This document shows, piece by piece, positions 1 through 64,000 of a stretch of 64,000 nucleotides of DNA. A program made the translations under genes and the position numbers. The notes beneath the pieces are model-generated. The model made no database searches, was not told the origin of the DNA, and saw nothing but the letters and a program-made list of their open reading frames with translations. Within the stretch, counting starts at the first letter, position 1. The number at the start of each line of letters is the position of its first letter. Origin of the DNA: Cycloclasticus sp. symbiont of Poecilosclerida sp. M (GTDB lineage: Bacteria; Pseudomonadota; Gammaproteobacteria; Methylococcales; Cycloclasticaceae); NCBI GenBank assembly GCA_002101225.1, contig LWTN01000243.1, positions 1 through 64,000 of the forward strand. Direction: 5' to 3'.

Positions 1-128
1 GTGAGTAATGTTTCTATTTCAGACCATTCCAACAAGGCTTCTGTGTCATCAAGACTATGAAGAATAGGGTGCTCTAAGTCAGCGGTTGAAAAGAAGAGGT
101 TGGATTGTGTTGAGAATGATTTTTGCAT
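1..128 (-). CDS. N-terminal fragment of a probable transposase (cut by window edge)
   Basis: An open frame runs on the minus strand from ATG at 128 to the window edge and gives 42 codons beginning MQKSFSTQSNLFFS. The segment with LHSLDDTEALLEWSEIE resembles the N-terminus of IS5/IS1182-like DDE transposases, which often open with a short region of this kind before the catalytic domain. No catalytic residue is visible because the gene leaves the window. Assignment rests on general resemblance only; another small regulatory or hypothetical protein is possible. Confidence 0.4.
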   Translation of the reverse strand, partial: MQKSFSTQSNLFFSTADLEHPILHSLDDTEALLEWSEIETLL

Positions 129-429
129 GATGCATTATAACAAAATTTATGCGTGTTTTTTGGGTTATGCTGAGGTCTCTAAGTATGAAAAGCCTTGTTT
201 CTAACAAGGTTTTTTTGGCCTGATAAAGATAGTTAGAAACCTTCTATATCATAAGGAAATGTAATGTCTAAAAAGTAGATCAAGCACCGTTCCGGCGCAA
301 AAATCAGCGCTTTGTCTGCCGCTTAGCAAAACGTTGTGCCTAAAAATAGTAGACGTTACTTTGACTAGCGGCGCTAACGTTAGATTAATGGATAACTCCA
401 ATTTCAATAACTATAAAAACGCTAGCACT
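129..429. other. Non-coding interval between transposase fragment and rsmJ
   Basis: No convincing gene is seen. The stretch holds a hairpin with a T-run near its start, a 9-bp inverted repeat (GTTTCTAAC at 197-205 and GTTAGAAAC at 232-240), and an imperfect inverted repeat around 283-345 (GCACCGTTCC on one arm, AACGTTGTGC on the other). It may be the outer flank of an insertion sequence, but no element end can be defined. Confidence 0.4.
193..216 (+). terminator. Rho-independent terminator-like hairpin
   Basis: The arms CCTTGTT and AACAAGG form a 7-bp stem with a 3-nt loop, followed by seven T residues on the plus strand. There is no plus-strand gene just upstream inside the window, so it may belong to a gene that an insertion has separated from it, or it may be part of the element end. 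Confidence 0.5.
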
Positions 430-1203
430 TTAAACAACGTATATATCGTAGCGCGTGTTAACGCTGCTAATGCTATATCTGGATTTTAAATCATTCAATG
501 GTAGCGCGGACTTAGGCCGCTTAACGACGACACGAAAGTTAGCGGTTTCAAGTGCGCGCTCTAATAGCTTGCTTTCGCTTCCACTGTGGCTAACGAGGTG
601 TTGGAGTACTTGCATTTCTTTCTTTATTTTTGCGGATCTTTTACGTTCTGGATACATCGGGTCCAAATAAATGACATCCGGCATGACTCGCAAAGCACCC
701 TTTTCTCCATCAATGTAATCAATTGAGTCGCTGCAAACACAGGTCATCTTATTAGCAATTAGTGCAGTTTCTGCATCGATGGAGGCCCGATGGAGCGCAT
801 CAGCTAACATTCCATACAGAGCTGGGTGCTGTTCACATAAGGTGATTTCTGCGCCTAGACTTGCCAAAACAAAGGCATCTTTTCCAAGCCCTGCCGTCGC
901 GTCTAAAATCGTCCATTCGGAGTGTTTATCTAAACCACACGCCTTTGCTAATGGTTGTTTTTTACCTCCGCCATATTGGCGACGGTGTTTGGCTCTTCCT
1001 GTTACAAAGTCAACACAAACGCTCAAGCTCTCACCTTCCTTTTCAAGGTGTAAGGTTAATGCGTCTTTTACATAGCTTAGGTAACACGATGTGGTCAATT
1101 CAGAGTTTTTGACTTGAAATACGCCTTGATCAATAAGCACTTTTATCTCATCGCACGGCACATCGCCTTCGCTGATGACTATTTGGATTGGATTAGCAAG
1201 CAA
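430..1203 (-). CDS. rsmJ: 16S rRNA (guanine1516-N2)-methyltransferase
   Basis: RsmJ methylates N2 of G1516 in 16S rRNA using S-adenosylmethionine. The protein shows the family's conserved run VDFVTGRAKHRRQYGGGKKQ, then the SAM-binding LDATAGLGKDAFVLASLG, and the DPMYPERKRSAKIKKEMQ segment with the catalytic Asp-Pro. The ORF track starts at 1329, but those first residues are translated tRNA-His, so that start is wrong. The first plausible start after the tRNA is TTG at 1203, giving 257 aa, close to the usual ~250. No clear ribosome binding site precedes it, so the exact start is uncertain. It lies directly behind the tRNA cluster on the same strand. Confidence 0.88.
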   Translation of the reverse strand: MLANPIQIVISEGDVPCDEIKVLIDQGVFQVKNSELTTSCYLSYVKDALTLHLEKEGESLSVCVDFVTGRAKHRRQYGGGKKQPLAKACGLDKHSEWTILDATAGLGKDAFVLASLGAEITLCEQHPALYGMLADALHRASIDAETALIANKMTCVCSDSIDYIDGEKGALRVMPDVIYLDPMYPERKRSAKIKKEMQVLQHLVSHSGSESKLLERALETANFRVVVKRPKSALPLNDLKSRYSISSVNTRYDIYVV

Positions 1204-1250
1204 TGGAGCTAGAGCAAGTGAGGCTGTTAAACATAGAAGTATAATCGAAA

Positions 1251-1327
1251 TGGGGTGGATGAAGGGACTCGAACCCTCGACAACCTGAGTCACAGTCAGG
1301 GGCTCTACCAACTGAGCTACACCCACC
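1251..1327 (-). tRNA. tRNA-His (GTG)
   Basis: The minus strand gives a full cloverleaf beginning GTGGGTGTAGCTC with anticodon loop CTGTGAC (anticodon GTG) and T arm GGTTCGAGTCC. The 3' CCA is encoded. Position 73 is C and a G precedes the acceptor stem at 1327, the G-1:C73 pair that marks histidine tRNAs. It is the last of three tRNAs in the cluster. Confidence 0.97.
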
Positions 1328-1392
1328 ATCGACGATTATTTGTACTTAGGGATTTTTAGACCTTAAGTTGATTAACTTTTACATCTGCCGTA

Positions 1393-1469
1393 TGGCGCGC
1401 TTGGCAGGACTCGAACCTGCTACCCTCGGCTTAGAAGGCCGATGCTCTATCCAGATGAGCTACAAGCGC
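1393..1469 (-). tRNA. tRNA-Arg (TCT)
   Basis: The minus strand reads GCGCTTGTAGCTCATCTGG at the 5' end, anticodon loop CTTCTAA (anticodon TCT), T arm GGTTCGAGTCC and encoded CCA. The acceptor arms GCGCTTG and CAAGCGC pair fully. It reads the rare AGA/AGG arginine codons. It is the middle gene of the Pro-Arg-His cluster. Confidence 0.97.
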
Positions 1470-1486
1470 TTCAACATAAGCAAAAT

Positions 1487-1563
1487 TGGTCGGGGTGGAG
1501 AGATTCGAACTCCCGACCCACTGCTCCCAAAGCAGTTGCGCTACCAGGCTGCGCTACACCCCG
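1487..1563 (-). tRNA. tRNA-Pro (TGG)
   Basis: The minus strand reads CGGGGTGTAGCGCAGCC with anticodon loop CTTTGGG (anticodon TGG), T arm AGTTCGAATCT and encoded CCA. The acceptor arms CGGGGTG and CACCCCG pair fully. It is the first transcribed tRNA of the minus-strand cluster; no clear promoter was recognised upstream. Confidence 0.97.
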
Positions 1564-1700
1564 CCGACCCTAAAAGAAAAATGGATAGTGTTTTCAGAAA
1601 GCAATGCTTTAGTAATGCAAAATCTCTGTAGGTGGGCGATAATACGGCACGACCCAATTGAGGTCAATATTTAACCCTAAAATTTTAAAGAAACGGCTCA

Positions 1701-2555
1701 ATGACCCACCAAATCATCAATGGAAAAATAATTGCTGCTGAACTTCGAGCATCAATTAAAAAGCAAACTGCCGAGCGCCTCTCACAGGGTTTAGCAAAAC
1801 CAGGCTTGGCCGTTATTTTGGTTGGTGAAAATCCTGCCTCGGAAGTTTATGTGCGCAACAAATGCGCAGCCTGTGAAGAAGTTGGTTTTTATTCTTTGTC
1901 TAAGAGCTTTTCTCATGGGGTAACCGAGCAAGAGTTACTCGAATTAATTGCAGATTTAAATAATAATTCAGCGATTAACGGCATTCTCGTCCAGCTTCCT
2001 TTGCCAGAACACATTGACGAAGAGAAGATTATCGAAGCAATCGACCCGCTAAAAGATGTCGATGGCTTCCACCCTTATAATGTGGGTCGTCTGGCACTAC
2101 GTATGCCTGTACTGCGCTCGTGCACGCCTAAAGGCATTATGACCTTGCTTAAAAGCACGAGCATCCCTCTAGAGGGCAAGGAGGCGGTTGTAATTGGTGC
2201 GTCTAATATCGTGGGGCGACCTATCTCATTTGAATTATTAATGGCCCGATGCACGGTCACCACCTGTCATAGCCGCACGGTTAACGTCAAAGAGCACGTA
2301 CAGCGTGCGGATATCGTCGTTGCCGCTGTAGGTATTCCAGGTTTTGTAAAAGGTGATTGGATTAAACCCGGCGCAATCGTAATTGATGTTGGGATTAACC
2401 GGCTTGAGTCCGGCAAATTAGCGGGTGATATTGATTTTGACGCCGTATCTGAACGAGCAAATTGGATAACGCCTGTTCCCGGAGGTGTTGGTCCTATGAC
2501 GATTGCCTCTTTGTTAGAAAACACATTGCAAGCAGCCCAATTACAAAGCCAATAG
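1701..2555 (+). CDS. folD: Bifunctional methylenetetrahydrofolate dehydrogenase / methenyltetrahydrofolate cyclohydrolase
   Basis: FolD interconverts 5,10-methylene-THF and 10-formyl-THF with NADP, supplying one-carbon units for purines and formyl-methionine. The 284-aa length is normal for the family. Tyr50 and Lys54 in YVRNK match the conserved catalytic pair. Other signatures are [18 protein letters not shown], the Rossmann segment [12 protein letters not shown], and [18 protein letters not shown] near the C-terminus. The gene ends 8 nt before the convergent cysS. Confidence 0.97.
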
Positions 2556-2563
2556 CTAGAGCA

Positions 2564-3955
2564 CTATTGCCGGCGCCAGGTTGTTTCTAACCCTTTATCT
2601 TCGAGCACGACGCCCTGCTCTTTTAGCTCGTCACGAATCTGATCAGCTAAGCCCCAATTCTTCTCGGTCTTAGCTTGCAGGCGTTGTGCAATCTTCATTT
2701 CAATGTCGTCGCTACTCATCGCTTCGTTTGAACCCGCTGTGGATTGCAAATAAGCTTCTGGGTCTTGATTTAATAAACCCAAAGGGTCGGCCATCGTCAA
2801 TAAATCATGCGCCAGTAGTGAAGCCTGTTCAGGGTTCCTTGTTTTCAGCTTATTGAGCTCATTGGCACACTCAAACATTACAGATATTGCTTTAGCCGAA
2901 TTGAAATCATCGTTCATCGCCGCCTCAAAGCGTTGTACAAAGTCAGATTTAACGGTGTTTTGAACAGGTGCCACATTGCGTAGTGCTGTATATAAGCGCT
3001 CTAACGCTGAACGTGATTCATTGAGCTGTTCATCAGAATAATTAAGCGGACTACGGTAATGGCTCGATAAGACAAAGAATCGAATTTCTTCACCGCGATA
3101 TTGTTTCAGCACCTCACGTACGGTAAAAAAGTTACCGAGCGATTTAGACATCTTTTCGTCATCAATCCGCACGAAACCGTTGTGCATCCACGTATTAACA
3201 AATTTCTCGCCCGTTGCAGCTTCAGATTGGGCAATCTCGTTTTCGTGATGAGGGAACTGCAAGTCCATGCCGCCACCGTGAATATCGAAGTGATTACCTA
3301 GACAGCAAGTCGCCATCGCAGAACACTCAATATGCCAGCCTGGGCGCCCCTCTCCCCAAGGTGATAGCCAGGCGGGCTCACCAACTTTAGCGGATTTCCA
3401 TAAAACAAAATCAAATGGGTTGCGTTTGTTTTCATCAACCTCTACGCGCTCACCGGCATTCATATCGTCCAGTTTACAACCCGATAGCTGCCCATAACCA
3501 GTAAATGATTCGACCGAATAATAGACATCGCCATTTGACCCAACATAGGCGTGTTGTTTATCAATAAGCGTCTGGATCATGCTGACAATATTATCTATGA
3601 ATTTGGTCGCCAACGGTTCGAGGCTAGGCTTAAGAACATTTAAACTAGCTTCGTCTTGATGCATCTCATCAATAAACCGCTGTGTCAGTTGGCTAAAGTC
3701 TTCATTCGCCTCAAGCGCACGCACGATGATTTTATCGTCAATGTCTGTAATATTACGCACGTAGTGAACCTTATACCCCAGGTGCTTTAAATAGCGCACG
3801 ACGGTATCAAAAACGACCATCACACGGGCGTGCCCGATATGGCAAAAATCATAAACCGTCATACCGCAAACGTAGAGCCCAACCTGACCTTCTTTTATAG
3901 GTTTAAACAGCTCTTTTTTGCGGCTTAATGTATTAAAAATTTGCAGTGAATTCAT
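2564..3955 (-). CDS. cysS: Cysteinyl-tRNA synthetase
   Basis: CysRS charges tRNA-Cys with cysteine. The class I signature HIGH is at residues 39-42 (CHIGHARV) and KMSKSLGN lies near residue 266. Zinc ligands of the family are visible as Cys30, the Cys in HIECSAMA and the His/Glu of FPHHENEIAQSEA. The track begins at a TTG two codons upstream (3961); ATG at 3955 gives MNSLQIFNTL, which aligns with the usual family start, so it is preferred. The product has 463 aa, typical length. It is transcribed convergently with folD and divergently from the cyclophilin gene. Confidence 0.97.
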   Translation of the reverse strand: MNSLQIFNTLSRKKELFKPIKEGQVGLYVCGMTVYDFCHIGHARVMVVFDTVVRYLKHLGYKVHYVRNITDIDDKIIVRALEANEDFSQLTQRFIDEMHQDEASLNVLKPSLEPLATKFIDNIVSMIQTLIDKQHAYVGSNGDVYYSVESFTGYGQLSGCKLDDMNAGERVEVDENKRNPFDFVLWKSAKVGEPAWLSPWGEGRPGWHIECSAMATCCLGNHFDIHGGGMDLQFPHHENEIAQSEAATGEKFVNTWMHNGFVRIDDEKMSKSLGNFFTVREVLKQYRGEEIRFFVLSSHYRSPLNYSDEQLNESRSALERLYTALRNVAPVQNTVKSDFVQRFEAAMNDDFNSAKAISVMFECANELNKLKTRNPEQASLLAHDLLTMADPLGLLNQDPEAYLQSTAGSNEAMSSDDIEMKIAQRLQAKTEKNWGLADQIRDELKEQGVVLEDKGLETTWRRQ

Positions 3956-4086
3956 CGACAACTTTGGATGTTTAATTTAGCTACGCATGATAACTGATTC
4001 GGCTTGTGCTTTAAATCTCTACGCCCCTTTATAAAGGCTATAAAAACAGATAGTATGCTCACTCGTTTTAATACTAGAAAATCACA

Positions 4087-4686
4087 ATGACTAACAAATC
4101 CATATTACTTATTAAAGCCCTATTGATTGGAGCTCTTTTAACATCACCCTCACTATTCGCACAGGACACAAAATCTATGAGCAACCCGAAAGTAAAACTT
4201 ACAACGAATCAAGGCGTTATTGTGCTTGAACTCGATTCATCTGCAGCACCTAATACGGTTGCTAACTATATTTCTTATATAGAAGAAGGGTTTTTTACAG
4301 ATGTGATTTTTCATAGAGTCATTCCTAATTTCATGGTTCAAGGCGGCGGTTTCACAGCCGATTTAGAGCAAAAAGAGACCAATGCACCGATTGAAAATGA
4401 AGCCGATAACGGGCTTAAAAATGAACGCGGAACAATCGCGATGGCAAGAACGGGCGACCCGCATTCTGCGACGGCTCAATTTTTCATCAATCATGCGGAT
4501 AATGGCTTTTTAGACCACAGCTCAAAAACGGCTCAAGGATGGGGTTACGCTGTTTTTGGCAAAGTGACGGAAGGTATGGACGTGGTCGATAAAATTGCGG
4601 CAATCCCTACAGGTGGTGCAGGCATGTTCCCTACTGATGTACCGCAAGAAACTGTTCTAATTGAAAAAGCAGAAGTTATTCAATAA
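4087..4686 (+). CDS. Periplasmic peptidyl-prolyl cis-trans isomerase, cyclophilin type
   Basis: Cyclophilins speed proline isomerisation during protein folding. Residues 1-25 form a signal peptide (hydrophobic core ALLIGALLTSPSLFA, likely cleavage after Ala25), so it should act in the periplasm like PpiA. The cyclophilin domain fills residues 33-199, with the active-site segment FHRVIPNFMVQGG and the later ATAQFFINHADN. It lies 3 nt before lpxH, so the two are probably co-transcribed. In Escherichia coli the cytoplasmic ppiB sits between cysS and lpxH; here the positional equivalent carries a signal peptide. Confidence 0.92.
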   Translation: MTNKSILLIKALLIGALLTSPSLFAQDTKSMSNPKVKLTTNQGVIVLELDSSAAPNTVANYISYIEEGFFTDVIFHRVIPNFMVQGGGFTADLEQKETNAPIENEADNGLKNERGTIAMARTGDPHSATAQFFINHADNGFLDHSSKTAQGWGYAVFGKVTEGMDVVDKIAAIPTGGAGMFPTDVPQETVLIEKAEVIQ

Positions 4687-4689
4687 TTC

Positions 4690-5415
4690 GTGACGCAACA
4701 CGTCCACTTTATTTCTGATTTACACCTCTCACGAGATAGGCCGGAGAATACCCAGAGATTTCTGGCCTATCTTGAATCGTTAGTTTCCAGAGTCTCTGAT
4801 CTCTACATCCTTGGAGATCTGTTCGATGTTTGGGTTGGCGACGATGACCCGACACCACCCAATGGAATCGTCAAAGAAAAGCTCAACGCCGTTAGTAACA
4901 GAAAAATAAACGTCCACTTCTTAGCTGGAAACCGTGATTTTTTAATAGGCGGAAAATTCTTTAGCGATACACAGATAAATAGCTTAGACGATGAGCACTT
5001 AATTGATTTGTTCGGAGTTAAAACACTGCTGATGCACGGCGATACCTTATGCACAGATGACGTTGAATATCAACAATTTAGGGCCTTAACCCATAGTAAC
5101 GATTGGCAAAAAGACACGCTATCGAAAACACTTGATGAAAGGTTAGCCTTGGCTAAACACTATCGTGAACAAAGCCACCTAAGCAAGAGCAATAAATCCA
5201 TGGAGATTATGGATGTAAACCAAAAAACCGTGACCGAGACCATGCAAAGAAATGGCGTCACTCGACTCATTCACGGCCATACGCATCGCCCCAAAATTCA
5301 TTCATTAACTGTCGACAACTGCTCTGCTAAACGCTTTGTGTTAGATGAATGGGCAACACACGGTAGCGTGCTCGACTGGAGCGAAAACGGCTATGAGTTA
5401 ATCAAACTGGCCTAA
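4690..5415 (+). CDS. lpxH: UDP-2,3-diacylglucosamine diphosphatase
   Basis: LpxH removes UMP from UDP-2,3-diacylglucosamine to give lipid X in the lipid A pathway. It is a calcineurin-like metallophosphoesterase; metal-binding motifs are visible in order: ISDLHLSRDRP near residue 8, GDLFDVWVGDD near 41, GNRDF near 79, HGDTLC near 114 and IHGHTHRP near 195. At 241 aa it has the usual length. The start is GTG at 4690, only 3 nt behind the cyclophilin stop, which supports translational coupling. Confidence 0.95.
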   Translation: MTQHVHFISDLHLSRDRPENTQRFLAYLESLVSRVSDLYILGDLFDVWVGDDDPTPPNGIVKEKLNAVSNRKINVHFLAGNRDFLIGGKFFSDTQINSLDDEHLIDLFGVKTLLMHGDTLCTDDVEYQQFRALTHSNDWQKDTLSKTLDERLALAKHYREQSHLSKSNKSMEIMDVNQKTVTETMQRNGVTRLIHGHTHRPKIHSLTVDNCSAKRFVLDEWATHGSVLDWSENGYELIKLA

Positions 5416-6221
5416 CGTCGTTTATCCCGCTTCTCCAGCTCAGATAACTCAGATTCAGAAAAGCCTGCTCTCAGCCTCAACGGCCGATTAAAAGGCCCTA
5501 ACACTTGCCCCTTTAAGTAGTGTTCAATATTTTCGAAAAACGCGCCTTCTCGTTCAATATTTTCTTGCTTGCAGACATAGTCTAACCACTTTGTACCGTA
5601 CTCAACGTGGCTCACCTCATCTTCTAAAATGACCTCTAAAATCGCTGCGGTTGCGTTGTCTTTCTGAGCATACAATTTTTCTAACATTGCAGGAGTCACA
5701 TCGAGGCCACGGGCTTCAAGGTAGCGAGGTACAAGCGATAAGCGTGCTATTAGATCTTCTTCTGTTTTAACCGCCATACTCCACAAGCCATCATGCGAGG
5801 GGTTGTCGCCGTATTGGCAGTCATAATTTTTTAAATGCGCGCAAAGCATTTCAAAGTGCTTGCATTCGTCATTAGCAACGAATATCCAGTCATCATAAAA
5901 CTGTTTAGGTAAACCCTTAAACCGGTAGGCAATATCCAACGCCAGCTTGATGGCATTAAACTCAATGTGAGCGATGGCGTGAATAAATGAACGCCTACCC
6001 GCCTCTGTGCCTAATCGACGGCGCGGTAATTCGCGTGGCGGAATACATACAAGCTTGTCAGGAAACTTAACGTATTGAATCGGTTTAACGATTCTACCTT
6101 CTGGCTCTACCCATTGGCTTACATCTTGACTAAGGGCAAACGCTTTACGCGTCATTTCAATAGTTTCATCAAGCGATGAGCTTTCTAACGCTTTTTCTAT
6201 ATATAAAAATAAATTCGACAT
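5412..6221 (-). CDS. DUF455 family ferritin-like protein
   Basis: The 269-aa product matches the DUF455 ferritin-like family, whose cellular role is not well established. Carboxylate/histidine motifs suited to a di-iron four-helix bundle are visible: [28 protein letters not shown] and [11 protein letters not shown]. The track start at 6293 would add a non-conserved stretch overlapping the divergent sthA leader; ATG at 6221 ([12 protein letters not shown]) fits better and has AAGG upstream. MiaE-type tRNA hydroxylases share the fold and are an alternative, but the [15 protein letters not shown]-like segment ([15 protein letters not shown]) favours DUF455. It overlaps the 3' end of lpxH by 4 nt, convergently. 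Confidence 0.85.
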
Positions 6222-6306
6222 ACACAATAACACCTTAGCAAACGAAGATTTTACCGCACCTGTTGTATACTTGTTCCATTGTTTATTTTTCATTAAGAGA
6301 GTTAAG

Positions 6307-7719
6307 ATGAGTAAGTATGACTACGACGTAATCGTCGTTGGCACGGGCCCCGGTGGCGAAGGTGCTGCAATGAAAGCCTGTAAGGAAGGCAAGAAAGTTG
6401 CCATCATTGAAAGATATCAAGAGGTTGGTGGCGGTTGTACGCATTGGGGAACGATTCCTTCAAAAGCCCTTCGCCAAGCCGTACAGCGCGTTATTCAATT
6501 CAACCGCAACCGTTGGTTTAAAGAAGCCTGCGGTGGCCCACTCCACCTGACCTTTCCTCAACTTTTAAGTTCTGCGACCGATGTGATTAAGCAACAGGTC
6601 AATATGCGCAGCAGTTTCTACGAACGAAACAACCTTGATTTGATTTATGGCACCGCGAGTTTTATCGACGATAACACGATGCAAATCAAACCCAATACCG
6701 GAAAGAAAATCAGAAAAGTAACCTCTTGGGTCTTTGTTTTAGCACCGGGTTCTCACCCCTATCGTCCAGACGACGTGGATTTTGATCACCCTCGTGTCTT
6801 TGATAGCGACACCATACTTAACCTTGATTTCACACCGCGTTCCATCACTATTTATGGCGCGGGTGTTATCGGTTCTGAATACGCGTCTATCTTTCAAGGG
6901 CTCGGCGTTAAAGTTGATCTAATCAACACCCAAGAAGGCTTGCTGGCATTTCTAGATGAGGAGATTGTGCACGCGCTCAGTCATGATATGCGTAGGCAAG
7001 GTGTCGTCATCCGATCTAACGAAGAGTACGATTCAATTAGCGCCGAAGACAAAGCGGTCGTTACCCTGCTTAAATCGGGCAAAAAAATTAAGACCGATAT
7101 TTTCCTATGGGCGAATGGTAGAACGGGTAATTTTGAGGATTTAGCCTTGAATAAGGTTAGTATAAAACCCAACTCTCGTGGCCAAATCAACGTTAACGAA
7201 AACTATCAGGTCGAAGGCAAAGAACACATTTATGCTATCGGCGACTTTATCGGCTATCCCAGCTTAGCGAGTGCGGCTTATGACCAAGGGCGATTCGCCG
7301 CTACGCATATCGTAGACGGCTATTGTGATGCTAAATTAGTCAAAGATATTCCTACCGGCATCTACACGAACCCCGAAATTAGTTCTGTGGGTTATACCGA
7401 AAAAGAGCTGACTGACCTTAAAGTGCCGTACGAAACGGGGCATTCACGCTTCGATTCGCTCGCAAGAGCGCAAATATCAGGTGAGACCCAAGGTTTGTTA
7501 AAAATCATTTTCCATTCTGAAACACTACAGATACTTGGCGTACATTGCTTTGGCGATCAAGCCGCAGAGATTATTCATATTGGTCAAGCCATCATGTCCC
7601 AAGAAGGCGAAGCCAACACCCTACTTTACTTTACCAATACAACTTTCAACTACCCAACGATGGCTGAAGCGTATCGCGTAGCGGCGCTGAGTGGCTTAAA
7701 CAGACTAGATAATCATTAG
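6307..7719 (+). CDS. sthA: Soluble pyridine nucleotide transhydrogenase
   Basis: SthA moves reducing equivalents between NADPH and NAD in the cytoplasm. The N-terminal FAD site is [12 protein letters not shown]; the NAD-binding site is [14 protein letters not shown] near residue 180. The segment [17 protein letters not shown] keeps one Cys but lacks the second one of dithiol reductases, as expected for SthA rather than lipoamide dehydrogenase. The dimerisation domain ends the 470-aa protein. ATG at 6307 ([12 protein letters not shown]) follows a GA-rich ribosome site and is preferred over the upstream track start at 6271. Confidence 0.95.
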
Positions 7720-7804
7720 GCGGCTATAGAATCGGTTTTCTTAAGCTGTTGTTCAGTTTAAGCCTGTACAGTAAGGGTTGATTTTAACAGAACAGGAGCA
7801 CCCA

Positions 7805-8494
7805 ATGAGAATATGGATATTTGCACTGACGTTAGCCGTTTTTATAACCCCCGCTATTGCACACGACGTTCAGCCCACAGGTCTAGTCAACATTCAAGCC
7901 TCTGCCAGCGTTGAAGTGGCAACCGACACCATGCAAGCGGTTATAGCCGTTGAAGCTGAACATTACGACCCTGTTATTCTTGCGGAAACCATTAATAAGA
8001 AAATGGCATGGGCACTCGCCACAGCTAAACCTTATTCGATGGTAAAGGTGAAAGGCGGCCAATACAGCTCACACCAGAAATACCATAACCGAATTTTTAA
8101 AGCGTGGCGTGGCACACAAACCATCACCCTAGAAAGTAAAAATAGCGCCAAACTAGGCAAACTGATTGGTCTATTACAAAAAAAACTATTAATTAAATCG
8201 CTGCGTTATCACGTCTCTAAGGAAAAAATAAAAAGCGTCAACAAAACATTGGTTAAACAAGCCATTGTTAACTTTAAAGAACAAGCGCAAGTCATTACAC
8301 GTGGATTTGATAAGAGCAAATACGTCATTCACCAAATAAACGTGAACACGAACAACCGACGCCAGCCTGTGTACTACGCTAAATCACGCATGATGGCTGA
8401 TTCAATGGTTGCTGAAGCCGCTCCCGCTCAGCTACAACAAAATAGCTCCACTATTCAAGTTAATATCAATGGTTCTATTCGATTAATCAATTAG
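7805..8494 (+). CDS. SIMPL (DUF541) domain periplasmic protein
   Basis: The 229-aa protein has a clear signal peptide (residues 1-19, IFALTLAVFITPAIA, cleavage before His). The rest has the alternating pattern of SIMPL/DUF541 proteins, for example ASASVEVATDTMQAVIAVEAE near the N-terminus and a C-terminal STIQVNINGSIRLIN. The family is periplasmic or secreted with no firm biochemical role. ATG at 7805 is chosen because AGGAGCACCC sits just before it; the track start at 7778 lacks such a site. Transcription probably stops at the hairpin at 8531. Confidence 0.82.
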   Translation: MRIWIFALTLAVFITPAIAHDVQPTGLVNIQASASVEVATDTMQAVIAVEAEHYDPVILAETINKKMAWALATAKPYSMVKVKGGQYSSHQKYHNRIFKAWRGTQTITLESKNSAKLGKLIGLLQKKLLIKSLRYHVSKEKIKSVNKTLVKQAIVNFKEQAQVITRGFDKSKYVIHQINVNTNNRRQPVYYAKSRMMADSMVAEAAPAQLQQNSSTIQVNINGSIRLIN

Positions 8495-8524
8495 TTATAA
8501 TGCTGACTTAAAGTAAATTAACAC

Positions 8525-8555
8525 AAAAAAGGCGCTGATAATCAGCGCCTTTTTT
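8525..8555. terminator. Bidirectional rho-independent terminator
   Basis: GGCGCTGAT and ATCAGCGCC (8531-8539 and 8541-8549) form a 9-bp GC-rich stem, flanked by six A before and six T after. It can serve the SIMPL gene on the plus strand and acnB on the minus strand, which converge here. Confidence 0.9.
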
Positions 8556-8578
8556 AGATCTTACGGTAACACTTTAAA

Positions 8579-11170
8579 TCAAACAGCAAGCTCAACCTTA
8601 TCTGCAGCGTCTTGGTACTGAGGAAGCTGGTCAAAGTTTAAGTAACGATACGTTTCTGCAGCCATCGTATCAATCTTCTTAGCGTATTCCATGTATTCTT
8701 CCTTAGAAGGAATCTTACCCAGTATGGCACTAACAGCGGCCAATTCAGCAGAAGCCAAATAAACGTCTGCACCATTACCAAGACGGTTCGGGAAGTTACG
8801 CGTTGAAGTTGAAATAACCGTTGAGTTCTCGGCAACACGTGCTTGGTTACCCATGCACAAGGAACAACCTGGCATTTCTGTACGCGCACCTGACGTACCA
8901 AATACGTTGTAGTAGCCTTCTGCTGTTAGTTGAGCCTCGTCCATTTTTGTTGGAGGCACAATCCATAAACGCGTCGGTATGACGCCGCCAAATTCTTGCA
9001 ACAGATTACCTGCAGCGCGGAAGTGACCGATATTTGTCATACATGATCCGATAAACACTTCATCAATTTTAGCGCCTGCAACGTCTGACAATATTTTAAC
9101 GTCATCTGGGTCATTAGGGCACGCTAGGATGGGCTCATGAATATCGCTCATGTTGATTTCAATAATTTCAGCGTATTCAGCGTCGGCATCAGCTTCCATT
9201 AATACAGGGTTAGCCAACCATTCTTCCATCGCTTTAATTCTACGGCTAATCGTTCTCACATCGCCATAACCATCGCCAATCATCCACTTTAACATGGTAA
9301 TATTAGAATTCATGTACTCGATGATAGGTTCTTTATTAAGCTTGATCGTACAACCCGCAGCTGAACGTTCAGCAGATGCATCAGACAGCTCAAATGCTTG
9401 TTCAACTTTCAAGTCTGGCAAGCCTTCAATTTCAAGGATACGGCCCGAAAATTCATTAACTTTTCCTTCTTTTGCAACCGTTAACAAACCTCTATTAATC
9501 GCGGCTAATGGAATCGCATTCACCATATCGCGCAAGGTAATACCTGGTTGCATTTCACCCGTGAAACGGACCAAAATTGATTCTGGCATATCCAGTGGCA
9601 TAACGCCTGTAGCGGCAGCAAACGCCACTAAACCTGAACCCGCTGGGAATGAAATACCTAATGGGAAACGTGTATGAGAATCACCACCTGTACCCACGGT
9701 ATCAGGAAGCAACATACGGTTTAACCATGAATGGATAATGCCGTCACCAGGACGTAAAGATACGCCGCCACGATTCATAATAAAGTCAGGCAATGTGTGG
9801 TGTGTCGCTACATCCACAGGTTTTGGGTATGCCGCTGTATGACAGAAAGACTGCATCACCAAATCAGCAGAGAAGCCAAGACAAGCAAGGTCTTGTAGTT
9901 CGTCACGCGTCATAGGGCCTGTCGTATCTTGCGAGCCTACCGTCGTCATATGAGGTTCGCAGTACACATTTTCTCTAATTCCTTCGACGCCACACGCTTT
10001 GCCCACCATTTTTTGCGCTAAGGTAAAGCCTTTACCGCTGTCAACGTGTGATTCTGGCTGACGGAAAACATCAGACGCTTCAAGGTCTAACGCTTTGCGA
10101 GCACGCTGCGTTAAGCCACGGCCAATAATCAAAGGAATACGACCACCCGCCTGTACTTCGTCTAGGATGACGTTGGATTTTAATTCGAATTCAGATAACA
10201 CTTCATCTGAACCCGTTTTCGTCACCTTGCCTTCGTATGGATAGATATCAATCACATCGTGCATATTGAAGTTCGAAACATCCATTTCAATCGGTAACGC
10301 GCCTGAATCTTCCATCGTATTAAAGAAGATAGGAGCAATTTTTCCACCGATACAAATACCACCTGCACGTTTATTTGGAACGTAAGGGATATCGTCACCC
10401 ATGAACCATAAAACCGAGTTAGTCGCTGATTTACGTGAAGAACCCGTACCCACAACGTCGCCTACATAAGCGAGGGGAATACCGTCTTTTTCCATATCAT
10501 CAATGAATGATATAGGACCCTTCTCGCCAGGAATTTCTGGAACAATGCCATCGCGTGGCATTTTAAGCATCGCTAAAGCGTGCAAAGGAATATCAGGGCG
10601 CGACCACGCATCTGGCGCTGGTGATAAATCATCCGTATTCGTTTCGCCGGTTACTTCAAACACCTTAACCGTTAGCTTTTCAGCTAGCGCTGGTTTGCTA
10701 GTAAACCATTCTGCATCCGCCCAAGACTGCATAATACGCTTAGCCGCCGTATTACCTGCGTCTGCTTTTTCTTGAACGTCATGGAATGCATCAAACACGA
10801 GTAAGGTGTGAGATAACTGGTCGGCCGCAATTTCAGCCAACTCTTCGTTATCAAGAAGATCAACCAGCGGCATAATGTTGTAACCACCTAACATCGTACC
10901 CAAAAGCTCAGTCGCTCTTTTCGCGTCAATCAGTGGAGAACTCGCCTCACCTTTTGATAATGCCGCAAGAAAACCCGCTTTAACATAAGCAGCCTCATCA
11001 ACGCCCGCAGGTATGCGGTTGGTAATAAGGTCTAATAAAAATTCGTCCTCGCCAGCAGGCGGACTTTTTAATAACTCAACAAGACTGGCCACTTGGTCAG
11101 CCGTCAAAGGTTTAGGCACAATACCTATGGCTGCACGTTCTGCTACATGTTTACGATATTCTTCTAACAC
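8579..11170 (-). CDS. acnB: Aconitate hydratase B
   Basis: AcnB is the main TCA-cycle aconitase, converting citrate to isocitrate through a 4Fe-4S cluster. The 863-aa length and the order of domains (N-terminal HEAT-like domain, swivel domain, then the Fe-S core) match AcnB rather than AcnA. Cluster cysteines are visible in [15 protein letters not shown] and [15 protein letters not shown]. Other core motifs are [14 protein letters not shown] and [15 protein letters not shown]. It stands alone, with a shared terminator downstream and an intergenic region to the divergent NRDE gene upstream. Confidence 0.97.
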
Positions 11171-11314
11171 AGTTCACTCCTACGTTTAATATTCGAGCCT
11201 AAAAGCCCATAAAGATTAGCCATGCATTTTAGCATTTTAGACTTAAAATTGACAGGTCTCACAATAAGGTGTTTGATATAAAACCCACTGCTAAAGGGGC
11301 GAACTGTATTTATT

Positions 11315-12079
11315 ATGTGTTTAATACTTTTAAAGCATCAACCAGCAGACCACTACAAGCTGATTCTCATCGCCAATCGGGATGAATACCACCAGCGTGA
11401 AACCTTGCCTGCGCGTTATTGGCCACAACAGCCACATATCTTCGGTGGAATTGATTGCTCTGGGGGCGGTAGTTGGTTGAGCGTTGATACAGCGGGTCGC
11501 CTTGCCGCTGTAACCAATGTTAGAAAACCACCCTATGTAGAGAACGACAAAAAATCACGTGGCAAAATTGTCTCTGACTTTTTATCCCATCAACAATCAG
11601 CCGATGAATTCTTAAACGATTTAACTGAACGGGATAGCCAGTACGGCCTATTCAACCTAGTACTCATGGATAAAAGCGGGCTTTGGCACTATTCGAGTGA
11701 CGATCATCAAAGCCAAAAAATCAGCACAGGTATTCACGGGCTGTGCAATGCAACGCTCGATACGCCTTGGCCAAAATTAACAAGCGGGCTGTCAGGGTTC
11801 AAACAATCCTTGGATAAAGAAAAGGTCATCCCATTAGAGCTACTTAGTGTTTTACAGTCTCAAGAGCGTCCAAATGATAAAGACTTGCCAGACACGGGCG
11901 TGGGCTTGGAGTTTGAACGCTTTTTATCGTCTATTTTTATTCAAGGTGAGGAGTATGGAACTCGCTGCACAACCTTGCTGACAATAGATGATGAAGCGTT
12001 ACAATTTCTTGAGTTATCTTACGACCCAATCGGAAACATCACAGGTGAGGTACAACAACAAATAGCGCTGCGGTCATAA
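11315..12079 (+). CDS. NRDE (TANGO2) family protein
   Basis: The protein begins MCLILLKHQP, with the family's conserved Cys2, and carries the name-giving NRDE at residues 21-24 (IANRDEYHQRE). Further family features are FGGIDCSGGGSWLSV and LAAVTNVRKP. The 254-aa length is usual. The bacterial role is unclear; eukaryotic relatives are linked to haem or lipid handling. A TTGACA at 11249 with a poorly spaced TGATAT may be its promoter. It converges with the 121-aa cassette-like gene, 8 nt away. Confidence 0.88.
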   Translation: MCLILLKHQPADHYKLILIANRDEYHQRETLPARYWPQQPHIFGGIDCSGGGSWLSVDTAGRLAAVTNVRKPPYVENDKKSRGKIVSDFLSHQQSADEFLNDLTERDSQYGLFNLVLMDKSGLWHYSSDDHQSQKISTGIHGLCNATLDTPWPKLTSGLSGFKQSLDKEKVIPLELLSVLQSQERPNDKDLPDTGVGLEFERFLSSIFIQGEEYGTRCTTLLTIDDEALQFLELSYDPIGNITGEVQQQIALRS

Positions 12080-12087
12080 AAAGCTAG

Positions 12088-12453
12088 TTATTCATCATCG
12101 CAAGAAATTTTAGCCGACGGTACAAAGATGACGTAAAGCCGCGTAAGAATAGCGATTAACGAGCACGCTATAAGGATAATTAAGCCCAAGATACCCCGCA
12201 TCCAATCGCTACCTTCTTGGTTGTTTCTATCAACGTCTAACAAATACGACTCATAACAATGCCGTGGCCCATCAATCGGGCAAAAGGCAAAATCGATGAC
12301 GAATTCCATGGTCTTCCAATACACTCGAAAACTATTCTTATGCACATTCGCAAAATAACCCGTTCTAGCTGAAATTGTGGCGCGCGGATTACCTCCTGCT
12401 ATCGCATTACCTAACTGGTCTATGGCGGTTAATACGGCTTTAATCCAACTCAT
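12088..12453 (-). CDS. Hypothetical single-pass membrane protein in cassette-like position
   Basis: I do not recognise a functional family. The 121-aa product starts MSWIKAVLTAIDQLGNAIAGG, has a soluble part rich in aromatic residues with two cysteines (FAFCPIDGPRHCYESYLLD), and one clear membrane helix near residues 86-104 (GILGLIILIACSLIAILT), ending with a short acidic tail. Its ATG lies 8 nt after the GTTAGAA end of an attC-like site, the spacing typical of a gene cassette. No attC follows its stop, so if it is a cassette it is the last one and incomplete. Confidence 0.7.
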   Translation of the reverse strand: MSWIKAVLTAIDQLGNAIAGGNPRATISARTGYFANVHKNSFRVYWKTMEFVIDFAFCPIDGPRHCYESYLLDVDRNNQEGSDWMRGILGLIILIACSLIAILTRLYVIFVPSAKISCDDE

Positions 12454-12460
12454 GTTTTTA

Positions 12461-12550
12461 TTCTAACGTCGCCAATCATCGAGCATTCTAAAGCCGCATA
12501 GCGATAGCGGCGCAGCTTTAAAATGTCCATGTGAATTGGTCTTGTTATGC
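12461..12550 (-). repeat. attC-like site 1 (integron cassette recombination site)
   Basis: Read on the minus strand the 90-nt site begins GCATAACAAG and ends GACGTTAGAA. The two halves form a long imperfect hairpin: 5' arm blocks CCAAT, CATT and TAAAGC recur, inverted, in the 3' arm, with extra bases on one side, and the tip is a CCGC/GCGG hairpin. AAC and GTT boxes at the ends, the TAACAA and CGTTAG ends and the bulged symmetry are hallmarks of attC sites. The TAA stop of the cytidylyltransferase gene lies inside the GCATAAC box, as is common in cassettes. Confidence 0.75.
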
Positions 12551-13024
12551 TTTTTTTTCATCTGAATTATGCTGACTATTTTGCGAAATTATCTGCTCTA
12601 TATGTTGGCTGCTTTGAAATTGAGCGATGACATTTTGTTTTATTTTGGTGGACGAAGTTCGTGGACTATATTTAATTTGTACCGTCTTTTTACCTTGTTC
12701 ATTAAAATATTTCTCCACACCTATATTATGTGGTTTTCTTCCCCAGTCTTCACCAATAACAAAAATATCGGCTTTAACCTCCTGACAAACAGAAATGTAA
12801 TCTAGTTCATGATATGGAAGAGCAATATCCACACAGCGAAGTGCATAGAGCATCTCTATACGTTGCTCCAGCGGAATAACAGGAATATTAGGTTTGTACA
12901 ATTTGACGACTTCATCAGAAGCAACACCAACAGCAACAGTATCACCCAAAGTCGCACAATATTCTAACAATGCAAGATGACCAACATGCAATAAATCGAA
13001 TGTGCCTACCGTATAAACTACCAT
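12545..13024 (-). CDS. Cytidylyltransferase-family nucleotidyl transferase (CDP-alcohol forming)
   Basis: The 159-aa protein has the TagD/RfaE2-type fold: GTFDLLHVGHLALLE holds the HxGH motif (His13, Val, Gly, His16), and RTSSTKIKQNV near the end is the RTxxISTT-like motif. It should join CMP to a phosphorylated polyol or sugar. It lies 41 nt behind a CDP-alcohol phosphatidyltransferase gene on the same strand, so the pair could make and then use a CDP-activated alcohol. The substrate cannot be read from sequence. Codon use is more AT-rich than the housekeeping genes. Its stop codon overlaps attC-like site 1. Confidence 0.85.
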   Translation of the reverse strand: MVVYTVGTFDLLHVGHLALLEYCATLGDTVAVGVASDEVVKLYKPNIPVIPLEQRIEMLYALRCVDIALPYHELDYISVCQEVKADIFVIGEDWGRKPHNIGVEKYFNEQGKKTVQIKYSPRTSSTKIKQNVIAQFQSSQHIEQIISQNSQHNSDEKKA

Positions 13025-13065
13025 TATGTTATTTAGCCCCTATTAAAATAATTTACATTTACACC

Positions 13066-13719
13066 CTATAAAAGCTTCCAACTATAGAGAGCAGTTATAC
13101 CAAGAGTGTAAAAAGAAAGAATATAAACGTGTACTGGATTTCCAGACAGTTTTGGTGTTTTTATTTGTGACACATTTAAGGCCGAAAGGCCTATGCTACT
13201 AATATACAGAATGATTGAAAACGCGCCTACACTAAAAATACTTTCAAATAAAAATATCGATACGAGTATTAGATTATTGTTATCAAGCGCCAATCCTGTG
13301 TATTTTGAACCACCTAAAAGGCCATATGTATTGAAATAGCTCAATCGGATAGCGCTAGCGCTAATAATTATAAATGCTCCAGGTAGAAATATAGGATCAA
13401 AATTTCCATAACTCAAAAGCAGAATAGCTGGAGAAACACCATAGTTAACAATATCTATTAATGAATCAAGTTGCCCTCCAAAGAAGCCTTGTTTGCTGGT
13501 TCGCCCCTTCATTCTTCGAGCAACCAACCCATCGGCCCAGTCGAATGCAACAGCCCATACCATTCCGATCATTGCTGCGTAGAAAACACCTAAAATACTG
13601 AAATAAATAGCTAATATTGTGCAAGCTAATCCTGCAAGTGAGCATAAATTAGCAAGATCGTTTAAAAAGGAAATAATAGTTGGCTGAGATGCCTGAGATT
13701 CTGCTTTTTGCGCAGTCAT
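13066..13719 (-). CDS. CDP-alcohol phosphatidyltransferase family membrane protein
   Basis: The 217-aa integral membrane protein carries the CDP-alcohol phosphotransferase signature FDWADGLVAR followed by GGQLDSLIDI. The spacing between AR and the next conserved Gly is 12 residues, about four longer than the canonical form, so the active-site loop is unusual. Around five to six hydrophobic helices follow. It resembles PssA/PgsA-type enzymes but is not the housekeeping pgsA, which is elsewhere in the window. It is the first gene of the two-gene segment between the attC-like sites. A TATAAT about 45 nt upstream could be a weak promoter. Confidence 0.85.
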   Translation of the reverse strand: MTAQKAESQASQPTIISFLNDLANLCSLAGLACTILAIYFSILGVFYAAMIGMVWAVAFDWADGLVARRMKGRTSKQGFFGGQLDSLIDIVNYGVSPAILLLSYGNFDPIFLPGAFIIISASAIRLSYFNTYGLLGGSKYTGLALDNNNLILVSIFLFESIFSVGAFSIILYISSIGLSALNVSQIKTPKLSGNPVHVYILSFYTLGITALYSWKLL

Positions 13720-13777
13720 TGCGACCCTAAATTTAAAAATTATACTCTTTAAATTAGATCATAGATTTTTTATATGA

Positions 13778-13866
13778 GCATAACGGCATAGCTCACTGGC
13801 CGCCAAGAGCATAATGTAGCGCAGCGAAATGGCGCTTTTGGCGGTCAAGTGCAGTGCCTTGTATGA
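13778..13866 (-). repeat. attC-like site 2, interrupted by the IS110-type element
   Basis: On the minus strand the 3' end reads GCCGTTATGC and the inner arms CCGCCAAAAGC and the inverted GGCCGCCAAGAGC pair as an imperfect hairpin. The 5' end is broken: CAAGGCACTG remains here, while the expected TTCTAA lies on the far side of the insertion element at 15048-15053. Joining the two gives TTCTAACAAGGC, a regular attC beginning that matches the boxes of site 1. This is the main evidence that the mobile element landed in an attC. Confidence 0.7.
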
Positions 13867-14076
13867 TTAAAAAACCGCACTAAAACGGGTAAACTGAGAC
13901 CCACCTTTAGTTGCAACTAAAGGCTTTATGTTACAGCTCGATGGAGTGATGGCTTTTTTCTTAATTAAGAAAACAAAACCGATAACAAGTGAGAGCGTAA
14001 CATAACTCATTAAAGTAATAACTCGAACAGTCATCAGGGACTCGCAGCCCGTATAGCAAGTAGGAGTAATACTACC
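13862..14076 (+). ncRNA. Candidate bridge/seek RNA region of the IS110-type element
   Basis: This non-coding left end holds a 20-bp perfect palindrome (CCTTTAGTTGCAACTAAAGG, 13904-13923), a second AT-rich inverted repeat around TTCTTAATTAAGAA, and TAACAAGTGA at 13983-13992, the exact reverse complement of the ten bases spanning the right-end/target junction (15041-15050). IS110-family elements encode a structured guide RNA in such a region. The assignment is inference from position and this match; no fold was computed. Confidence 0.4.
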
Positions 14077-15019
<943 letters not shown>

Positions 15020-15070
15020 AAAGTTGACTTTTAACCACAGTCACTTGTTAGAACTAAAAGGGGGTTAACT

Positions 15071-15572
15071 ATGAACACTGTTTTACAGCCTGTAAAAATT
15101 GGATTGGCGCTTGTGTTAGTTGGCCTGCTCTTTGGCCTTATGCTCGGTATGGGTTTTGGTATTAATGAAGATTTTTTTAAAGATTATGTAGCGCAAGGAA
15201 TCGCTGCTAATCCAGATGTTCACGACGATAAAAGCCAAGGTAAAATTTGGCGCTATGCGCAACGCGCCCATTTCCATGCCATGGGTATTGCAGCCTTCTC
15301 ATTAGGGTTATTGTTATTAGCGACCTTTTCTTCACTTAAAACAGGCTTCAAAAAGACCGTATCGGTACTTATTGGCTTAGGTGGTTTGTATCCACTTGGC
15401 GTGGTTATCCATGTTCTATTTTGCACCCTCCATGGGTAGAGGCGCGGCTCATTCGCATATCATTACTGAGCTGTTAACCTATGTTGGCGTTGGCGCATTG
15501 ATTGCCGGCTTGCTTATGTTGATTTTGAATTTATTTGCGAACGTATTCGGTGAAGCCGAAACATCAAATTAA
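15071..15572 (+). pseudogene. Conserved four-helix membrane protein split by a one-base frameshift
   Basis: The first frame (15071-15439) encodes a membrane protein with helices near GLALVLVGLLFGLMLGMGFG, AAFSLGLLLLATFSS and VSVLIGLGGLYPLG, then loses register. The second frame continues as WLSMFYFAPSMGRGAAHSHIITELLTYVG with a last helix, ending at 15572. Dropping G15401 rejoins LYPLG to WLSMFYFAP and gives one protein of about 166 aa. The HDDKSQGKIWRYAQRAHFHAMG segment holds several histidines. I recognise it only as a conserved bacterial membrane protein of unknown role. It could be intact with a sequencing error. Confidence 0.65.
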
Positions 15573-15584
15573 TAGGAAATAGAA

Positions 15585-15767
15585 ATGGACGATAATACAG
15601 TTAGTAAGGTTAGCATTACCGATATAAAAATGCCGTTTTCTTCGATGGTTGTTTTTTTAGTTAAGGTCGCTATCGCGTCAATACCCGCATTTATTATTCT
15701 CTCCGTCGTCGGTAGTATTATTTTTGCCGTACTAGGTGGAGGAATGATGAGTATGAGGCAATACTAG
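15585..15767 (+). CDS. Small single-pass membrane protein
   Basis: The 60-aa product starts 12 nt after the preceding membrane protein gene, with AGGAAAT before its ATG. It has one strong hydrophobic helix (MVVFLVKVAIASIPAFIILSVVGSIIFAVLGGG) and a short N-terminal tail DDNTVSKVSITDIKMP. Position suggests it belongs with the upstream membrane protein. Function is unknown, and a chance ORF cannot be excluded at this size. Confidence 0.55.
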   Translation: MDDNTVSKVSITDIKMPFSSMVVFLVKVAIASIPAFIILSVVGSIIFAVLGGGMMSMRQY

Positions 15768-15775
15768 CAAAAATT

Positions 15776-15978
15776 TTATGACCTTATAGAGAGCTATAGC
15801 CCAACCACAAACGAAACGGCTCCGCTAATATAAAGTGTCATCACCTTATCGGTATGTGCGCCGGTGAAAGCTTGGGTTAATTGCAAACCCACAGAGCCTG
15901 ATAATTGGTAGTCCTAAAAAGTTAGACCTGTTCCAAGGACGATAAGGGCAATGCTGATGATTTTGATTTTCTTGCCAT
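15776..15978 (-). pseudogene. DUF3185 family membrane protein, decayed
   Basis: On the minus strand a strong AGGAGG precedes ATG at 15978, but the homologous frame (KKIKIISIALIVLGTGLTF, then DYQLSGSVGLQLTQAFTG, then AHTDKVMTLYISGAVSFVVGL) is one base out of register with that ATG and is broken by two in-frame TAG codons. The pattern SVGxxLxQAFTGxxTDKxM is characteristic of small DUF3185 membrane proteins. A frameshift plus two stops within 65 codons points to a dead gene. The ORF track misses it. Confidence 0.65.
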
Positions 15979-16009
15979 AGTTATCCTCCTGAGATAAAAA
16001 GATTAAAGT

Positions 16010-16552
16010 TTAACGAACACCAAGGATCCGATAACGCCCACGAGTTGTTAAGGTAACGCTTATGGGTTTTGCGGTGTCATTTTTCCAATACCAACCGTGA
16101 TTCCCATCGAAGGGTATAGTTTGTATTCCTTTGGTTTGATTAAGAGTGTTTTCTTCGTAACTTTTAAAGTAGCCAGTCGTATCACCTTTAGGTTCACCGT
16201 GGAAGTCAAAGTAGAGTTTGCCGCCGTCGGTTTTCCACGTATAGCGAAGCGCAGCGCCTTTCTCTAAAATAAATTTATATTCCAATCCACTGAGCGGGGG
16301 GATGATAACCGTAACAGTGTCGTTTCTTTGCATAAGTGTTTCGCCGCAGGATGCAGAGTTAGATTGATCTTCAGCTTCCTCGGCAGGAGCTAAAGCGAGT
16401 AATCCCATCTTCTTCCCTAAACCGGTTGGGTCAATGCCGAACTCGGCGGGTAAAATAGCGATGACAAGTAGCAAACCTGCTAAAGCAAGTGATACAGCGG
16501 TTGCTTTCAAGAGGTACTTTACAGATTGAATGGGGTGGTCTAAATCATTCAT
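16010..16552 (-). CDS. Membrane-anchored periplasmic protein of unknown function
   Basis: The 180-aa protein has one N-terminal membrane helix (residues 15-35, ATAVSLALAGLLLVIAILP) that should anchor a periplasmic domain. That domain contains IIPPLSGLEYKFILEKGAALRYTWKTDGG and DGNHGWYWKND, a pattern I associate with uncharacterised transmembrane anchor proteins next to HupE-like genes. It begins 4 nt after the HupE-like gene, so the two form an operon behind ettA. No catalytic motif is evident. Confidence 0.75.
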   Translation of the reverse strand: MNDLDHPIQSVKYLLKATAVSLALAGLLLVIAILPAEFGIDPTGLGKKMGLLALAPAEEAEDQSNSASCGETLMQRNDTVTVIIPPLSGLEYKFILEKGAALRYTWKTDGGKLYFDFHGEPKGDTTGYFKSYEENTLNQTKGIQTIPFDGNHGWYWKNDTAKPISVTLTTRGRYRILGVR

Positions 16553-16556
16553 AGTG

Positions 16557-17252
16557 TTAGCCTGCGATGAAATAAGAAGTCATTTGAAAGCCGAATAGCG
16601 TAAAGCCACCGGTCATAAGGAGTGTGTTGGTTGCAGAGGTAAAATGGTCATAACTTTTATAGCGCCGCCAAAAACTCAAAGTGATGAGTATGAATACAAG
16701 GGCAAGAAATTGTCCGAACTCTACACCAATATTAAACGCGAGTAGGTTCTTCCATAAATCAACCTGGGGCAGGTTGAATTCTTGCAACTTTGTAGCAAGG
16801 CCTAAACCGTGGAATAATCCAAAAATTAATACAGCAGCTTTGGTGTTGGGTTCAAAACCCATCAGTCGTTTAAAGCCCCCTAAATTATCAAAACCTTTAT
16901 AGACGATAGAAAGCCCAATAATGGCATCGATAATATAAGCATTAACTGCCACGTTGGTGAGCACGCCCAGTAATAAGGTAATGCTATGCCCGAGGGTGAA
17001 AAGACTAACGTACAGCAAAACATCGCGTTTGCGGTAAAGGAAAAATATCACGCCGATCAGGAATAACAAGTGGTCGTAGCCCGTCACCATATGCTTCGCG
17101 CCGATATATAGAAAAGGCCCAACGGCAACGCCTTGATTTGCAAGCAAGAAGCGCTGAGTGTTTTTATCTACTCCGTGGGCAAGTACGTCTACACTCGTAA
17201 TGCAAAATAGTACGAGGGCAAGTAATAAAAAAAAGCTTGAGCGAGTGCTAAT
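16557..17252 (-). CDS. HupE/UreJ-family membrane protein with probable ATT start
   Basis: HupE/UreJ proteins are small membrane permeases or metal-related proteins near hydrogenase, urease and other loci. The family motif GAKHMVTGYDHLLFLIGV is present, followed by five to six helices. The track begins at TTG 17147, but the open frame continues upstream through a perfect signal peptide (SSFFLLLALVLFCITSVDVLAHG), which would leave His as the first mature residue. No ATG, GTG or TTG begins this stretch. ATT at 17252 is preceded by AAAGGA at 8 nt and lies 20 nt after the ettA stop. I therefore take ATT as start, giving 231 aa; a base error in an ATG is the alternative. Confidence 0.8.
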   Translation of the reverse strand: MSTRSSFFLLLALVLFCITSVDVLAHGVDKNTQRFLLANQGVAVGPFLYIGAKHMVTGYDHLLFLIGVIFFLYRKRDVLLYVSLFTLGHSITLLLGVLTNVAVNAYIIDAIIGLSIVYKGFDNLGGFKRLMGFEPNTKAAVLIFGLFHGLGLATKLQEFNLPQVDLWKNLLAFNIGVEFGQFLALVFILITLSFWRRYKSYDHFTSATNTLLMTGGFTLFGFQMTSYFIAG

Positions 17253-17272
17253 AAGTTGAATCCTTTATAGCG

Positions 17273-18940
17273 TTAACCCGCGAGCTTTTTATATTTAAGT
17301 CGCCTTGGCCGGTCAGCTTCAGCACCCAGTCGCCGTTTCAAATCGACTTCATAATCTTCATAGTTACCTTCAAACCAAACCACTTTACTGCCGCCCTCAA
17401 ACGCGAGCATATGGGTGGCAATTCGATCTAAGAACCAGCGATCATGCGAGATAACGACCACACAACCGGGAAAGCTAAGTAGGGCTTCTTCTAACGCACG
17501 CAGTGTTTCAATGTCCAAGTCATTCGTTGGTTCATCAAGCAACAAAACGTTACCGCCTTCTTTTAATACTTTGGCGAGGTGCACACGGTTGCGTTCGCCA
17601 CCTGATAGGTCGCCCATTTTCTTTTGTTGCTCAGACCCTTTGAAGTTAAAACGGCCAACGTAGGCGCGAGAAGGCGTTTCGTAGGTGCCAACAGTTATTA
17701 CATCGCTGCCTTGAGAAATTTCTTCAAAAACGGTTTTATTGTCATCTAAACTGTCGCGTGATTGGTCCACATAGGCGAGCCTAACCGTCTCACCTATTTT
17801 TATTTCGCCAGCACTAGCTTCTTCCATGCTACCCATCATTTTGAATAGGGTGGATTTACCCGCGCCGTTTGCGCCGATAATGCCGACGATACCGCCTTGA
17901 GGAAGGTTGAAATTAATATCGTCAAACAACACACGATCGCCAAAGGCTTTACTGGCGTTAACGGCTTCGATAACCGAATCGCCTAGACGTGGCCCGGGGG
18001 GGATGTAAATCTCTTGGGTTTCACTGCGTTTTTGGAAGTCTTTAGATTGAAGCTCATCAAACTGCGCCATTCGCGCTTTGCTTTTGGCATGACGACCTTT
18101 TGGGTTTGAACGCACCCATTCTAATTCTTTTTTGATTGAACGCTTGTGTGAGGCTTCAGCTTTCTGTTCTTGTTCGAGTCGAGCGTCTTTTTGTTCCAGC
18201 CACGATGAGTAGTTGCCTTCCCAAGGAATGCCACGTCCTCGGTCGAGTTCTAAAATCCAGCCAGCTACGTTATCTAAGAAATAACGGTCATGCGTAACAG
18301 CGACAACAGTGCCGGTAAAGTCGTGTAAAAAGCGCTCTAACCAAGCGACAGATTCGGCATCCAAATGGTTAGTTGGTTCATCCAAAAGTAACATGTCGGG
18401 TTTTGAAAGTAATAACTTACACAAAGCGATACGGCGTTTTTCACCGCCAGATAGTTTGCTTACATCGGCATCCCAAGGCGGTAAGCGCAAAGCGTCAGCG
18501 GCTATTTCCATGGTGCGATCAGTGTCGTGCCCATCGCCGGCTTGTAGGATGTTTTCTAACTCGGCTTGTTTTTTGGCTAAGGCATCAAAGTCAGCATCAG
18601 GTTCAGCGTAGGCTGCGTAAACGGCGTCTAATTCGGCTTGAGCGGATGTAATATCTCCTAAGGCATCTTCTATATTTCCGCGCACGTCTTTGCTCTCATC
18701 TAACTGAGGTTCTTGTGATAGATAACCAATTTTTATACCTGCTTGTGGGCGCGCTTCACCTTCGATTTCGGTGTCTAAGCCGGCCATAATTTTAAGCAAA
18801 GTAGATTTACCCGAGCCATTCAAACCCAATACGCCGATTTTCGCGCCGGGGAAAAAGGACAATGAAATATCGGTAAGGATTTGGCGTTTAGGTGGTACAA
18901 CCTTGCTAACGCGGTTCATGGTGTAAATGTATTGAGCCAT
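17273..18940 (-). CDS. ettA: Energy-dependent translational throttle protein (ABC-F ATPase)
   Basis: EttA binds the ribosomal E site and gates the first elongation step according to ATP/ADP ratio. Two ABC domains are visible: Walker [10 protein letters not shown] and GANGAGKST, signatures LSGGEKRR and LSGGERNR, Walker [12 protein letters not shown] and [11 protein letters not shown]. The arm and linker region [19 protein letters not shown] sits between them. No membrane segment is present, as expected for ABC-F. The 555-aa length is exact for EttA. It is the first gene of a minus-strand group with the HupE-like gene. Confidence 0.97.
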
Positions 18941-19046
18941 TGCTATATGTTCGATTAATTAGGGTGGCGCTTAGTATTACCGAGAGGGGTTTAATTTAAC
19001 AGAGCAACTTGTGCTTTTATCTTAAAAAATAGCGTTTAAAGCGCTA

Positions 19047-19052
19047 TATAAT
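19047..19052 (+). promoter_or_regulatory. Candidate -10 box for glyA
   Basis: A perfect TATAAT lies 55 nt before the glyA start, overlapping the end of an AGCG-TTTAAAG-CGCT inverted repeat at 19031-19045. The -35 region is only A-rich, so the promoter would be weak or activator-dependent. The inverted repeat could be an operator. Confidence 0.4.
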
Positions 19053-19107
19053 GTAAAATCACCAGCCTTACCAATATGGCAATTCAGAAAAAGCACGGGA
19101 TAGAAAA

Positions 19108-20367
19108 ATGTATAACAAAAGCATGAAAATTGAAGGGTTTGACGACGAACTTTGGGCGTCAATTCAACAAGAAGAACAACGTCAAGAAGATCACATTGAG
19201 TTGATTGCATCAGAAAATTACGCAAGCCCACGTGTGATGCAAGCACAAGGTTCTATGCTGACCAATAAATACGCAGAAGGCTACCCAGGTAAACGCTATT
19301 ACGGCGGCTGTGAGTACGTAGATATTGCTGAACAGTTGGCGATTGATAGGGTTAAAGAATTGTTTGGTGCGGATTATGCGAACGTCCAGCCCCATGCGGG
19401 TTCGCAAGCCAATGCGGCGGTTTATTTTGCGCTGCTACAAGCGGGCGATACGATTTTAGGCATGAGCTTGGCGCACGGCGGCCACCTGACCCATGGTGCA
19501 AAGGTTAACTTTTCTGGCAAGTTATTTAATGCCGTTCAGTACGGTTTAAATGATGCGACGGGCGAAGTGGATTACGACGAAGTTCAAGCCTTAGCTAACG
19601 AGCACAAACCAAAAATGATTGTGGCAGGTTTTTCTGCCTATTCTCGCGTCATGGATTGGCAGAAATTCCGTGATATTGCCAATTCTGTTGGTGCTTACTT
19701 GTTTGTCGATATGGCCCACGTAGCCGGTTTAGTCGCAGCGGGCGAATACCCAAGCCCAGTAAATATTGCCGACGTAACCACATCAACGACACATAAAACT
19801 TTACGCGGTCCACGTGGTGGTTTGATTTTGGCAAAGTCGAACTCTGAGATTGAAAAAAAATTAAACTCAATGGTTTTCCCGGGTACGCAGGGCGGCCCAT
19901 TAATGCACGTGATTGCTGCGAAGGCTGTAGCGTTTAAAGAAGCGCTATCGCCTGAATTCACGAGGTACCAAAAACAAGTAAAAGTAAACGCGAGTGCAAT
20001 GGCTGATACGTTTATTGCACGTGGCTACAACATTGTTTCTGGCGGTACAGATAACCATTTATTTTTAGTTGATTTAATCGACAAAGGCCTAACCGGCAAA
20101 GCGGCAGAAGCGGCGTTGGAAGAGGCGAATATCACGACCAACAAAAACTCTGTGCCGAATGACCCGCAATCACCTTTTGTTACTAGTGGTATTCGTTTGG
20201 GTGCTCCGGCTATCACAACGCGTGGTTTTAGCGAGCAAGACAGTAAAGACCTAGCGGGTTGGATATGCGATATTTTGGATGATATTGAAAACACGAGCGT
20301 TCAGCAAACTGTTAAACAAAACGTATTGGCTATTTGTGAAAGATTGCCAGTATACGCGGAGGCCTAA
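19108..20367 (+). CDS. glyA: Serine hydroxymethyltransferase
   Basis: GlyA converts serine and THF into glycine and methylene-THF, using pyridoxal phosphate. The Schiff-base lysine is in [15 protein letters not shown]. Other family segments are [32 protein letters not shown] and [14 protein letters not shown]. The 419-aa length is typical. ATG at 19108 is preceded by GGGATAGAAAA; an internal ATG at 19123 ([10 protein letters not shown]) is possible. It leads the glyA-nrdR-ribD-ribE group, with nrdR 21 nt downstream. Confidence 0.97.
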
Positions 20368-20388
20368 ACTTAGGCCTTCATCCGTAAG

Positions 20389-20892
20389 ATGTATTGCCCT
20401 TTTTGCAGCGAAAAAGATACGCGCGTTATTGATTCACGCTTATCTGGCGAGGGTGATAGCGTTCGCCGCCGCCGTGAGTGCGTGGCGTGCAAAGAGCGTT
20501 TTACGACCTTTGAAACAGCAGAGCTTAACCTCCCTAGAGTGATTAAGAGCACGGGCGTTCGTGAGCCTTTTTGGGAAGAAAAGCTAAATGCAGGCGTGTT
20601 ACGCGCGCTTGAAAAAAGGCCGGTCGAAAGTGACGCAATCGACGCCGCAATCAGCCGCATCAAAAAATCTTTGTTATCAATGGGCGAACGTGAGGTGTCT
20701 TCCTTAAAAATAGGGGAGCTGGTGATGGACGAGTTGCAAAACCTCGACCATGTCGCCTACGTTCGGTTTGCTTCAGTGTATAAAAGTTTCAAAGATATTA
20801 AAGAGTTTAAGCAAGTGATTGATGCGTTAGAGAAAGGGGGTTCAAGCGAAGAAGTAAAAAACTCTTTAGTGAATAAACCCAACAAAGCTTAA
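20389..20892 (+). CDS. nrdR: Transcriptional repressor NrdR
   Basis: NrdR represses ribonucleotide reductase genes in response to dATP/ATP. The zinc ribbon is complete: Cys3, Cys6, Cys31 and Cys34 (MYCPFC and RRRECVAC). The ATP-cone follows, with [18 protein letters not shown] and later [17 protein letters not shown]. The product has 167 aa, slightly longer than the usual ~150 because of a polar C-terminal tail. The nrdR-ribD-ribE order is common in gammaproteobacteria. Confidence 0.96.
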
Positions 20893-20895
20893 GCG

Positions 20896-22023
20896 ATGTC
20901 ATTTACAGAGGATGATAAGCGGTTTATGGAGCTGGCTTTAGCGCTAGCGGAGAAAGGCCGCTACACAACTCAACCAAATCCCATGGTCGGTTGTGTGCTG
21001 GTAAAAAACGATACTCTTATCGGGCAAGGCTATCACGAAAAAGCAGCTGGCCCACACGCAGAGATTAATGCAATTACGCAAGCCACCGAAAACACCCAAG
21101 GCGCTATAGCTTACGTAAGCTTGGAACCGTGTAGTCATACAGGCAAGACACCACCCTGTGTAAATGCGTTGATTAAAGCGGGTGTCTCAAAAGTAATCGT
21201 GGCGCTGCAAGACCCGAACCCGCTGGTTGCAGGCCAAGGGATTAGTGCGCTAAAAGAGGCTGGAATATCTGTGTTAGTCGGCTTATTACAGGAACAAGCT
21301 GCGGCATTGAATAAAGGCTTTTTGCAACGCATGAGAACGGGTAATCCGCGTGTGCTCAGCAAGATTGCTATGAGCCTTGATGGGCGAACAGCCATGGCAT
21401 CTGGAGAAAGCAAATGGATAACAGGTGAGGCCGCGCGCGAAGATGTTCATCGCTTGCGTGCCCAAAGTGGGGCGGTGTTGACGGGCATTGGTACGGTTCT
21501 AGAAGACAACCCACAGCTGACCGTTCGTAAAGGAATTGACCCTTTGGCTGACCTGCAGCCACTTCGCGTGGTATTGGATTCTAAGTTGCAAACGCCCGTC
21601 GGCTCGAGTTTGACGGGAGGGGCAGGTTCTTGCGTTATTTTGACGTGCAGCCAAGATGTAGAGAAGAAATTCGCGCTTGAGAGAACGGGGTTTGTTGTTG
21701 TCGTATTGCCCGTTGATAGCAACAATAAACTCTGTCTACAGGCTGTAATGGACTGGTTAGGCGAACAAGAAATTAATGACGTGATGGTTGAGGCAGGCAG
21801 TAAACTGAATGGCGCGTTGTTACAAGCCGGGTTAATTGATGAGCTTATCGTCTATCTCGCGCCCGCTATTTTAGGCGATGCGTCGAGGGGTGCGTTTAAT
21901 TTACCGGATGTTTTGGCCTTATCAGATAAGGTTGAATTGGACTTTAAGGGCGTTTCCACCCTAGGCGATGATTTGAAATTACACTACGGTGTTGTAAAAC
22001 GGAAAAAGGAAACAGGGGTTTAA
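20896..22023 (+). CDS. ribD: Bifunctional riboflavin biosynthesis deaminase/reductase
   Basis: RibD deaminates and then reduces the pyrimidine intermediate made from GTP in riboflavin synthesis. The N-terminal CMP/dCMP-deaminase-type domain shows HAEINA near residue 54 and EPCSHTGKTPPC as zinc site. The reductase domain starts near residue 150 with VLSKIAMSLDGRTAMASGESKWITG. The 375-aa length fits. It begins 3 nt after nrdR and its TAA directly abuts the GTG of ribE, so the genes are translationally coupled. Confidence 0.97.
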   Translation: MSFTEDDKRFMELALALAEKGRYTTQPNPMVGCVLVKNDTLIGQGYHEKAAGPHAEINAITQATENTQGAIAYVSLEPCSHTGKTPPCVNALIKAGVSKVIVALQDPNPLVAGQGISALKEAGISVLVGLLQEQAAALNKGFLQRMRTGNPRVLSKIAMSLDGRTAMASGESKWITGEAAREDVHRLRAQSGAVLTGIGTVLEDNPQLTVRKGIDPLADLQPLRVVLDSKLQTPVGSSLTGGAGSCVILTCSQDVEKKFALERTGFVVVVLPVDSNNKLCLQAVMDWLGEQEINDVMVEAGSKLNGALLQAGLIDELIVYLAPAILGDASRGAFNLPDVLALSDKVELDFKGVSTLGDDLKLHYGVVKRKKETGV

Positions 22024-22674
22024 GTGTTTACAGGCATCATTCAAGCGATTGGAGAAATTGCACAAGTTGAGCAGCGGCAAGGTGACGTGCGGCTAACGGT
22101 TGCAACGGCTGATTTAGACCTGAGCGATGCGCAGTTGGGCGATAGCATAGCAGTTAATGGCGTTTGTTTAACGGCCATTATTTTAAATGAGAAACAGTTT
22201 GTAGCCGATGTGTCGGTGGAAACTTTAACTGCAACCACGATGGGTGATATACAAGTCGGAACCCAGGTCAATCTTGAGTGCGCGTTGCAAGCGCAGACAC
22301 GCTTGGGCGGGCATATGGTCAGTGGCCATGTGGATGGTGTGGGTGAAGTGTTAGAGCGTAAAGTTGATGCCAGGTCCGTGCGGTTCACTTTTGCTATGCC
22401 AAAAGAGTTGGCGCGCTACGTGGCGCAAAAAGGCTCTATTTGTATTGATGGAATCAGTCTAACGGTAAACAGTGTTGATGACGCGTCGTTCTCGGTAAAC
22501 ATAGTGCCGCATACACTGGAGATGACAACGCTCGGTAAACGAAACGTTGGCGATGCAGTTAACCTTGAAGTGGATGTTATCGCCCGTTATATAGAAAGAC
22601 TGATGATCGGTGGTGAAGGTAGTACGTCTACGGTGGATTATAAAACCTTATTAAAAGACAGTGGATTCAAATAA
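22024..22674 (+). CDS. ribE: Riboflavin synthase, alpha subunit
   Basis: It dismutates two 6,7-dimethyl-8-ribityllumazine molecules into riboflavin and the pyrimidine precursor. Two homologous lumazine-binding repeats are visible: the first opens with FTGIIQAIGEI and the second with LGGHMVSGHVDGVGEV. Conserved SIAVNGVCLT and CIDGISLTVN occur at equivalent places in the two halves. The start is GTG at 22024, directly after the ribD stop. The 216-aa size is normal. Confidence 0.96.
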   Translation: MFTGIIQAIGEIAQVEQRQGDVRLTVATADLDLSDAQLGDSIAVNGVCLTAIILNEKQFVADVSVETLTATTMGDIQVGTQVNLECALQAQTRLGGHMVSGHVDGVGEVLERKVDARSVRFTFAMPKELARYVAQKGSICIDGISLTVNSVDDASFSVNIVPHTLEMTTLGKRNVGDAVNLEVDVIARYIERLMIGGEGSTSTVDYKTLLKDSGFK

Positions 22675-22738
22675 GCTCTGATTAACGGCGTGCGATGTCG
22701 TGCTGATAGTTCCAGTCAAGCTTTGGAATCGGCTACAA

Positions 22739-22744
22739 TACCGC
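22739..22744 (+). promoter_or_regulatory. Candidate -10 box ahead of ribBX
   Basis: The 95-nt gap before ribBX contains CGGCTACAATACCG, a good -10 (TACAAT, ~22735-22740 region) about 30 nt from the start codon, with no strong -35 partner. The gap is too short for an FMN riboswitch and none of its conserved elements is visible. Confidence 0.35.
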
Positions 22745-22769
22745 ACTTAAAACCCAATAAAAACGTGTT

Positions 22770-23873
22770 ATGGATAGTATTGAAGAAATTATAGAAGATC
22801 TTCGTCAAGGCAAAATTGTCGTGATTATGGATGACGAAGACCGCGAAAATGAAGGTGATCTTTTGATGGTCGCCGAACACGTTCGTCCACAAGATATTAA
22901 TTTTATGGCGCGTTATGGTCGCGGTCTCATTTGTTTAACTTTAACACGTGAGCGCTGTCAACAATTGCGCTTGCCCTTGATGGTGAACGATAACCAAGCG
23001 GCTTTCTCGACTAACTTCACTATTTCAATTGAAGCGGCCGAAGGCGTGACGACGGGCATTTCTGCTGGTGATAGAGCTAAAACAGTTTTGGCGGCGACTA
23101 ACCCTAATGCAGAGGCGACTGACCTTGTTCAGCCAGGCCACATTTTTCCCTTAATGGCACAACCCGGTGGTGTTCTGGCGCGTTCAGGGCATACCGAAGC
23201 GGGTTGTGACTTGGCGCGTTTGGCGGGCTCTGAGGCGGCCGCGGTGATTGTTGAGATTCTAAACGAAGACGGAACAATGGCTAGACGCGATGATCTAAAA
23301 GCGTTTGCGCAGGAACACGATTTAAAGATCGGTACGATTGCGGATTTAATCCACTATCGCATTCAGAATGAAAAAACTATAGAAGAGGTGAGTAGCTGTA
23401 GCTACCCAACAGAGTTTGGTGACTTTCGTTTACACGCGTTTCAAGATCAAATCGATAACAAACTGCATTTGGCGCTAACGCTGGGTGAGGTTGATACCGA
23501 GGAGCCTGTGTTGGTTCGAGTGAATGCGAAAAACACACTGGCAGATTTATTGAACGGGACGGGCGATGATCGTTTTCCGTTGAAAGCTGCCATGCAGAAA
23601 ATAGCAGAAGAAGGGCGCGGCGCGCTCATTATCATCCGTGATCAAGAAGACAATCAATCGTTGGCAGAACACATTCACCAACAAGCATTAAAAGAAAATG
23701 GGGTGGCTGCTGCACAAGCGCCGCATGAAATTGACCCGCGAATCGTAGGCGTCGGTTGTCAAATATTATCCGAGCTGGGTATTAAGAAACTTAAGTTATT
23801 AGGCTCTGCGGTTCACTACACAGGGCTTGCGGGTTTTGATATTGAAATTACCGGGCATGTTTCGTTAGACTAG
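22770..23873 (+). CDS. ribB: 3,4-dihydroxy-2-butanone 4-phosphate synthase fused to a degenerate GTP cyclohydrolase II domain
   Basis: The N-terminal half (to about residue 205) is a complete RibB: DDEDRENEGDL, the RSGHTEAGCDLARLAG motif and the conserved ILNEDGTMARRDDL. It makes the four-carbon unit of riboflavin from ribulose 5-phosphate. The C-terminal half has the length and end of a GTP cyclohydrolase II, but the three zinc cysteines (normally near GDVFGSxxCDC) are absent; the stretch here is NGTGDDRFPLKAAM. This is the RibBX type known in proteobacteria, so GTP cyclohydrolase activity must come from elsewhere. Confidence 0.93.
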   Translation: MDSIEEIIEDLRQGKIVVIMDDEDRENEGDLLMVAEHVRPQDINFMARYGRGLICLTLTRERCQQLRLPLMVNDNQAAFSTNFTISIEAAEGVTTGISAGDRAKTVLAATNPNAEATDLVQPGHIFPLMAQPGGVLARSGHTEAGCDLARLAGSEAAAVIVEILNEDGTMARRDDLKAFAQEHDLKIGTIADLIHYRIQNEKTIEEVSSCSYPTEFGDFRLHAFQDQIDNKLHLALTLGEVDTEEPVLVRVNAKNTLADLLNGTGDDRFPLKAAMQKIAEEGRGALIIIRDQEDNQSLAEHIHQQALKENGVAAAQAPHEIDPRIVGVGCQILSELGIKKLKLLGSAVHYTGLAGFDIEITGHVSLD

Positions 23874-23920
23874 GTTTATACGGAAACAATTTTAAACAAT
23901 AAAATTAATGGCATAAAAAA

Positions 23921-24394
23921 ATGGCAAAAACATTTGAAGGAAACATGGTAGGGCGCGATGGACGATATTGTCTATTGGTTGCGCGCTTTAATAGCTTTAT
24001 TGTTGAGCAGCTTGAGTCTGGTGCGCTAGATACGCTGGTTCGTCATGGCGTGGGCAGACAAAATATTGATATAGTGCGTGTGCCAGGTGCGTTTGAAATG
24101 CCCTTAGCGGCACAAAAAATAGCGGCTAAGAATGAATACGACGCCATTGTTGGTCTGGGCGCTGTAATCCGTGGCGGCACCCCGCACTTTGAGTACGTTT
24201 CAGGTGAGGTGACTGAAGGGTTGGCGACAGTTTCTTTGCAAGCTGGATTGCCAATAGCATTCGGCGTGCTGACCGTTGATTCAATCGAGCAAGCTATTGA
24301 AAGGGCGGGTACTAAAGCGGGCAATAAAGGCGCTGAGGCCGCCTTGTCTGCAATCGAAATGGTCGATTTACTTAAGGTGCTAGATAGCGAATGA
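23921..24394 (+). CDS. ribH: 6,7-dimethyl-8-ribityllumazine synthase
   Basis: RibH condenses the pyrimidine with the butanone phosphate in the next-to-last riboflavin step, forming icosahedral or decameric shells. Motifs: [10 protein letters not shown] near residue 24, [11 protein letters not shown], and [14 protein letters not shown] with the catalytic His. The 157-aa length is typical. It follows ribBX by 47 nt and precedes nusB, the conserved ribH-nusB-thiL order. Confidence 0.97.
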
Positions 24395-24404
24395 GCCTAG
24401 ATTT

Positions 24405-24953
24405 ATGAGTTCACCTAAAAGTGGTGCGCGACACGTTGCGCTGCAAGCTTTGTATCAGTGGCAGATGACCGGTGATAATTTACAAGACATTCAGAATCAA
24501 TTTGAAGAGAGTGCAGAGAGCGGTGCTTTCCATAAAAATTATTTCAAAAGCTTGTTATTTGGCGTGGTCGAGAAACTCAGTGAGTTGGATGAAATAATCA
24601 GTCAGTTTACCGATCGTGAATTAGAAAAGATTGACCCAATCGAGAAGGCCGTTTTAAGGTTAGGTACGTTCGAGATGCTGTGTAAGCAGGAAGTTCCTTT
24701 TCGTGTTGTTATCAATGAGTCAGTAGATTTGGCTAAGCGATTTGGTTCAGAAAAAAGTCACGCTTACGTGAACAGCATTTTGGATAAGGTCGCGTATAAA
24801 ACACGCCCGTTAGAAATGCCGAAAGCCAAACGAAAAAAAGCACAATCTAAAAAAGTCAGGAAGGTTGTCGTACGAAAAGTAGGGGCGGCTAAGCGCTCAG
24901 CTAAAAAGCCAACGGTACGCATTACTAAAGCGCCTTCAAAGAAGACGTTCTAG
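24405..24953 (+). CDS. nusB: Transcription antitermination factor NusB with basic C-terminal extension
   Basis: NusB binds boxA RNA with NusE (S10) in rRNA antitermination. The core, about residues 1-137, is normal: ARHVALQALYQWQMTG, then EKAVLRLGTFEML and VINESVDLAKRFGSEKSHAYVNSILDK. It is followed by some 45 residues made mostly of Lys, Arg, Ala and Val (PKAKRKKAQSKKVRKVVVRK and onward), like a histone H1 or ribosomal-protein tail. Usual NusB proteins end at ~140 aa. The tail remains in frame with sensible codons, so it seems genuine. Confidence 0.94.
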   Translation: MSSPKSGARHVALQALYQWQMTGDNLQDIQNQFEESAESGAFHKNYFKSLLFGVVEKLSELDEIISQFTDRELEKIDPIEKAVLRLGTFEMLCKQEVPFRVVINESVDLAKRFGSEKSHAYVNSILDKVAYKTRPLEMPKAKRKKAQSKKVRKVVVRKVGAAKRSAKKPTVRITKAPSKKTF

Positions 24954-24966
24954 ACGGGGCGGTGTT

Positions 24967-25923
24967 ATGTCGTTGTCTGAATTTCAAATCATAAAAAAGT
25001 TCTTCACTTCGTGCTTTAGTGCGGCTGTGCCTGCAAAGCTGGGCATAGGGGATGACTGCGCGTTAATTGACGTGCCACCAGAGATGCATGTCGCGGTTAG
25101 TACGGATACATTGGTCGAAGGCGTACACTTTTTAGAAAACAGCGACCCGTATTTATTAGGTCATAAAGCCCTTGCTGTTAACTTGAGTGATTTAGCCGCA
25201 ATGGGCGCAAAGCCTGCGTGGGTTTCTATGGCGCTAACGATACCAAAGGTTGATGAAAAATGGTTGTCGGCTTTTAGTGATGGCTTTTTTCAATTAGCGC
25301 AGAAATACAAAATTCAGCTCATCGGGGGTGATACTACCCGAGGGCCTTTAGCGATTAGCTTAACGGTTATGGGTTTGTTGCCGAGTGGCAAAGGCCTTAA
25401 ACGATCGGGCGCGAAAATTGGCGATGGCGTGTACGTTACTGGAAAGATGGGCAGTGCAGGGCTGGGTTTAAAGAAGGCTGTAGCGAACAGTGTAAACCCG
25501 AGTGATGTCGATTTGATGCGTTATTTACAGCCGGAGCCGTGTGTTGATGCTGGCTTGAACTTACTTGGAAAAGCGACCTCGTGCATCGATGTCTCAGATG
25601 GTTTGGCTGCGGATTTAAGTCATATTCTTAAGGCGAGTAAAGTCGGAGCAATCCTAGAGCACGCGAGCTTACCGATGAGCTTAAGTGTTAAGGAGAATAT
25701 TGAAATGAGGGGTGATTGGCAGTGGCCGTATTCAAGTGGTGATGATTACCAGTTATGTTTCACAATGCCGGAGACGCTAGAAAGCTGCTTCAACACAAGT
25801 GCTTGGGATGAAATAGAAAACCCGATTAGAATTGGTCGTGTTGTGGCAGAGCCAGGTTTAGTGTTGCAATATAATGGTGAGCAAGTTGTCTATTCAAGTG
25901 GAGGGTATGAACATTTCAAGTAA
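24967..25923 (+). CDS. thiL: Thiamine-monophosphate kinase
   Basis: ThiL phosphorylates thiamine monophosphate to the active cofactor thiamine diphosphate. Family signs are GIGDDCALIDVP near residue 28, STDTLVEGVHFL, NLSDLAAMGAKP and the Gly-rich GGDTTRGP. The 318-aa length is standard. The gene overlaps the start of pgpA by 17 nt, and follows nusB closely, matching the gammaproteobacterial nusB-thiL-pgpA order. Confidence 0.96.
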   Translation: MSLSEFQIIKKFFTSCFSAAVPAKLGIGDDCALIDVPPEMHVAVSTDTLVEGVHFLENSDPYLLGHKALAVNLSDLAAMGAKPAWVSMALTIPKVDEKWLSAFSDGFFQLAQKYKIQLIGGDTTRGPLAISLTVMGLLPSGKGLKRSGAKIGDGVYVTGKMGSAGLGLKKAVANSVNPSDVDLMRYLQPEPCVDAGLNLLGKATSCIDVSDGLAADLSHILKASKVGAILEHASLPMSLSVKENIEMRGDWQWPYSSGDDYQLCFTMPETLESCFNTSAWDEIENPIRIGRVVAEPGLVLQYNGEQVVYSSGGYEHFK

Positions 25924-26398
25924 CGTTAAAACGCCGACGCTAAAACAATTGATGAAGAACCCCGTGCACTTTTTAGCCTTTGGCTTCGGCTCTGGTTTGA
26001 GTCCTAAAGCGCCAGGCACTATGGGTACGCTGGTGGCGATACCTATTTACTGCGTGATGGCGCAGCTTTCGCCGACTTTGTATATGGTCTTGTTGGCGGG
26101 TATCGTGGCGGCAGGTTTTTGGTTGTGTGGAAAAACGGCACAAGACATCGGTGTGCGCGATCACGGGGGAATTGTTTGGGATGAAATTGCGGGTTTATTG
26201 CTAACGCTAGCGTGGGTATCGCCCAGCTGGCAAAACATAGCTATAGGTTTTATATTCTTCAGATTCTTCGATATCGTTAAACCATGGCCCATTAGTTGGT
26301 TGGATAGAGAGTTAAAAGGCGGTACGGGCATTATGGTAGATGACCTCGTTGCAGGGCTTTTTGCTGCTGCTTGTTTGTATTTAACGCAACTTGTCTAG
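25907..26398 (+). CDS. pgpA: Phosphatidylglycerophosphatase A
   Basis: PgpA dephosphorylates phosphatidylglycerophosphate in the inner membrane. Motifs FGSGLSPKAPGTMGTL and GIVWDEIAGLLLT are typical, as are three to four membrane helices. The track starts at 25874; ATG at 25907 (MNISSNVKTPTLKQ) follows GGAGGGT closely and gives 163 aa, the normal length, so it is preferred. It overlaps thiL, which implies translational coupling. It ends the rib-nus-thi group. Confidence 0.93.
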   Translation: MNISSNVKTPTLKQLMKNPVHFLAFGFGSGLSPKAPGTMGTLVAIPIYCVMAQLSPTLYMVLLAGIVAAGFWLCGKTAQDIGVRDHGGIVWDEIAGLLLTLAWVSPSWQNIAIGFIFFRFFDIVKPWPISWLDRELKGGTGIMVDDLVAGLFAAACLYLTQLV

Positions 26399-26443
26399 TA
26401 AAAAAATTGGCACATAAATACACAGATATTTAATTATTTTTGA

Positions 26444-26472
26444 TTGTCAAATAGCTTCAACTCTAGTATTAT
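26444..26472 (+). promoter_or_regulatory. Strong sigma70 promoter of the initiator-tRNA/nusA operon
   Basis: TTGTCA (26444-26449) and TATTAT (26467-26472) are separated by 17 nt, placing transcription start near 26479, about ten bases before the tRNA. This is the obvious promoter for the tRNA and, by read-through, for the downstream translation operon. Confidence 0.75.
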
Positions 26473-26488
26473 TTCGTCTCTTAACGGA

Positions 26489-26565
<77 letters not shown>

Positions 26566-26644
26566 ACGTCTTTATTTTGCTGCCCCAGTTGGGGTATTTT
26601 TATTTAAACCGACCAAGTTTAATTACGCAGTTCGGTTATAGATA

Positions 26645-26664
26645 GGGCCATAGGCCCTTTTTTT
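26645..26664 (+). terminator. Leader terminator/attenuator between tRNA-fMet and rimP
   Basis: GGGCC-ATA-GGCCC followed by seven T forms a compact intrinsic terminator 31 nt before rimP. A weaker CCCC-AGTT-GGGG hairpin with a T-rich tail lies just after the tRNA (26582-26600). Read-through must occur for the operon to be expressed from the tRNA promoter, so these may act as an attenuator influenced by Nus factors. Confidence 0.75.
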
Positions 26665-26695
26665 GTATTTAAAATTTATTTGGATGAATGACTAA

Positions 26696-27157
26696 ATGAA
26701 TCAGGCCCCAACTAAAATTTTAGAGTTGATTGAGCCCGTAGTAACAGGCTTGGGGTACGAATTTGTAGGTGCTGAACTGATAGGGCAAGGGAAAGCCTCT
26801 ATACTTAGGGTTTATATTGACGCTGAAGGTAGCATTCTGGTTACCGACTGCTCTAAGGTGAGTCATCAAATAAGTGGTGTAATGGACGTGGAAGACCCCA
26901 TAAGTGGCCAGTACGCTTTGGAGGTGTCATCACCTGGCTTGGAAAGGCCGATGTTTACGCTGGAGCAGTTTAGTCGATTTAAAAAGTCGACCGTTAAGTT
27001 GGAATTACGTCAGGCGACACTAGAGGGTCAACGACGTTTTACCGGAGAAATTTTAGACGTGGTAGGCGAAATAATTCATTTGCACGTGGATGAAGAAGAA
27101 ATTGAAATACCGTTCGCGCTGATAAAAAAAGCACGAATTGTGACTAATTATAAATAG
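26696..27157 (+). CDS. rimP: Ribosome maturation factor RimP
   Basis: RimP assists 30S subunit maturation. The 153-aa protein shows the family's order: VVTGLGYEFVGAELIGQGK near the N-terminus, CSKVSHQISGVMDVEDPI, and LEVSSPGLERPMF, with an Sm-like C-terminal domain. It is the first protein gene of the operon, with nusA 8 nt downstream. Autogenous control through NusA is known for the E. coli counterpart. Confidence 0.95.
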   Translation: MNQAPTKILELIEPVVTGLGYEFVGAELIGQGKASILRVYIDAEGSILVTDCSKVSHQISGVMDVEDPISGQYALEVSSPGLERPMFTLEQFSRFKKSTVKLELRQATLEGQRRFTGEILDVVGEIIHLHVDEEEIEIPFALIKKARIVTNYK

Positions 27158-27165
27158 GATTTAAG

Positions 27166-28668
27166 ATGGCTAACAAAGAGATTTTAATGATTGTTGACGT
27201 TGTGTCTAACGAAAAAGAGATTGAACAAAGTGTGTTGTTTGACGCGCTTGAAGCGGCTCTTGCGATGGCAACTAAAAAGAAATATGCGAAAGACGTAGAT
27301 GTTCGTGTGTCCATTGATACAGAAACGGGTGACTACGAATCTTTCAGACGCTGGGAGGCTGTTGAAGCTGATGAAGGATTTGAAGGCGGAATAGAAAGAC
27401 CCGACGCTCAACTGTTATTGGCAGACGCGCAAAAGAAGAATGCGGATATCGCTATTGGAGAGTTTATTGAAGAGCCGATTGATTCCGTAGAGTTTGGCCG
27501 CATTGGTGCGCAAGCGGCAAAGCAAGTTATCGTGCAAAAAGTACGTGAAGCCGAGCGTAAAAAAGTTTATGAACTTTATAAAGATAAAGTGGGCGATTTA
27601 GTAACGGGCGTTATTAAACGAATCGAACGCGGCAATGTATTTCTTGATTTAGAAGGTGCGGCAGAAGCTATTATTCCTCGGGGCGAGATGATTCCACGTG
27701 AACCCGTGCGTGTGGGTGATCGAATTCGTGGCTATTTAAAAGAAGTTGAAGAAGTCGTGCGTGGACCGCAGCTAACGGTAACGCGTAGCGCTCCAGCTTT
27801 ATTGATTGCGCTATTTGAGCTAGAGGTGCCTGAAGTGGGTGACGGCCTGATTGAGATTTTAGGCGCTGCAAGAGACCCCGGTTCGCGAGCAAAGATTGCC
27901 GTGCGAACGCGTGATCAGCGTTTAGATCCAGTGGGCGCTTGTGTTGGTATGCGTGGCTCACGTGTACAAGCAGTGTCGAACGAATTAGCAGGTGAGCGTG
28001 TCGATATTATTTTATGGGACGACAACGACGCGCAGTTTGTGATTAATGCCATGTCACCCGCTGAGGTGGTAGGGATTGTTCTGGACGAAGATAAGCACAG
28101 TATGGACGTGTCGGTTAAGGATGAAACCTTGTCGCAGGCTATTGGTCGTGGTGGGCAAAATGTTCGTTTAGCCAGTGATTTGACCGGTTGGACGTTGAAT
28201 GTGATGAGCGAAACGCAAGCTGAAGAGCAGGCAGAAACTCAAGATGGTGAACACGTTCAGCAAATTATGGAAGACATCGACGTGGATGAAGACGTCGCGT
28301 TGATTCTTGTGCAAGAAGGTTATACATCAATTGATGATATAGGCTTGGTTGCATTGGAAGAACTTGCCGCGATTGAAGAGTTTGATGAAGATATTGCCGG
28401 AGAAATTCAACAACGTGCGAATGACGCGTTGTTAATTAAAGCGATTGCATCAGAAGAAGTGTTGGAAGAACACGAACCCGCTAAAGATTTGCTTGAAATG
28501 GAAGGTATGGAGCGTGAGCTTGCGTATCAATTGGCGAGCAAAGGAGTTGTTACAATGGAAGATTTAGCCGAGCAAGCCGTTGATGAGTTGATTGAAATAA
28601 TTGACGTAGATGAAGAAAAAGCAGGCGCGTTAATTCTTAAAGCACGTGAACCTTGGTTTGCTGAATAA
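27166..28668 (+). CDS. nusA: Transcription termination/antitermination protein NusA
   Basis: NusA binds RNA polymerase and modulates pausing, termination and antitermination. In order: the N-terminal polymerase-binding domain to about residue 130, an S1 domain (VTGVIKRIERGNVFLDLE), KH domains (IGRGGQNVRLASDLTGW), and two C-terminal acidic repeats (EDVALILVQEGYTSIDDI and ERELAYQLASKGVVTMEDL). The 500-aa length agrees with gammaproteobacterial NusA. It precedes infB by 25 nt. Confidence 0.97.
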   Translation: MANKEILMIVDVVSNEKEIEQSVLFDALEAALAMATKKKYAKDVDVRVSIDTETGDYESFRRWEAVEADEGFEGGIERPDAQLLLADAQKKNADIAIGEFIEEPIDSVEFGRIGAQAAKQVIVQKVREAERKKVYELYKDKVGDLVTGVIKRIERGNVFLDLEGAAEAIIPRGEMIPREPVRVGDRIRGYLKEVEEVVRGPQLTVTRSAPALLIALFELEVPEVGDGLIEILGAARDPGSRAKIAVRTRDQRLDPVGACVGMRGSRVQAVSNELAGERVDIILWDDNDAQFVINAMSPAEVVGIVLDEDKHSMDVSVKDETLSQAIGRGGQNVRLASDLTGWTLNVMSETQAEEQAETQDGEHVQQIMEDIDVDEDVALILVQEGYTSIDDIGLVALEELAAIEEFDEDIAGEIQQRANDALLIKAIASEEVLEEHEPAKDLLEMEGMERELAYQLASKGVVTMEDLAEQAVDELIEIIDVDEEKAGALILKAREPWFAE

Positions 28669-28693
28669 GCGATAACTATCTGGAGATAAAGCC

Positions 28694-31228
28694 ATGGCCG
28701 ATATTACAGTTAAAAATTTAGCAAAAGTAGTTGGGACAACTGCAGAAAAGTTAGTGCTCCAGCTAAAGGATGCAGGTGTTAAAGTTAAAGACGAGTCATC
28801 CTCTTTAAGTGAAGCTGATAAAATGAAGCTGCTTGCGCACCTTCGTGAGAGTCACGGTAAAGCTAAAGTAGAAATTTCAGGCCCAAAAAAAGTCACGTTA
28901 AAACGACGTTCGGTCACTGAGTTAAAGCAAGGTCGTGGCAGAGGTAAGCCAACAGGTACTGTCAGCATTGAAGTGCGTAAAAAGAAAACAGCAGGCCGCT
29001 CAGCAGAAGAAATCGCGACGGGCTTATCGGCTGAGGAAATTGAGGCCGCAAAAAAAGCGGCTGATGAGCACGAAAAGTTGGTCGCAGAAAAAGAGCAAGT
29101 ACGTGAGAAAGAGCAAAGCAGGCTACAAAAAAACAAACAAGATGAGTTTGATAAAAAAGTACAGGCAGTAGCTGATGACGACGCTAAAGCGCAGGTTAAG
29201 CTTGAATTAGAGCAGGCTGAAAAAGAAGCGAGTACGAAGCCTGCAGAAAAACCTGTAGCGGCGGCTCCAAGCGATGCAAAATCGAAAGACCCTGCCCGTA
29301 AGGCTGATAAGAAGAAAGGTGGCGGAAAGTCTAAACCCACATTCCAAGGGCGCGAGAAATTACACGTCGCCAGTTCACGTGGTGGACGACGTAAGAAGAA
29401 GCCTCATAGGGCGAGCAGCGTAAGAATTGAGGCCGGCGATGAACATGGCTTTAACGCACCGACAGAAAAGATTACTTATGAAGTTGAAATAGCAGAAACG
29501 ATTATGGTTTCTGAGCTCGCGCAAAAAATGAACATTAAGGCCGGCGAAGTCATCAAAGTGTTGATGGGTCTCGGTACCATGGCGACCATTAATCAGGCGC
29601 TAGACCAAGACACAGCCGTTATTATTGTCGAAGAAATGGGACACACCCCAGTCTTGAAGAGTGCTGATGATATTCAAGAAAAAATGATTTCTGAGGTGGT
29701 TGAATCAGGTGCAGAAGAAATGCCACGGGGTCCTGTCGTAACAATTATGGGACACGTTGATCACGGTAAGACATCGCTGCTCGACTATATCCGCAAAAGT
29801 CGTGTGGCTGCTGGGGAATCCGGTGGTATTACGCAACATATTGGCGCTTATCGAGTGAAACAAGGCGATAGCATGGTGACTTTTATTGATACGCCAGGTC
29901 ACGCAGCTTTTACCGCTATGCGTGCTCGTGGTGCGCAAATGACCGACTTAGTTATCCTCGTTGTTGCTGCGGATGACGGTGTTATGCAGCAGACCAAAGA
30001 AGCCGTTGAGCACTCACGCGCGGCCGGTGTTCCAATGATTGTCGCCGTCAATAAGATGGATAAAGAGGGCGTTCAGCCTGACAAAGTTAAAAATGAATTA
30101 GCAGCGATTGAAGTTACACCTGAAGATTGGGGTGGAGATACACAGTTTGTCCACGTTTCTGCGTTAACCGGTGACGGGGTTAACGAATTATTAGAAGCGA
30201 TCGCCCTGCAAGCTGAGCTGCTTGAATTAAAAGCACCTGTTGATGCAGCTGCCGTAGGCGCAGTAGTTGAATCACGTTTAGATAAAGGCCGTGGTGCGAT
30301 TGCGACTATTTTGGTTCAAAAAGGTACTTTACGGGTCGGCGATTATATTGTCGCGGGTGAATCGCATGGTCGCATTAAAGCCATGTTTGATGAGCACGGC
30401 AAAACCGTTAAAGAAGCAGGTCCATCTGTGCCGGTTGAAGTGCTTGGCCTATCAAGTACAACAGAGGCAGGGGTTGAGGTTTACGGTGCAAAAAGCGAAC
30501 GCAAAGTGCGTGAAATTGCTGAGTTCCGTCAAAATAAAACTAAGCTTGCGAGGCAAGCCAAGCAACAAGCTGCAAAATTAGAACAAGCCTTCTCTCAAAT
30601 GGAAGAGGGTGATGTGTCAGTGATGAACGTCGTCGTCAAAGCGGATGTACACGGTAGTTTGGAAGCGCTTAAAGACTCGCTAACTCAATTGTCTACAGAC
30701 GAAGTGAAGGTGTCTATCGTTGCAAGTGGCGTTGGGGGCATCAATGAAAGTGACGTGAATTTAGCGTCTGCATCCGATGCTATTATTATTGGTTTTAATG
30801 TGCGCGCCGATGCGAGTGCGCGTCGAGTCATCGAAAATCGCGGTGTGTCAGTTCGTTACTACAGCATTATTTATGACGTTATTGATGACGTAAGAGATGC
30901 GCTTTCTGGCTTATTAGCCCCTGACATTAAAGAAAAAATTGTTGGTATCGCAGATGTACGTGATGTGTTCCATTCTCCAAAACTGGGCGCTATTGCGGGT
31001 TGTATGGTCACAGAAGGCTTTGTAAAAAGAGACTTGCCCATTCGTGTGCTACGTGAAAGCGTCGTTATTTTCGAAGGACAGCTAGAATCACTCAGACGCT
31101 TTAAGGACGACGTGCAAGACGTTAAATCTGGCATGGAATGTGGTATCGGTGTGAAGAACTACAACGATGTAAAAGAAGGCGATCAGATTGAAGTCTTTGA
31201 CCGCATTGAAGTTAAAAGAAAACTGTGA
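28694..31228 (+). CDS. infB: Translation initiation factor IF-2
   Basis: IF-2 places initiator tRNA on the 30S subunit in a GTP-dependent way. The N-terminus has an IF2_N domain ([19 protein letters not shown]), then a long Lys/Glu/Ala-rich linker up to about residue 250, a second IF2_N domain, and the G domain with [19 protein letters not shown] and NKMD. Domains II-IV follow to residue 844. Internal starts making shorter isoforms are known in E. coli; none was assessed here. Confidence 0.97.
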
Positions 31229-31261
31229 TTTGAACGCGTAGGCATAATTTAGGCCAGCTTA

Positions 31262-31642
31262 ATGCCCAGAGAGTTTTTACGTTTTCAGCGCGTTGCCCGT
31301 CAGTTACAGCGCGAGCTTGCCGTTACCTTACAGCAGGACATTAAAGACCCCGCAGTGGGTTTTGTTACTGTCAATGATGTAGATGTGACCAAAGACTTGT
31401 CTGTCGCTAAGGTGTATATCAGTGTCTTAACGACGAGCGCAAAGGAAGATAAAAACACCAGTATTACCGCGCTAAACCACGCGTCTAATTATATTCATGG
31501 GCTTGTATCAAAACGTATGCGTATGCGGATGGTGCCTGAGCTGCGATTCTTTTTAGACGAATCGACGGAACAGGGTATTAAGATGGATACTTTGTTAAAA
31601 GAAACGAATCCAGAAAACGATAAATCCAAAAAAGGTCAGTAA
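31262..31642 (+). CDS. rbfA: Ribosome-binding factor A
   Basis: RbfA is a KH-fold protein that matures the 5' end of 16S rRNA and aids cold adaptation. The 126-aa sequence starts with RFQRVARQLQRELAVTLQQ and has KDPAVGFVTVNDVDVTKDL and RMVPELRFFLDES, all family features. It lies between infB and truB, its TAA directly touching the GTG of truB. Confidence 0.95.
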   Translation: MPREFLRFQRVARQLQRELAVTLQQDIKDPAVGFVTVNDVDVTKDLSVAKVYISVLTTSAKEDKNTSITALNHASNYIHGLVSKRMRMRMVPELRFFLDESTEQGIKMDTLLKETNPENDKSKKGQ

Positions 31643-32566
31643 GTGTCGCGTCGAAAAAAGACGGGGCGCGATATCAGCGGAATCGTCATACTCGATAAGC
31701 CGCTAGAGCTTTCTTCCAACCACGCCGTACAGCGGGTTAAGCGTTTGTTTAACGCAAATAAAGCAGGGCATACGGGTAGTTTGGATCCGTTAGCGTCGGG
31801 CGTATTGCCGATATGTTTAGGTCATGCAACGAAGGTTTCCTCCTATCTATTAGCGTCGGATAAAACTTATCAATTCACCATGCATCTGGGGCAAACGACC
31901 AGTACGGGCGACAGCGAAGGTGAGGTGTTGAAAGAGCGTCCAGTGCCGAGTATCATAAAAGATGAATTGCTGGAAATTTTGCAGCGTTTTACGGGTCACA
32001 TACAACAAATTCCCCCTATGTATTCTGCTTTAAAACATGAAGGGCAGCGGCTGTATAAATTAGCGCGCCAAGGGCAAAGTGTCGAACGCCCAGCAAGGTC
32101 GTTGGAGATTAAAGCCTTGCAGCTCATCGTTAAAGAAAAAGACAGTTTGACCTTAGAAGCGACGTGTAGCAAAGGAACTTATATACGGGTGTTGGCAGAA
32201 GACATAGGAGAGGCGATAGGGTGTGGTGCATACGTCATGATGTTAAGGCGGTTAGTTACAGGTCCTTTCCGCATCAACGAATCGGTAACACTCGATAAAT
32301 TACAAAGTATCAGCGAGAAAAGTGACGCAGGAAATTTTCTCGCTTTAGATGAGCAACTGCAAAGTTTAGATGCCGCCTTGCAAGATTATCCATCGCTGCA
32401 GTGGGTGGATGAGTACAAGCAACGCCTGTGCCAAGGGCAAGCAGTGGTGTGTGAAACAGCACCAAAGCAGCCTTTAATTAGACTGTATGGGCAGGACGAC
32501 ACTATTTTTGGTTTAGGCAAGTGGTGCGAACCCAACCTAATAGCCCCGATAAGGATATTCGACTGA
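31643..32566 (+). CDS. truB: tRNA pseudouridine(55) synthase
   Basis: TruB makes pseudouridine 55 in the T loop of tRNAs. The catalytic Asp lies in AGHTGSLDPLASGVLPICLG near residue 46. Further motifs are YQFTMHLGQTTSTGDSEG and CSKGTYIRVLAEDIG. The 307-aa protein includes the C-terminal PUA-like part. The start is GTG at 31643 right after rbfA. It is followed by 133 nt with a promoter for rpsO. Confidence 0.96.
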   Translation: MSRRKKTGRDISGIVILDKPLELSSNHAVQRVKRLFNANKAGHTGSLDPLASGVLPICLGHATKVSSYLLASDKTYQFTMHLGQTTSTGDSEGEVLKERPVPSIIKDELLEILQRFTGHIQQIPPMYSALKHEGQRLYKLARQGQSVERPARSLEIKALQLIVKEKDSLTLEATCSKGTYIRVLAEDIGEAIGCGAYVMMLRRLVTGPFRINESVTLDKLQSISEKSDAGNFLALDEQLQSLDAALQDYPSLQWVDEYKQRLCQGQAVVCETAPKQPLIRLYGQDDTIFGLGKWCEPNLIAPIRIFD

Positions 32567-32621
32567 ATTTAAGCGTATAAAAACGCCCGCAAAAGATAAT
32601 AATGTTTAGAGGTGTTACAGC

Positions 32622-32650
32622 TTGTTAGTCAAAGGCTTGGCGAGTACAAT
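32622..32650 (+). promoter_or_regulatory. Sigma70 promoter for rpsO-pnp
   Basis: TTGTTA (32622-32627), a 17-nt spacer and TACAAT (32645-32650) give a good promoter 50 nt before rpsO. The E. coli rpsO gene also has its own promoter within this operon, so the position is conserved. Confidence 0.7.
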
Positions 32651-32699
32651 ACACTGTTTTTTAACCAACACAGAATCAATATAGATACGGGGAAGTAAT

Positions 32700-32969
32700 A
32701 TGGCGTTCGTGACAGAACAGAAGCAAAAAATTGTTAAGGAATTTGCACAAGCAGAAGGTGATACAGGTTCACCAGAAGTGCAGGTTGCTTTGTTAACAGA
32801 AAGAGTAAATTATTTAACACCACATTTTTCTGAAAACAAGAAAGATCATCACTCTCGCCAAGGGTTAATCAGAATTATCAATCGTCGTCGTAAGTTGCTT
32901 GATTATTTGAAAGGTAAGGACGTTGAGCGTTATCGTGCACTGATAGCGAAATTAGGATTGAGAAAATAA
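32700..32969 (+). CDS. rpsO: 30S ribosomal protein S15
   Basis: S15 is an early 16S rRNA-binding protein of the 30S platform. The 89-aa length is exact for the family. Conserved [20 protein letters not shown] and [21 protein letters not shown] are visible. GGGGAAG lies just upstream of ATG. In E. coli S15 represses its own translation through a pseudoknot in the leader; whether the leader here folds so was not tested. Confidence 0.97.
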
Positions 32970-32996
32970 AGATAAATAATTAGGCGGGAATATAAA

Positions 32997-35063
32997 GTGA
33001 ATTCAGTAAAAAAAGAGTTTCAGTTCGGTAAACAAACAGTAACGTTTGAAACAGGTGAAATTGCACGTCAAGCAGACGGCGCAGTGATGGTAGAAATTGA
33101 TGGCACGATCGTTTTAGTAACGGCTGTTGGTAAACGTGAAGGTGGAGAAAATAATTCATTTTTCCCATTGACGGTTAATTACCAAGAAAAAACATACGCC
33201 GCCGGCAAAATACCAGGCGGTTTTTTTAAGCGCGAAGGTCGTCCTAGCGAGAAAGAAACACTGACATCACGCCTTATCGATCGTCCGATTCGTCCGCTTT
33301 TCCCCAAAGGCTATAAAAACGAAACTCAAATCATTGCGACAGTTGTTTCGCTAAACCCGGAAGTTGATCCAGATATTCCTGCCTTATTAGGCGCGTCAGC
33401 TGCGTTAGCTATTTCTGGCCTTCCTTTCGATGGCCCAATTGGTGCGGCGCGTGTTGGCTACATCAATGGCGAATATGCTTTGAACCCACTTAAGTCTGAG
33501 CTAGAAGAGTCTAAGCTTGATTTAGTCGTTGCGGGTACAGAAAGCGCTGTGCTGATGGTTGAGTCAGAAGCTGACTGTTTGCCTGAAGATGTGATGCTAG
33601 GCGCGGTAACGTTTGGCCACGAACAAATGCAATCAGCGATTAAGGCGATTAACGAGCTGGCAGCTGAAGTGGGTGAGCCACGTATGGAATGGTCTGCTCC
33701 TGAAAAAAATCAAATATTGGTCGAGAAAGTAGCCGACCTTGCTAATGCGGGTATTGCCGACGCTTATACGGTTCTTATTAAGCTTGACCGTCAAATTAAA
33801 TTAAAAGAAGTGCGTGGCGAAGTTTTAGCGCAACTAGAAGATGAAGATGTAAGTGAAGTAAAAGATATCTTCTCATCATTAGAAAAGAAACACGTTCGTG
33901 AACTCGTGCTTTCTACTAAAAAGCGTATTGATGGACGTGATTTATCAACGGTTCGTCCTATTCACGTTCGTACTGGCGTGTTACCCCGTGCACACGGTTC
34001 AGCTTTGTTTACGCGTGGAGAAACTCAAGCGTTGGTAGTGGCTACTTTAGGCACGGATCGTGATGCGCAAATGATTGACGCGGTTGAAGGTGAGTATCGT
34101 GATCACTTTATGTTGCATTACAACTTCCCTCCATTCTGTGTGGGTGAAACAGGTTTTGTTGGATCACCAAAAAGACGTGAGATTGGCCATGGACGTCTAG
34201 CAAAACGCGGTATTCAAGCGGTATTGCCAAGCCAAGATGATTTTTCATACGTGCTACGTGTGGTTGCTGAAGTGACAGAGTCAAATGGCTCAAGCTCTAT
34301 GGCGAGTACTTGTGGTACTAGCTTAGCGTTAATGGATGCGGGTGTGCCTGTTAAAGCCCCGGTTGCTGGTATTGCAATGGGTCTTATTAAAGAAGGCGAA
34401 GACTACGCGGTGCTGTCCGATATTTTAGGCGACGAAGATCACTTAGGTGATATGGACTTTAAAGTATCTGGAACAAATTCTGGTGTAACCGCGTTGCAAA
34501 TGGACATTAAAATCCAAGGTATTACGCATGAAATTATGTCTAATGCTTTGGAGCAAGCAAAAGACGGCCGCTTACACATTTTAGAAAAAATGAATGCAGA
34601 GTTGTCAGCAGGTCGTGAAGAAATGTCAGATTTCGCACCACGTATTCTTACAATCAAAATTGACCCTGCAAAGATTCGCGACGTAATTGGAAAAGGTGGC
34701 GTGACTATCCGAGCGATTACCGAAGAAACAGGTGCTTCAATCGATATTACAGACGATGGTTTAGTAAAAGTTGCATCAGTTGATCGTGAGGCCGGCGAGA
34801 AAGCGTTGCAACGCATTGAAGATATTACCGCTGAAGTTGAAGTGGGTAAAATTTACGAAGGTAAAATTGCTAAACTCATGGACTTTGGTGCTTTTGTAAC
34901 AATCCTGCCGGGTAAAGATGGATTGGTTCACATTTCACAAATTTCTGAAGAACGCGTGGAAAAAGTAAGTGATAAACTGACTGAAGGTGACGTTGTTAAG
35001 GTGAAAGTTTTAGAAGTTGATCGCCAAGGACGCGTACGCCTCAGCATGAAAGAGGTAGATTAG
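32997..35063 (+). CDS. pnp: Polyribonucleotide nucleotidyltransferase (PNPase)
   Basis: PNPase degrades RNA 3' to 5' by phosphorolysis and is part of the degradosome. Two RNase PH-like domains are present, the first with [27 protein letters not shown], the second with [16 protein letters not shown] and the catalytic [18 protein letters not shown]. The C-terminus has KH ([20 protein letters not shown]) and S1 ([18 protein letters not shown]) domains. The start is GTG at 32997 behind GGCGGGAA. At 688 aa it is slightly short, ending straight after S1 without an acidic tail. Confidence 0.97.
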
Positions 35064-35098
35064 ACTAATAATCATCCATTAAACAAACGAGCACGACT

Positions 35099-35554
35099 AT
35101 GACAGAAGCCCGTATTATTAAAAAATACCCTAATCGTCGTTTATACGATACGACGATTAGCAAGTATGTAACGCTCAACGATGTGAAGGAACTAATCGTT
35201 GAACGCATTGACGTGAAAGTTGTCGATGCAAAGACTAAAGATGATTTGACGCGCAGCGTTTTGTTGCAAATTATCTTGGAGCAAGAAGAAGAGGGTCAAC
35301 CGATGATGAGCGCGGAAATGCTTGAGCAGCTCATTCGTTTTTATGGTGATCCGATGCAAAATAACTTTGCAACTTATCTTGAGAACACGGTAAAACTTGT
35401 GGCTGAGCAGCGCGCTAAAGTAAAAGATAGAATGGATAAAATAACAGATCCACTATCAATGATGAGCTCACTTGCTGAACGTAACATGGAGATGTTTAAA
35501 GACATTCAGAGTGAAATGTTTAAGGGCATTACTAGCGATACTGATAAAAAATAG
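35099..35554 (+). CDS. phaR: Polyhydroxyalkanoate synthesis regulator PhaR
   Basis: PhaR represses phasin and PHA granule genes by sensing polymer. The N-terminal PHB/PHA accumulation regulator domain is clear: IIKKYPNRRLYDTTISKYVTL near residue 6, then LLQIILEQEEEGQPMMS. The 151-aa protein ends with an amphipathic tail. No PHA synthase gene lies in this window, so storage polymer is only hinted at. A strong terminator follows at 35594. Confidence 0.9.
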   Translation: MTEARIIKKYPNRRLYDTTISKYVTLNDVKELIVERIDVKVVDAKTKDDLTRSVLLQIILEQEEEGQPMMSAEMLEQLIRFYGDPMQNNFATYLENTVKLVAEQRAKVKDRMDKITDPLSMMSSLAERNMEMFKDIQSEMFKGITSDTDKK

Positions 35555-35593
35555 TTTGCTGTATAAAAGTCACGCAGTTGGCTAAAAATGTTT

Positions 35594-35618
35594 AAAACCT
35601 CTTTTTGAGGTTTTTTTT
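35594..35618 (+). terminator. Rho-independent terminator after phaR
   Basis: AAAACCTC and GAGGTTTT pair as an 8-bp stem with a TTTTT loop, and T residues continue to 35618. It separates phaR from uvrC. Confidence 0.85.
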
Positions 35619-35682
35619 GCATGGATGTTAGAGCGGCTGACAAACAATATTCTTTTCATCAAAAGAAAAGTAGAATAAATAG

Positions 35683-37524
35683 ATGGCCATAAAAGACGAC
35701 ATTGTGGAGTTTGACAGTAAAAACTTCTTAAAGAATTTAACGCTAAAACCGGGTGTGTATAAGATGTTTGATGCGCGTGAGCAATGCATCTACGTGGGTA
35801 AGGCAAAAAGTTTAAAAAAGCGTGTGTCGAGCTATTTCAAGAAGAACGACAGCGACGTTAAAAAGAAAATAATGGTGTCGTATATACGCCATATTGAAGT
35901 GGTGGTAACGCATACGGAGGGGGAGGCCTTGTTGCTGGAAAACCAGCTAATCAAACAGTTAAAGCCCCGATATAATATTTGCTTGCGCGACGATAAGAGC
36001 TACCCCCATATTTATCTTTCCACCCAACAAGATTTTCCACGATTGACTTTTCATCGTGGCGCAAAGAAAAAACAAGGCGACTACTTTGGCCCCTATCCGA
36101 GTGCTGGCGCGGTTCGGGAAAGTTTACAGATATTACAAAAGGTTTTCCCAGTGCGACAGTGTGATGATAGCTTTTACCAAAATCGTTCACGACCCTGTTT
36201 GCAGCATCAGATTCAGCGTTGTTCTGCACCTTGCGTTGGGCTGATTAACCAAACGGATTATGCGGAAGATGTCGCGCATACCATCATGTTCTTAGAAGGA
36301 AAAAACAGCCAGCTTATTGATGACTTAGTGAAAAAAATGGATGGTTGTGCAAAAGATCTTAAGTTCGAGAAAGCAGCCCAGTATCGTAATCAAATAGCAC
36401 ATTTAAGAAAGCTTATTGAGCGTCAATATGTGAGTGGTAAAACGGGTGATGTTGATGTGGTCGCTTGTTTAGTTGAAAGTGGGATTGCTTGCGTACAAGT
36501 GTTTTTTATACGCAATGGACAACACCTTGGTAATCGTACGTTCTTCCCTAAGATACCCAGTGAAAAAACAGAAGCCGAGGTATTAGCAGCGTTTTTGCTT
36601 CAGTTATATTTGGATAAAAAAATTCCTAAAGAAATACTCATCAGCCATCCACTCGAGGAACTGGCCTTGGTTCAAGAGGTGTTATCTAAAAAAGCTGAAC
36701 GTAAAGTTTCATTGTTTGTACAGCCGCGTGGCGCGAGAGCACGGTGGCTTAAAATGGCAAAAAGTAATGCGCAGGTTGCTCTAGCACAAAAGAAATTAAG
36801 TCGGGATACAGTTAGAGAACGGCTGCGTCAACTGACAAAATTACTCGACTTGAATGTGGATATACAACGCATTGAATGCTTCGACATTAGCCATACACAA
36901 GGGGATCAAACGGTCGCTTCGTGTGTGGTGCTAAACAAAGAAGGTCTGCTCAAGAGTGCCTATCGCCGGTTTAATATTGCAGGGGTTCAAGCGGGTGATG
37001 ATTGTGCCGCGCTAGCGCAAGCTGTATCGCGTCATTTCTTAAAAGTTGAAGAAGGTGATCGTGCTTTACCCGATGTATTGGTCATTGATGGTGGGCGAGG
37101 ACAGGTGAGTGCTGTTACGCATGCGTTATCAGAAATAAAGCGCTCAGATATTTTTGTTATTGGTTTGTCAAAAGGAAGTGATAGAAAGGTGGGTATGGAG
37201 AAAATATACCGTGCTATCGATGGTAAAACTATTATTGTGGATTCTGATGAGTCAGCATTACTTGTTCTCCAGCAAGTGCGCGACGAAGCGCATCGTTTTG
37301 CTATCAGTGGCCACCGCCAGCAGCGCGCTAAAGCGAAGAAAACATCAACATTAGAGAAGATAGAGGGCTTGGGCCCTAAGCGCCGACAAAAGCTGCTGAA
37401 GCAATTTGGCGGCTTGAGCGATATCAAGTCGGCTGGTGTTGAGGACCTATGTACAGTGGATGGGATTAATAAAGAATTGGGACAACGGATTTACGACCGG
37501 TTTCACGATAGTGAGGCGGGGTAA
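35683..37524 (+). CDS. uvrC: UvrABC system protein C
   Basis: UvrC makes both incisions in nucleotide excision repair. The GIY-YIG nuclease domain is at the N-terminus (PGVYKMFDAREQCIYVGKAKSLKKRV), the UVR UvrB-binding motif near residue 205 (DLKFEKAAQYRNQI), the RNase H-like C-terminal nuclease after residue 390 (IECFDISHTQGDQTVASCVV) and a tandem helix-hairpin-helix at the end (LEKIEGLGPKRRQKLLKQFG). The 613-aa length is typical. It precedes pgsA, as in E. coli. Confidence 0.97.
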   Translation: MAIKDDIVEFDSKNFLKNLTLKPGVYKMFDAREQCIYVGKAKSLKKRVSSYFKKNDSDVKKKIMVSYIRHIEVVVTHTEGEALLLENQLIKQLKPRYNICLRDDKSYPHIYLSTQQDFPRLTFHRGAKKKQGDYFGPYPSAGAVRESLQILQKVFPVRQCDDSFYQNRSRPCLQHQIQRCSAPCVGLINQTDYAEDVAHTIMFLEGKNSQLIDDLVKKMDGCAKDLKFEKAAQYRNQIAHLRKLIERQYVSGKTGDVDVVACLVESGIACVQVFFIRNGQHLGNRTFFPKIPSEKTEAEVLAAFLLQLYLDKKIPKEILISHPLEELALVQEVLSKKAERKVSLFVQPRGARARWLKMAKSNAQVALAQKKLSRDTVRERLRQLTKLLDLNVDIQRIECFDISHTQGDQTVASCVVLNKEGLLKSAYRRFNIAGVQAGDDCAALAQAVSRHFLKVEEGDRALPDVLVIDGGRGQVSAVTHALSEIKRSDIFVIGLSKGSDRKVGMEKIYRAIDGKTIIVDSDESALLVLQQVRDEAHRFAISGHRQQRAKAKKTSTLEKIEGLGPKRRQKLLKQFGGLSDIKSAGVEDLCTVDGINKELGQRIYDRFHDSEAG

Positions 37525-37577
37525 TAGTGTAGTATTATCACGTTCATCTATAGATTAAAGAATAAGTAATAAGTTTG

Positions 37578-38132
37578 ATGATTCTAAATATTCCAACCCT
37601 GTTGACCTTGCTGCGGATTGCGCTAATTCCAGTGCTAATAGCGGTCTTTTATTGGCCAAATGAAGAAGCGAGAACGTGGTGCACGATTATTCTTATAACC
37701 TCATCATTAACAGATTGGTTTGATGGGTTTCTGGCCCGCCAGTTAAACCTTCAAACACCGTTTGGAGAGTTTTTAGACCCCGTGGCAGATAAGTTAACAG
37801 TCGTCGTTATTTTGGTCTTAATTGTGCAGGCGAATCCGCATGTTTATGTTGCTATACCGGCCGCTATCATTATTGGTCGGGAGGTATTCGTTGCCTCATT
37901 GCGTGAGTGGATGGCCGAATTGGGAAAGCGAGCAGCGTTAAAGGTTTCTTGGATTGGCAAGTGTAAGACGGGTTTCCAAATGTTAGCAATGGTCTGCTTA
38001 CTTTATAGCCAAAACTTGTTCGGAATACCTGTGGAAATGATTGGATTGGTTGCTATTTATATCGCCGCAATCTTAACGCTTTGGTCATTGTGGCAATACA
38101 TCGAATTAGCGTTGCCGGAATTTAAGAAATAG
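37578..38132 (+). CDS. pgsA: CDP-diacylglycerol-glycerol-3-phosphate 3-phosphatidyltransferase
   Basis: PgsA commits CDP-diacylglycerol to phosphatidylglycerol synthesis in the inner membrane. The CDP-alcohol phosphotransferase signature is canonical: TDWFDGFLARQLNLQTPFGEFLDPVADK. IPTLLTLLRIALIP at the start is a family hallmark. The track starts at a TTG; ATG at 37578 (MILNIPTLL) is preferred and gives 184 aa. Its active-site spacing provides a useful contrast to the cassette-borne relative at 13066. Confidence 0.96.
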   Translation: MILNIPTLLTLLRIALIPVLIAVFYWPNEEARTWCTIILITSSLTDWFDGFLARQLNLQTPFGEFLDPVADKLTVVVILVLIVQANPHVYVAIPAAIIIGREVFVASLREWMAELGKRAALKVSWIGKCKTGFQMLAMVCLLYSQNLFGIPVEMIGLVAIYIAAILTLWSLWQYIELALPEFKK

Positions 38133-38145
38133 TCGGTATTCCGAC

Positions 38146-38173
38146 TTGACAGTTCACCCACGGAAGATAGAAT
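38146..38173 (+). promoter_or_regulatory. Sigma70 promoter of tRNA-Gly/tRNA-Cys
   Basis: Perfect TTGACA (38146-38151), a 16-nt spacer and TAGAAT (38168-38173) lie just before tRNA-Gly. A GTCGG-TATT-CCGAC hairpin at 38132-38145 overlaps the pgsA stop and abuts the -35 box. Confidence 0.8.
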
Positions 38174-38186
38174 ACACGGCTTAAAT

Positions 38187-38261
38187 GCGGGAATAGCTCA
38201 GTGGTAGAGCACAACCTTGCCAAGGTTGGGGTCGCGAGTTCGAATCTCGTTTCCCGCTCCA
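38187..38261 (+). tRNA. tRNA-Gly (GCC)
   Basis: The cloverleaf starts GCGGGAATAGCTCAG, has anticodon loop TTGCCAA (anticodon GCC), T arm AGTTCGAATCT and encoded CCA. Acceptor arms GCGGGAA and TTCCCGC pair fully. Order pgsA-tRNA-Gly-tRNA-Cys equals E. coli pgsA-glyW-cysT. Confidence 0.97.
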
Positions 38262-38306
38262 ATTTCTAATCGTGATTCCACCATGGTTTTCGTATAAAGT
38301 CCCTCC

Positions 38307-38380
38307 GGCTGAGTGGCAGAGTGGTTATGCAGCGGCCTGCAAAGCCGTGTACAGCGGTTCGATTCCGCTCTCAGCCTCCA
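38307..38380 (+). tRNA. tRNA-Cys (GCA)
   Basis: The 74-nt cloverleaf begins GGCTGAGTGGCAGAG, has anticodon loop CTGCAAA (anticodon GCA), discriminator U73 and encoded CCA, as usual for tRNA-Cys. In E. coli a tRNA-Leu follows; here an integrase-bearing island follows, so this tRNA or a lost tRNA-Leu may have been the attachment site. Confidence 0.97.
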
Positions 38381-38484
38381 TTTACACATTTCTTAACGTC
38401 CCATATCGTACTAAACCCCTTTGTTTTAAAGGCATTTCTGGGTAGTTGTTGTCTTTTGTCATCCCATGACATTCCTTGACATAC

Positions 38485-38540
38485 CCCCCAACTTTGGGGG
38501 GTAACTTTGGGGGTAACTGTTACCTCTAAAAAGGAGTTAC
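38485..38540. repeat. Repeated GGGGGTAAC motifs upstream of the integrase (possible arm-type sites)
   Basis: ACTTTGGGGGGTAACTTTGG and the following GGGGGTAACTG are tandem copies of TTTGGGGGTAAC, with inverted copies ACCCCCCAA (38483) and GTTACCCCCAAA just before the integrase ATG. A further direct copy TTTGGGGGTAACT occurs at 40149-40161, so the 13-bp form at 38506-38518 brackets the island. Such short repeats near tyrosine integrase genes often are integrase arm-binding sites. Confidence 0.5.
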
Positions 38541-38546
38541 CCCCAA

Positions 38547-39302
38547 ATGCCATTAACAGATATAAAAACCAAGAGCCTAAAAGGTGGCGTAAAGCCTAAT
38601 GGAGATAAAACCAAAAAGCCTTATCGTGTAACAGATGAAAAGGGGCTGTATATTGAAGTCCCGCTAAAAGGTAGAAAGCGTTGGCGGTTTAAGTTTCGTA
38701 TTGGTGGAAAAGAAAAAAGGTTGTCACTTGGTGTTTACCCAGAAGTGACGCTGAAGTCAGCCAGAAAAAAGCGTGATGAATATAGGGCGTTAGTTGCGGA
38801 TGGTGTAGACCCGTCCATCATGCGAAAAGTAAAAAAACTAACGGTAGCAGGTGAAGGTAGTTTTGAATCCATAGCGCGTGAGTGGCACGGCAAATTTGGT
38901 AAAAACTGGAGCGATTCCCATACGGCAAGAACAATCAAACACCTTGAAAATAATATATTCCCTTGGTTGGGGGCAATGCCAATTAACGATATTAAGCCTG
39001 TTGAATTATTGGCCACATTAAAACGAATTGAAAGTAGGGGTGCGCTTGATACGGTTCATAGGGTGCGGGGTATCTGTTCATCTGTTTTTAAGTACGCAGT
39101 TACAACAGGGCAAGGTGAAAGAAACCAAGCCGCCGATTTAATAGGGGCTATTCCACGCACCGAAACAAAGCATCATGCGGCTATCACCGACCCAGTGGGT
39201 GAGCAAACTATACAAGCCATTGAGGCTGGCAATATCATCCGTGTGCTAATACAAGGCGGCGGCAGATTTAATAGACAAAGCCAGCATCACGTTAGGGGTT
39301 AA
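38547..39302 (+). pseudogene. P4-type tyrosine integrase, truncated (catalytic domain lost)
   Basis: The first ~215 residues are a normal P4-like integrase: the N-terminal DUF4102 arm-binding domain (YRVTDEKGLYIEVPLKGRK; RLSLGVYPEVTLKSARKKR) and the SAM-like core-binding domain (SFESIAREWHGKFGKNWSDSH). Homology ends at KHHAAITDP, exactly where the catalytic domain should begin; the remaining ~35 residues are unrelated. The Arg/His/Tyr recombinase residues are missing, so it cannot recombine. It sits behind tRNA-Cys, the usual location of such islands. Confidence 0.88.
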
Positions 39303-39429
39303 CCAACGCTTTGCCAGTGCCACGGTAATCAATAATGAATATTCATCGCCTAAGGATGTTGTGCTATCAGGTAAAGAACTAGAGGATGAACTTAAGAGGC
39401 GTGACTTACCTATGTTGGACTTGGATTAG
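39253..39429 (+). pseudogene. C-terminal scrap of a phage-like protein
   Basis: In the frame one step from the integrase tail an open stretch reads AAADLIDKASITLGVNQRF then ATVINNEYSSPKDVVLSGKELEDELKRRDLPM before a stop at 39429. The regular amphipathic composition suggests a genuine protein end, possibly a small phage DNA-binding or terminase-like protein. It has no start codon and is fused to the integrase remnant by deletion. Identity is uncertain. Confidence 0.4.
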
Positions 39430-39542
39430 CAAGCAAGGCAACTATTGACGGTGTTCGATATGGAATCGAAGGCTTATCGGCCGATACCTGTAAAGCCGAC
39501 TGCGGTTTGTGGGTGACACAGTAGCCTTTTAGCTACTTATGT

Positions 39543-39554
39543 TATACTTGTATA
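39543..39554. promoter_or_regulatory. Candidate operator/-10 region of the toxin-antitoxin pair
   Basis: TATAC-TT-GTATA is an inverted repeat with 5-bp arms that also contains a -10-like TATACT, 27 nt before the antitoxin ATG. RHH antitoxins commonly repress their own operon by binding such palindromes over the promoter. Confidence 0.4.
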
Positions 39555-39580
39555 CCCATTCCATTAACGAGGCTATTCCC

Positions 39581-39808
39581 ATGAGTAGACAAGCAGCGAT
39601 TAGGTTAGCAGATAAAACATACGACAGGTTACAAGAGCTTGCTGAAAAAACAGGACGTACAGCTACGTTTTATATGCGTGAAGCCATTGAGACGCACTTA
39701 GAAGACCTTGAAGACGTTTACCTAGCAGAACAAACGCTTGAGCAAGTCAAGCGTGGAAAACAGCGCACCTTCTCACTAAGCGAGGTTGAGCGTGAGTTGG
39801 AAAATTGA
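39581..39808 (+). CDS. RHH-type antitoxin of a RelBE/ParDE-like pair
   Basis: The 75-aa product starts MSRQAAIRLADKTYDRLQELAEKTGRTATFYMREAIE, a typical ribbon-helix-helix (CopG/RelB-like) DNA-binding domain, followed by an acidic helix (HLEDLEDVYLAEQTLEQVKRG) that should wrap the toxin. ATG at 39581 has GAGG upstream and is preferred to the track start at 39539. The gene overlaps the toxin gene by 17 nt, the usual TA arrangement. It probably represses its own promoter. Confidence 0.88.
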   Translation: MSRQAAIRLADKTYDRLQELAEKTGRTATFYMREAIETHLEDLEDVYLAEQTLEQVKRGKQRTFSLSEVERELEN

Positions 39809-40061
39809 GCTAACAGACCAAGCATTAAAGCAACTTAAAAAAATGGGGCAAGGTGAAGCGAGGCGCATCACTCACTATCTAAGAAAACGAATTGAACCGT
39901 TGGATAATCCACGTCAGCTAGGCAAAAACCTAAAAGGTGGCTTGTCAGAACTTTGGCGTTATCGCGTGGGTGACTATCGCTTGATATGCGAGATTAGAGA
40001 AAATGAATTAATCGTTCTAGTGGTACGCATAGGACACCGTAAAGGCGTTTACCAGAAATAA
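39792..40061 (+). CDS. RelE/ParE-superfamily toxin
   Basis: The ~89-aa basic protein has the family pattern: WKIELTDQALKQLKKMGQGEARRI at the N-terminus, LKGGLSELWRYRVGDYRLICEI in the middle and VLVVRIGHRKGVYQK at the end. The conserved RYRVGDYR and the C-terminal basic residues suggest RelE-like mRNA cleavage, though ParE-like gyrase inhibition cannot be excluded. GTG at 39792 with GAGG six bases upstream is preferred over TTG at 39786. It overlaps the antitoxin gene. The pair probably stabilised the island. Confidence 0.88.
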   Translation: MSWKIELTDQALKQLKKMGQGEARRITHYLRKRIEPLDNPRQLGKNLKGGLSELWRYRVGDYRLICEIRENELIVLVVRIGHRKGVYQK

Positions 40062-40384
40062 CGTACGCTACGTCCCACTCATCACCAACGACGCGCATTA
40101 GGTCAAGTCAGCAATATAACGGGTTAAAAAAGAAGTTAAGAAAAAATATTTGGGGGTAACTATTAACTTTCAAATCTCTAAATCCTTTTGTACCAATGGC
40201 TGTGGGGTTTAATTAGGCTGTGCTCTCACCACATGTTCTCTTAAGTTTAACTATCTTTTTGATTTAAAAACACACCTTCAAATAAAGAAACTAACACTGT
40301 TATATCGTATACTTACGACACATATAATTGCGCTATTGCGAGTGCATTAATTCGTATTAATTTAAAGATCAATTTGGAGATAAA
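40062..40384. other. Non-coding interval between TA pair and icd
   Basis: No gene is seen. It includes the right-hand copy of TTTGGGGGTAACT (40149-40161), which may mark the island's end, and the icd promoter region with TATAAT at 40323-40328. The rest is AT-rich without clear structure. Confidence 0.5.
40300..40328 (+). promoter_or_regulatory. Candidate promoter of icd
   Basis: A perfect TATAAT (40323-40328) lies 57 nt before the icd ATG; the hexamer 17 nt upstream, TTATAT, is a poor -35. The ribosome site GGAGAT precedes the start codon at 40385. Confidence 0.45.
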
Positions 40385-42616
40385 ATGGCTGCGAAGAAGT
40401 CCAAAATAATTTATACCTTAACGGATGAAGCGCCTTTGTTGGCAACCGCGTCTTTGTTACCTATCATTGAGACGTTTACTTCAGCAGCTGATATTGAGGT
40501 GGCTTTAAGTGATATTTCGCTGGCTTCACGAATTCTTGCGGCATTTTCGGATAAATTAAAAGACAACCAAAAAGTTGATGATGCGCTTGCAGAGCTGGGC
40601 CGTTTAACGCAGTTTTCGGATACTAACATTATCAAATTGCCAAATATTAGCGCATCCATACCGCAACTAAAATTAGCGATTAGCGAGTTGCAGGATAAAG
40701 GCTATAACATTCCTGATTTCCCAGAATCCCCGAGCACTAAAGAGGAGCGTGCAACACTGCAACGCTACGAGAAAACATTAGGCAGTGCAGTAAACCCAGT
40801 TTTAAGAGAAGGTAACTCTGACCGAAGAGCGCCAAGAGCGGTTAAGGATTACGCGCGTAAAAATCCACACTCTATAGGTAAGTGGAGTCAAGCATCGCGC
40901 ACCCACGTTTCGCATATGCACGCGGGTGATTTTTATTGCAGCGAAAAAAGCTTGACCCTAGATAAAGCTTGCAACGTCAAAATAGAATTCGTTTCTAAAA
41001 GTGGTGATGTAACAGTTTTAAAAGAGAACACGCCTCTTTTAAAGGGTGAAATCATAGATAGCATGTTCATGAGTAAAAAAGCGCTGTGCCAGTTTCTTGA
41101 AGAGGAACTGGAAGATGCGAGAGAAACGGGTGTTATGTTCTCTTTTCACGTTAAGGCCACCATGATGAAGGTATCGCATCCTATTGTTTTCGGGCACGCG
41201 GTTAAAATTTATTATAAAGACCTCTTTGAAAAACACGGTGAGTTGTTTGATAAATTAGGCGTAAACCCGAATGATGGCTTAAGTAGTGTTTACGATCATA
41301 TTGAGACGCTTCCGGCGTCAATTAAGGAAGAAATTCTTGCCGATATGCACGCGTGTTACGAAACACGTCCAGAGTTAGCGATGGTGGATTCTGCTAAGGG
41401 AATTTCTAACCTGCATACGCCTAATGAAGTGATTGTAGATGCATCAATGCCAGCCATGATTCGCTCTGGTGGCAAAATGTGGGGCCCAGACGGAAAGCTT
41501 AAAGATACCAAGGCAGTTATGCCTGAAAGTACTTTTGCAAGAATTTATCAAGAAATTATTAATTTCTGCAAAACGCACGGAGCGTTTGACCCAACAACAA
41601 TGGGGAGTGTACCTAATGTTGGCCTGATGGCGCAAAAGGCGGAAGAGTATGGTTCGCACGATAAGACATTTGAAATGGTAGCCGATGGCAGTACGCGCAT
41701 TGTTGATGAGGGTGGGAATGTTCTTCTCGAAATGGACGTCGAAGAAGGCGATATTTGGCGGATGTGCCAAGTAAAAGATGCGCCTATTCAAGACTGGGTA
41801 AAGTTGGCTGTGTCTCGTGCCTGCTTATCAGGAACAACGGCTGTTTTTTGGTTAGATGAATATCGTCCCCATGAATTTGAGCTGATTAAAAAGGTAAGAA
41901 AATATCTAGAAGAATATGATTTGTCTGGTCTCGATATTCACATTATGTCGCAACAGCGGGCCATGCGTTTTACGCTTGAGCGAATTATTCGTGGCAAAGA
42001 TACGATCTCTGTAACAGGCAATATTTTACGTGACTATCTAACTGATTTATTCCCAATTTTGGAGCTAGGAACCAGCGCAAAAATGCTCTCTATTGTGCCT
42101 CTTATGGCAGGTGGGGGATTGTTTGAAACAGGTGCGGGTGGCTCAGCACCCAAACACGTTAAACAGCTGACGGAAGAAAATCACCTGCGTTGGGATTCAC
42201 TCGGCGAGTTTTTAGCATTGGGAGCATCTCTCGAAGATATAGGGCAAAAAAATGATAACGTGAAAGCCATGGTGCTGGCCAAAACATTAGATATTGCGGT
42301 TGGTAAGTTATTGGAAAATGGTAAGTCTCCGTCGCGCAAAACTGGTGAGCTAGACAACCGGGGTAGTCACTTTTATTTAGCACTGTATTGGGCGCAAGCT
42401 TTAGTGGCTCAAACAGAGAGTTCAGAGTTACAGGCAAGTTTTAAAGCGCTAGCTAAGGCCTTGCTAGACAATGAACAAGCTATTGTGGATGATTTAACAA
42501 CTGATCAATGGCATTCGGTCGACTTAGGTGGATATTTCTTAATCGACGAAGAAAAGATGAATCAGATTATGCGCCCATCCAAAGCATTTAATGATGCGTT
42601 GGCTTCTATGGGGTGA
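40385..42616 (+). CDS. icd: Isocitrate dehydrogenase (NADP), monomeric type
   Basis: It decarboxylates isocitrate to 2-oxoglutarate with NADP. At 743 aa and with the start [21 protein letters not shown] it is the large monomeric IDH, not the 45-kDa dimeric enzyme. Conserved runs include [40 protein letters not shown], and [28 protein letters not shown]. It follows the island and stands alone. Together with acnB it covers two successive TCA-cycle steps in the window. Confidence 0.97.
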
Positions 42617-42632
42617 AGGGTTAAGAAACTAT

Positions 42633-43091
42633 TTAATGAACGTCGCGACTGGCGACATAGAGTAAATCTTGGTGTGTGCTTCCGTTTGCCGGATATTCAG
42701 CGATGCCAATTTTTGCGTTGAGCTTTATACGTGAGCCATCGTCTAAGAAGATGGGTTCAGCTAATTTATTTTTTAGTTTTTCTACCACGATGGCGACGTG
42801 ATTCTCGCTCGTTTGAATAGATAAGTTCGCGAACTCCATACCTTGAATGTGGGCGTAAATATCAGACTCTCGTGACCTTAAGAGCAAGCGCTCAGTGATA
42901 GCTTGTAATGCCAGATTATTTTGTTTTTTATTGATACTTTCAACTAAGCCATCGAATTTTATATATAGCATCACAACCTTTGCGTGCGCTCTTGCGCTAA
43001 AGCACAGTAGGTGCTCCCCTAGGTCTTCAAACTCAACTGCAGAAGGCAGTGTTTGAGGTATGTCGATGTATTTACTACTTACGGAACTCAT
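42633..43091 (-). CDS. Degenerate GGDEF-domain protein
   Basis: The 152-aa protein follows the diguanylate cyclase fold pattern (FDGLVESINKKQNNLALQAITERL; then KIGIAEYPANG near the end), but the GGDEF motif is replaced by GMEFANL in IQGMEFANLS, and the first metal-binding segment is altered. It therefore should lack c-di-GMP synthesis and could bind a nucleotide or act structurally. There is no sensor domain or membrane helix. It converges with icd and diverges from the histidine kinase gene. Confidence 0.72.
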   Translation of the reverse strand: MSSVSSKYIDIPQTLPSAVEFEDLGEHLLCFSARAHAKVVMLYIKFDGLVESINKKQNNLALQAITERLLLRSRESDIYAHIQGMEFANLSIQTSENHVAIVVEKLKNKLAEPIFLDDGSRIKLNAKIGIAEYPANGSTHQDLLYVASRDVH

Positions 43092-43265
43092 GCTTTAAAT
43101 ATGGCAGATATTTCTAATAAAGCTAGTCTTTAGCAGGGTTTTGCTACTTAGCACACGAATTGCTTCGTTAGAAACAGTATTTGAATGCGTCAAATTGTCG
43201 CAGGTACTCGTTGCAGGCGTTAGATGCTGGTAAAGTGCCCATCTAACAATAAGATATAAATAGTC

Positions 43266-44540
43266 ATGGGTACGCATAAAGTCACAATTTTCACTACAAG
43301 CGAAGATTTACGTCGTTTATTGTTTTTGCGTGCGCTGAGTATTGTCGGGCAACTATTTGCCATTATGGTGGCGGTTAATTATTTAGAAATGACCTTGCCG
43401 CTTATACCTTTAGCGCTTGTGCTATCGGCTTTATTTGTGTGGAGCTTTTTGTCATATCTTTCGTTGAAAGATGAAATGAAATTAACCGAAAACGCCTTTT
43501 TTGTTCAGCTCTGTGTCGATGTGCTTGCGCTGACAGCTGTGTTATACCTTACAGGCGGTGCAACGAACCCATTCGCCTGGTTCTTATTAGTGCCTCATAG
43601 CATTGCCTCTACGTTGTTAGCAAGGCCATACGCGTGGGCAATGGCGGTCACTATATCGGTAGCCTATACGGCAATTGTGTTTTTCTATCAGCCGCTATTA
43701 CACCTCGACCACCCGATGGAGATGGGGTTAGGTGGGCACTTTCAAGATCATATCGTTGGTATGTGGATTGGTTTTGTTCTATCTGCATTTTTGATGGCTT
43801 ATTTTGTCGCGGGTATGGCCGAGTCGCTGCGACGAAGAAATGACTTACTCGCCAGCATGCAGCAAAAAATGTTTCGAGATGAAAGGTTGGTTGCGCTGGG
43901 TACTTTAGCTGCAGGAGCGGCGCATGAGCTAGGTACGCCATTGAGCACAGTGGATATCATTACGCATGAGTTAGAGCTTGAGTTAACTAAACCTGAGTAT
44001 AAACTTATTGCGAAAAAGCTAAAAATTATTCAAGGGCAAGTAAAGCGATGCAAGCAAGCGCTTTCGAGTATTACAGAAACAGCCACTCAGGAGCGTTATG
44101 ACGCTGGGCAACTCATGCCTGTTGACGTGTATTTGAGAAATATCTTAAATCAGTGGAGAGTGTCACATTTAGATGTTGTGTTAGAGGAGAGCTTTCATGG
44201 TGACGCGTTAGTGCCAACGATTATTTCAGACCTTTCGATTAGTCATGCGTTAATTAATGTTTTAGATAATGCAGCGCAAGCCTCGCCATACCAAGTTTCC
44301 TTTTCTGCTAATTGGAACGACAAAGAGTTTCAAGTGGTTATTGAAGATGAAGGTGTTGGGGTTGATGAGGAGCAGCTTGCCAAGCTGGGTGAAGAGCCCG
44401 TGTCATCCAAAAACTCTGGTTTAGGTATTGGGCTGCATTTATCCAAAGTATCTGTCGAACGTGTTGCTGGACAGATAATTTGGAAAAACCGAAAACCACG
44501 TGGTTTGCAGGTAAGCATTACCATTCCTTTAGGTGTTTAA
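43266..44540 (+). CDS. regB: RegB/PrrB-type redox-sensing histidine kinase
   Basis: RegB-type kinases sense redox or quinone state and phosphorylate RegA. About six membrane helices fill residues 15-190, with the family's quinone-related motif GGATNPF (LTGGATNPFAWFLLVP). The H-box is GAAHELGTPLSTVDI, and a Cys in VKRCKQALSSI occupies the place of the redox-active Cys265 of Rhodobacter RegB. N, G1 and G2 boxes are NVLDNAAQASP, EDEGVGVD and GLGIGLHLSK. The response regulator follows after 3 nt. Confidence 0.92.
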   Translation: MGTHKVTIFTTSEDLRRLLFLRALSIVGQLFAIMVAVNYLEMTLPLIPLALVLSALFVWSFLSYLSLKDEMKLTENAFFVQLCVDVLALTAVLYLTGGATNPFAWFLLVPHSIASTLLARPYAWAMAVTISVAYTAIVFFYQPLLHLDHPMEMGLGGHFQDHIVGMWIGFVLSAFLMAYFVAGMAESLRRRNDLLASMQQKMFRDERLVALGTLAAGAAHELGTPLSTVDIITHELELELTKPEYKLIAKKLKIIQGQVKRCKQALSSITETATQERYDAGQLMPVDVYLRNILNQWRVSHLDVVLEESFHGDALVPTIISDLSISHALINVLDNAAQASPYQVSFSANWNDKEFQVVIEDEGVGVDEEQLAKLGEEPVSSKNSGLGIGLHLSKVSVERVAGQIIWKNRKPRGLQVSITIPLGV

Positions 44541-44543
44541 GAA

Positions 44544-45083
44544 ATGATAGGGCACGCTAAAAGGTTGATGCTTATTGACGACGACGAGGTGTTGTGTGAC
44601 ACCCTGTGCAATGCATTTACACGGCGCGGTTTTGAGGTAAAAACGGCGTGTGATCAAGTAAGTGCTGAAAAAGTTATCGAGTCTTTTTGTCCAGAATTGG
44701 CCGTCGTTGATTTGCGCTTAGGTCAAAGTTCCGGGCTGCATATCATTAAGCTTCTTAAACAAAAGGATGAAAACACTAAAATTGTGATGCTAACGGGCTT
44801 TGCAAATATAGCAACGGCGGTAGAAGCGGTAAAGCTCGGTGCTATGCAATATATAACTAAGCCGGCTAATGTCGATGAGATTTTATCCGCTTTTGATAAG
44901 ATAGCTCCAGATGTCGATACAGTGCCGCCAGAGCAGCCTTTATCTGTCAAGCGACTAGAGTGGGAGCATATGCACCAAGTGCTTCAATTATGCGATGGAA
45001 ATATTTCACAAGCCGCGAGGCTGCTCAATATGCATCGCCGCACATTGCAAAGAAAGCTCGCTAAGAAGCCCGTTAGGTCTTGA
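44544..45083 (+). CDS. regA: RegA/PrrA-type response regulator
   Basis: The receiver domain has LMLIDDDEVLCDTL, the phospho-acceptor Asp in AVVDLRLGQSSG and the Lys in YITKPANVDE. A short linker with prolines (DTVPPEQPLSVKRLEWEH) leads to a Fis-type helix-turn-helix ending in NISQAARLLNMHRRTLQRKLAKKPV, almost the invariant RegA recognition helix. The 179-aa size is right. Such regulators control respiration, carbon fixation and redox-dependent genes; the regulon here is unknown. Confidence 0.93.
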   Translation: MIGHAKRLMLIDDDEVLCDTLCNAFTRRGFEVKTACDQVSAEKVIESFCPELAVVDLRLGQSSGLHIIKLLKQKDENTKIVMLTGFANIATAVEAVKLGAMQYITKPANVDEILSAFDKIAPDVDTVPPEQPLSVKRLEWEHMHQVLQLCDGNISQAARLLNMHRRTLQRKLAKKPVRS

Positions 45084-45088
45084 AGGTT

Positions 45089-45973
45089 TTACAAGCCTCG
45101 TAACCACTCTGGAATAAGCTGTGTTTCGCCTTGAGATGCAGAGTTGAGCTGCTTTAGTAGATTCTCTTTATCTCTAGGTAAGTTTCCTTTTAGAGGTAAG
45201 GCGTTAGAGGCATGGTTGGAACGGAATATCATGGGCTTTTCTGGCGATAACAAAGAAATGAGCAGCTCTAATTCTTGTAACACAGCTAAGTCATTTTGTG
45301 CTTCAAAAGTGCGTTTTTGTCGTTCAAATTTTTGCAAGAATTCGGCTTGAATACCTTCTTCTAGCGTGAGTTGCAGCGTCGATAGGAACGTAAGCTTTAA
45401 ACTATTCACGAGTTCGGCCGTTTGCTGAATATGTTCACGCCAATAGTGTTTTCCGCCTAGCCCTAAAATAACGGTAGCGGATACCTTCATTCTTGCGTCG
45501 GTTGCTTTGGTTAAACCAACTTTCATCTTTTCGGGTGTAGCGCCTTTTGTTATGCACTTTAAAAGATTCGCGTTACCGGTTTCTATGCCGTAGTACAGCA
45601 GTGTTAATCCAGCGGCTTTTAGATCTTTGAGTTCCCCCATCGTCTTAGTGAGTAAGTTATTGGGTAAGGCGTAACTGCTCACGCGGCGCAAATGGAGGAA
45701 GTGCTGGTGCAAGGCATTGAGTATCGTGAGCAAGCTAGCCGTGTCGCGATATAAGGCGTCACCATCGGCTAGAAAAACACGTCGCGTGTTGGGCTGAGTT
45801 TTAGCGGCGGTTTCAATTTCAGCTAAAACTATATCGAGTGGCTTTTCGTTAAACGTTTTGTCGCGATACATCGAGCAAAAGCTACAGCGGTTAAAGCTGC
45901 AACCCTCAGTCACTTGAAAAATTAAGCTGTTAGCTTCAGAAGGAGGGCGGTAAAGGGGATAGGTATATTCCAT
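45089..45973 (-). CDS. Radical SAM protein of unknown reaction
   Basis: The 294-aa protein has a cysteine cluster GCSFNRCSFCSMYRD, spaced CX4CX2C rather than the common CX3CX2C, followed by a TIM-barrel pattern (RRVFLADGDALYRD; LTLLYYGIETGNANLLK; VSATVILGLGG). The order recalls Elp3/HemN-like radical SAM enzymes; ADGDAL and YGIETGN are shared by a family often annotated only as radical SAM protein. No partner gene suggests a substrate. It converges with regA, 5 nt away. Confidence 0.85.
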   Translation of the reverse strand: MEYTYPLYRPPSEANSLIFQVTEGCSFNRCSFCSMYRDKTFNEKPLDIVLAEIETAAKTQPNTRRVFLADGDALYRDTASLLTILNALHQHFLHLRRVSSYALPNNLLTKTMGELKDLKAAGLTLLYYGIETGNANLLKCITKGATPEKMKVGLTKATDARMKVSATVILGLGGKHYWREHIQQTAELVNSLKLTFLSTLQLTLEEGIQAEFLQKFERQKRTFEAQNDLAVLQELELLISLLSPEKPMIFRSNHASNALPLKGNLPRDKENLLKQLNSASQGETQLIPEWLRGL

Positions 45974-46079
45974 AAAAAGGTGTCAAAGGCACTTAAATGA
46001 GTAAAACTTTATTGTCGCTCCTTGATTGATGGAACGCAATCGTGGACAATCCTCATCCTGATTGAAACCAATGAACAAT

Positions 46080-46190
46080 GGTGACTTATGTCGGTCCCCT
46101 CGCAATGTGAAGTTGTGAATCCCGCCAGGCCCGAAAGGGAGCAACGGCAGCAGCGGAATTGTGTGCTGGGTGTGGCTGGCATGAGTTACC
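46080..46190 (+). ncRNA. ffs: Signal recognition particle 4.5S RNA
   Basis: The 111-nt segment has the bacterial SRP hallmarks: GTCGGTCCCCTCGCAA near the 5' end, the Ffh-binding core CCAGGCCCGAAAGGGAGCA with a GNRA-like tetraloop, and GTGTGCTGGGTGTGGCTGGC toward the 3' end. The termini GGTGACTTATG and CATGAGTTACC pair to close the helix. It lies 72 nt before dnaX, a frequent arrangement. ORF 45983-46192 on the other strand is a shadow of it. A T-rich tail follows. Confidence 0.93.
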
Positions 46191-46262
46191 ACCCCTCCTT
46201 TTACTGTAAAAACAAACGCAATAGTTTCTTGTTAGTTAGAGCTTTGTTACCCTAATGGTCTT

Positions 46263-47951
46263 ATGAGTTATAAAGTCTTCGCAAGAAAATGGCGGCCACT
46301 TAATTTTGCCCAATTAGTTGGGCAAGAACACGTTGTGCGCTCGCTCGTTAATGCGTTGGAACATGATCGTCTGCATCATGCCTATCTATTTAGCGGGACC
46401 CGAGGCGTCGGGAAAACAACGATTGCTAGGGTGTTAGCTAAGGCGCTTAATTGTGCCGATAAAGTAGGTGCAGAGCCGTGTGGAAAATGCCAAACGTGTT
46501 TAGAGATTGACCAAGGCTACTACCCCGATTTAATCGAGGTAGACGCGGCCTCAAGAACGGGTGTTGACGATACGCGTGAATTGCTTGAAAACGTTCAATA
46601 CGCACCGAGCAGGGGTAAATACAAAGTCTATTTAATAGACGAGGTTCATATGTTTTCAAAAAGCAGCTTTAATGCGCTGCTGAAAACACTCGAAGAGCCT
46701 CCTGAACACGTTAAGTTTTTATTGGCAACGACCGATCCGCAAAAGATGCCTGTCACCGTCTTGTCACGTTGCTTGCAATTCAACCTTAAGCGCTTGTTGC
46801 CAGAGCAAATAGAAGGCCAGTTTAAGCTTATTTTAGAAAGCGAAGGCATAGATTATCAAGCTGAGGCAACTGTGCTCTTAGCTCGTGCGGCCGACGGCAG
46901 TATGCGCGATGGTTTGAGTTTATTAGATCAAGCGATTGTCTTTGGAAATGGTGTGCTCAAAGAAGAAGACGTTATTAATATGCTAGGCAGTGTTGCGCGT
47001 GAACCTATATTAGACATACTGACTGCGCTGGCCAGCATGGATGGAAAAACGGTTTTGGATAGCGTTCAGGAATTGGATCAGTTTGCGCCAGACTATGCAG
47101 AGGTCTTACAAAGCCTATTAACTTACTTACATAAAATTTCGGTTGCGCAGGTCGTGCCGGATGCTGAAACCGATTCTTCTATAGAGCAGCTAGTTGAAAA
47201 ATTAAGCAAAGAAGACGTGCAACTATTTTATCAAATTGGCTTGGTAGGCCAGAAAGATTTATCTTTGGCACCCAACCCAAAAGTCGGTTTTGAGATGGTG
47301 CTGTTGCGCATGGTGACGTTTTCACCTAGTCAAAGTGGGGAGGTTAAAGCTGTACCTTCATCTCTAGAGGCACAGCCACAAACGCAACAGGTGAATCAGT
47401 CCGCAACCACCTCTGTTACGAAGGCACCAAGAATAACAATCCCAGAAAAAAAAGCACCTGATAACCTCAGCCTAGTCACAGAAGATAAAAAAAAAGATAA
47501 GCCAGCGGCCGAAGTAGATACGAAAGCCACAAAGGTTTCAGTGCCTATTAAAGAAGAGCTGAAATCTACCGTAGAAGTTGTTTGGTCTGAATTGCTTCCC
47601 TTGCTTGCGTTAGACCCTATGACGATGCAATTGGCTAAAAATTCCGCCTTAGTCCGCATAGATGAAAATGAATGTGAATTGTTATTAGCGAAGGGGCACG
47701 TGTCACTAAATGAAAAGTCAGAACAGCGCTTAGAAGCGGCTTTGTCGGATTATTTTGCTAGAAAATTAAAATTAGTTTTTAGGCAAGACGAAGAAGGCGT
47801 TGTAACACCGAATGCTATAGAAGATAAAAAACAACTTGCGCGACAACAAAAGGCAGAGCAAGAAGTAAGGAGCAACAAAACAGTTAACAAGATAATTGAG
47901 ATGTTTGACGCTAAAATAATTGAAGGCTCGATAAAGCCTATTGATAAATAG
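46263..47951 (+). CDS. dnaX: DNA polymerase III subunits tau and (probably) gamma
   Basis: Tau is the clamp-loader ATPase that ties core polymerases to DnaB. Walker A is GTRGVGKTT, the zinc module [16 protein letters not shown], Walker B LIDEVHM, and SRC finger LSRC. The 562-aa protein is shorter than E. coli tau (643). An A9 run at 47487-47495 (codons AAA AAA AAA followed by GAT AAG) gives AGA TAA in the -1 frame, so slippage would yield a gamma-like product of about 412 aa. The gene heads dnaX-ybaB-recR. Confidence 0.96.
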
Positions 47952-47985
47952 TCGTTGGACGAATGGCAACCGTACGGAGAAAACA

Positions 47986-48312
47986 ATGAAAAACCAATTA
48001 GGCGACCTCATGCAGCAAGCGCAAAAGATGCAAGAGAAGATGTTAGAGGCGCAGCAAAAGTTAGCAGAGATGGAAGTAACGGGTGAGTCGGGTGCGGGTC
48101 TAGTCAGTGTCTTAATGACGGGGAAGAATATGGTGCGTAAAGTTTCTATTGACCCCAGTCTCTACGAAGAAAAAGACCAAGAAATGCTGGAGGATTTAAT
48201 TACGGCAGCGATCAACGATGCCGTGCAAAAAGTCGAAAGCCTTAATAAAGATAATATGTCATCGATGGCATCGGGTATTCCATTGCCACCAGGATTTAAG
48301 CTCCCGTTCTAG
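47986..48312 (+). CDS. ybaB: Nucleoid-associated protein YbaB/EbfC
   Basis: YbaB/EbfC is a small dimeric DNA-binding protein of unclear role, usually between dnaX and recR. The 108-aa sequence has [25 protein letters not shown] at the N-terminus and [23 protein letters not shown] in the middle, then [12 protein letters not shown] at the end. ATG at 47986 follows ACGGAGAAAAC, so the upstream track start at 47941 is rejected. RecR's GTG follows the stop by 1 nt. Confidence 0.93.
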
Positions 48313-48313
48313 C

Positions 48314-48910
48314 GTGCAAGCAGAGCCGATTCTTCTTCAACTAATGCAGGCGCTGCGGTGTTTGCCGGGTGTAGGGCCAAAGTCAGCGCAACGCATGGCC
48401 TTCCATTTGTTAGAACGCGATCGCCAAGGCGCTTTTTACTTAGCTGAGCGTTTAGCCGATGCAGTGGATAAAATCGGCCAGTGTAAGACGTGCCAGACAC
48501 TAACGGCGTCAGAAGAATGCACAATCTGTAGTGACCAGCGACGGGAGCAACACCTGTTATGCGTGGTAGAAACACCCGCAGATGTGGTGGCCGTGGAGAA
48601 TGCAACCGATTTTAAAGGACTTTATTTTGTGCTGAATGGGCGCCTGTCACCTTTGGATGGTTTAGGTCCAGCAGAAATCGGTTTAGATAAATTGGCAGAA
48701 CGCGTTAAACAGGGCCAAATAAAGGAAATTATTTTAGCGACTAATTCCACAGTAGAAGGGGAAGCGACGGCGCATTATATTGGTGAAATGGCCAAGAAAT
48801 ATAATGTCAGCGCAAGCCGTATTGCCCATGGCGTGCCCTTTGGGGGTGAGTTAGAGTATATCGATAGCGGAACGCTGTCTCACGCGTTTAGTGGTCGTAG
48901 TCAAGTTTAA
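48314..48910 (+). CDS. recR: Recombination protein RecR
   Basis: RecR with RecO/RecF loads RecA at gaps. The HhH motif RCLPGVGPKSAQRMAFHLL is at the N-terminus, then the zinc finger CKTCQTLTASEECTICSD and a Toprim domain (LCVVETPADVVAVENATDFKG). GTG at 48314, one base after the ybaB stop, gives 198 aa, the normal length; the longer track ORF from 48218 overlaps ybaB and is rejected. Confidence 0.95.
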   Translation: MQAEPILLQLMQALRCLPGVGPKSAQRMAFHLLERDRQGAFYLAERLADAVDKIGQCKTCQTLTASEECTICSDQRREQHLLCVVETPADVVAVENATDFKGLYFVLNGRLSPLDGLGPAEIGLDKLAERVKQGQIKEIILATNSTVEGEATAHYIGEMAKKYNVSASRIAHGVPFGGELEYIDSGTLSHAFSGRSQV

Positions 48911-48922
48911 CAAGGGTTTAAC

Positions 48923-48932
48923 GGGGGGGGGG
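48923..48932 (+). repeat. G10 homopolymer in the hinT ribosome binding region
   Basis: Ten consecutive G residues lie 4 nt before the hinT ATG and form its only Shine-Dalgarno-like sequence. Homopolymeric G tracts of this length are prone to slippage, so spacing may vary between cells or may be a sequencing ambiguity. Confidence 0.8.
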
Positions 48933-48936
48933 TTAA

Positions 48937-49281
48937 ATGAGTGATTGTTTGTTTTGTAAAATGGTAGCCGGCGAGATAACACCCGAGGTTGTCTATGAAA
49001 CTGATTTAGTTTTAGCCTTTCGGGATATTAACCCGCGCGCGCCGACTCATATCTTGCTTATTCCCAAAAAACACATTCCCACATTGGCCGATATGACGGA
49101 CGAAGATACGCAGTTAATGGGTGAACTTATGCAGGCTGCAAAAACGGTGGCTGAAAAAGAAGATTTGGCCGACTCGGGTTATCGTACGGTGTTTAACTGT
49201 AAGCAAGATGCGGGGCAAGAGGTCTATCACATCCATATGCACTTACTCGGTGGGCGTCGCCTGCAATGGCCGCCAGGTTAA
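48937..49281 (+). CDS. hinT: HIT-family nucleotide hydrolase (HinT-like)
   Basis: HinT proteins hydrolyse purine nucleoside phosphoramidates such as AMP-lysine. The 114-aa product begins MSDCLFCKMVAGEI and carries the histidine triad VYHIHMHLLGG (HxHxH) close to the C-terminus. Conserved RDINPRAPTHILLIPKKHI is present. The ribosome site is a G10 tract. It converges with rsgA, overlapping by 4 nt. Confidence 0.94.
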   Translation: MSDCLFCKMVAGEITPEVVYETDLVLAFRDINPRAPTHILLIPKKHIPTLADMTDEDTQLMGELMQAAKTVAEKEDLADSGYRTVFNCKQDAGQEVYHIHMHLLGGRRLQWPPG

Positions 49282-50189
49282 TAGGATAGTTTTTCTCTTA
49301 ATTTTAGGTACCTTAAGTAACGCTGTTTCGATATAGCTCCACTCTCAACCCCCTCTTTTACAGCGCAAGACGGCTCTTTTAGATGTACACAGTTGGCGTA
49401 TTTACATTCCCCAGCGAGTTGTTCTATTTCTCTAAACCCGTGCGCTAAATTTTGCTCGGTTACGTGGGCTAGGCCAAAAATATTTACCCCGGGGCTGTCT
49501 ATAATCTCACCACCTTCGGGCAGTTTATATAGGGTGGAAGAGGTAGTGGTGTGTTTGCCTAAGCCGGATGCGGTCGAAAGCGTTTTGGTTTGTAGTTCTA
49601 AGTCGGGCAGTAAAGCGTTAGTGATGCTGGATTTCCCGACCCCTGATTGGCCGACTAAAATGCTGGTTTCGTTTTGCAGCCGCTTTCGTAGCGCGTCAAG
49701 CCCCGTGTGCTCGGCGGCGCTGACGTCTAGTATTTCGTAACCAATGTTGTCGTAAATATGGATTAATTCATCTGTGCTTTCTCTCGAGTTATCGTCTAAC
49801 AGGTCGATCTTATTTAAGACGATGAGTGGCTTAATACCTTGAAACTCACATACGATGAGGTATTGGTCGAGGAGCAGCGCGTCTATGGCCGGCTTAACGG
49901 CGAGGATAACGACAATTTGATCTAAGTTTGCCGCAACCGGGCGTAGCTTCCCGTTTTTTGCAGGCCGAGAGAGCAAAGAGCGTCGTTCTAATACTTTCTC
50001 GACGCGGCCCGCACCTTCTTCAGTTCTTATCCATTCAACGTAATCGCCTACAGCGGGTTGTTCTAATTGTGTGCGTTTCTGACATCGAGCGGTGTGTCCT
50101 TCGTCGTCTTCAACAATAAGCGCTTTGCCTAAGTGGGCGACAATTCGCCCTTTTATGGGTATGGTTGTTTGATGGCTGGGCTTGCTCAA
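49278..50189 (-). CDS. rsgA: Ribosome small subunit-dependent GTPase RsgA
   Basis: RsgA releases RbfA during late 30S maturation. It is a circularly permuted GTPase: an OB-fold domain first, then G4 (VLNKIDLL), G1 (VGQSGVGKSSI), G2/G3 (DSPGV), and a zinc-binding tail CKYANCVHLKEPSC. The 303-aa length is typical. The small cytochrome gene lies 4 nt upstream on the same strand, so both may share a transcript. Confidence 0.95.
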   Translation of the reverse strand: MSKPSHQTTIPIKGRIVAHLGKALIVEDDEGHTARCQKRTQLEQPAVGDYVEWIRTEEGAGRVEKVLERRSLLSRPAKNGKLRPVAANLDQIVVILAVKPAIDALLLDQYLIVCEFQGIKPLIVLNKIDLLDDNSRESTDELIHIYDNIGYEILDVSAAEHTGLDALRKRLQNETSILVGQSGVGKSSITNALLPDLELQTKTLSTASGLGKHTTTSSTLYKLPEGGEIIDSPGVNIFGLAHVTEQNLAHGFREIEQLAGECKYANCVHLKEPSCAVKEGVESGAISKQRYLRYLKLREKLSY

Positions 50190-50193
50190 TCGG

Positions 50194-50472
50194 TTATTTA
50201 AATTTGTAGAAATCTTGGTTTAAGTAGGCGACAACGTCTTCAATATCTTCTTCGAACCACTGGGTGCTTAAGGAAAAATCGCACCGTTTTACTCGGCTTT
50301 CTAATGCAGCTAAGTCTTGCACTTTACGCGTTTTAGAGATGTATTTGTCGGTGGTATGGCAGCTCAAACAATTTTCATTATGCAGCGTTCGCCCATTGTT
50401 AATATCAACGGCGTGGCTGTTGAAAGAGGTAAAGATAAATAGGCTAATAACAATCGCAAATAGAATTTTCAT
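50194..50472 (-). CDS. Small periplasmic c-type cytochrome
   Basis: The 92-aa protein has a signal peptide (residues 1-21, ILFAIVISLFIFTSFNSHA), a single CLSCH haem-binding motif, and little else; no clear downstream Met ligand is visible in a usual class I context. It could be a minimal electron-transfer protein or a haem sensor. It precedes rsgA by 4 nt and follows the M48 protease gene by 39 nt on the same strand. Partners are unknown. Confidence 0.85.
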   Translation of the reverse strand: MKILFAIVISLFIFTSFNSHAVDINNGRTLHNENCLSCHTTDKYISKTRKVQDLAALESRVKRCDFSLSTQWFEEDIEDVVAYLNQDFYKFK

Positions 50473-50511
50473 GTTGGCTCCTGTCGATTAGAGATTTGTA
50501 ATACCAAATTT

Positions 50512-51759
50512 TTAACTGCTTTCTAGCGTTTCTAGGTGTTTAATTCTAACACCCGCGGGTGGGTGGCTATGGTGAAAACTTGAATACAACGGGTCAGGCG
50601 TTAAGGTGCTCGCGTTATCACGATACAATTTTACCAAGGCTTGAATAAGCAAAGATGGTTTGGTCATAGTGGAGGCGAACTCATCGGCCTCAAATTCAAA
50701 TTTTCGCTGAAAGAAGCTACCGATAGGTTGAAAGAAAGTGGTAAAAACGGGCGTAATTAAGATGAACAATAACAGCGCGATGGCGTCAGTAATCAAGACC
50801 ATATCAAGCCCATCGAAGAACCACGTTTTTTGTTTTAACCAGCCTAGAATGGCAAAACCCGCCAAGGTGATAAAGGTGGATGCAATCATATGTTTAACAA
50901 TGTGCTTACGCTTGAAGTGACCGAGTTCATGCGCGAGCACGGCCTCAATTTCATCCGCTTCAAGCGTATCGATGAGGGTATCAAAAAAGACGATGCGTTT
51001 GTTATTCCCCATACCAGTAAAGTAAGCGTTACCGTGCCCCGAGCGGCGCGAACCGTCCATCACAAAAATGCCTTTGCTACTAAATCCACAGCGGGTCATT
51101 AATGCAGTAATCCGCCGGTTCAAATCTTCGTCTTCCAAGGGCGTGAATTCGTTAAATAATGGCGCGATAACGGTAGGCATCAACCACGTCATGATAAAGG
51201 TGAACGCGATGGTTAATAGCCAGGCGTACAGCCACCAATAGTCACCCATTTCTCGCATCACCCAGAGCAACGCAAAGATTAAAGGCACGCCGATGATAAG
51301 AAGTAATAGAATTTGCAAAGTTTGGTCTTTGGCAAATTGTGAATAGCAGGTTCGGTTGAACCCAAAGGCTTGCTCAATCTTGAATGTTTGGTAAATGCTG
51401 ATAGGCAGCTCAACCAAGTGAGAAATAAGAAAGACCGTCATGATGAGTGCTACACCCGCCCAAGTATCACTGGTAACGTATAACTGAGTTAGAGGAATTA
51501 AAGTATTAATTACACCGCCCAGGGTTAGCATAACGAGCAATGCTGCGCCAACGATGGTGCTTAAAGAGGCTATCTTGGTTTTAGCAAAGGTATAGTCAGC
51601 TGCTTTTTGATGTGCCTCCAAACTTATTTTGCCTTTGAAGGCCGCTGGCACTTCATCGCGATGAAAAAGAATGTGCGCCATTTGACGGCGATTCAACCAT
51701 AATTTCAGGAAGAGCGAGGCGACGAGAAAAAATAAAAATACATAGGTAAATTCGTTCAT
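50512..51759 (-). CDS. M48-family membrane metalloprotease (Ste24/CAAX-protease-like)
   Basis: The 415-aa integral membrane protein has the zinc site [13 protein letters not shown] near residue 279, an upstream [18 protein letters not shown] segment, and a downstream Glu in EFEADEFAS, all as in Ste24-type CAAX endopeptidases. Around seven membrane helices are present. Bacteria lack CAAX prenylation, so it may act in membrane protein quality control like HtpX. It is divergent from orn and precedes the cytochrome c gene. Confidence 0.92.
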
Positions 51760-51819
51760 GTGTTTTTTCGTGTGTTAGTGTTTGATTTTAGTGAGTTGAG
51801 TAATAAGGAGTTGTATTTA

Positions 51820-52365
51820 GTGTCTTTAGATAAACAAAATTTAATTTGGATTGACCTTGAAATGACGGGCTTAGATGCTGTCAACGATTCTATCATTGAA
51901 ATCGCGACAGTTGTAACGGACAAAGAGCTTAATATTCTTGCGCAAGGCCCTGTTATTGCGGTGAACCAAACAAAACAAAAGATGGACGGGATGGATGCTT
52001 GGAATCAAAAGCACCACGGCCAATCGGGTTTAATAGAACGCGTTTTAAGCAGTCAGGCTGATGAACAGATGGCAGAGCAAGAAACCATTGAATTTCTTCA
52101 GCAGTGGGTGCCAGAAGGGGCATCCCCGATGTGTGGTAACAGCATTTGCCAAGATCGACGGTTTATGGCAAAAGATATGCCGGCACTAGAAGCGTTCTTT
52201 CACTATAGAAACTTAGATGTGAGCACTTTGAAAGAACTAGCCGTTCGTTGGTCGCCAGAAACATTAGCGGGGTTTAAAAAACACGGCACACACCAAGCGA
52301 TGGATGACGTTCTGGAGTCCATCAATGAACTTAAATATTATCGCGAACACTTCATAAAGCTTTAA
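51820..52365 (+). CDS. orn: Oligoribonuclease
   Basis: Orn degrades 2-5 nt RNAs, including pGpG, to mononucleotides. DEDDh exonuclease residues are visible: [12 protein letters not shown] (Asp and Glu), [11 protein letters not shown], and [11 protein letters not shown] (His and Asp). GTG at 51820 behind AAGGAG gives 181 aa, equal to the E. coli protein; the track start at 51760 adds a non-conserved leader. It converges with queG, overlapping by 14 nt. Confidence 0.95.
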
Positions 52366-53425
52366 TGCTCATTTGATGCTCGATAGCCCATTTAACGTGC
52401 TCTAAAATAATTGGGTGTTGGTCGTTTAATCGAGCTTTTAGGGCGTCTACTACTAATTGACTGTACGGTGCATTACCCAAACAGACGGCGATGTTGCGTA
52501 TCCAGCTGGTGTGTCCAATACGCCGAATGGCCGAGCCCTCGGTCTTCTTTAAAAAGGTCATTTCATCCCATTTAAATAGCTCAATCAGAGTGGCGGTATC
52601 AAGTTGATGGCGAGGCAAAAAGTCGGGCTCTTCTGTCAATGTGGCAAAGCGGTTCCAAGGGCAAACTTGCTGGCAGTCGTCGCAGCCATAAACATGATTA
52701 CCCATCAGTGGGCGCAATTCCTCAGGAATCGAGCCCTGTAGTTCGATGGTTAAGTACGAAATACAGCGCCTAGAATCAACGGTGTACGGCGCGACGATAG
52801 CGCCCGTCGGACAGATATCGATGCAATCATTGCACTGGCCACAATGCTCGGTAGCGGCCGAGTCAGTGGGTAAGGGTAAGTCGGTATACAGCTCACCGAG
52901 AAAAAACCAAGATCCTGCTGATTTGTTGATGAGGTTGCTGTGCTTGCCGATCCAACCAATGCCAGCTTTTTCAGCGAGCGCCTTTTCCATCACCGGCGCG
53001 CTATCGACAAAGGCCCGATAGCCGAACTCTCCAATAGAACTTTGTATTTTGTCTGCTAAGCGCTGTAGCTTTTTCCTCATTACTTTATGGTAATCGCGCC
53101 CCAGCGCGTAGCGAGAAATATACGCACTCGTGGGGTTTTCCATAACCTCATCGGTTTGCTCCATAGGTTCAGGTAAATAATCCATGCGGCAAGAGATAAC
53201 ACGAACGGTCCCCGCGATAAGTTGTTCGGGTCGTGTTCTTTTTTCTCCATGGTGTTGCATATACCCCATCTCACCGTGAAACCCCGCGTCTAACCAATGG
53301 CTCAATTGCACCTCGGCTTCGGATAAATCGGTATTAGTAATACCAACTTGCTGGAAGCCTAGTTCAAGCCCCCAGTCTTTTATATCACTTGCGAGTTGTT
53401 GTAAATCAGTGCCGTCTTTGCTCAT
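52352..53425 (-). CDS. queG: Epoxyqueuosine reductase
   Basis: QueG reduces epoxyqueuosine to queuosine in tRNA anticodons with cobalamin and two 4Fe-4S clusters. Cluster ligands are [17 protein letters not shown] and [13 protein letters not shown]. The N-terminal cobalamin domain has [24 protein letters not shown]. The C-terminus has a HEAT-like repeat. At 357 aa it is of normal size. QueG, tsaE and orn are neighbours in many gammaproteobacteria. Confidence 0.95.
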
Positions 53426-53480
53426 GTGGGGTAGGATACCCGAAAAGATTACTTAGGGATTTTACGGTTCACTAAATTAA

Positions 53481-53903
53481 ATGCGGATAAAAAACGAACA
53501 AAGCATGCTGGCGTTTGGTGGCCGTGTCGCGCGTACTATTATAGCGAGTGCTAAAAAGGGCGTAGTTGTCTATCTTTTGGGCGACCTAGGAGCAGGGAAA
53601 ACAACGCTTGTAAGAGGTTTTTTACAAAGCTTAGGTCATAAGGGTGCTGTTAAAAGCCCGACCTATAATATTGTTGAGCCCTACTGCATTGATGGACAAC
53701 AGATTTATCACTTTGATTTATACCGTTTGAACGATGCGGAAGAGCTCGAATACATAGGCATAAGAGATTATTTAAATGCCGATAGCATTTGTTTAATTGA
53801 GTGGCCTGAAAAGGGGCGAGGGGTATTACCCAGTGCTGATTTGAGTATTCAGATAGATATTAAAGGTAATGAGCGAACAATATCCACTTCTCTAAGCTTG
53901 TGA
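53481..53903 (+). CDS. tsaE: tRNA threonylcarbamoyladenosine biosynthesis protein TsaE
   Basis: TsaE is the ATPase that drives the TsaBD complex in t6A37 formation. Walker A is GDLGAGKTTLVRGFL, followed by the family motif VKSPTYNIVEPY, HFDLYRLNDAEELEYIG and the Walker B-like ICLIEWPEKG. The 140-aa length is a little under average but complete. It precedes the amidase gene, though a promoter lies between them. Confidence 0.94.
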   Translation: MRIKNEQSMLAFGGRVARTIIASAKKGVVVYLLGDLGAGKTTLVRGFLQSLGHKGAVKSPTYNIVEPYCIDGQQIYHFDLYRLNDAEELEYIGIRDYLNADSICLIEWPEKGRGVLPSADLSIQIDIKGNERTISTSLSL

Positions 53904-53941
53904 CACGGTTATTCTCCGAGTTAAATAGTTAGATAAATTTG

Positions 53942-53971
53942 TTGACATACATATACTTATAGAATTATCCT
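53942..53971 (+). promoter_or_regulatory. Promoter of the amidase-mutL operon
   Basis: A perfect TTGACA (53942-53947) is followed after 18 nt by TATCCT. The AT-rich spacer and the 48-nt distance to the amidase start make it the likely promoter. Confidence 0.55.
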
Positions 53972-53990
53972 CGAAAAAAATTTAGCTATG

Positions 53991-54009
53991 TTCTATTATA
54001 GTAATAGAA
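53991..54009. promoter_or_regulatory. 8-bp-arm palindrome in the amidase leader
   Basis: TTCTATTA-TAG-TAATAGAA is a perfect inverted repeat with 8-bp arms and a 3-nt centre, 10 nt before the amidase ATG and overlapping the expected ribosome site region. It may be an operator or an mRNA hairpin that masks translation. Confidence 0.55.
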
Positions 54010-54018
54010 GAGGCTGAG

Positions 54019-55389
54019 ATGATGATGTCAATAAATGCTAAAAAACATATAAAAACAGGGCTGATGAGGCTGTCTGCACTCATTTTGCTTTTGAGTAGTC
54101 AGTTCGTGCTCGCTGCCCCTGCGAATATTGACTCCCTGCGGTTTTGGACAGCACCAGACCATACGCGGCTTGTATTCGGAACGTCATCCCCTGTTGAACA
54201 CAAAATCTTTATGTTGGCTAACCCCGCGCGTTTAGTTATTGATATAGAAGATTCCGGTTTTAAAGCAGATATTCCCGCTTTCTCATCAAATCATGCGCTG
54301 ATTGACCGTGTAAGGCACGGCAAGCGTAATAAGGGTGGCTTGCGCGTAGTACTTGATTTAAAGCAAACGATTAAACCCAAGAGCTTTTTGTTAAAACCAA
54401 ATTCGCAGTATGGCCACCGTTTGGTCGTTGACCTATTTCCCAAAAAACAAATTGTTATAGCTGAAACGCCTAAAAGCAATAGTGCTAATAAAAATACGCC
54501 GCCAAAAGTTGTGAAATCGACCAAAGCTGAGTCGACCAAGAAGAAGTGGGTGGTCGCAATTGATGCGGGGCATGGTGGAGAAGACCCGGGTGCAAAAGGG
54601 CATCGCGGGACTAAAGAAAAAGAGGTCGTTCTTTCAATCGCTAAAAAATTAGCGCAGCAAATTAACCAGCGAGACGACATGAAAGCTGTGCTTATCCGCT
54701 CTGGGGATTATTATGTTGGGCTGCGCCAGCGTATGGAAAAGGCGCGCCAAGCCCGTGCAGATCTTTTTATATCAATTCACGCGGACGCATTCAAAGACCA
54801 AAGGGCTAGAGGTTCTTCTGTCTATGTGCTATCTAACCGAGGTGCAAGTAGTGAAGCGGCGCGCTGGCTCGCAAAAGGCGAAAACGAGACCGACTTGGTG
54901 GGTGGCGTAAGCTTGGATGATAAAAGCGATGTATTGGCGTCTGTATTACTAGATTTGTCTCAAAACGCAACGAAGGATTCAAGCGCTTCAATTGCAGGCC
55001 ATGTTCTTAGTAACTTAAAAAGTGTGGGCCACACGCATAAAAGGAAAGTCCAGCACGCTGGTTTTATCGTGCTTAAGTCGCCTGATATCCCGTCTATTTT
55101 GGTTGAAACAGCCTTTATTTCAAACAAAAATGAAGAGACTAAGCTACGCGACCCTAAGCACCAAACAAAAATTGCGAGGGCTATCCTAAAAGGAGTTAAT
55201 AGTTACTTCTCCGGTCAAGCACCTTCCAGCGCAACGCTTGCACAAGTGCAAACGTATAAGATAAAAAAAGGCGATACCCTGTCAACCATAGCGCAACGTT
55301 ATCAAGTTTCTATGCGGTCCATTAAAAAAGCTAACGCGATGAAAAGCAGTACTATCCGTTCAGGTCAAGTTATTCGAATACCGAGTTAG
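54019..55389 (+). CDS. amiC: N-acetylmuramoyl-L-alanine amidase, AmiB/AmiC type
   Basis: It cleaves septal peptidoglycan peptides during daughter-cell separation. Residues 1-33 are a signal peptide (ALILLLSSQFVLAAPA), then an AMIN domain to about residue 140, a Lys/Ser linker, the Amidase_3 zinc domain (AIDAGHGGEDPGAKG; SIHADAF; VLVETAFISN), and a C-terminal LysM (YKIKKGDTLSTIAQRYQVS). The LysM makes it closer to AmiB-like forms of pseudomonads. 456 aa. It precedes mutL. Confidence 0.93.
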   Translation: MMMSINAKKHIKTGLMRLSALILLLSSQFVLAAPANIDSLRFWTAPDHTRLVFGTSSPVEHKIFMLANPARLVIDIEDSGFKADIPAFSSNHALIDRVRHGKRNKGGLRVVLDLKQTIKPKSFLLKPNSQYGHRLVVDLFPKKQIVIAETPKSNSANKNTPPKVVKSTKAESTKKKWVVAIDAGHGGEDPGAKGHRGTKEKEVVLSIAKKLAQQINQRDDMKAVLIRSGDYYVGLRQRMEKARQARADLFISIHADAFKDQRARGSSVYVLSNRGASSEAARWLAKGENETDLVGGVSLDDKSDVLASVLLDLSQNATKDSSASIAGHVLSNLKSVGHTHKRKVQHAGFIVLKSPDIPSILVETAFISNKNEETKLRDPKHQTKIARAILKGVNSYFSGQAPSSATLAQVQTYKIKKGDTLSTIAQRYQVSMRSIKKANAMKSSTIRSGQVIRIPS

Positions 55390-55496
55390 TTAGCGACTTA
55401 ATCTAGCTTTATCCGTTACAATATTCTTTGGACTAACGGCGCTTCCATTTGAAAGGTCGTTTGAATTTCAATCGATGTTTTGCGGAATGCACGGCT

Positions 55497-57314
55497 ATGG
55501 CGATAAAGCAGTTACCCCCTCAATTAGTTAATCAGATAGCCGCCGGTGAAGTTATCGAGCGCCCTGCATCGGCACTGAAAGAGTTGATTGAAAACTCTTT
55601 AGATGCGGGTGCAACACAGGTAGATATTGAAATAGAGGAAGGGGGCGTTCGTTCAATTAAGGTGCGTGATAACGGTTCGGGCATATTAAAAGGCGATATT
55701 GCACTTGCATTATTAAGACACGCAACCAGCAAAATTGCCTCGTTAGGCGATTTGGAATCGGTGCTGAGCTTTGGTTTTCGTGGTGAAGCCTTACCCAGTA
55801 TGAGTTCTGTCTCACGGCTTGTCTTGACATCAAAAGTTGCGAGCGAAGACCATGCGTGGTCTGTACGGGGAGATGGTACAGAGGTCGATCTCGAGCCGAT
55901 GCCAGCATCACACCCAGTGGGTACGACGGTTGAGCTAAGGGACCTTTTTTACAATACCCCCGCGCGTCGAAAGTTTCTAAAGACAGAAAAAACGGAGTTC
56001 AGCCATATCGAAACGGTCGTAAAGCGTATGGCGCTTAGCCAATTCGGCGTGGGCTTTAGTCTAGCGCATAATAAGCGACGCATTTTTACATTAGACGCTG
56101 CCGAATCGTTGGCCGATAGAGAGCACCGTGTATCGATGCTGTGTGGCGAAAACTTTATTGGAAATGCCTTAGCAATTGATATAGAGGCAGCCGGTTTAAG
56201 CTTAACCGGTTGGCTCGGTTCACCCACGTATTCACGCTCGCAAGCTGACATGCAATTTTTTTATGTTAATGGGCGTTTAATTCGCGATAAGTTGATTAAT
56301 CACGCCGTTCGATTGGCTTTTCAAGATGTGCTATTCCATGGGCGCCACCCAGTGTACGCCTTATACCTTACGATGGATCCCCGCTTAGTTGATGTCAATG
56401 CACACCCTGCGAAACTCGAAGTGCGGTTTCGTGAGAGCAGAGCGGTACATGATTTTATTTTCCGACGTTTAAAACAAGTGTTAACCGACGTGCGGCCAGC
56501 CGTTCAGCAGACGTCGCCGTCTGTTCCGCAAGGCGGACTAACACAAGACGGGGAGTATAGGCCCAGTAATTTAGCCTATATTGATAGTCAGCAAGCTATT
56601 CCAATGCAGGTATCAGAAATAGCGCCTCGCTACCCTGTGGGCGGTGACCGGTCGGCTTACCAAAGTCAGTATTCTACTTCTCACGCGTCACACGGTGCTG
56701 CCGATTTTTCAATACCGAAAGGCCAAGATGTTCCTCCTTTAGGCTACGCTATAGCGCACTTGCACAATACTTATATTTTGGCGGAATCTGTAGAAGGTTT
56801 GGTTATTGTCGATACACACGCCGCGCATGAACGAATTCTGTATGAAAAATTAAAACAGCAGAGCTCAGCCGGAAAACTCGCAGAGCAGCCGATGTTGATT
56901 CCGCAAAAAATACACGTATCGAGCGCTGAAATGGCCATTTTTGAAGAACAGCAGCCTTTGTTGGCGGAGTTATCAATTGAGCTGAGTGCGGCAGGTCCAG
57001 AAACCTTGTTAGTCCGCTCTTTGCCGGTTTTATTGGCCACCCAGGACCCTGAGGAACTTATTCGAGATTTACTGCAAGATTTAGCGCAAACGGGCGCGAG
57101 CAAGGGTGTCGAAGAGGCGTGTAACGCCGTATTTTCAAGCATGGCTTGTCACGGTTCTGTTCGCGCAAATCGCCGCCTCACGATGGTCGAAATGAATGCG
57201 TTATTACGCGATATTGAAACAACAGAAAACAGTGGTCAGTGTAATCACGGTCGTCCGACGTGGACATTGCTGAACGTAAAGCAGCTCGATGGCTTGTTTT
57301 TACGTGGGCAATAG
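55497..57314 (+). CDS. mutL: DNA mismatch repair protein MutL, endonuclease-type
   Basis: MutL couples mismatch recognition to strand incision. GHL ATPase motifs are LIENSLDAGAT, KVRDNGSGI and FGFRGEALPS. The C-terminal domain carries VDTHAAHERILYEKL, matching the DxHA(X)2E(X)4E metal site of endonuclease MutL proteins, plus ACHGSVRAN and CNHGRPT. That pattern is expected in bacteria without MutH, unlike E. coli. ATG at 55497 (MAIKQLPPQLVNQIAAGEV) is the true start; the track begins 16 codons earlier. 605 aa. Confidence 0.96.
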   Translation: MAIKQLPPQLVNQIAAGEVIERPASALKELIENSLDAGATQVDIEIEEGGVRSIKVRDNGSGILKGDIALALLRHATSKIASLGDLESVLSFGFRGEALPSMSSVSRLVLTSKVASEDHAWSVRGDGTEVDLEPMPASHPVGTTVELRDLFYNTPARRKFLKTEKTEFSHIETVVKRMALSQFGVGFSLAHNKRRIFTLDAAESLADREHRVSMLCGENFIGNALAIDIEAAGLSLTGWLGSPTYSRSQADMQFFYVNGRLIRDKLINHAVRLAFQDVLFHGRHPVYALYLTMDPRLVDVNAHPAKLEVRFRESRAVHDFIFRRLKQVLTDVRPAVQQTSPSVPQGGLTQDGEYRPSNLAYIDSQQAIPMQVSEIAPRYPVGGDRSAYQSQYSTSHASHGAADFSIPKGQDVPPLGYAIAHLHNTYILAESVEGLVIVDTHAAHERILYEKLKQQSSAGKLAEQPMLIPQKIHVSSAEMAIFEEQQPLLAELSIELSAAGPETLLVRSLPVLLATQDPEELIRDLLQDLAQTGASKGVEEACNAVFSSMACHGSVRANRRLTMVEMNALLRDIETTENSGQCNHGRPTWTLLNVKQLDGLFLRGQ

Positions 57315-57335
57315 GGCCATCTGCACAATACGAAC

Positions 57336-58274
57336 TTGATTAAATCGAATAAACCACCCGTTGTATTGTTAATGGGGCCAACGGCTTCGGGCAAAACCGT
57401 ATTAGGTATTGAGCTTGCAAAAGCTTTCGATGGAGAAGTAATAAGCGTTGATTCGGCGCTGGTGTATCGAGGTATGGATATTGGAACCGCAAAACCAAAT
57501 TTGGCTGAACGTGACGGAGTCGAGCACCATTTAATTGACATACTAGACCCTGCAGAGACATTTTCTGCTGGGGAGTTTCGTCGTCAAGCGTTACAACTTA
57601 TTAATGAGATTACACGCCGAGGTAAATTGCCGATATTGGTCGGCGGTACGATGTTGTATTTTCATGTGTTGCAAGAAGGTTTAGCCGTATTGCCAGATGC
57701 AGATACAAGCATTCGCCAAGAAATAGAAGCTCAAGCAGAGGCAGAAGGCTGGGAGAGTGTGCACCGTCGGTTGAGTGAAGTTGACCCTGTTGCGGGCAAG
57801 CGTATCCACCCGCATGATACTCAGCGAATCCAGCGCGCGCTGGAAGTTTATTTGGTGTCTGGGTGTACCCAAACAGAATGGATTGAACAGCAAAAGGCAT
57901 CAGAGCGGGAGTTTGAGGCGATAAAACTCGCAATTGCGCCGACTGAACGTTCAGAGCTACATAAGAAAATTGCCCAGCGTTTTGATCTGATGCTAGAGCA
58001 GGGTTTTATTGCAGAAGTCGAAGGCCTATATAGCCGTTCAGACCTTGACGCTTTTTTGCCATCAATGAGAGCGGTGGGTTACCGCCAAGCGTGGAGCTTT
58101 TTATCTGGAAACTATAATCAGGATGTTATGCGTGAGAAGGCGATTATTGCGACAAGGCAATTAGCAAAACGGCAATTCACTTGGTTAAGGGGTCAAGAAG
58201 ATACCACATGGCTTCAGTCCGAAGACCCGCAAGCATTTGATAAAGCACGTAATAAAATAAAAAATTACCCCTAA
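57336..58274 (+). CDS. miaA: tRNA dimethylallyltransferase
   Basis: MiaA prenylates A37 of tRNAs reading UNN codons. The P-loop is LMGPTASGKTVLGIEL near residue 13, followed by ISVDSALVYRGMDIGTAKP, LVGGTMLYF, and MRAVGYRQAW. The 312-aa length is normal. The start is a TTG at 57336 without a clear ribosome site; no better start exists before the P-loop. It follows mutL by 21 nt and precedes hfq, the conserved mutL-miaA-hfq order. Confidence 0.95.
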   Translation: MIKSNKPPVVLLMGPTASGKTVLGIELAKAFDGEVISVDSALVYRGMDIGTAKPNLAERDGVEHHLIDILDPAETFSAGEFRRQALQLINEITRRGKLPILVGGTMLYFHVLQEGLAVLPDADTSIRQEIEAQAEAEGWESVHRRLSEVDPVAGKRIHPHDTQRIQRALEVYLVSGCTQTEWIEQQKASEREFEAIKLAIAPTERSELHKKIAQRFDLMLEQGFIAEVEGLYSRSDLDAFLPSMRAVGYRQAWSFLSGNYNQDVMREKAIIATRQLAKRQFTWLRGQEDTTWLQSEDPQAFDKARNKIKNYP

Positions 58275-58430
58275 TGGCTTGAAAAATTGTGAGATAGTCA
58301 CCATAACCAGTTTAACAGGCGGGCAGTTGTCACGTTAAACTACGCCTAAGCGGTGTGTTTGCATCGCAAATTACGTATGAAAATGTTGAAGATAACGGGT
58401 TTTCGTTAATAATAATAAAAGGAGCAAGGC

Positions 58431-58664
58431 ATGTCAAAGAGCCATAATTTACAAGATTCGTTTTTAAATACACTTAGAAAAGAACACGTACCGGTCGCCA
58501 TTTTTTTGGTCAACGGCATTAAACTACAAGGGCAGATTGATTCATTCGATCAGTATGTCGTTATTCTTAAAAATGCGGTCAACCAAATGGTCTACAAACA
58601 CGCCATTTCAACCGTTGTGCCATCACGTGGTGTTAGCACACCACGCGCAGACGCTGAGGAATAA
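58431..58664 (+). CDS. hfq: RNA chaperone Hfq
   Basis: Hfq is a hexameric Sm-like protein that pairs small RNAs with mRNAs. The Sm1 region ([27 protein letters not shown]) and Sm2 motif ([15 protein letters not shown]) are complete. The 77-aa protein has only a short C-terminal tail, unlike the 102-aa E. coli form. AAAGGAGCAAGGC precedes ATG. A 156-nt gap after miaA could hold its own promoter. Confidence 0.97.
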
Positions 58665-58692
58665 TTCTTTATGGTAGGCAGATGATTTATTA

Positions 58693-59955
58693 ATGGAGTT
58701 ATTTGAACGCCCTGCTTTTGGTGAGAGAGCCGTCGTTGTTCATCTGTCTATCAATCATAGTTTCGAGCAAGAAGCGCTTGACGAGTTTGTGCAACTCGTT
58801 GAATCAGCAGGCGTTGAAGCGGTCACAACGATAACGGGTTCGCGTAAATCACCTGATGCCAGATTTTTCATAGGCAAGGGTAAACTCGAAGAAGTTCTAG
58901 GTGTTTTAAAAGCCGAGTGTGCTGATGTTGTGTTGTTTAATCATATACTTAGCCCAAGCCAGCAGCGCAATTTAGAAAAAGAACTCGAGGTGCGTGTTTT
59001 AGATCGATCTAGCCTAATTTTAGATATCTTCGCCCAACGGGCCCAGTCGTTTGAAGGTAAGTTGCAAGTCGAGCTGGCTCAGTTGCAACACTTATCCACG
59101 CGTCTAATTCGTGGTTGGACTCACTTAGAGCGTCAAAAAGGGGGTATCGGTCTACGTGGCCCAGGTGAAACCCAGCTCGAAACCGATAGACGTTTAATTG
59201 CACAGCGTATTCGGCAAATCAAAGCGCGTTTAGTAAAAGTGAGTAAGCAACGTGACCAAGGCAGGCGAAGCAGAAAACGTGCAGATGTGCCGACGGTTTC
59301 TTTAGTTGGCTATACCAACGCAGGAAAATCAACGTTGTTTAATGCCCTAACGCAGGCAAATATTTACGCAGCGGATCAACTCTTTGCGACACTCGATCCA
59401 ACGTTAAGGCAAGTTAAATTGCCCGATTATGGAGAGCTAGTTATCGCCGATACAGTTGGTTTTATCCAAGATTTGCCGCACGAGCTGGTCGTAGCGTTTC
59501 GATCAACTCTGCAAGAAACAATAGAAGCTGACTTGTTGCTACACGTTGTCGATGCAAGCAGTTCGAATAGAAATGAACAGATTCATGAGGTAAACAAAGT
59601 TTTACGTGCAATCGGTGCGGATAAAATTCCGCATATCATGGTGTATAACAAAATTGATTTGCTGCCGTCTGTTGAACCCCGTATTGTTAAAGATGCAGTA
59701 GGTGAAATACAAGCTGTTTGGTTATCGGCTGAAAAAAAATTAGGCTTGGCAGAATTATTGAGCAGCCTTGCGACGAGTTGTCACCAAGAAACATCAAAAC
59801 GCTGGGTAACGCTCAAGTCAAGCCAAGGCAAGTTAAGGGCTGAACTATTTTCAGCGGGTGAAGTCGTAAGTGAGGTCATTCAAGAAAATGGAGATTTTAA
59901 GATAGTGGTCAACCTATCGGATAGATATGCGCATTTATTGGATGAAGTGCAGTGA
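58693..59955 (+). CDS. hflX: Ribosome-associated GTPase HflX
   Basis: HflX splits stalled 70S ribosomes. The N-terminal nucleotide-binding domain includes VLFNHILSPSQQRNLEKEL and DRSSLILDIFAQRA; the helical linker GGIGLRGPGETQLETDRR is diagnostic. The G domain has VGYTNAGKSTLFNAL, DTVGFIQDLPHELV and NKIDLL. The 420-aa length matches E. coli. It follows hfq by 28 nt. Confidence 0.96.
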   Translation: MELFERPAFGERAVVVHLSINHSFEQEALDEFVQLVESAGVEAVTTITGSRKSPDARFFIGKGKLEEVLGVLKAECADVVLFNHILSPSQQRNLEKELEVRVLDRSSLILDIFAQRAQSFEGKLQVELAQLQHLSTRLIRGWTHLERQKGGIGLRGPGETQLETDRRLIAQRIRQIKARLVKVSKQRDQGRRSRKRADVPTVSLVGYTNAGKSTLFNALTQANIYAADQLFATLDPTLRQVKLPDYGELVIADTVGFIQDLPHELVVAFRSTLQETIEADLLLHVVDASSSNRNEQIHEVNKVLRAIGADKIPHIMVYNKIDLLPSVEPRIVKDAVGEIQAVWLSAEKKLGLAELLSSLATSCHQETSKRWVTLKSSQGKLRAELFSAGEVVSEVIQENGDFKIVVNLSDRYAHLLDEVQ

Positions 59956-60061
59956 TTTTTAATTTTTTTGTTTATCGCTATAGCCTTTTCTAGCTTGCGA
60001 AAAAATGCTTATCACCCTAAAATTACGTTTTAAATTGAGTTAAATTTCAAAAGAGGTTTTT

Positions 60062-61270
60062 ATGTCCTGGGACGAATCAGATAAAGATAAAGATAAAGGC
60101 AAGAAAAAAGATCCGTGGAGTGGTCGCAAGCAAGAACAAAGGCCGCCAGATCTTGATGAAATGGTGCGAGCTATGCAGGAGAAACTCAGCGTTTTATTTG
60201 GCGGCGGCGCAAAAAACAGCAAGAACAATGGTTCATCAACACCCAGTGGCTCGTCAGGCATGAGGTTAGGGTTTTTGCTGATTGCTGCTTTAACACTTTG
60301 GGCAGCCTCAGGTATTTACATCGTTGATGAGGGTAATCGAGGTGTTATTTTACGCTTTGGTGAGTACCTAGAAACAACGATGCCGGGCCCACATTGGCGT
60401 TTACCGCGTCCGATCGATACCACTACCATCATTAATATCGATCAACAACGTTTTGTTGAAATCGGTTATCGTTCTGGCCGAGGTCAGCAGGCTGCAAGTG
60501 GAGTGAGCAAAGAAGCCTTAATGTTGACAGAAGATGAAAACATTATCGACGTACGTTTGGCCGTGCAATACAGGATTAAAGACGCGCAGGACTATATGTT
60601 TAATGTACGTGCGCCAGAAATGAGCCTGAAGTTAGCGACTGAAAGTGCCTTAAGAGCGGTTATCGGCAAAAGTAAAATGGACTTTGTACTGACTGAAGGG
60701 CGAAGTGACGTGGTCGCAAAAACGCGTTCAGAATTGCAAACCATGTTAGACGACTATGGTACGGGCATCGAAGTCACCTCAGTCAACTTAGTTGAAGCGC
60801 AGCCACCAGAAGAAGTTCAGGGTGCATTTTCTGACGCAATTAAAGCGAGGGAAGATGAGCAACGGTATATCAACGAGGCACAAGCTTATTCAAACGAAGT
60901 TATCCCTAAAGCACGGGGTGCAGCGTCTAGAATCGTGCAAAAAGCAGAAGCTTATGACTCTCGTGTTAGAGCTGAAGCCTCAGGTGATGCATCGCGATTC
61001 ACCCAGTTGTTAAAAGAATATGAAGCGGCGCCTGTAGTGACGCGTAAGCGGCTTTACTTAGAAACCATGGAAAGTGTTTTGGGTAACAGTAATAAAGTCT
61101 TAATGGATGTAAAGGGGGGTAATAATTTAATGTACCTACCGATAGACAAATTAATTAACAAGTCCAAGACGGGCGGTGTTTCAACAGAGAGTGTTCCAGT
61201 TGAGCCTGTGCAGCAAGCTGGACAGTCGCCTACAAGCGACACTAGAGGTAGAGATGGGAGGAGAATATAA
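60062..61270 (+). CDS. hflK: FtsH protease modulator HflK
   Basis: HflK with HflC forms a large SPFH cage around FtsH in the inner membrane. A charged, glycine-rich N-terminus (DKDKDKGKKKDPWSG) precedes one membrane helix near residues 72-92 (MRLGFLLIAALTLWAASGIYI), then the SPFH/band 7 domain (DEGNRGVILRFGEYLETTMPGPHW) and a long helix. The 402-aa size is typical. Its stop overlaps the hflC start (TAATG). Confidence 0.96.
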   Translation: MSWDESDKDKDKGKKKDPWSGRKQEQRPPDLDEMVRAMQEKLSVLFGGGAKNSKNNGSSTPSGSSGMRLGFLLIAALTLWAASGIYIVDEGNRGVILRFGEYLETTMPGPHWRLPRPIDTTTIINIDQQRFVEIGYRSGRGQQAASGVSKEALMLTEDENIIDVRLAVQYRIKDAQDYMFNVRAPEMSLKLATESALRAVIGKSKMDFVLTEGRSDVVAKTRSELQTMLDDYGTGIEVTSVNLVEAQPPEEVQGAFSDAIKAREDEQRYINEAQAYSNEVIPKARGAASRIVQKAEAYDSRVRAEASGDASRFTQLLKEYEAAPVVTRKRLYLETMESVLGNSNKVLMDVKGGNNLMYLPIDKLINKSKTGGVSTESVPVEPVQQAGQSPTSDTRGRDGRRI

Positions 61271-62139
61271 TGATTAAGATACATCCAGCAATGATATTAG
61301 GGTTAGTCGTTACGTTGTTTATTGGTTCCATGTCTGTTTTCATGGTCGATGAACGTGAAAAAGCAATTGTCTTCCGTTTGGGTGAGATTGTTAGAAGTGA
61401 CCTTGCGCCAGGCTTGTACTTCAAGTTTCCATTTATCAATAATGTACGTAAATATGACGGTAGAATTCAAACCTTGGATTCAGCACCAGAACGCTTTTTA
61501 ACCAATGAAAAGAAAAACGTGATTGTCGATACCTACGTGAAATGGAGAATATCTGACGTGGGTAATTACTATCGTTCTGTGGGTGGTGACCCGCGTCAAG
61601 TCGATACGCGTCTTAACCAATTTGTAAAAGATGAGATTCGTGCGGCCTTTAGTAAGCAGACTATTAAACAGCTAATTTCAGTCGGGCGTGATGAAATCCG
61701 TGTTGGGCTGGTCGAAAACACCGATAAGCTTGGCAAAGCCTTGGGTATTGATATTATCGACGTGCGGATTAAGCGCATTGATTTACCGAGTGAGGTGAGC
61801 GCATCAGTTTTTAGGCGTATGGAGTCTGAAAGAGAACGTGTTGCGCGTGATTTTCGTTCGCGGGGCAAAGAAGCGGCTGAAAAAATTCGCGCCGATGCCG
61901 ACAAGCAATCTGAAATCATTTTGGCTGATGCGTATAACGAATCGCAGCAACGCAGAGGTGCAGGTGATGCGGTTGCAGCAAAAACGTATGCGACGGCTTA
62001 CAAGAGAAACAAAGAGTTTTTTGCTTTTTATCGGAGTTTGAACGCGTACCGTAAGAGTATGGGGAAGAACAACGACATTATTGTTTTAGAACCCGACTCC
62101 GATTTCTTCAAGTACTTTAAAAGTGAGCGTGGTCGGTAG
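61270..62139 (+). CDS. hflC: FtsH protease modulator HflC
   Basis: HflC is the SPFH partner of HflK. The N-terminal helix (AMILGLVVTLFIGSMSVFMV) anchors it with the rest in the periplasm; the band 7 domain has VDEREKAIVFRLGEIVR and GLYFKFPFINNVRKYDGRIQTLD. The helical segment SERERVARDFRSRGKEAAEKIRADADK is characteristic. 289 aa, translationally coupled to hflK. Confidence 0.96.
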   Translation: MIKIHPAMILGLVVTLFIGSMSVFMVDEREKAIVFRLGEIVRSDLAPGLYFKFPFINNVRKYDGRIQTLDSAPERFLTNEKKNVIVDTYVKWRISDVGNYYRSVGGDPRQVDTRLNQFVKDEIRAAFSKQTIKQLISVGRDEIRVGLVENTDKLGKALGIDIIDVRIKRIDLPSEVSASVFRRMESERERVARDFRSRGKEAAEKIRADADKQSEIILADAYNESQQRRGAGDAVAAKTYATAYKRNKEFFAFYRSLNAYRKSMGKNNDIIVLEPDSDFFKYFKSERGR

Positions 62140-62163
62140 GGTAATAAAGTTAAGTAGACACAG

Positions 62164-62352
62164 GTGGTGTGGAGTGATTTATTTGCAGCGATTGCCTTAG
62201 TGCTTGTCATTGAGGGTTTGTTGCCGTTTATCAGCCCAAGCTCAATGCGTGAAAACTATAAGCGAATCACAGAAATGAACGACCAAACCATTCGTATGGC
62301 AGGCCTTGTCAGTATGATAGGCGGTGTTTTATTATTAACTTGGGTGCGATAA
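62164..62352 (+). CDS. yjeT: DUF2065 small membrane protein (YjeT-like)
   Basis: The 62-aa protein has two hydrophobic helices (DLFAAIALVLVIEGLLPFISP and IRMAGLVSMIGGVLLLTWVR) linked by SSMRENYKRITEMND, matching DUF2065. It lies between hflC and hisZ in many gammaproteobacteria; role unknown. The start is GTG at 62164 (a second GTG follows directly). It slightly overlaps or abuts hisZ depending on the hisZ start. Confidence 0.88.
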   Translation: MVWSDLFAAIALVLVIEGLLPFISPSSMRENYKRITEMNDQTIRMAGLVSMIGGVLLLTWVR

Positions 62353-62360
62353 AAAAAGCC

Positions 62361-63539
62361 GTGTCAGATATTAATAACTGGGTGTTACCAGAGGGTATTG
62401 AAGAGCTGTTGCCGGACGAAGCGTTGCGCCTGGAAAAAATACGCCGTGATTTAATTGATCTATTTGCAAGTTGGGGCTACCAGTTTGTTATTCCTCCCTT
62501 AATCGAGTTTTTGGATTCGTTGTTGGCGGGTACCAATAGCGAGTTAGCGCTTCAAACGTTTAAATTAACAGACCAAATTAGCGGTAAAACACTCGGTATA
62601 CGCGCGGATATGACGCCGCAAATTGCACGTATGGCCGCGCACCACATCAAAAAATGTGATGCACCTGTTAGGCTTAGTTATTTAGGAACAGTCTTGCACG
62701 CACGCGGTGCGCAGATAGAAAAATCACGCAGCCCGATACAACTAGGTGCCGAGTTGTACGGTAGCCAACACATAAAAAGTGACGTAGAAATAATTCAATT
62801 GATGCTTGAAGTGCTTGCGGTTTCGGCCATTCAGCACGTGCATTTAGACTTGGGTCACGTTGGTGTTTATAGGGGGCTTGCCCAACAAGCAGGGCTTACC
62901 ACTTCACAGGAAGGTGAGTTACTCGATGTATTGCAACGTAAATCCTCTGATGAGGTGGTCGAACTACTAGAAACTTATAAGTTAGATAAAAAGTGGGTTA
63001 ATGTATTTGTTCAGTTATTGCAGCTAAATGGCGACGTCACGGTGCTAGAACAAGCGAAAAAGGTTCTAAAGTTAGGCGATGCATCTGTGCAGCAGGCGAT
63101 TGAAGAGCTTCAAGAGATAGCCGCTCTTCTGCAGCAAAGCTACCCAAGTCTGCCATTATATTTTGATTTGGCAGAACTGCGTTGCTATCGCTATCAGACG
63201 GGCGTGGTATTTGCCGCTTTTGTCCCAGGTTTTGGTTCAGAGATTGCGAGAGGTGGACGTTACGATAACCTGATGATTGAACAAGGCGAGCAAGTTCGCT
63301 CGGCTACAGGTTTTAGTGCGGACCTAAAGGTACTTACTCGTTTAATGGCAGTGATACTAGATGAGCAAGCAAAGGAAATTATTTTGGCGCCAGACGTTTT
63401 AGATGAAAATTTACAAGGACTCATACGGGAGTTACGTACAGCCGGTAAAACGGTCATCATGCAGTTGCCAGACTCCTCAAAACAACCCAACCACACGGCA
63501 CTAATCGCCAAAGTTAACGATAAATGGTCTGTTTCTTGA
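62361..63539 (+). CDS. hisZ: ATP phosphoribosyltransferase regulatory subunit
   Basis: HisZ is a catalytically inactive histidyl-tRNA synthetase paralogue that activates the short-form HisG in histidine synthesis. Class II features are kept (TFKLTDQISGKTLGIRADMTPQIARM; SPIQLGAELYGS; YFDLAELRCYRYQTGVVFAAF), but tRNA-binding parts are absent. The track starts at TTG 62340; GTG at 62361 (MSDINNWVLPEGIEELLP) fits the family start better, giving 392 aa. HisZ next to purA is common in beta/gammaproteobacteria and implies a short HisG elsewhere. Confidence 0.93.
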   Translation: MSDINNWVLPEGIEELLPDEALRLEKIRRDLIDLFASWGYQFVIPPLIEFLDSLLAGTNSELALQTFKLTDQISGKTLGIRADMTPQIARMAAHHIKKCDAPVRLSYLGTVLHARGAQIEKSRSPIQLGAELYGSQHIKSDVEIIQLMLEVLAVSAIQHVHLDLGHVGVYRGLAQQAGLTTSQEGELLDVLQRKSSDEVVELLETYKLDKKWVNVFVQLLQLNGDVTVLEQAKKVLKLGDASVQQAIEELQEIAALLQQSYPSLPLYFDLAELRCYRYQTGVVFAAFVPGFGSEIARGGRYDNLMIEQGEQVRSATGFSADLKVLTRLMAVILDEQAKEIILAPDVLDENLQGLIRELRTAGKTVIMQLPDSSKQPNHTALIAKVNDKWSVS

Positions 63540-63583
63540 TGTATTCATCACGCATTACTTAGAAATACCCGTAGCAAAACTAA

Positions 63584-64000
<417 letters not shown>

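Follow-up and report, generated by a model that had tools for sequence, protein, structure and literature searches.

A hupE gene directly behind ettA that may be translated from an AUU codon

In the 64,000-nucleotide stretch of DNA analysed here (the window; contig 243, bases 1-64000, from a 2.32-Mb draft assembly comprising 244 contigs), a gene of the HupE/UreJ_2 family (hupE) lies on the minus strand just downstream of ettA and lacks a canonical start codon where one would be expected. We favour, on balance, the reading that its translation starts weakly at an AUU codon at positions 17250-17252. Here, the gene and its partner lie directly behind ettA, an order seen in no relative examined, and the usual hupE start is missing; an AUU in the 3' region of ettA would now take over as the start site, with initiation directed by an AAAGGA motif located 8 nucleotides upstream. 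Weak initiation at this codon would account for an intact open reading frame (ORF), a protein under selection, a Shine-Dalgarno (SD)-like motif, and an in-frame signal-peptide n-region. Counting against it are a codon that is not conserved, a terminator-like hairpin with a T8 tract over the start, and frameshifted genes nearby. An AUU start had been proposed in the initial annotation of this locus; it is still the best reading, as a prediction made from the DNA, and loss of the start or an error in the sequence is likelier than was assumed there.

Read from the ATT, hupE (16557-17252, minus strand; stop codon at 16559-16557 by direct reading) encodes 231 amino acids. Its product matches the PF13795 profile (7e-55) with 185.4 bits against a curated cut-off of 24.5, and the domain begins at residue 51 of the 235-residue frame between stops; the cut-off of PF04955 (HupE_UreJ) was missed, with 21 bits against 23. 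Members of the HupE/UreJ_2 family are annotated as nickel/cobalt permeases, and by that annotation the product is probably a metal permease of the Ni/Co type. Its predicted signal peptide, (I/M)STRSSFFLLLALVLFCITSVDVLA, is encoded by 25 codons (17178-17252, minus strand), carries an in-frame Arg in its n-region, and ends in a VLA-HG cleavage motif. From this motif we infer cleavage between Ala25 and His26, so that the mature protein would begin with HGVDKNTQRF. The range 17147-17252, to which the feature had originally been assigned, falls within the gene and covers only its 5' part, as the ORF ends at 16557. A search of the whole assembly found no second hupE copy, and a search by sequence found no solved structure for the product.

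The upstream gene, ettA (energy-dependent translational throttle protein; 17273-18940, minus strand; NF008775, 985 bits), ends with a TAA at 17275-17273. On the minus strand, the SD-like motif AAAGGA, with an AAGGA core, occupies 17261-17266, and direct reading of the sequence places an in-frame TAA at 17267-17265 that bounds the hupE frame on its upstream side. This TAA lies downstream of the ettA stop, and a frameshift fusion with ettA is thereby excluded. Between 17264 and 17147 on the minus strand, direct reading finds no in-frame ATG, GTG, TTG, or CTG. The ATT is the sole one-base neighbour of ATG located 5-11 nucleotides past the SD, while CTT at 17255 and AGC at 17249 differ from ATG by more than one base. 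The original observation that ATT 17252, 20 nucleotides past ettA, is the only start-like codon rightly spaced from AAAGGA is thus borne out. Across the window, 2.1% of ATT triplets have a 5-nucleotide SD match placed 5-10 nucleotides upstream. Shuffles of the 44-nucleotide start region produced an ATT in frame and preceded by such a match in 0.26% of cases; with ATC and ATA also allowed, the figure is 0.73%. Of the 52 long ORFs in the window, a 5-nucleotide SD precedes the first start codon in only 6; when the best of the first four start codons is taken, the number is 13. AAGGA is therefore a strong SD for this genome.

Evidence for a start upstream of the TTG comes from the relatives. In an alignment of 15 orthologues, including that of the window, the sequences are 64-82% identical to the window protein over its full length, and H26, G27, D29, T32, and F35 are invariant in all 15. 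All of these residues precede the TTG, which is codon 36, and the 35 codons before it encode them together with the signal peptide. Translation might instead begin at CUU 17255, or at the internal TTG (17145-17147, minus strand), the latter giving a protein without a signal peptide. The TTG is indeed the first canonical start codon, although no more than that can be read into its earlier description as "annotated", and it opens an ORF of 196 amino acids with an intact PF13795 domain. However, it has no SD, and its use would drop the invariant residues and a signal peptide that every relative carries, while the CUU is two base changes away from AUG; use of either codon is highly improbable. Comparison of the orthologues' starts placed none at the internal TTG, the position that the initial annotation had singled out as telling against an AUU start, and its claim of a signal peptide upstream of the TTG holds.

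A wider set of 91 N-termini, parsed from two collections and including that of the window, gives the same picture. A mature N-terminal His is present in 91 of 91, and the residue before it is Ala (82 members), Gly (7), Ser, or Pro, a signal-peptidase-type pattern. The starts include 80 ATG, 7 GTG, and 2 TTG codons; the 80 ATG starts give signal peptides of 17-40 residues, and in L046 an ATG lies just outside this range. The window gene is the only one of the 91 with no canonical codon anywhere in its open frame upstream of the His. The 25-residue signal peptide counted from its ATT falls inside the range of the relatives. AUU starts had been described as usually regulatory, for which no support emerged here: the orthologues start with ATG, GTG, or TTG, so that the AUU is not kept among them as a regulatory feature. 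Of 11 congeneric hupE genes, at least 4 (L003, L004, L008, and L010) lack an ATG at the signal peptide and depend on GTG or TTG; weak starts are thus common for hupE in the genus.

The genomic context of the window gene is peculiar to it. Among the genomes examined, the ettA-hupE junction was found only in this one, and the sequence downstream of ettA differs in 13 congeners. The closest hupE orthologue comes from the same genus, and similarity to the hupE locus of the sister species becomes recognisable just after the T8 tract; upstream of it, homology in the start region is not significant, since 255 of 500 shuffles scored as well. These observations, together with the terminator-like hairpin and the frameshifted neighbouring genes, fit a different history, in which hupE was broken within its signal-peptide region and placed by a rearrangement behind the 3' end of ettA and its terminator. 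The original start would then be gone, the ATT incidental, and the gene silent or nearly so, an incipient pseudogene. We consider this somewhat unlikely. The 231-codon ORF and the partner gene are intact and show no relaxation, a spaced SD with an in-frame AUN would be a coincidence of 0.3-0.7%, and the n-region retains an in-frame Arg. Moreover, the missing similarity in the n-region is weak evidence for start loss, because the n-regions of signal peptides are poorly conserved anyway. In the sister species (L031; 3564-4001 and 3992-4669), the start of hupE, an ATG, has a 10-nucleotide overlap with the end of a different gene upstream, and the upstream neighbours of hupE vary from genome to genome.

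Two other genes near hupE appear to be broken. At 0.4 kb past the partner gene, a membrane-protein gene (15071-15572, plus strand) has a frame break near 15400 that divides it between two frames, while its orthologue in a congener (L178) is in a single frame. An IS110 transposase gene (about 14056-15019, plus strand) is apparently split as well, into an N-terminal piece at 14056-14238, recognised by eye where Pfam made no call, and the rest at 14201-15016. Such frameshifted neighbours fit either local decay or a local sequence error. If the error lay in hupE itself, the true codon would be ATG, or the junction would be mis-assembled. The assembly is a draft, a one-base change from ATG to ATT would suffice, two apparent frame breaks fall within about 3 kb, and the parsed relatives other than the window all start at a canonical codon. 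Nonetheless, a homopolymer indel masking a canonical start is ruled out, as the interval from the ettA stop to the T8 tract contains no ATG, GTG, or TTG in any forward frame. Most of the other long ORFs around it are intact, and the junction matches one place only in the assembly; the viral contigs yielded no second copy of it. We regard an error as distinctly unlikely. Both start loss and sequence error stay live, however, because of the hairpin over the start, the unique junction, and the frameshifted neighbours. Elsewhere in the window, a stretch of 1.06 kb (39300-40360) has no ORF of 100 codons.

The hairpin bears on how an AUU start would work. It spans 17230-17290 on the minus strand (-19.2 kcal/mol) and resembles a terminator for ettA; its 5' arm consists of the last ettA codons and its 3' arm of the first hupE codons past the ATT, while the ettA TAA, the SD, and the ATT lie in its interior. 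The T8 tract that ends it (17227-17234, minus strand) falls inside the signal-peptide codons of hupE. A 90-nucleotide stretch that includes the hairpin has a z-score of -3.0, a stability reached by 1 shuffle in 200. Of the hairpins preceding the 35 runs of seven or more T in the window, this one is the strongest. Since the pairing of the outer arms alone is matched by about 4% of shuffles or genomic segments, the structure is probable and still uncertain. Its stem is long and interrupted, and it was absent from the output of a simple terminator scan.

In translational coupling, a hairpin that spans an upstream stop codon and a downstream SD and start is opened by the ribosome translating the upstream gene. 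The predicted ettA-hupE hairpin resembles this arrangement, in that it spans the upstream stop as well as the SD and start, with upstream coding sequence as its 5' arm; unlike a coupling hairpin, it is followed by T8 and may act as a terminator. If AUU 17252 is the start, hupE would share an mRNA with ettA, and a ribosome completing ettA would open the hairpin that holds the SD, the AUU, and the ettA stop. With these three elements in a hairpin whose 5' arm is made of ettA codons, hupE would probably be translated at a low level and in dependence on ettA translation. Reinitiation across about 20 nucleotides was weak, and almost lost, in the E. coli and Haloferax pairs tested (PMC10666635); it is unlikely to suffice for hupE, and de novo, SD-driven initiation would therefore be needed. 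A bolder version holds that the relocated hupE took its SD, its AUU, and the n-region of its signal peptide from the 3' end of ettA and the terminator hairpin. The permease would then be produced only as ribosomes complete ettA, and a new start would have evolved inside a terminator; this is speculative and, as a whole, unlikely.

In E. coli, infC and pcnB are initiated from AUU, and infC has an AUN start in other bacteria as well. In this genome and in seven congeners with readable starts, infC begins with ATC after GGAG (L116, on contig 204 of G000 around position 16060; L114, L115, L117, L120-L122, and L126), which indicates that AUN starts are in use in the genus. The pcnB gene appears to start at TTG in the genus and hence provides no AUU control. 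The cvfC1 gene of S. aureus has an AUU start with an SD, and non-canonical starts gave roughly 10% of the AUG level (PMC13009471); in Salmonella, one AUU start of a proteoform has been documented (PMC11005335). As in E. coli infC and pcnB and S. aureus cvfC1, the hupE AUU follows an SD motif, and low initiation would be expected. The starts of those genes have been tested, however, and that of cvfC1 is conserved, whereas the hupE AUU is a predicted start, is unique to one genome, and belongs to a predicted metal-permease gene.

HupE/UreJ_2 (PF13795) orthologues share with the window protein the same domain, the conserved His and Asp, and a signal peptide followed by His; the window gene differs only in its start codon and gene context. 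In the anglerases Ang-1 and Ang-2 fused to HupE/UreJ_2, His is residue 1 of the mature protein and has been described as metal-binding, and an extra extracytoplasmic domain binds Cu or Ni (PMC12537917). Like these fusions, the window protein has a His directly past its predicted cleavage site; unlike them, it has no Ang domain: roughly 20 residues separate His26 from the HupE/UreJ_2 domain, and ahead of this membrane domain there is only the conserved stretch HGVD..T..F. That the mature His could be a metal ligand, as first suggested in the initial annotation, is plausible from its conservation and fits the anglerase work, although the domain studied there is absent here. The hairpin, the genome-specific junction, and the frameshifted neighbours had all been missed at that stage.

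Gene finders limited to ATG, GTG, and TTG would shorten the hupE product and lose its signal peptide and conserved N-terminal His. If the AUU is used, it would be a lineage-specific and apparently non-regulatory addition to the very few known AUU starts, and an example of a gene surviving the loss of its start codon after a rearrangement. The novelty is modest, as AUU starts and HupE proteins with an N-terminal His have both been published.

Until recently, hupE was under selection, because its protein retains all 102 columns that are invariant in the other 14 sequences (0 deviations) and pN is low relative to pS in the mature part (0.069 and 0.818 against the sister species; both values are given in place of a dN/dS ratio, which was dropped because dS is saturated). 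The partner gene (16010-16552, minus strand; no Pfam hit) begins 4 nucleotides after hupE and is intact. Its distribution follows that of hupE (12 of 18 genomes, the same ones), and the two are adjacent wherever the contigs allow. The pair as a whole has thus been under selection until recently, though numbers of this kind would miss a very recent loss of expression. In G011 (contig 23, about 73683-74723; L158 is the first part), a single open frame of 388 amino acids has matches to HupE (39%) as well as to the partner protein (50%), and this apparent fusion supports a functional link between the two genes.
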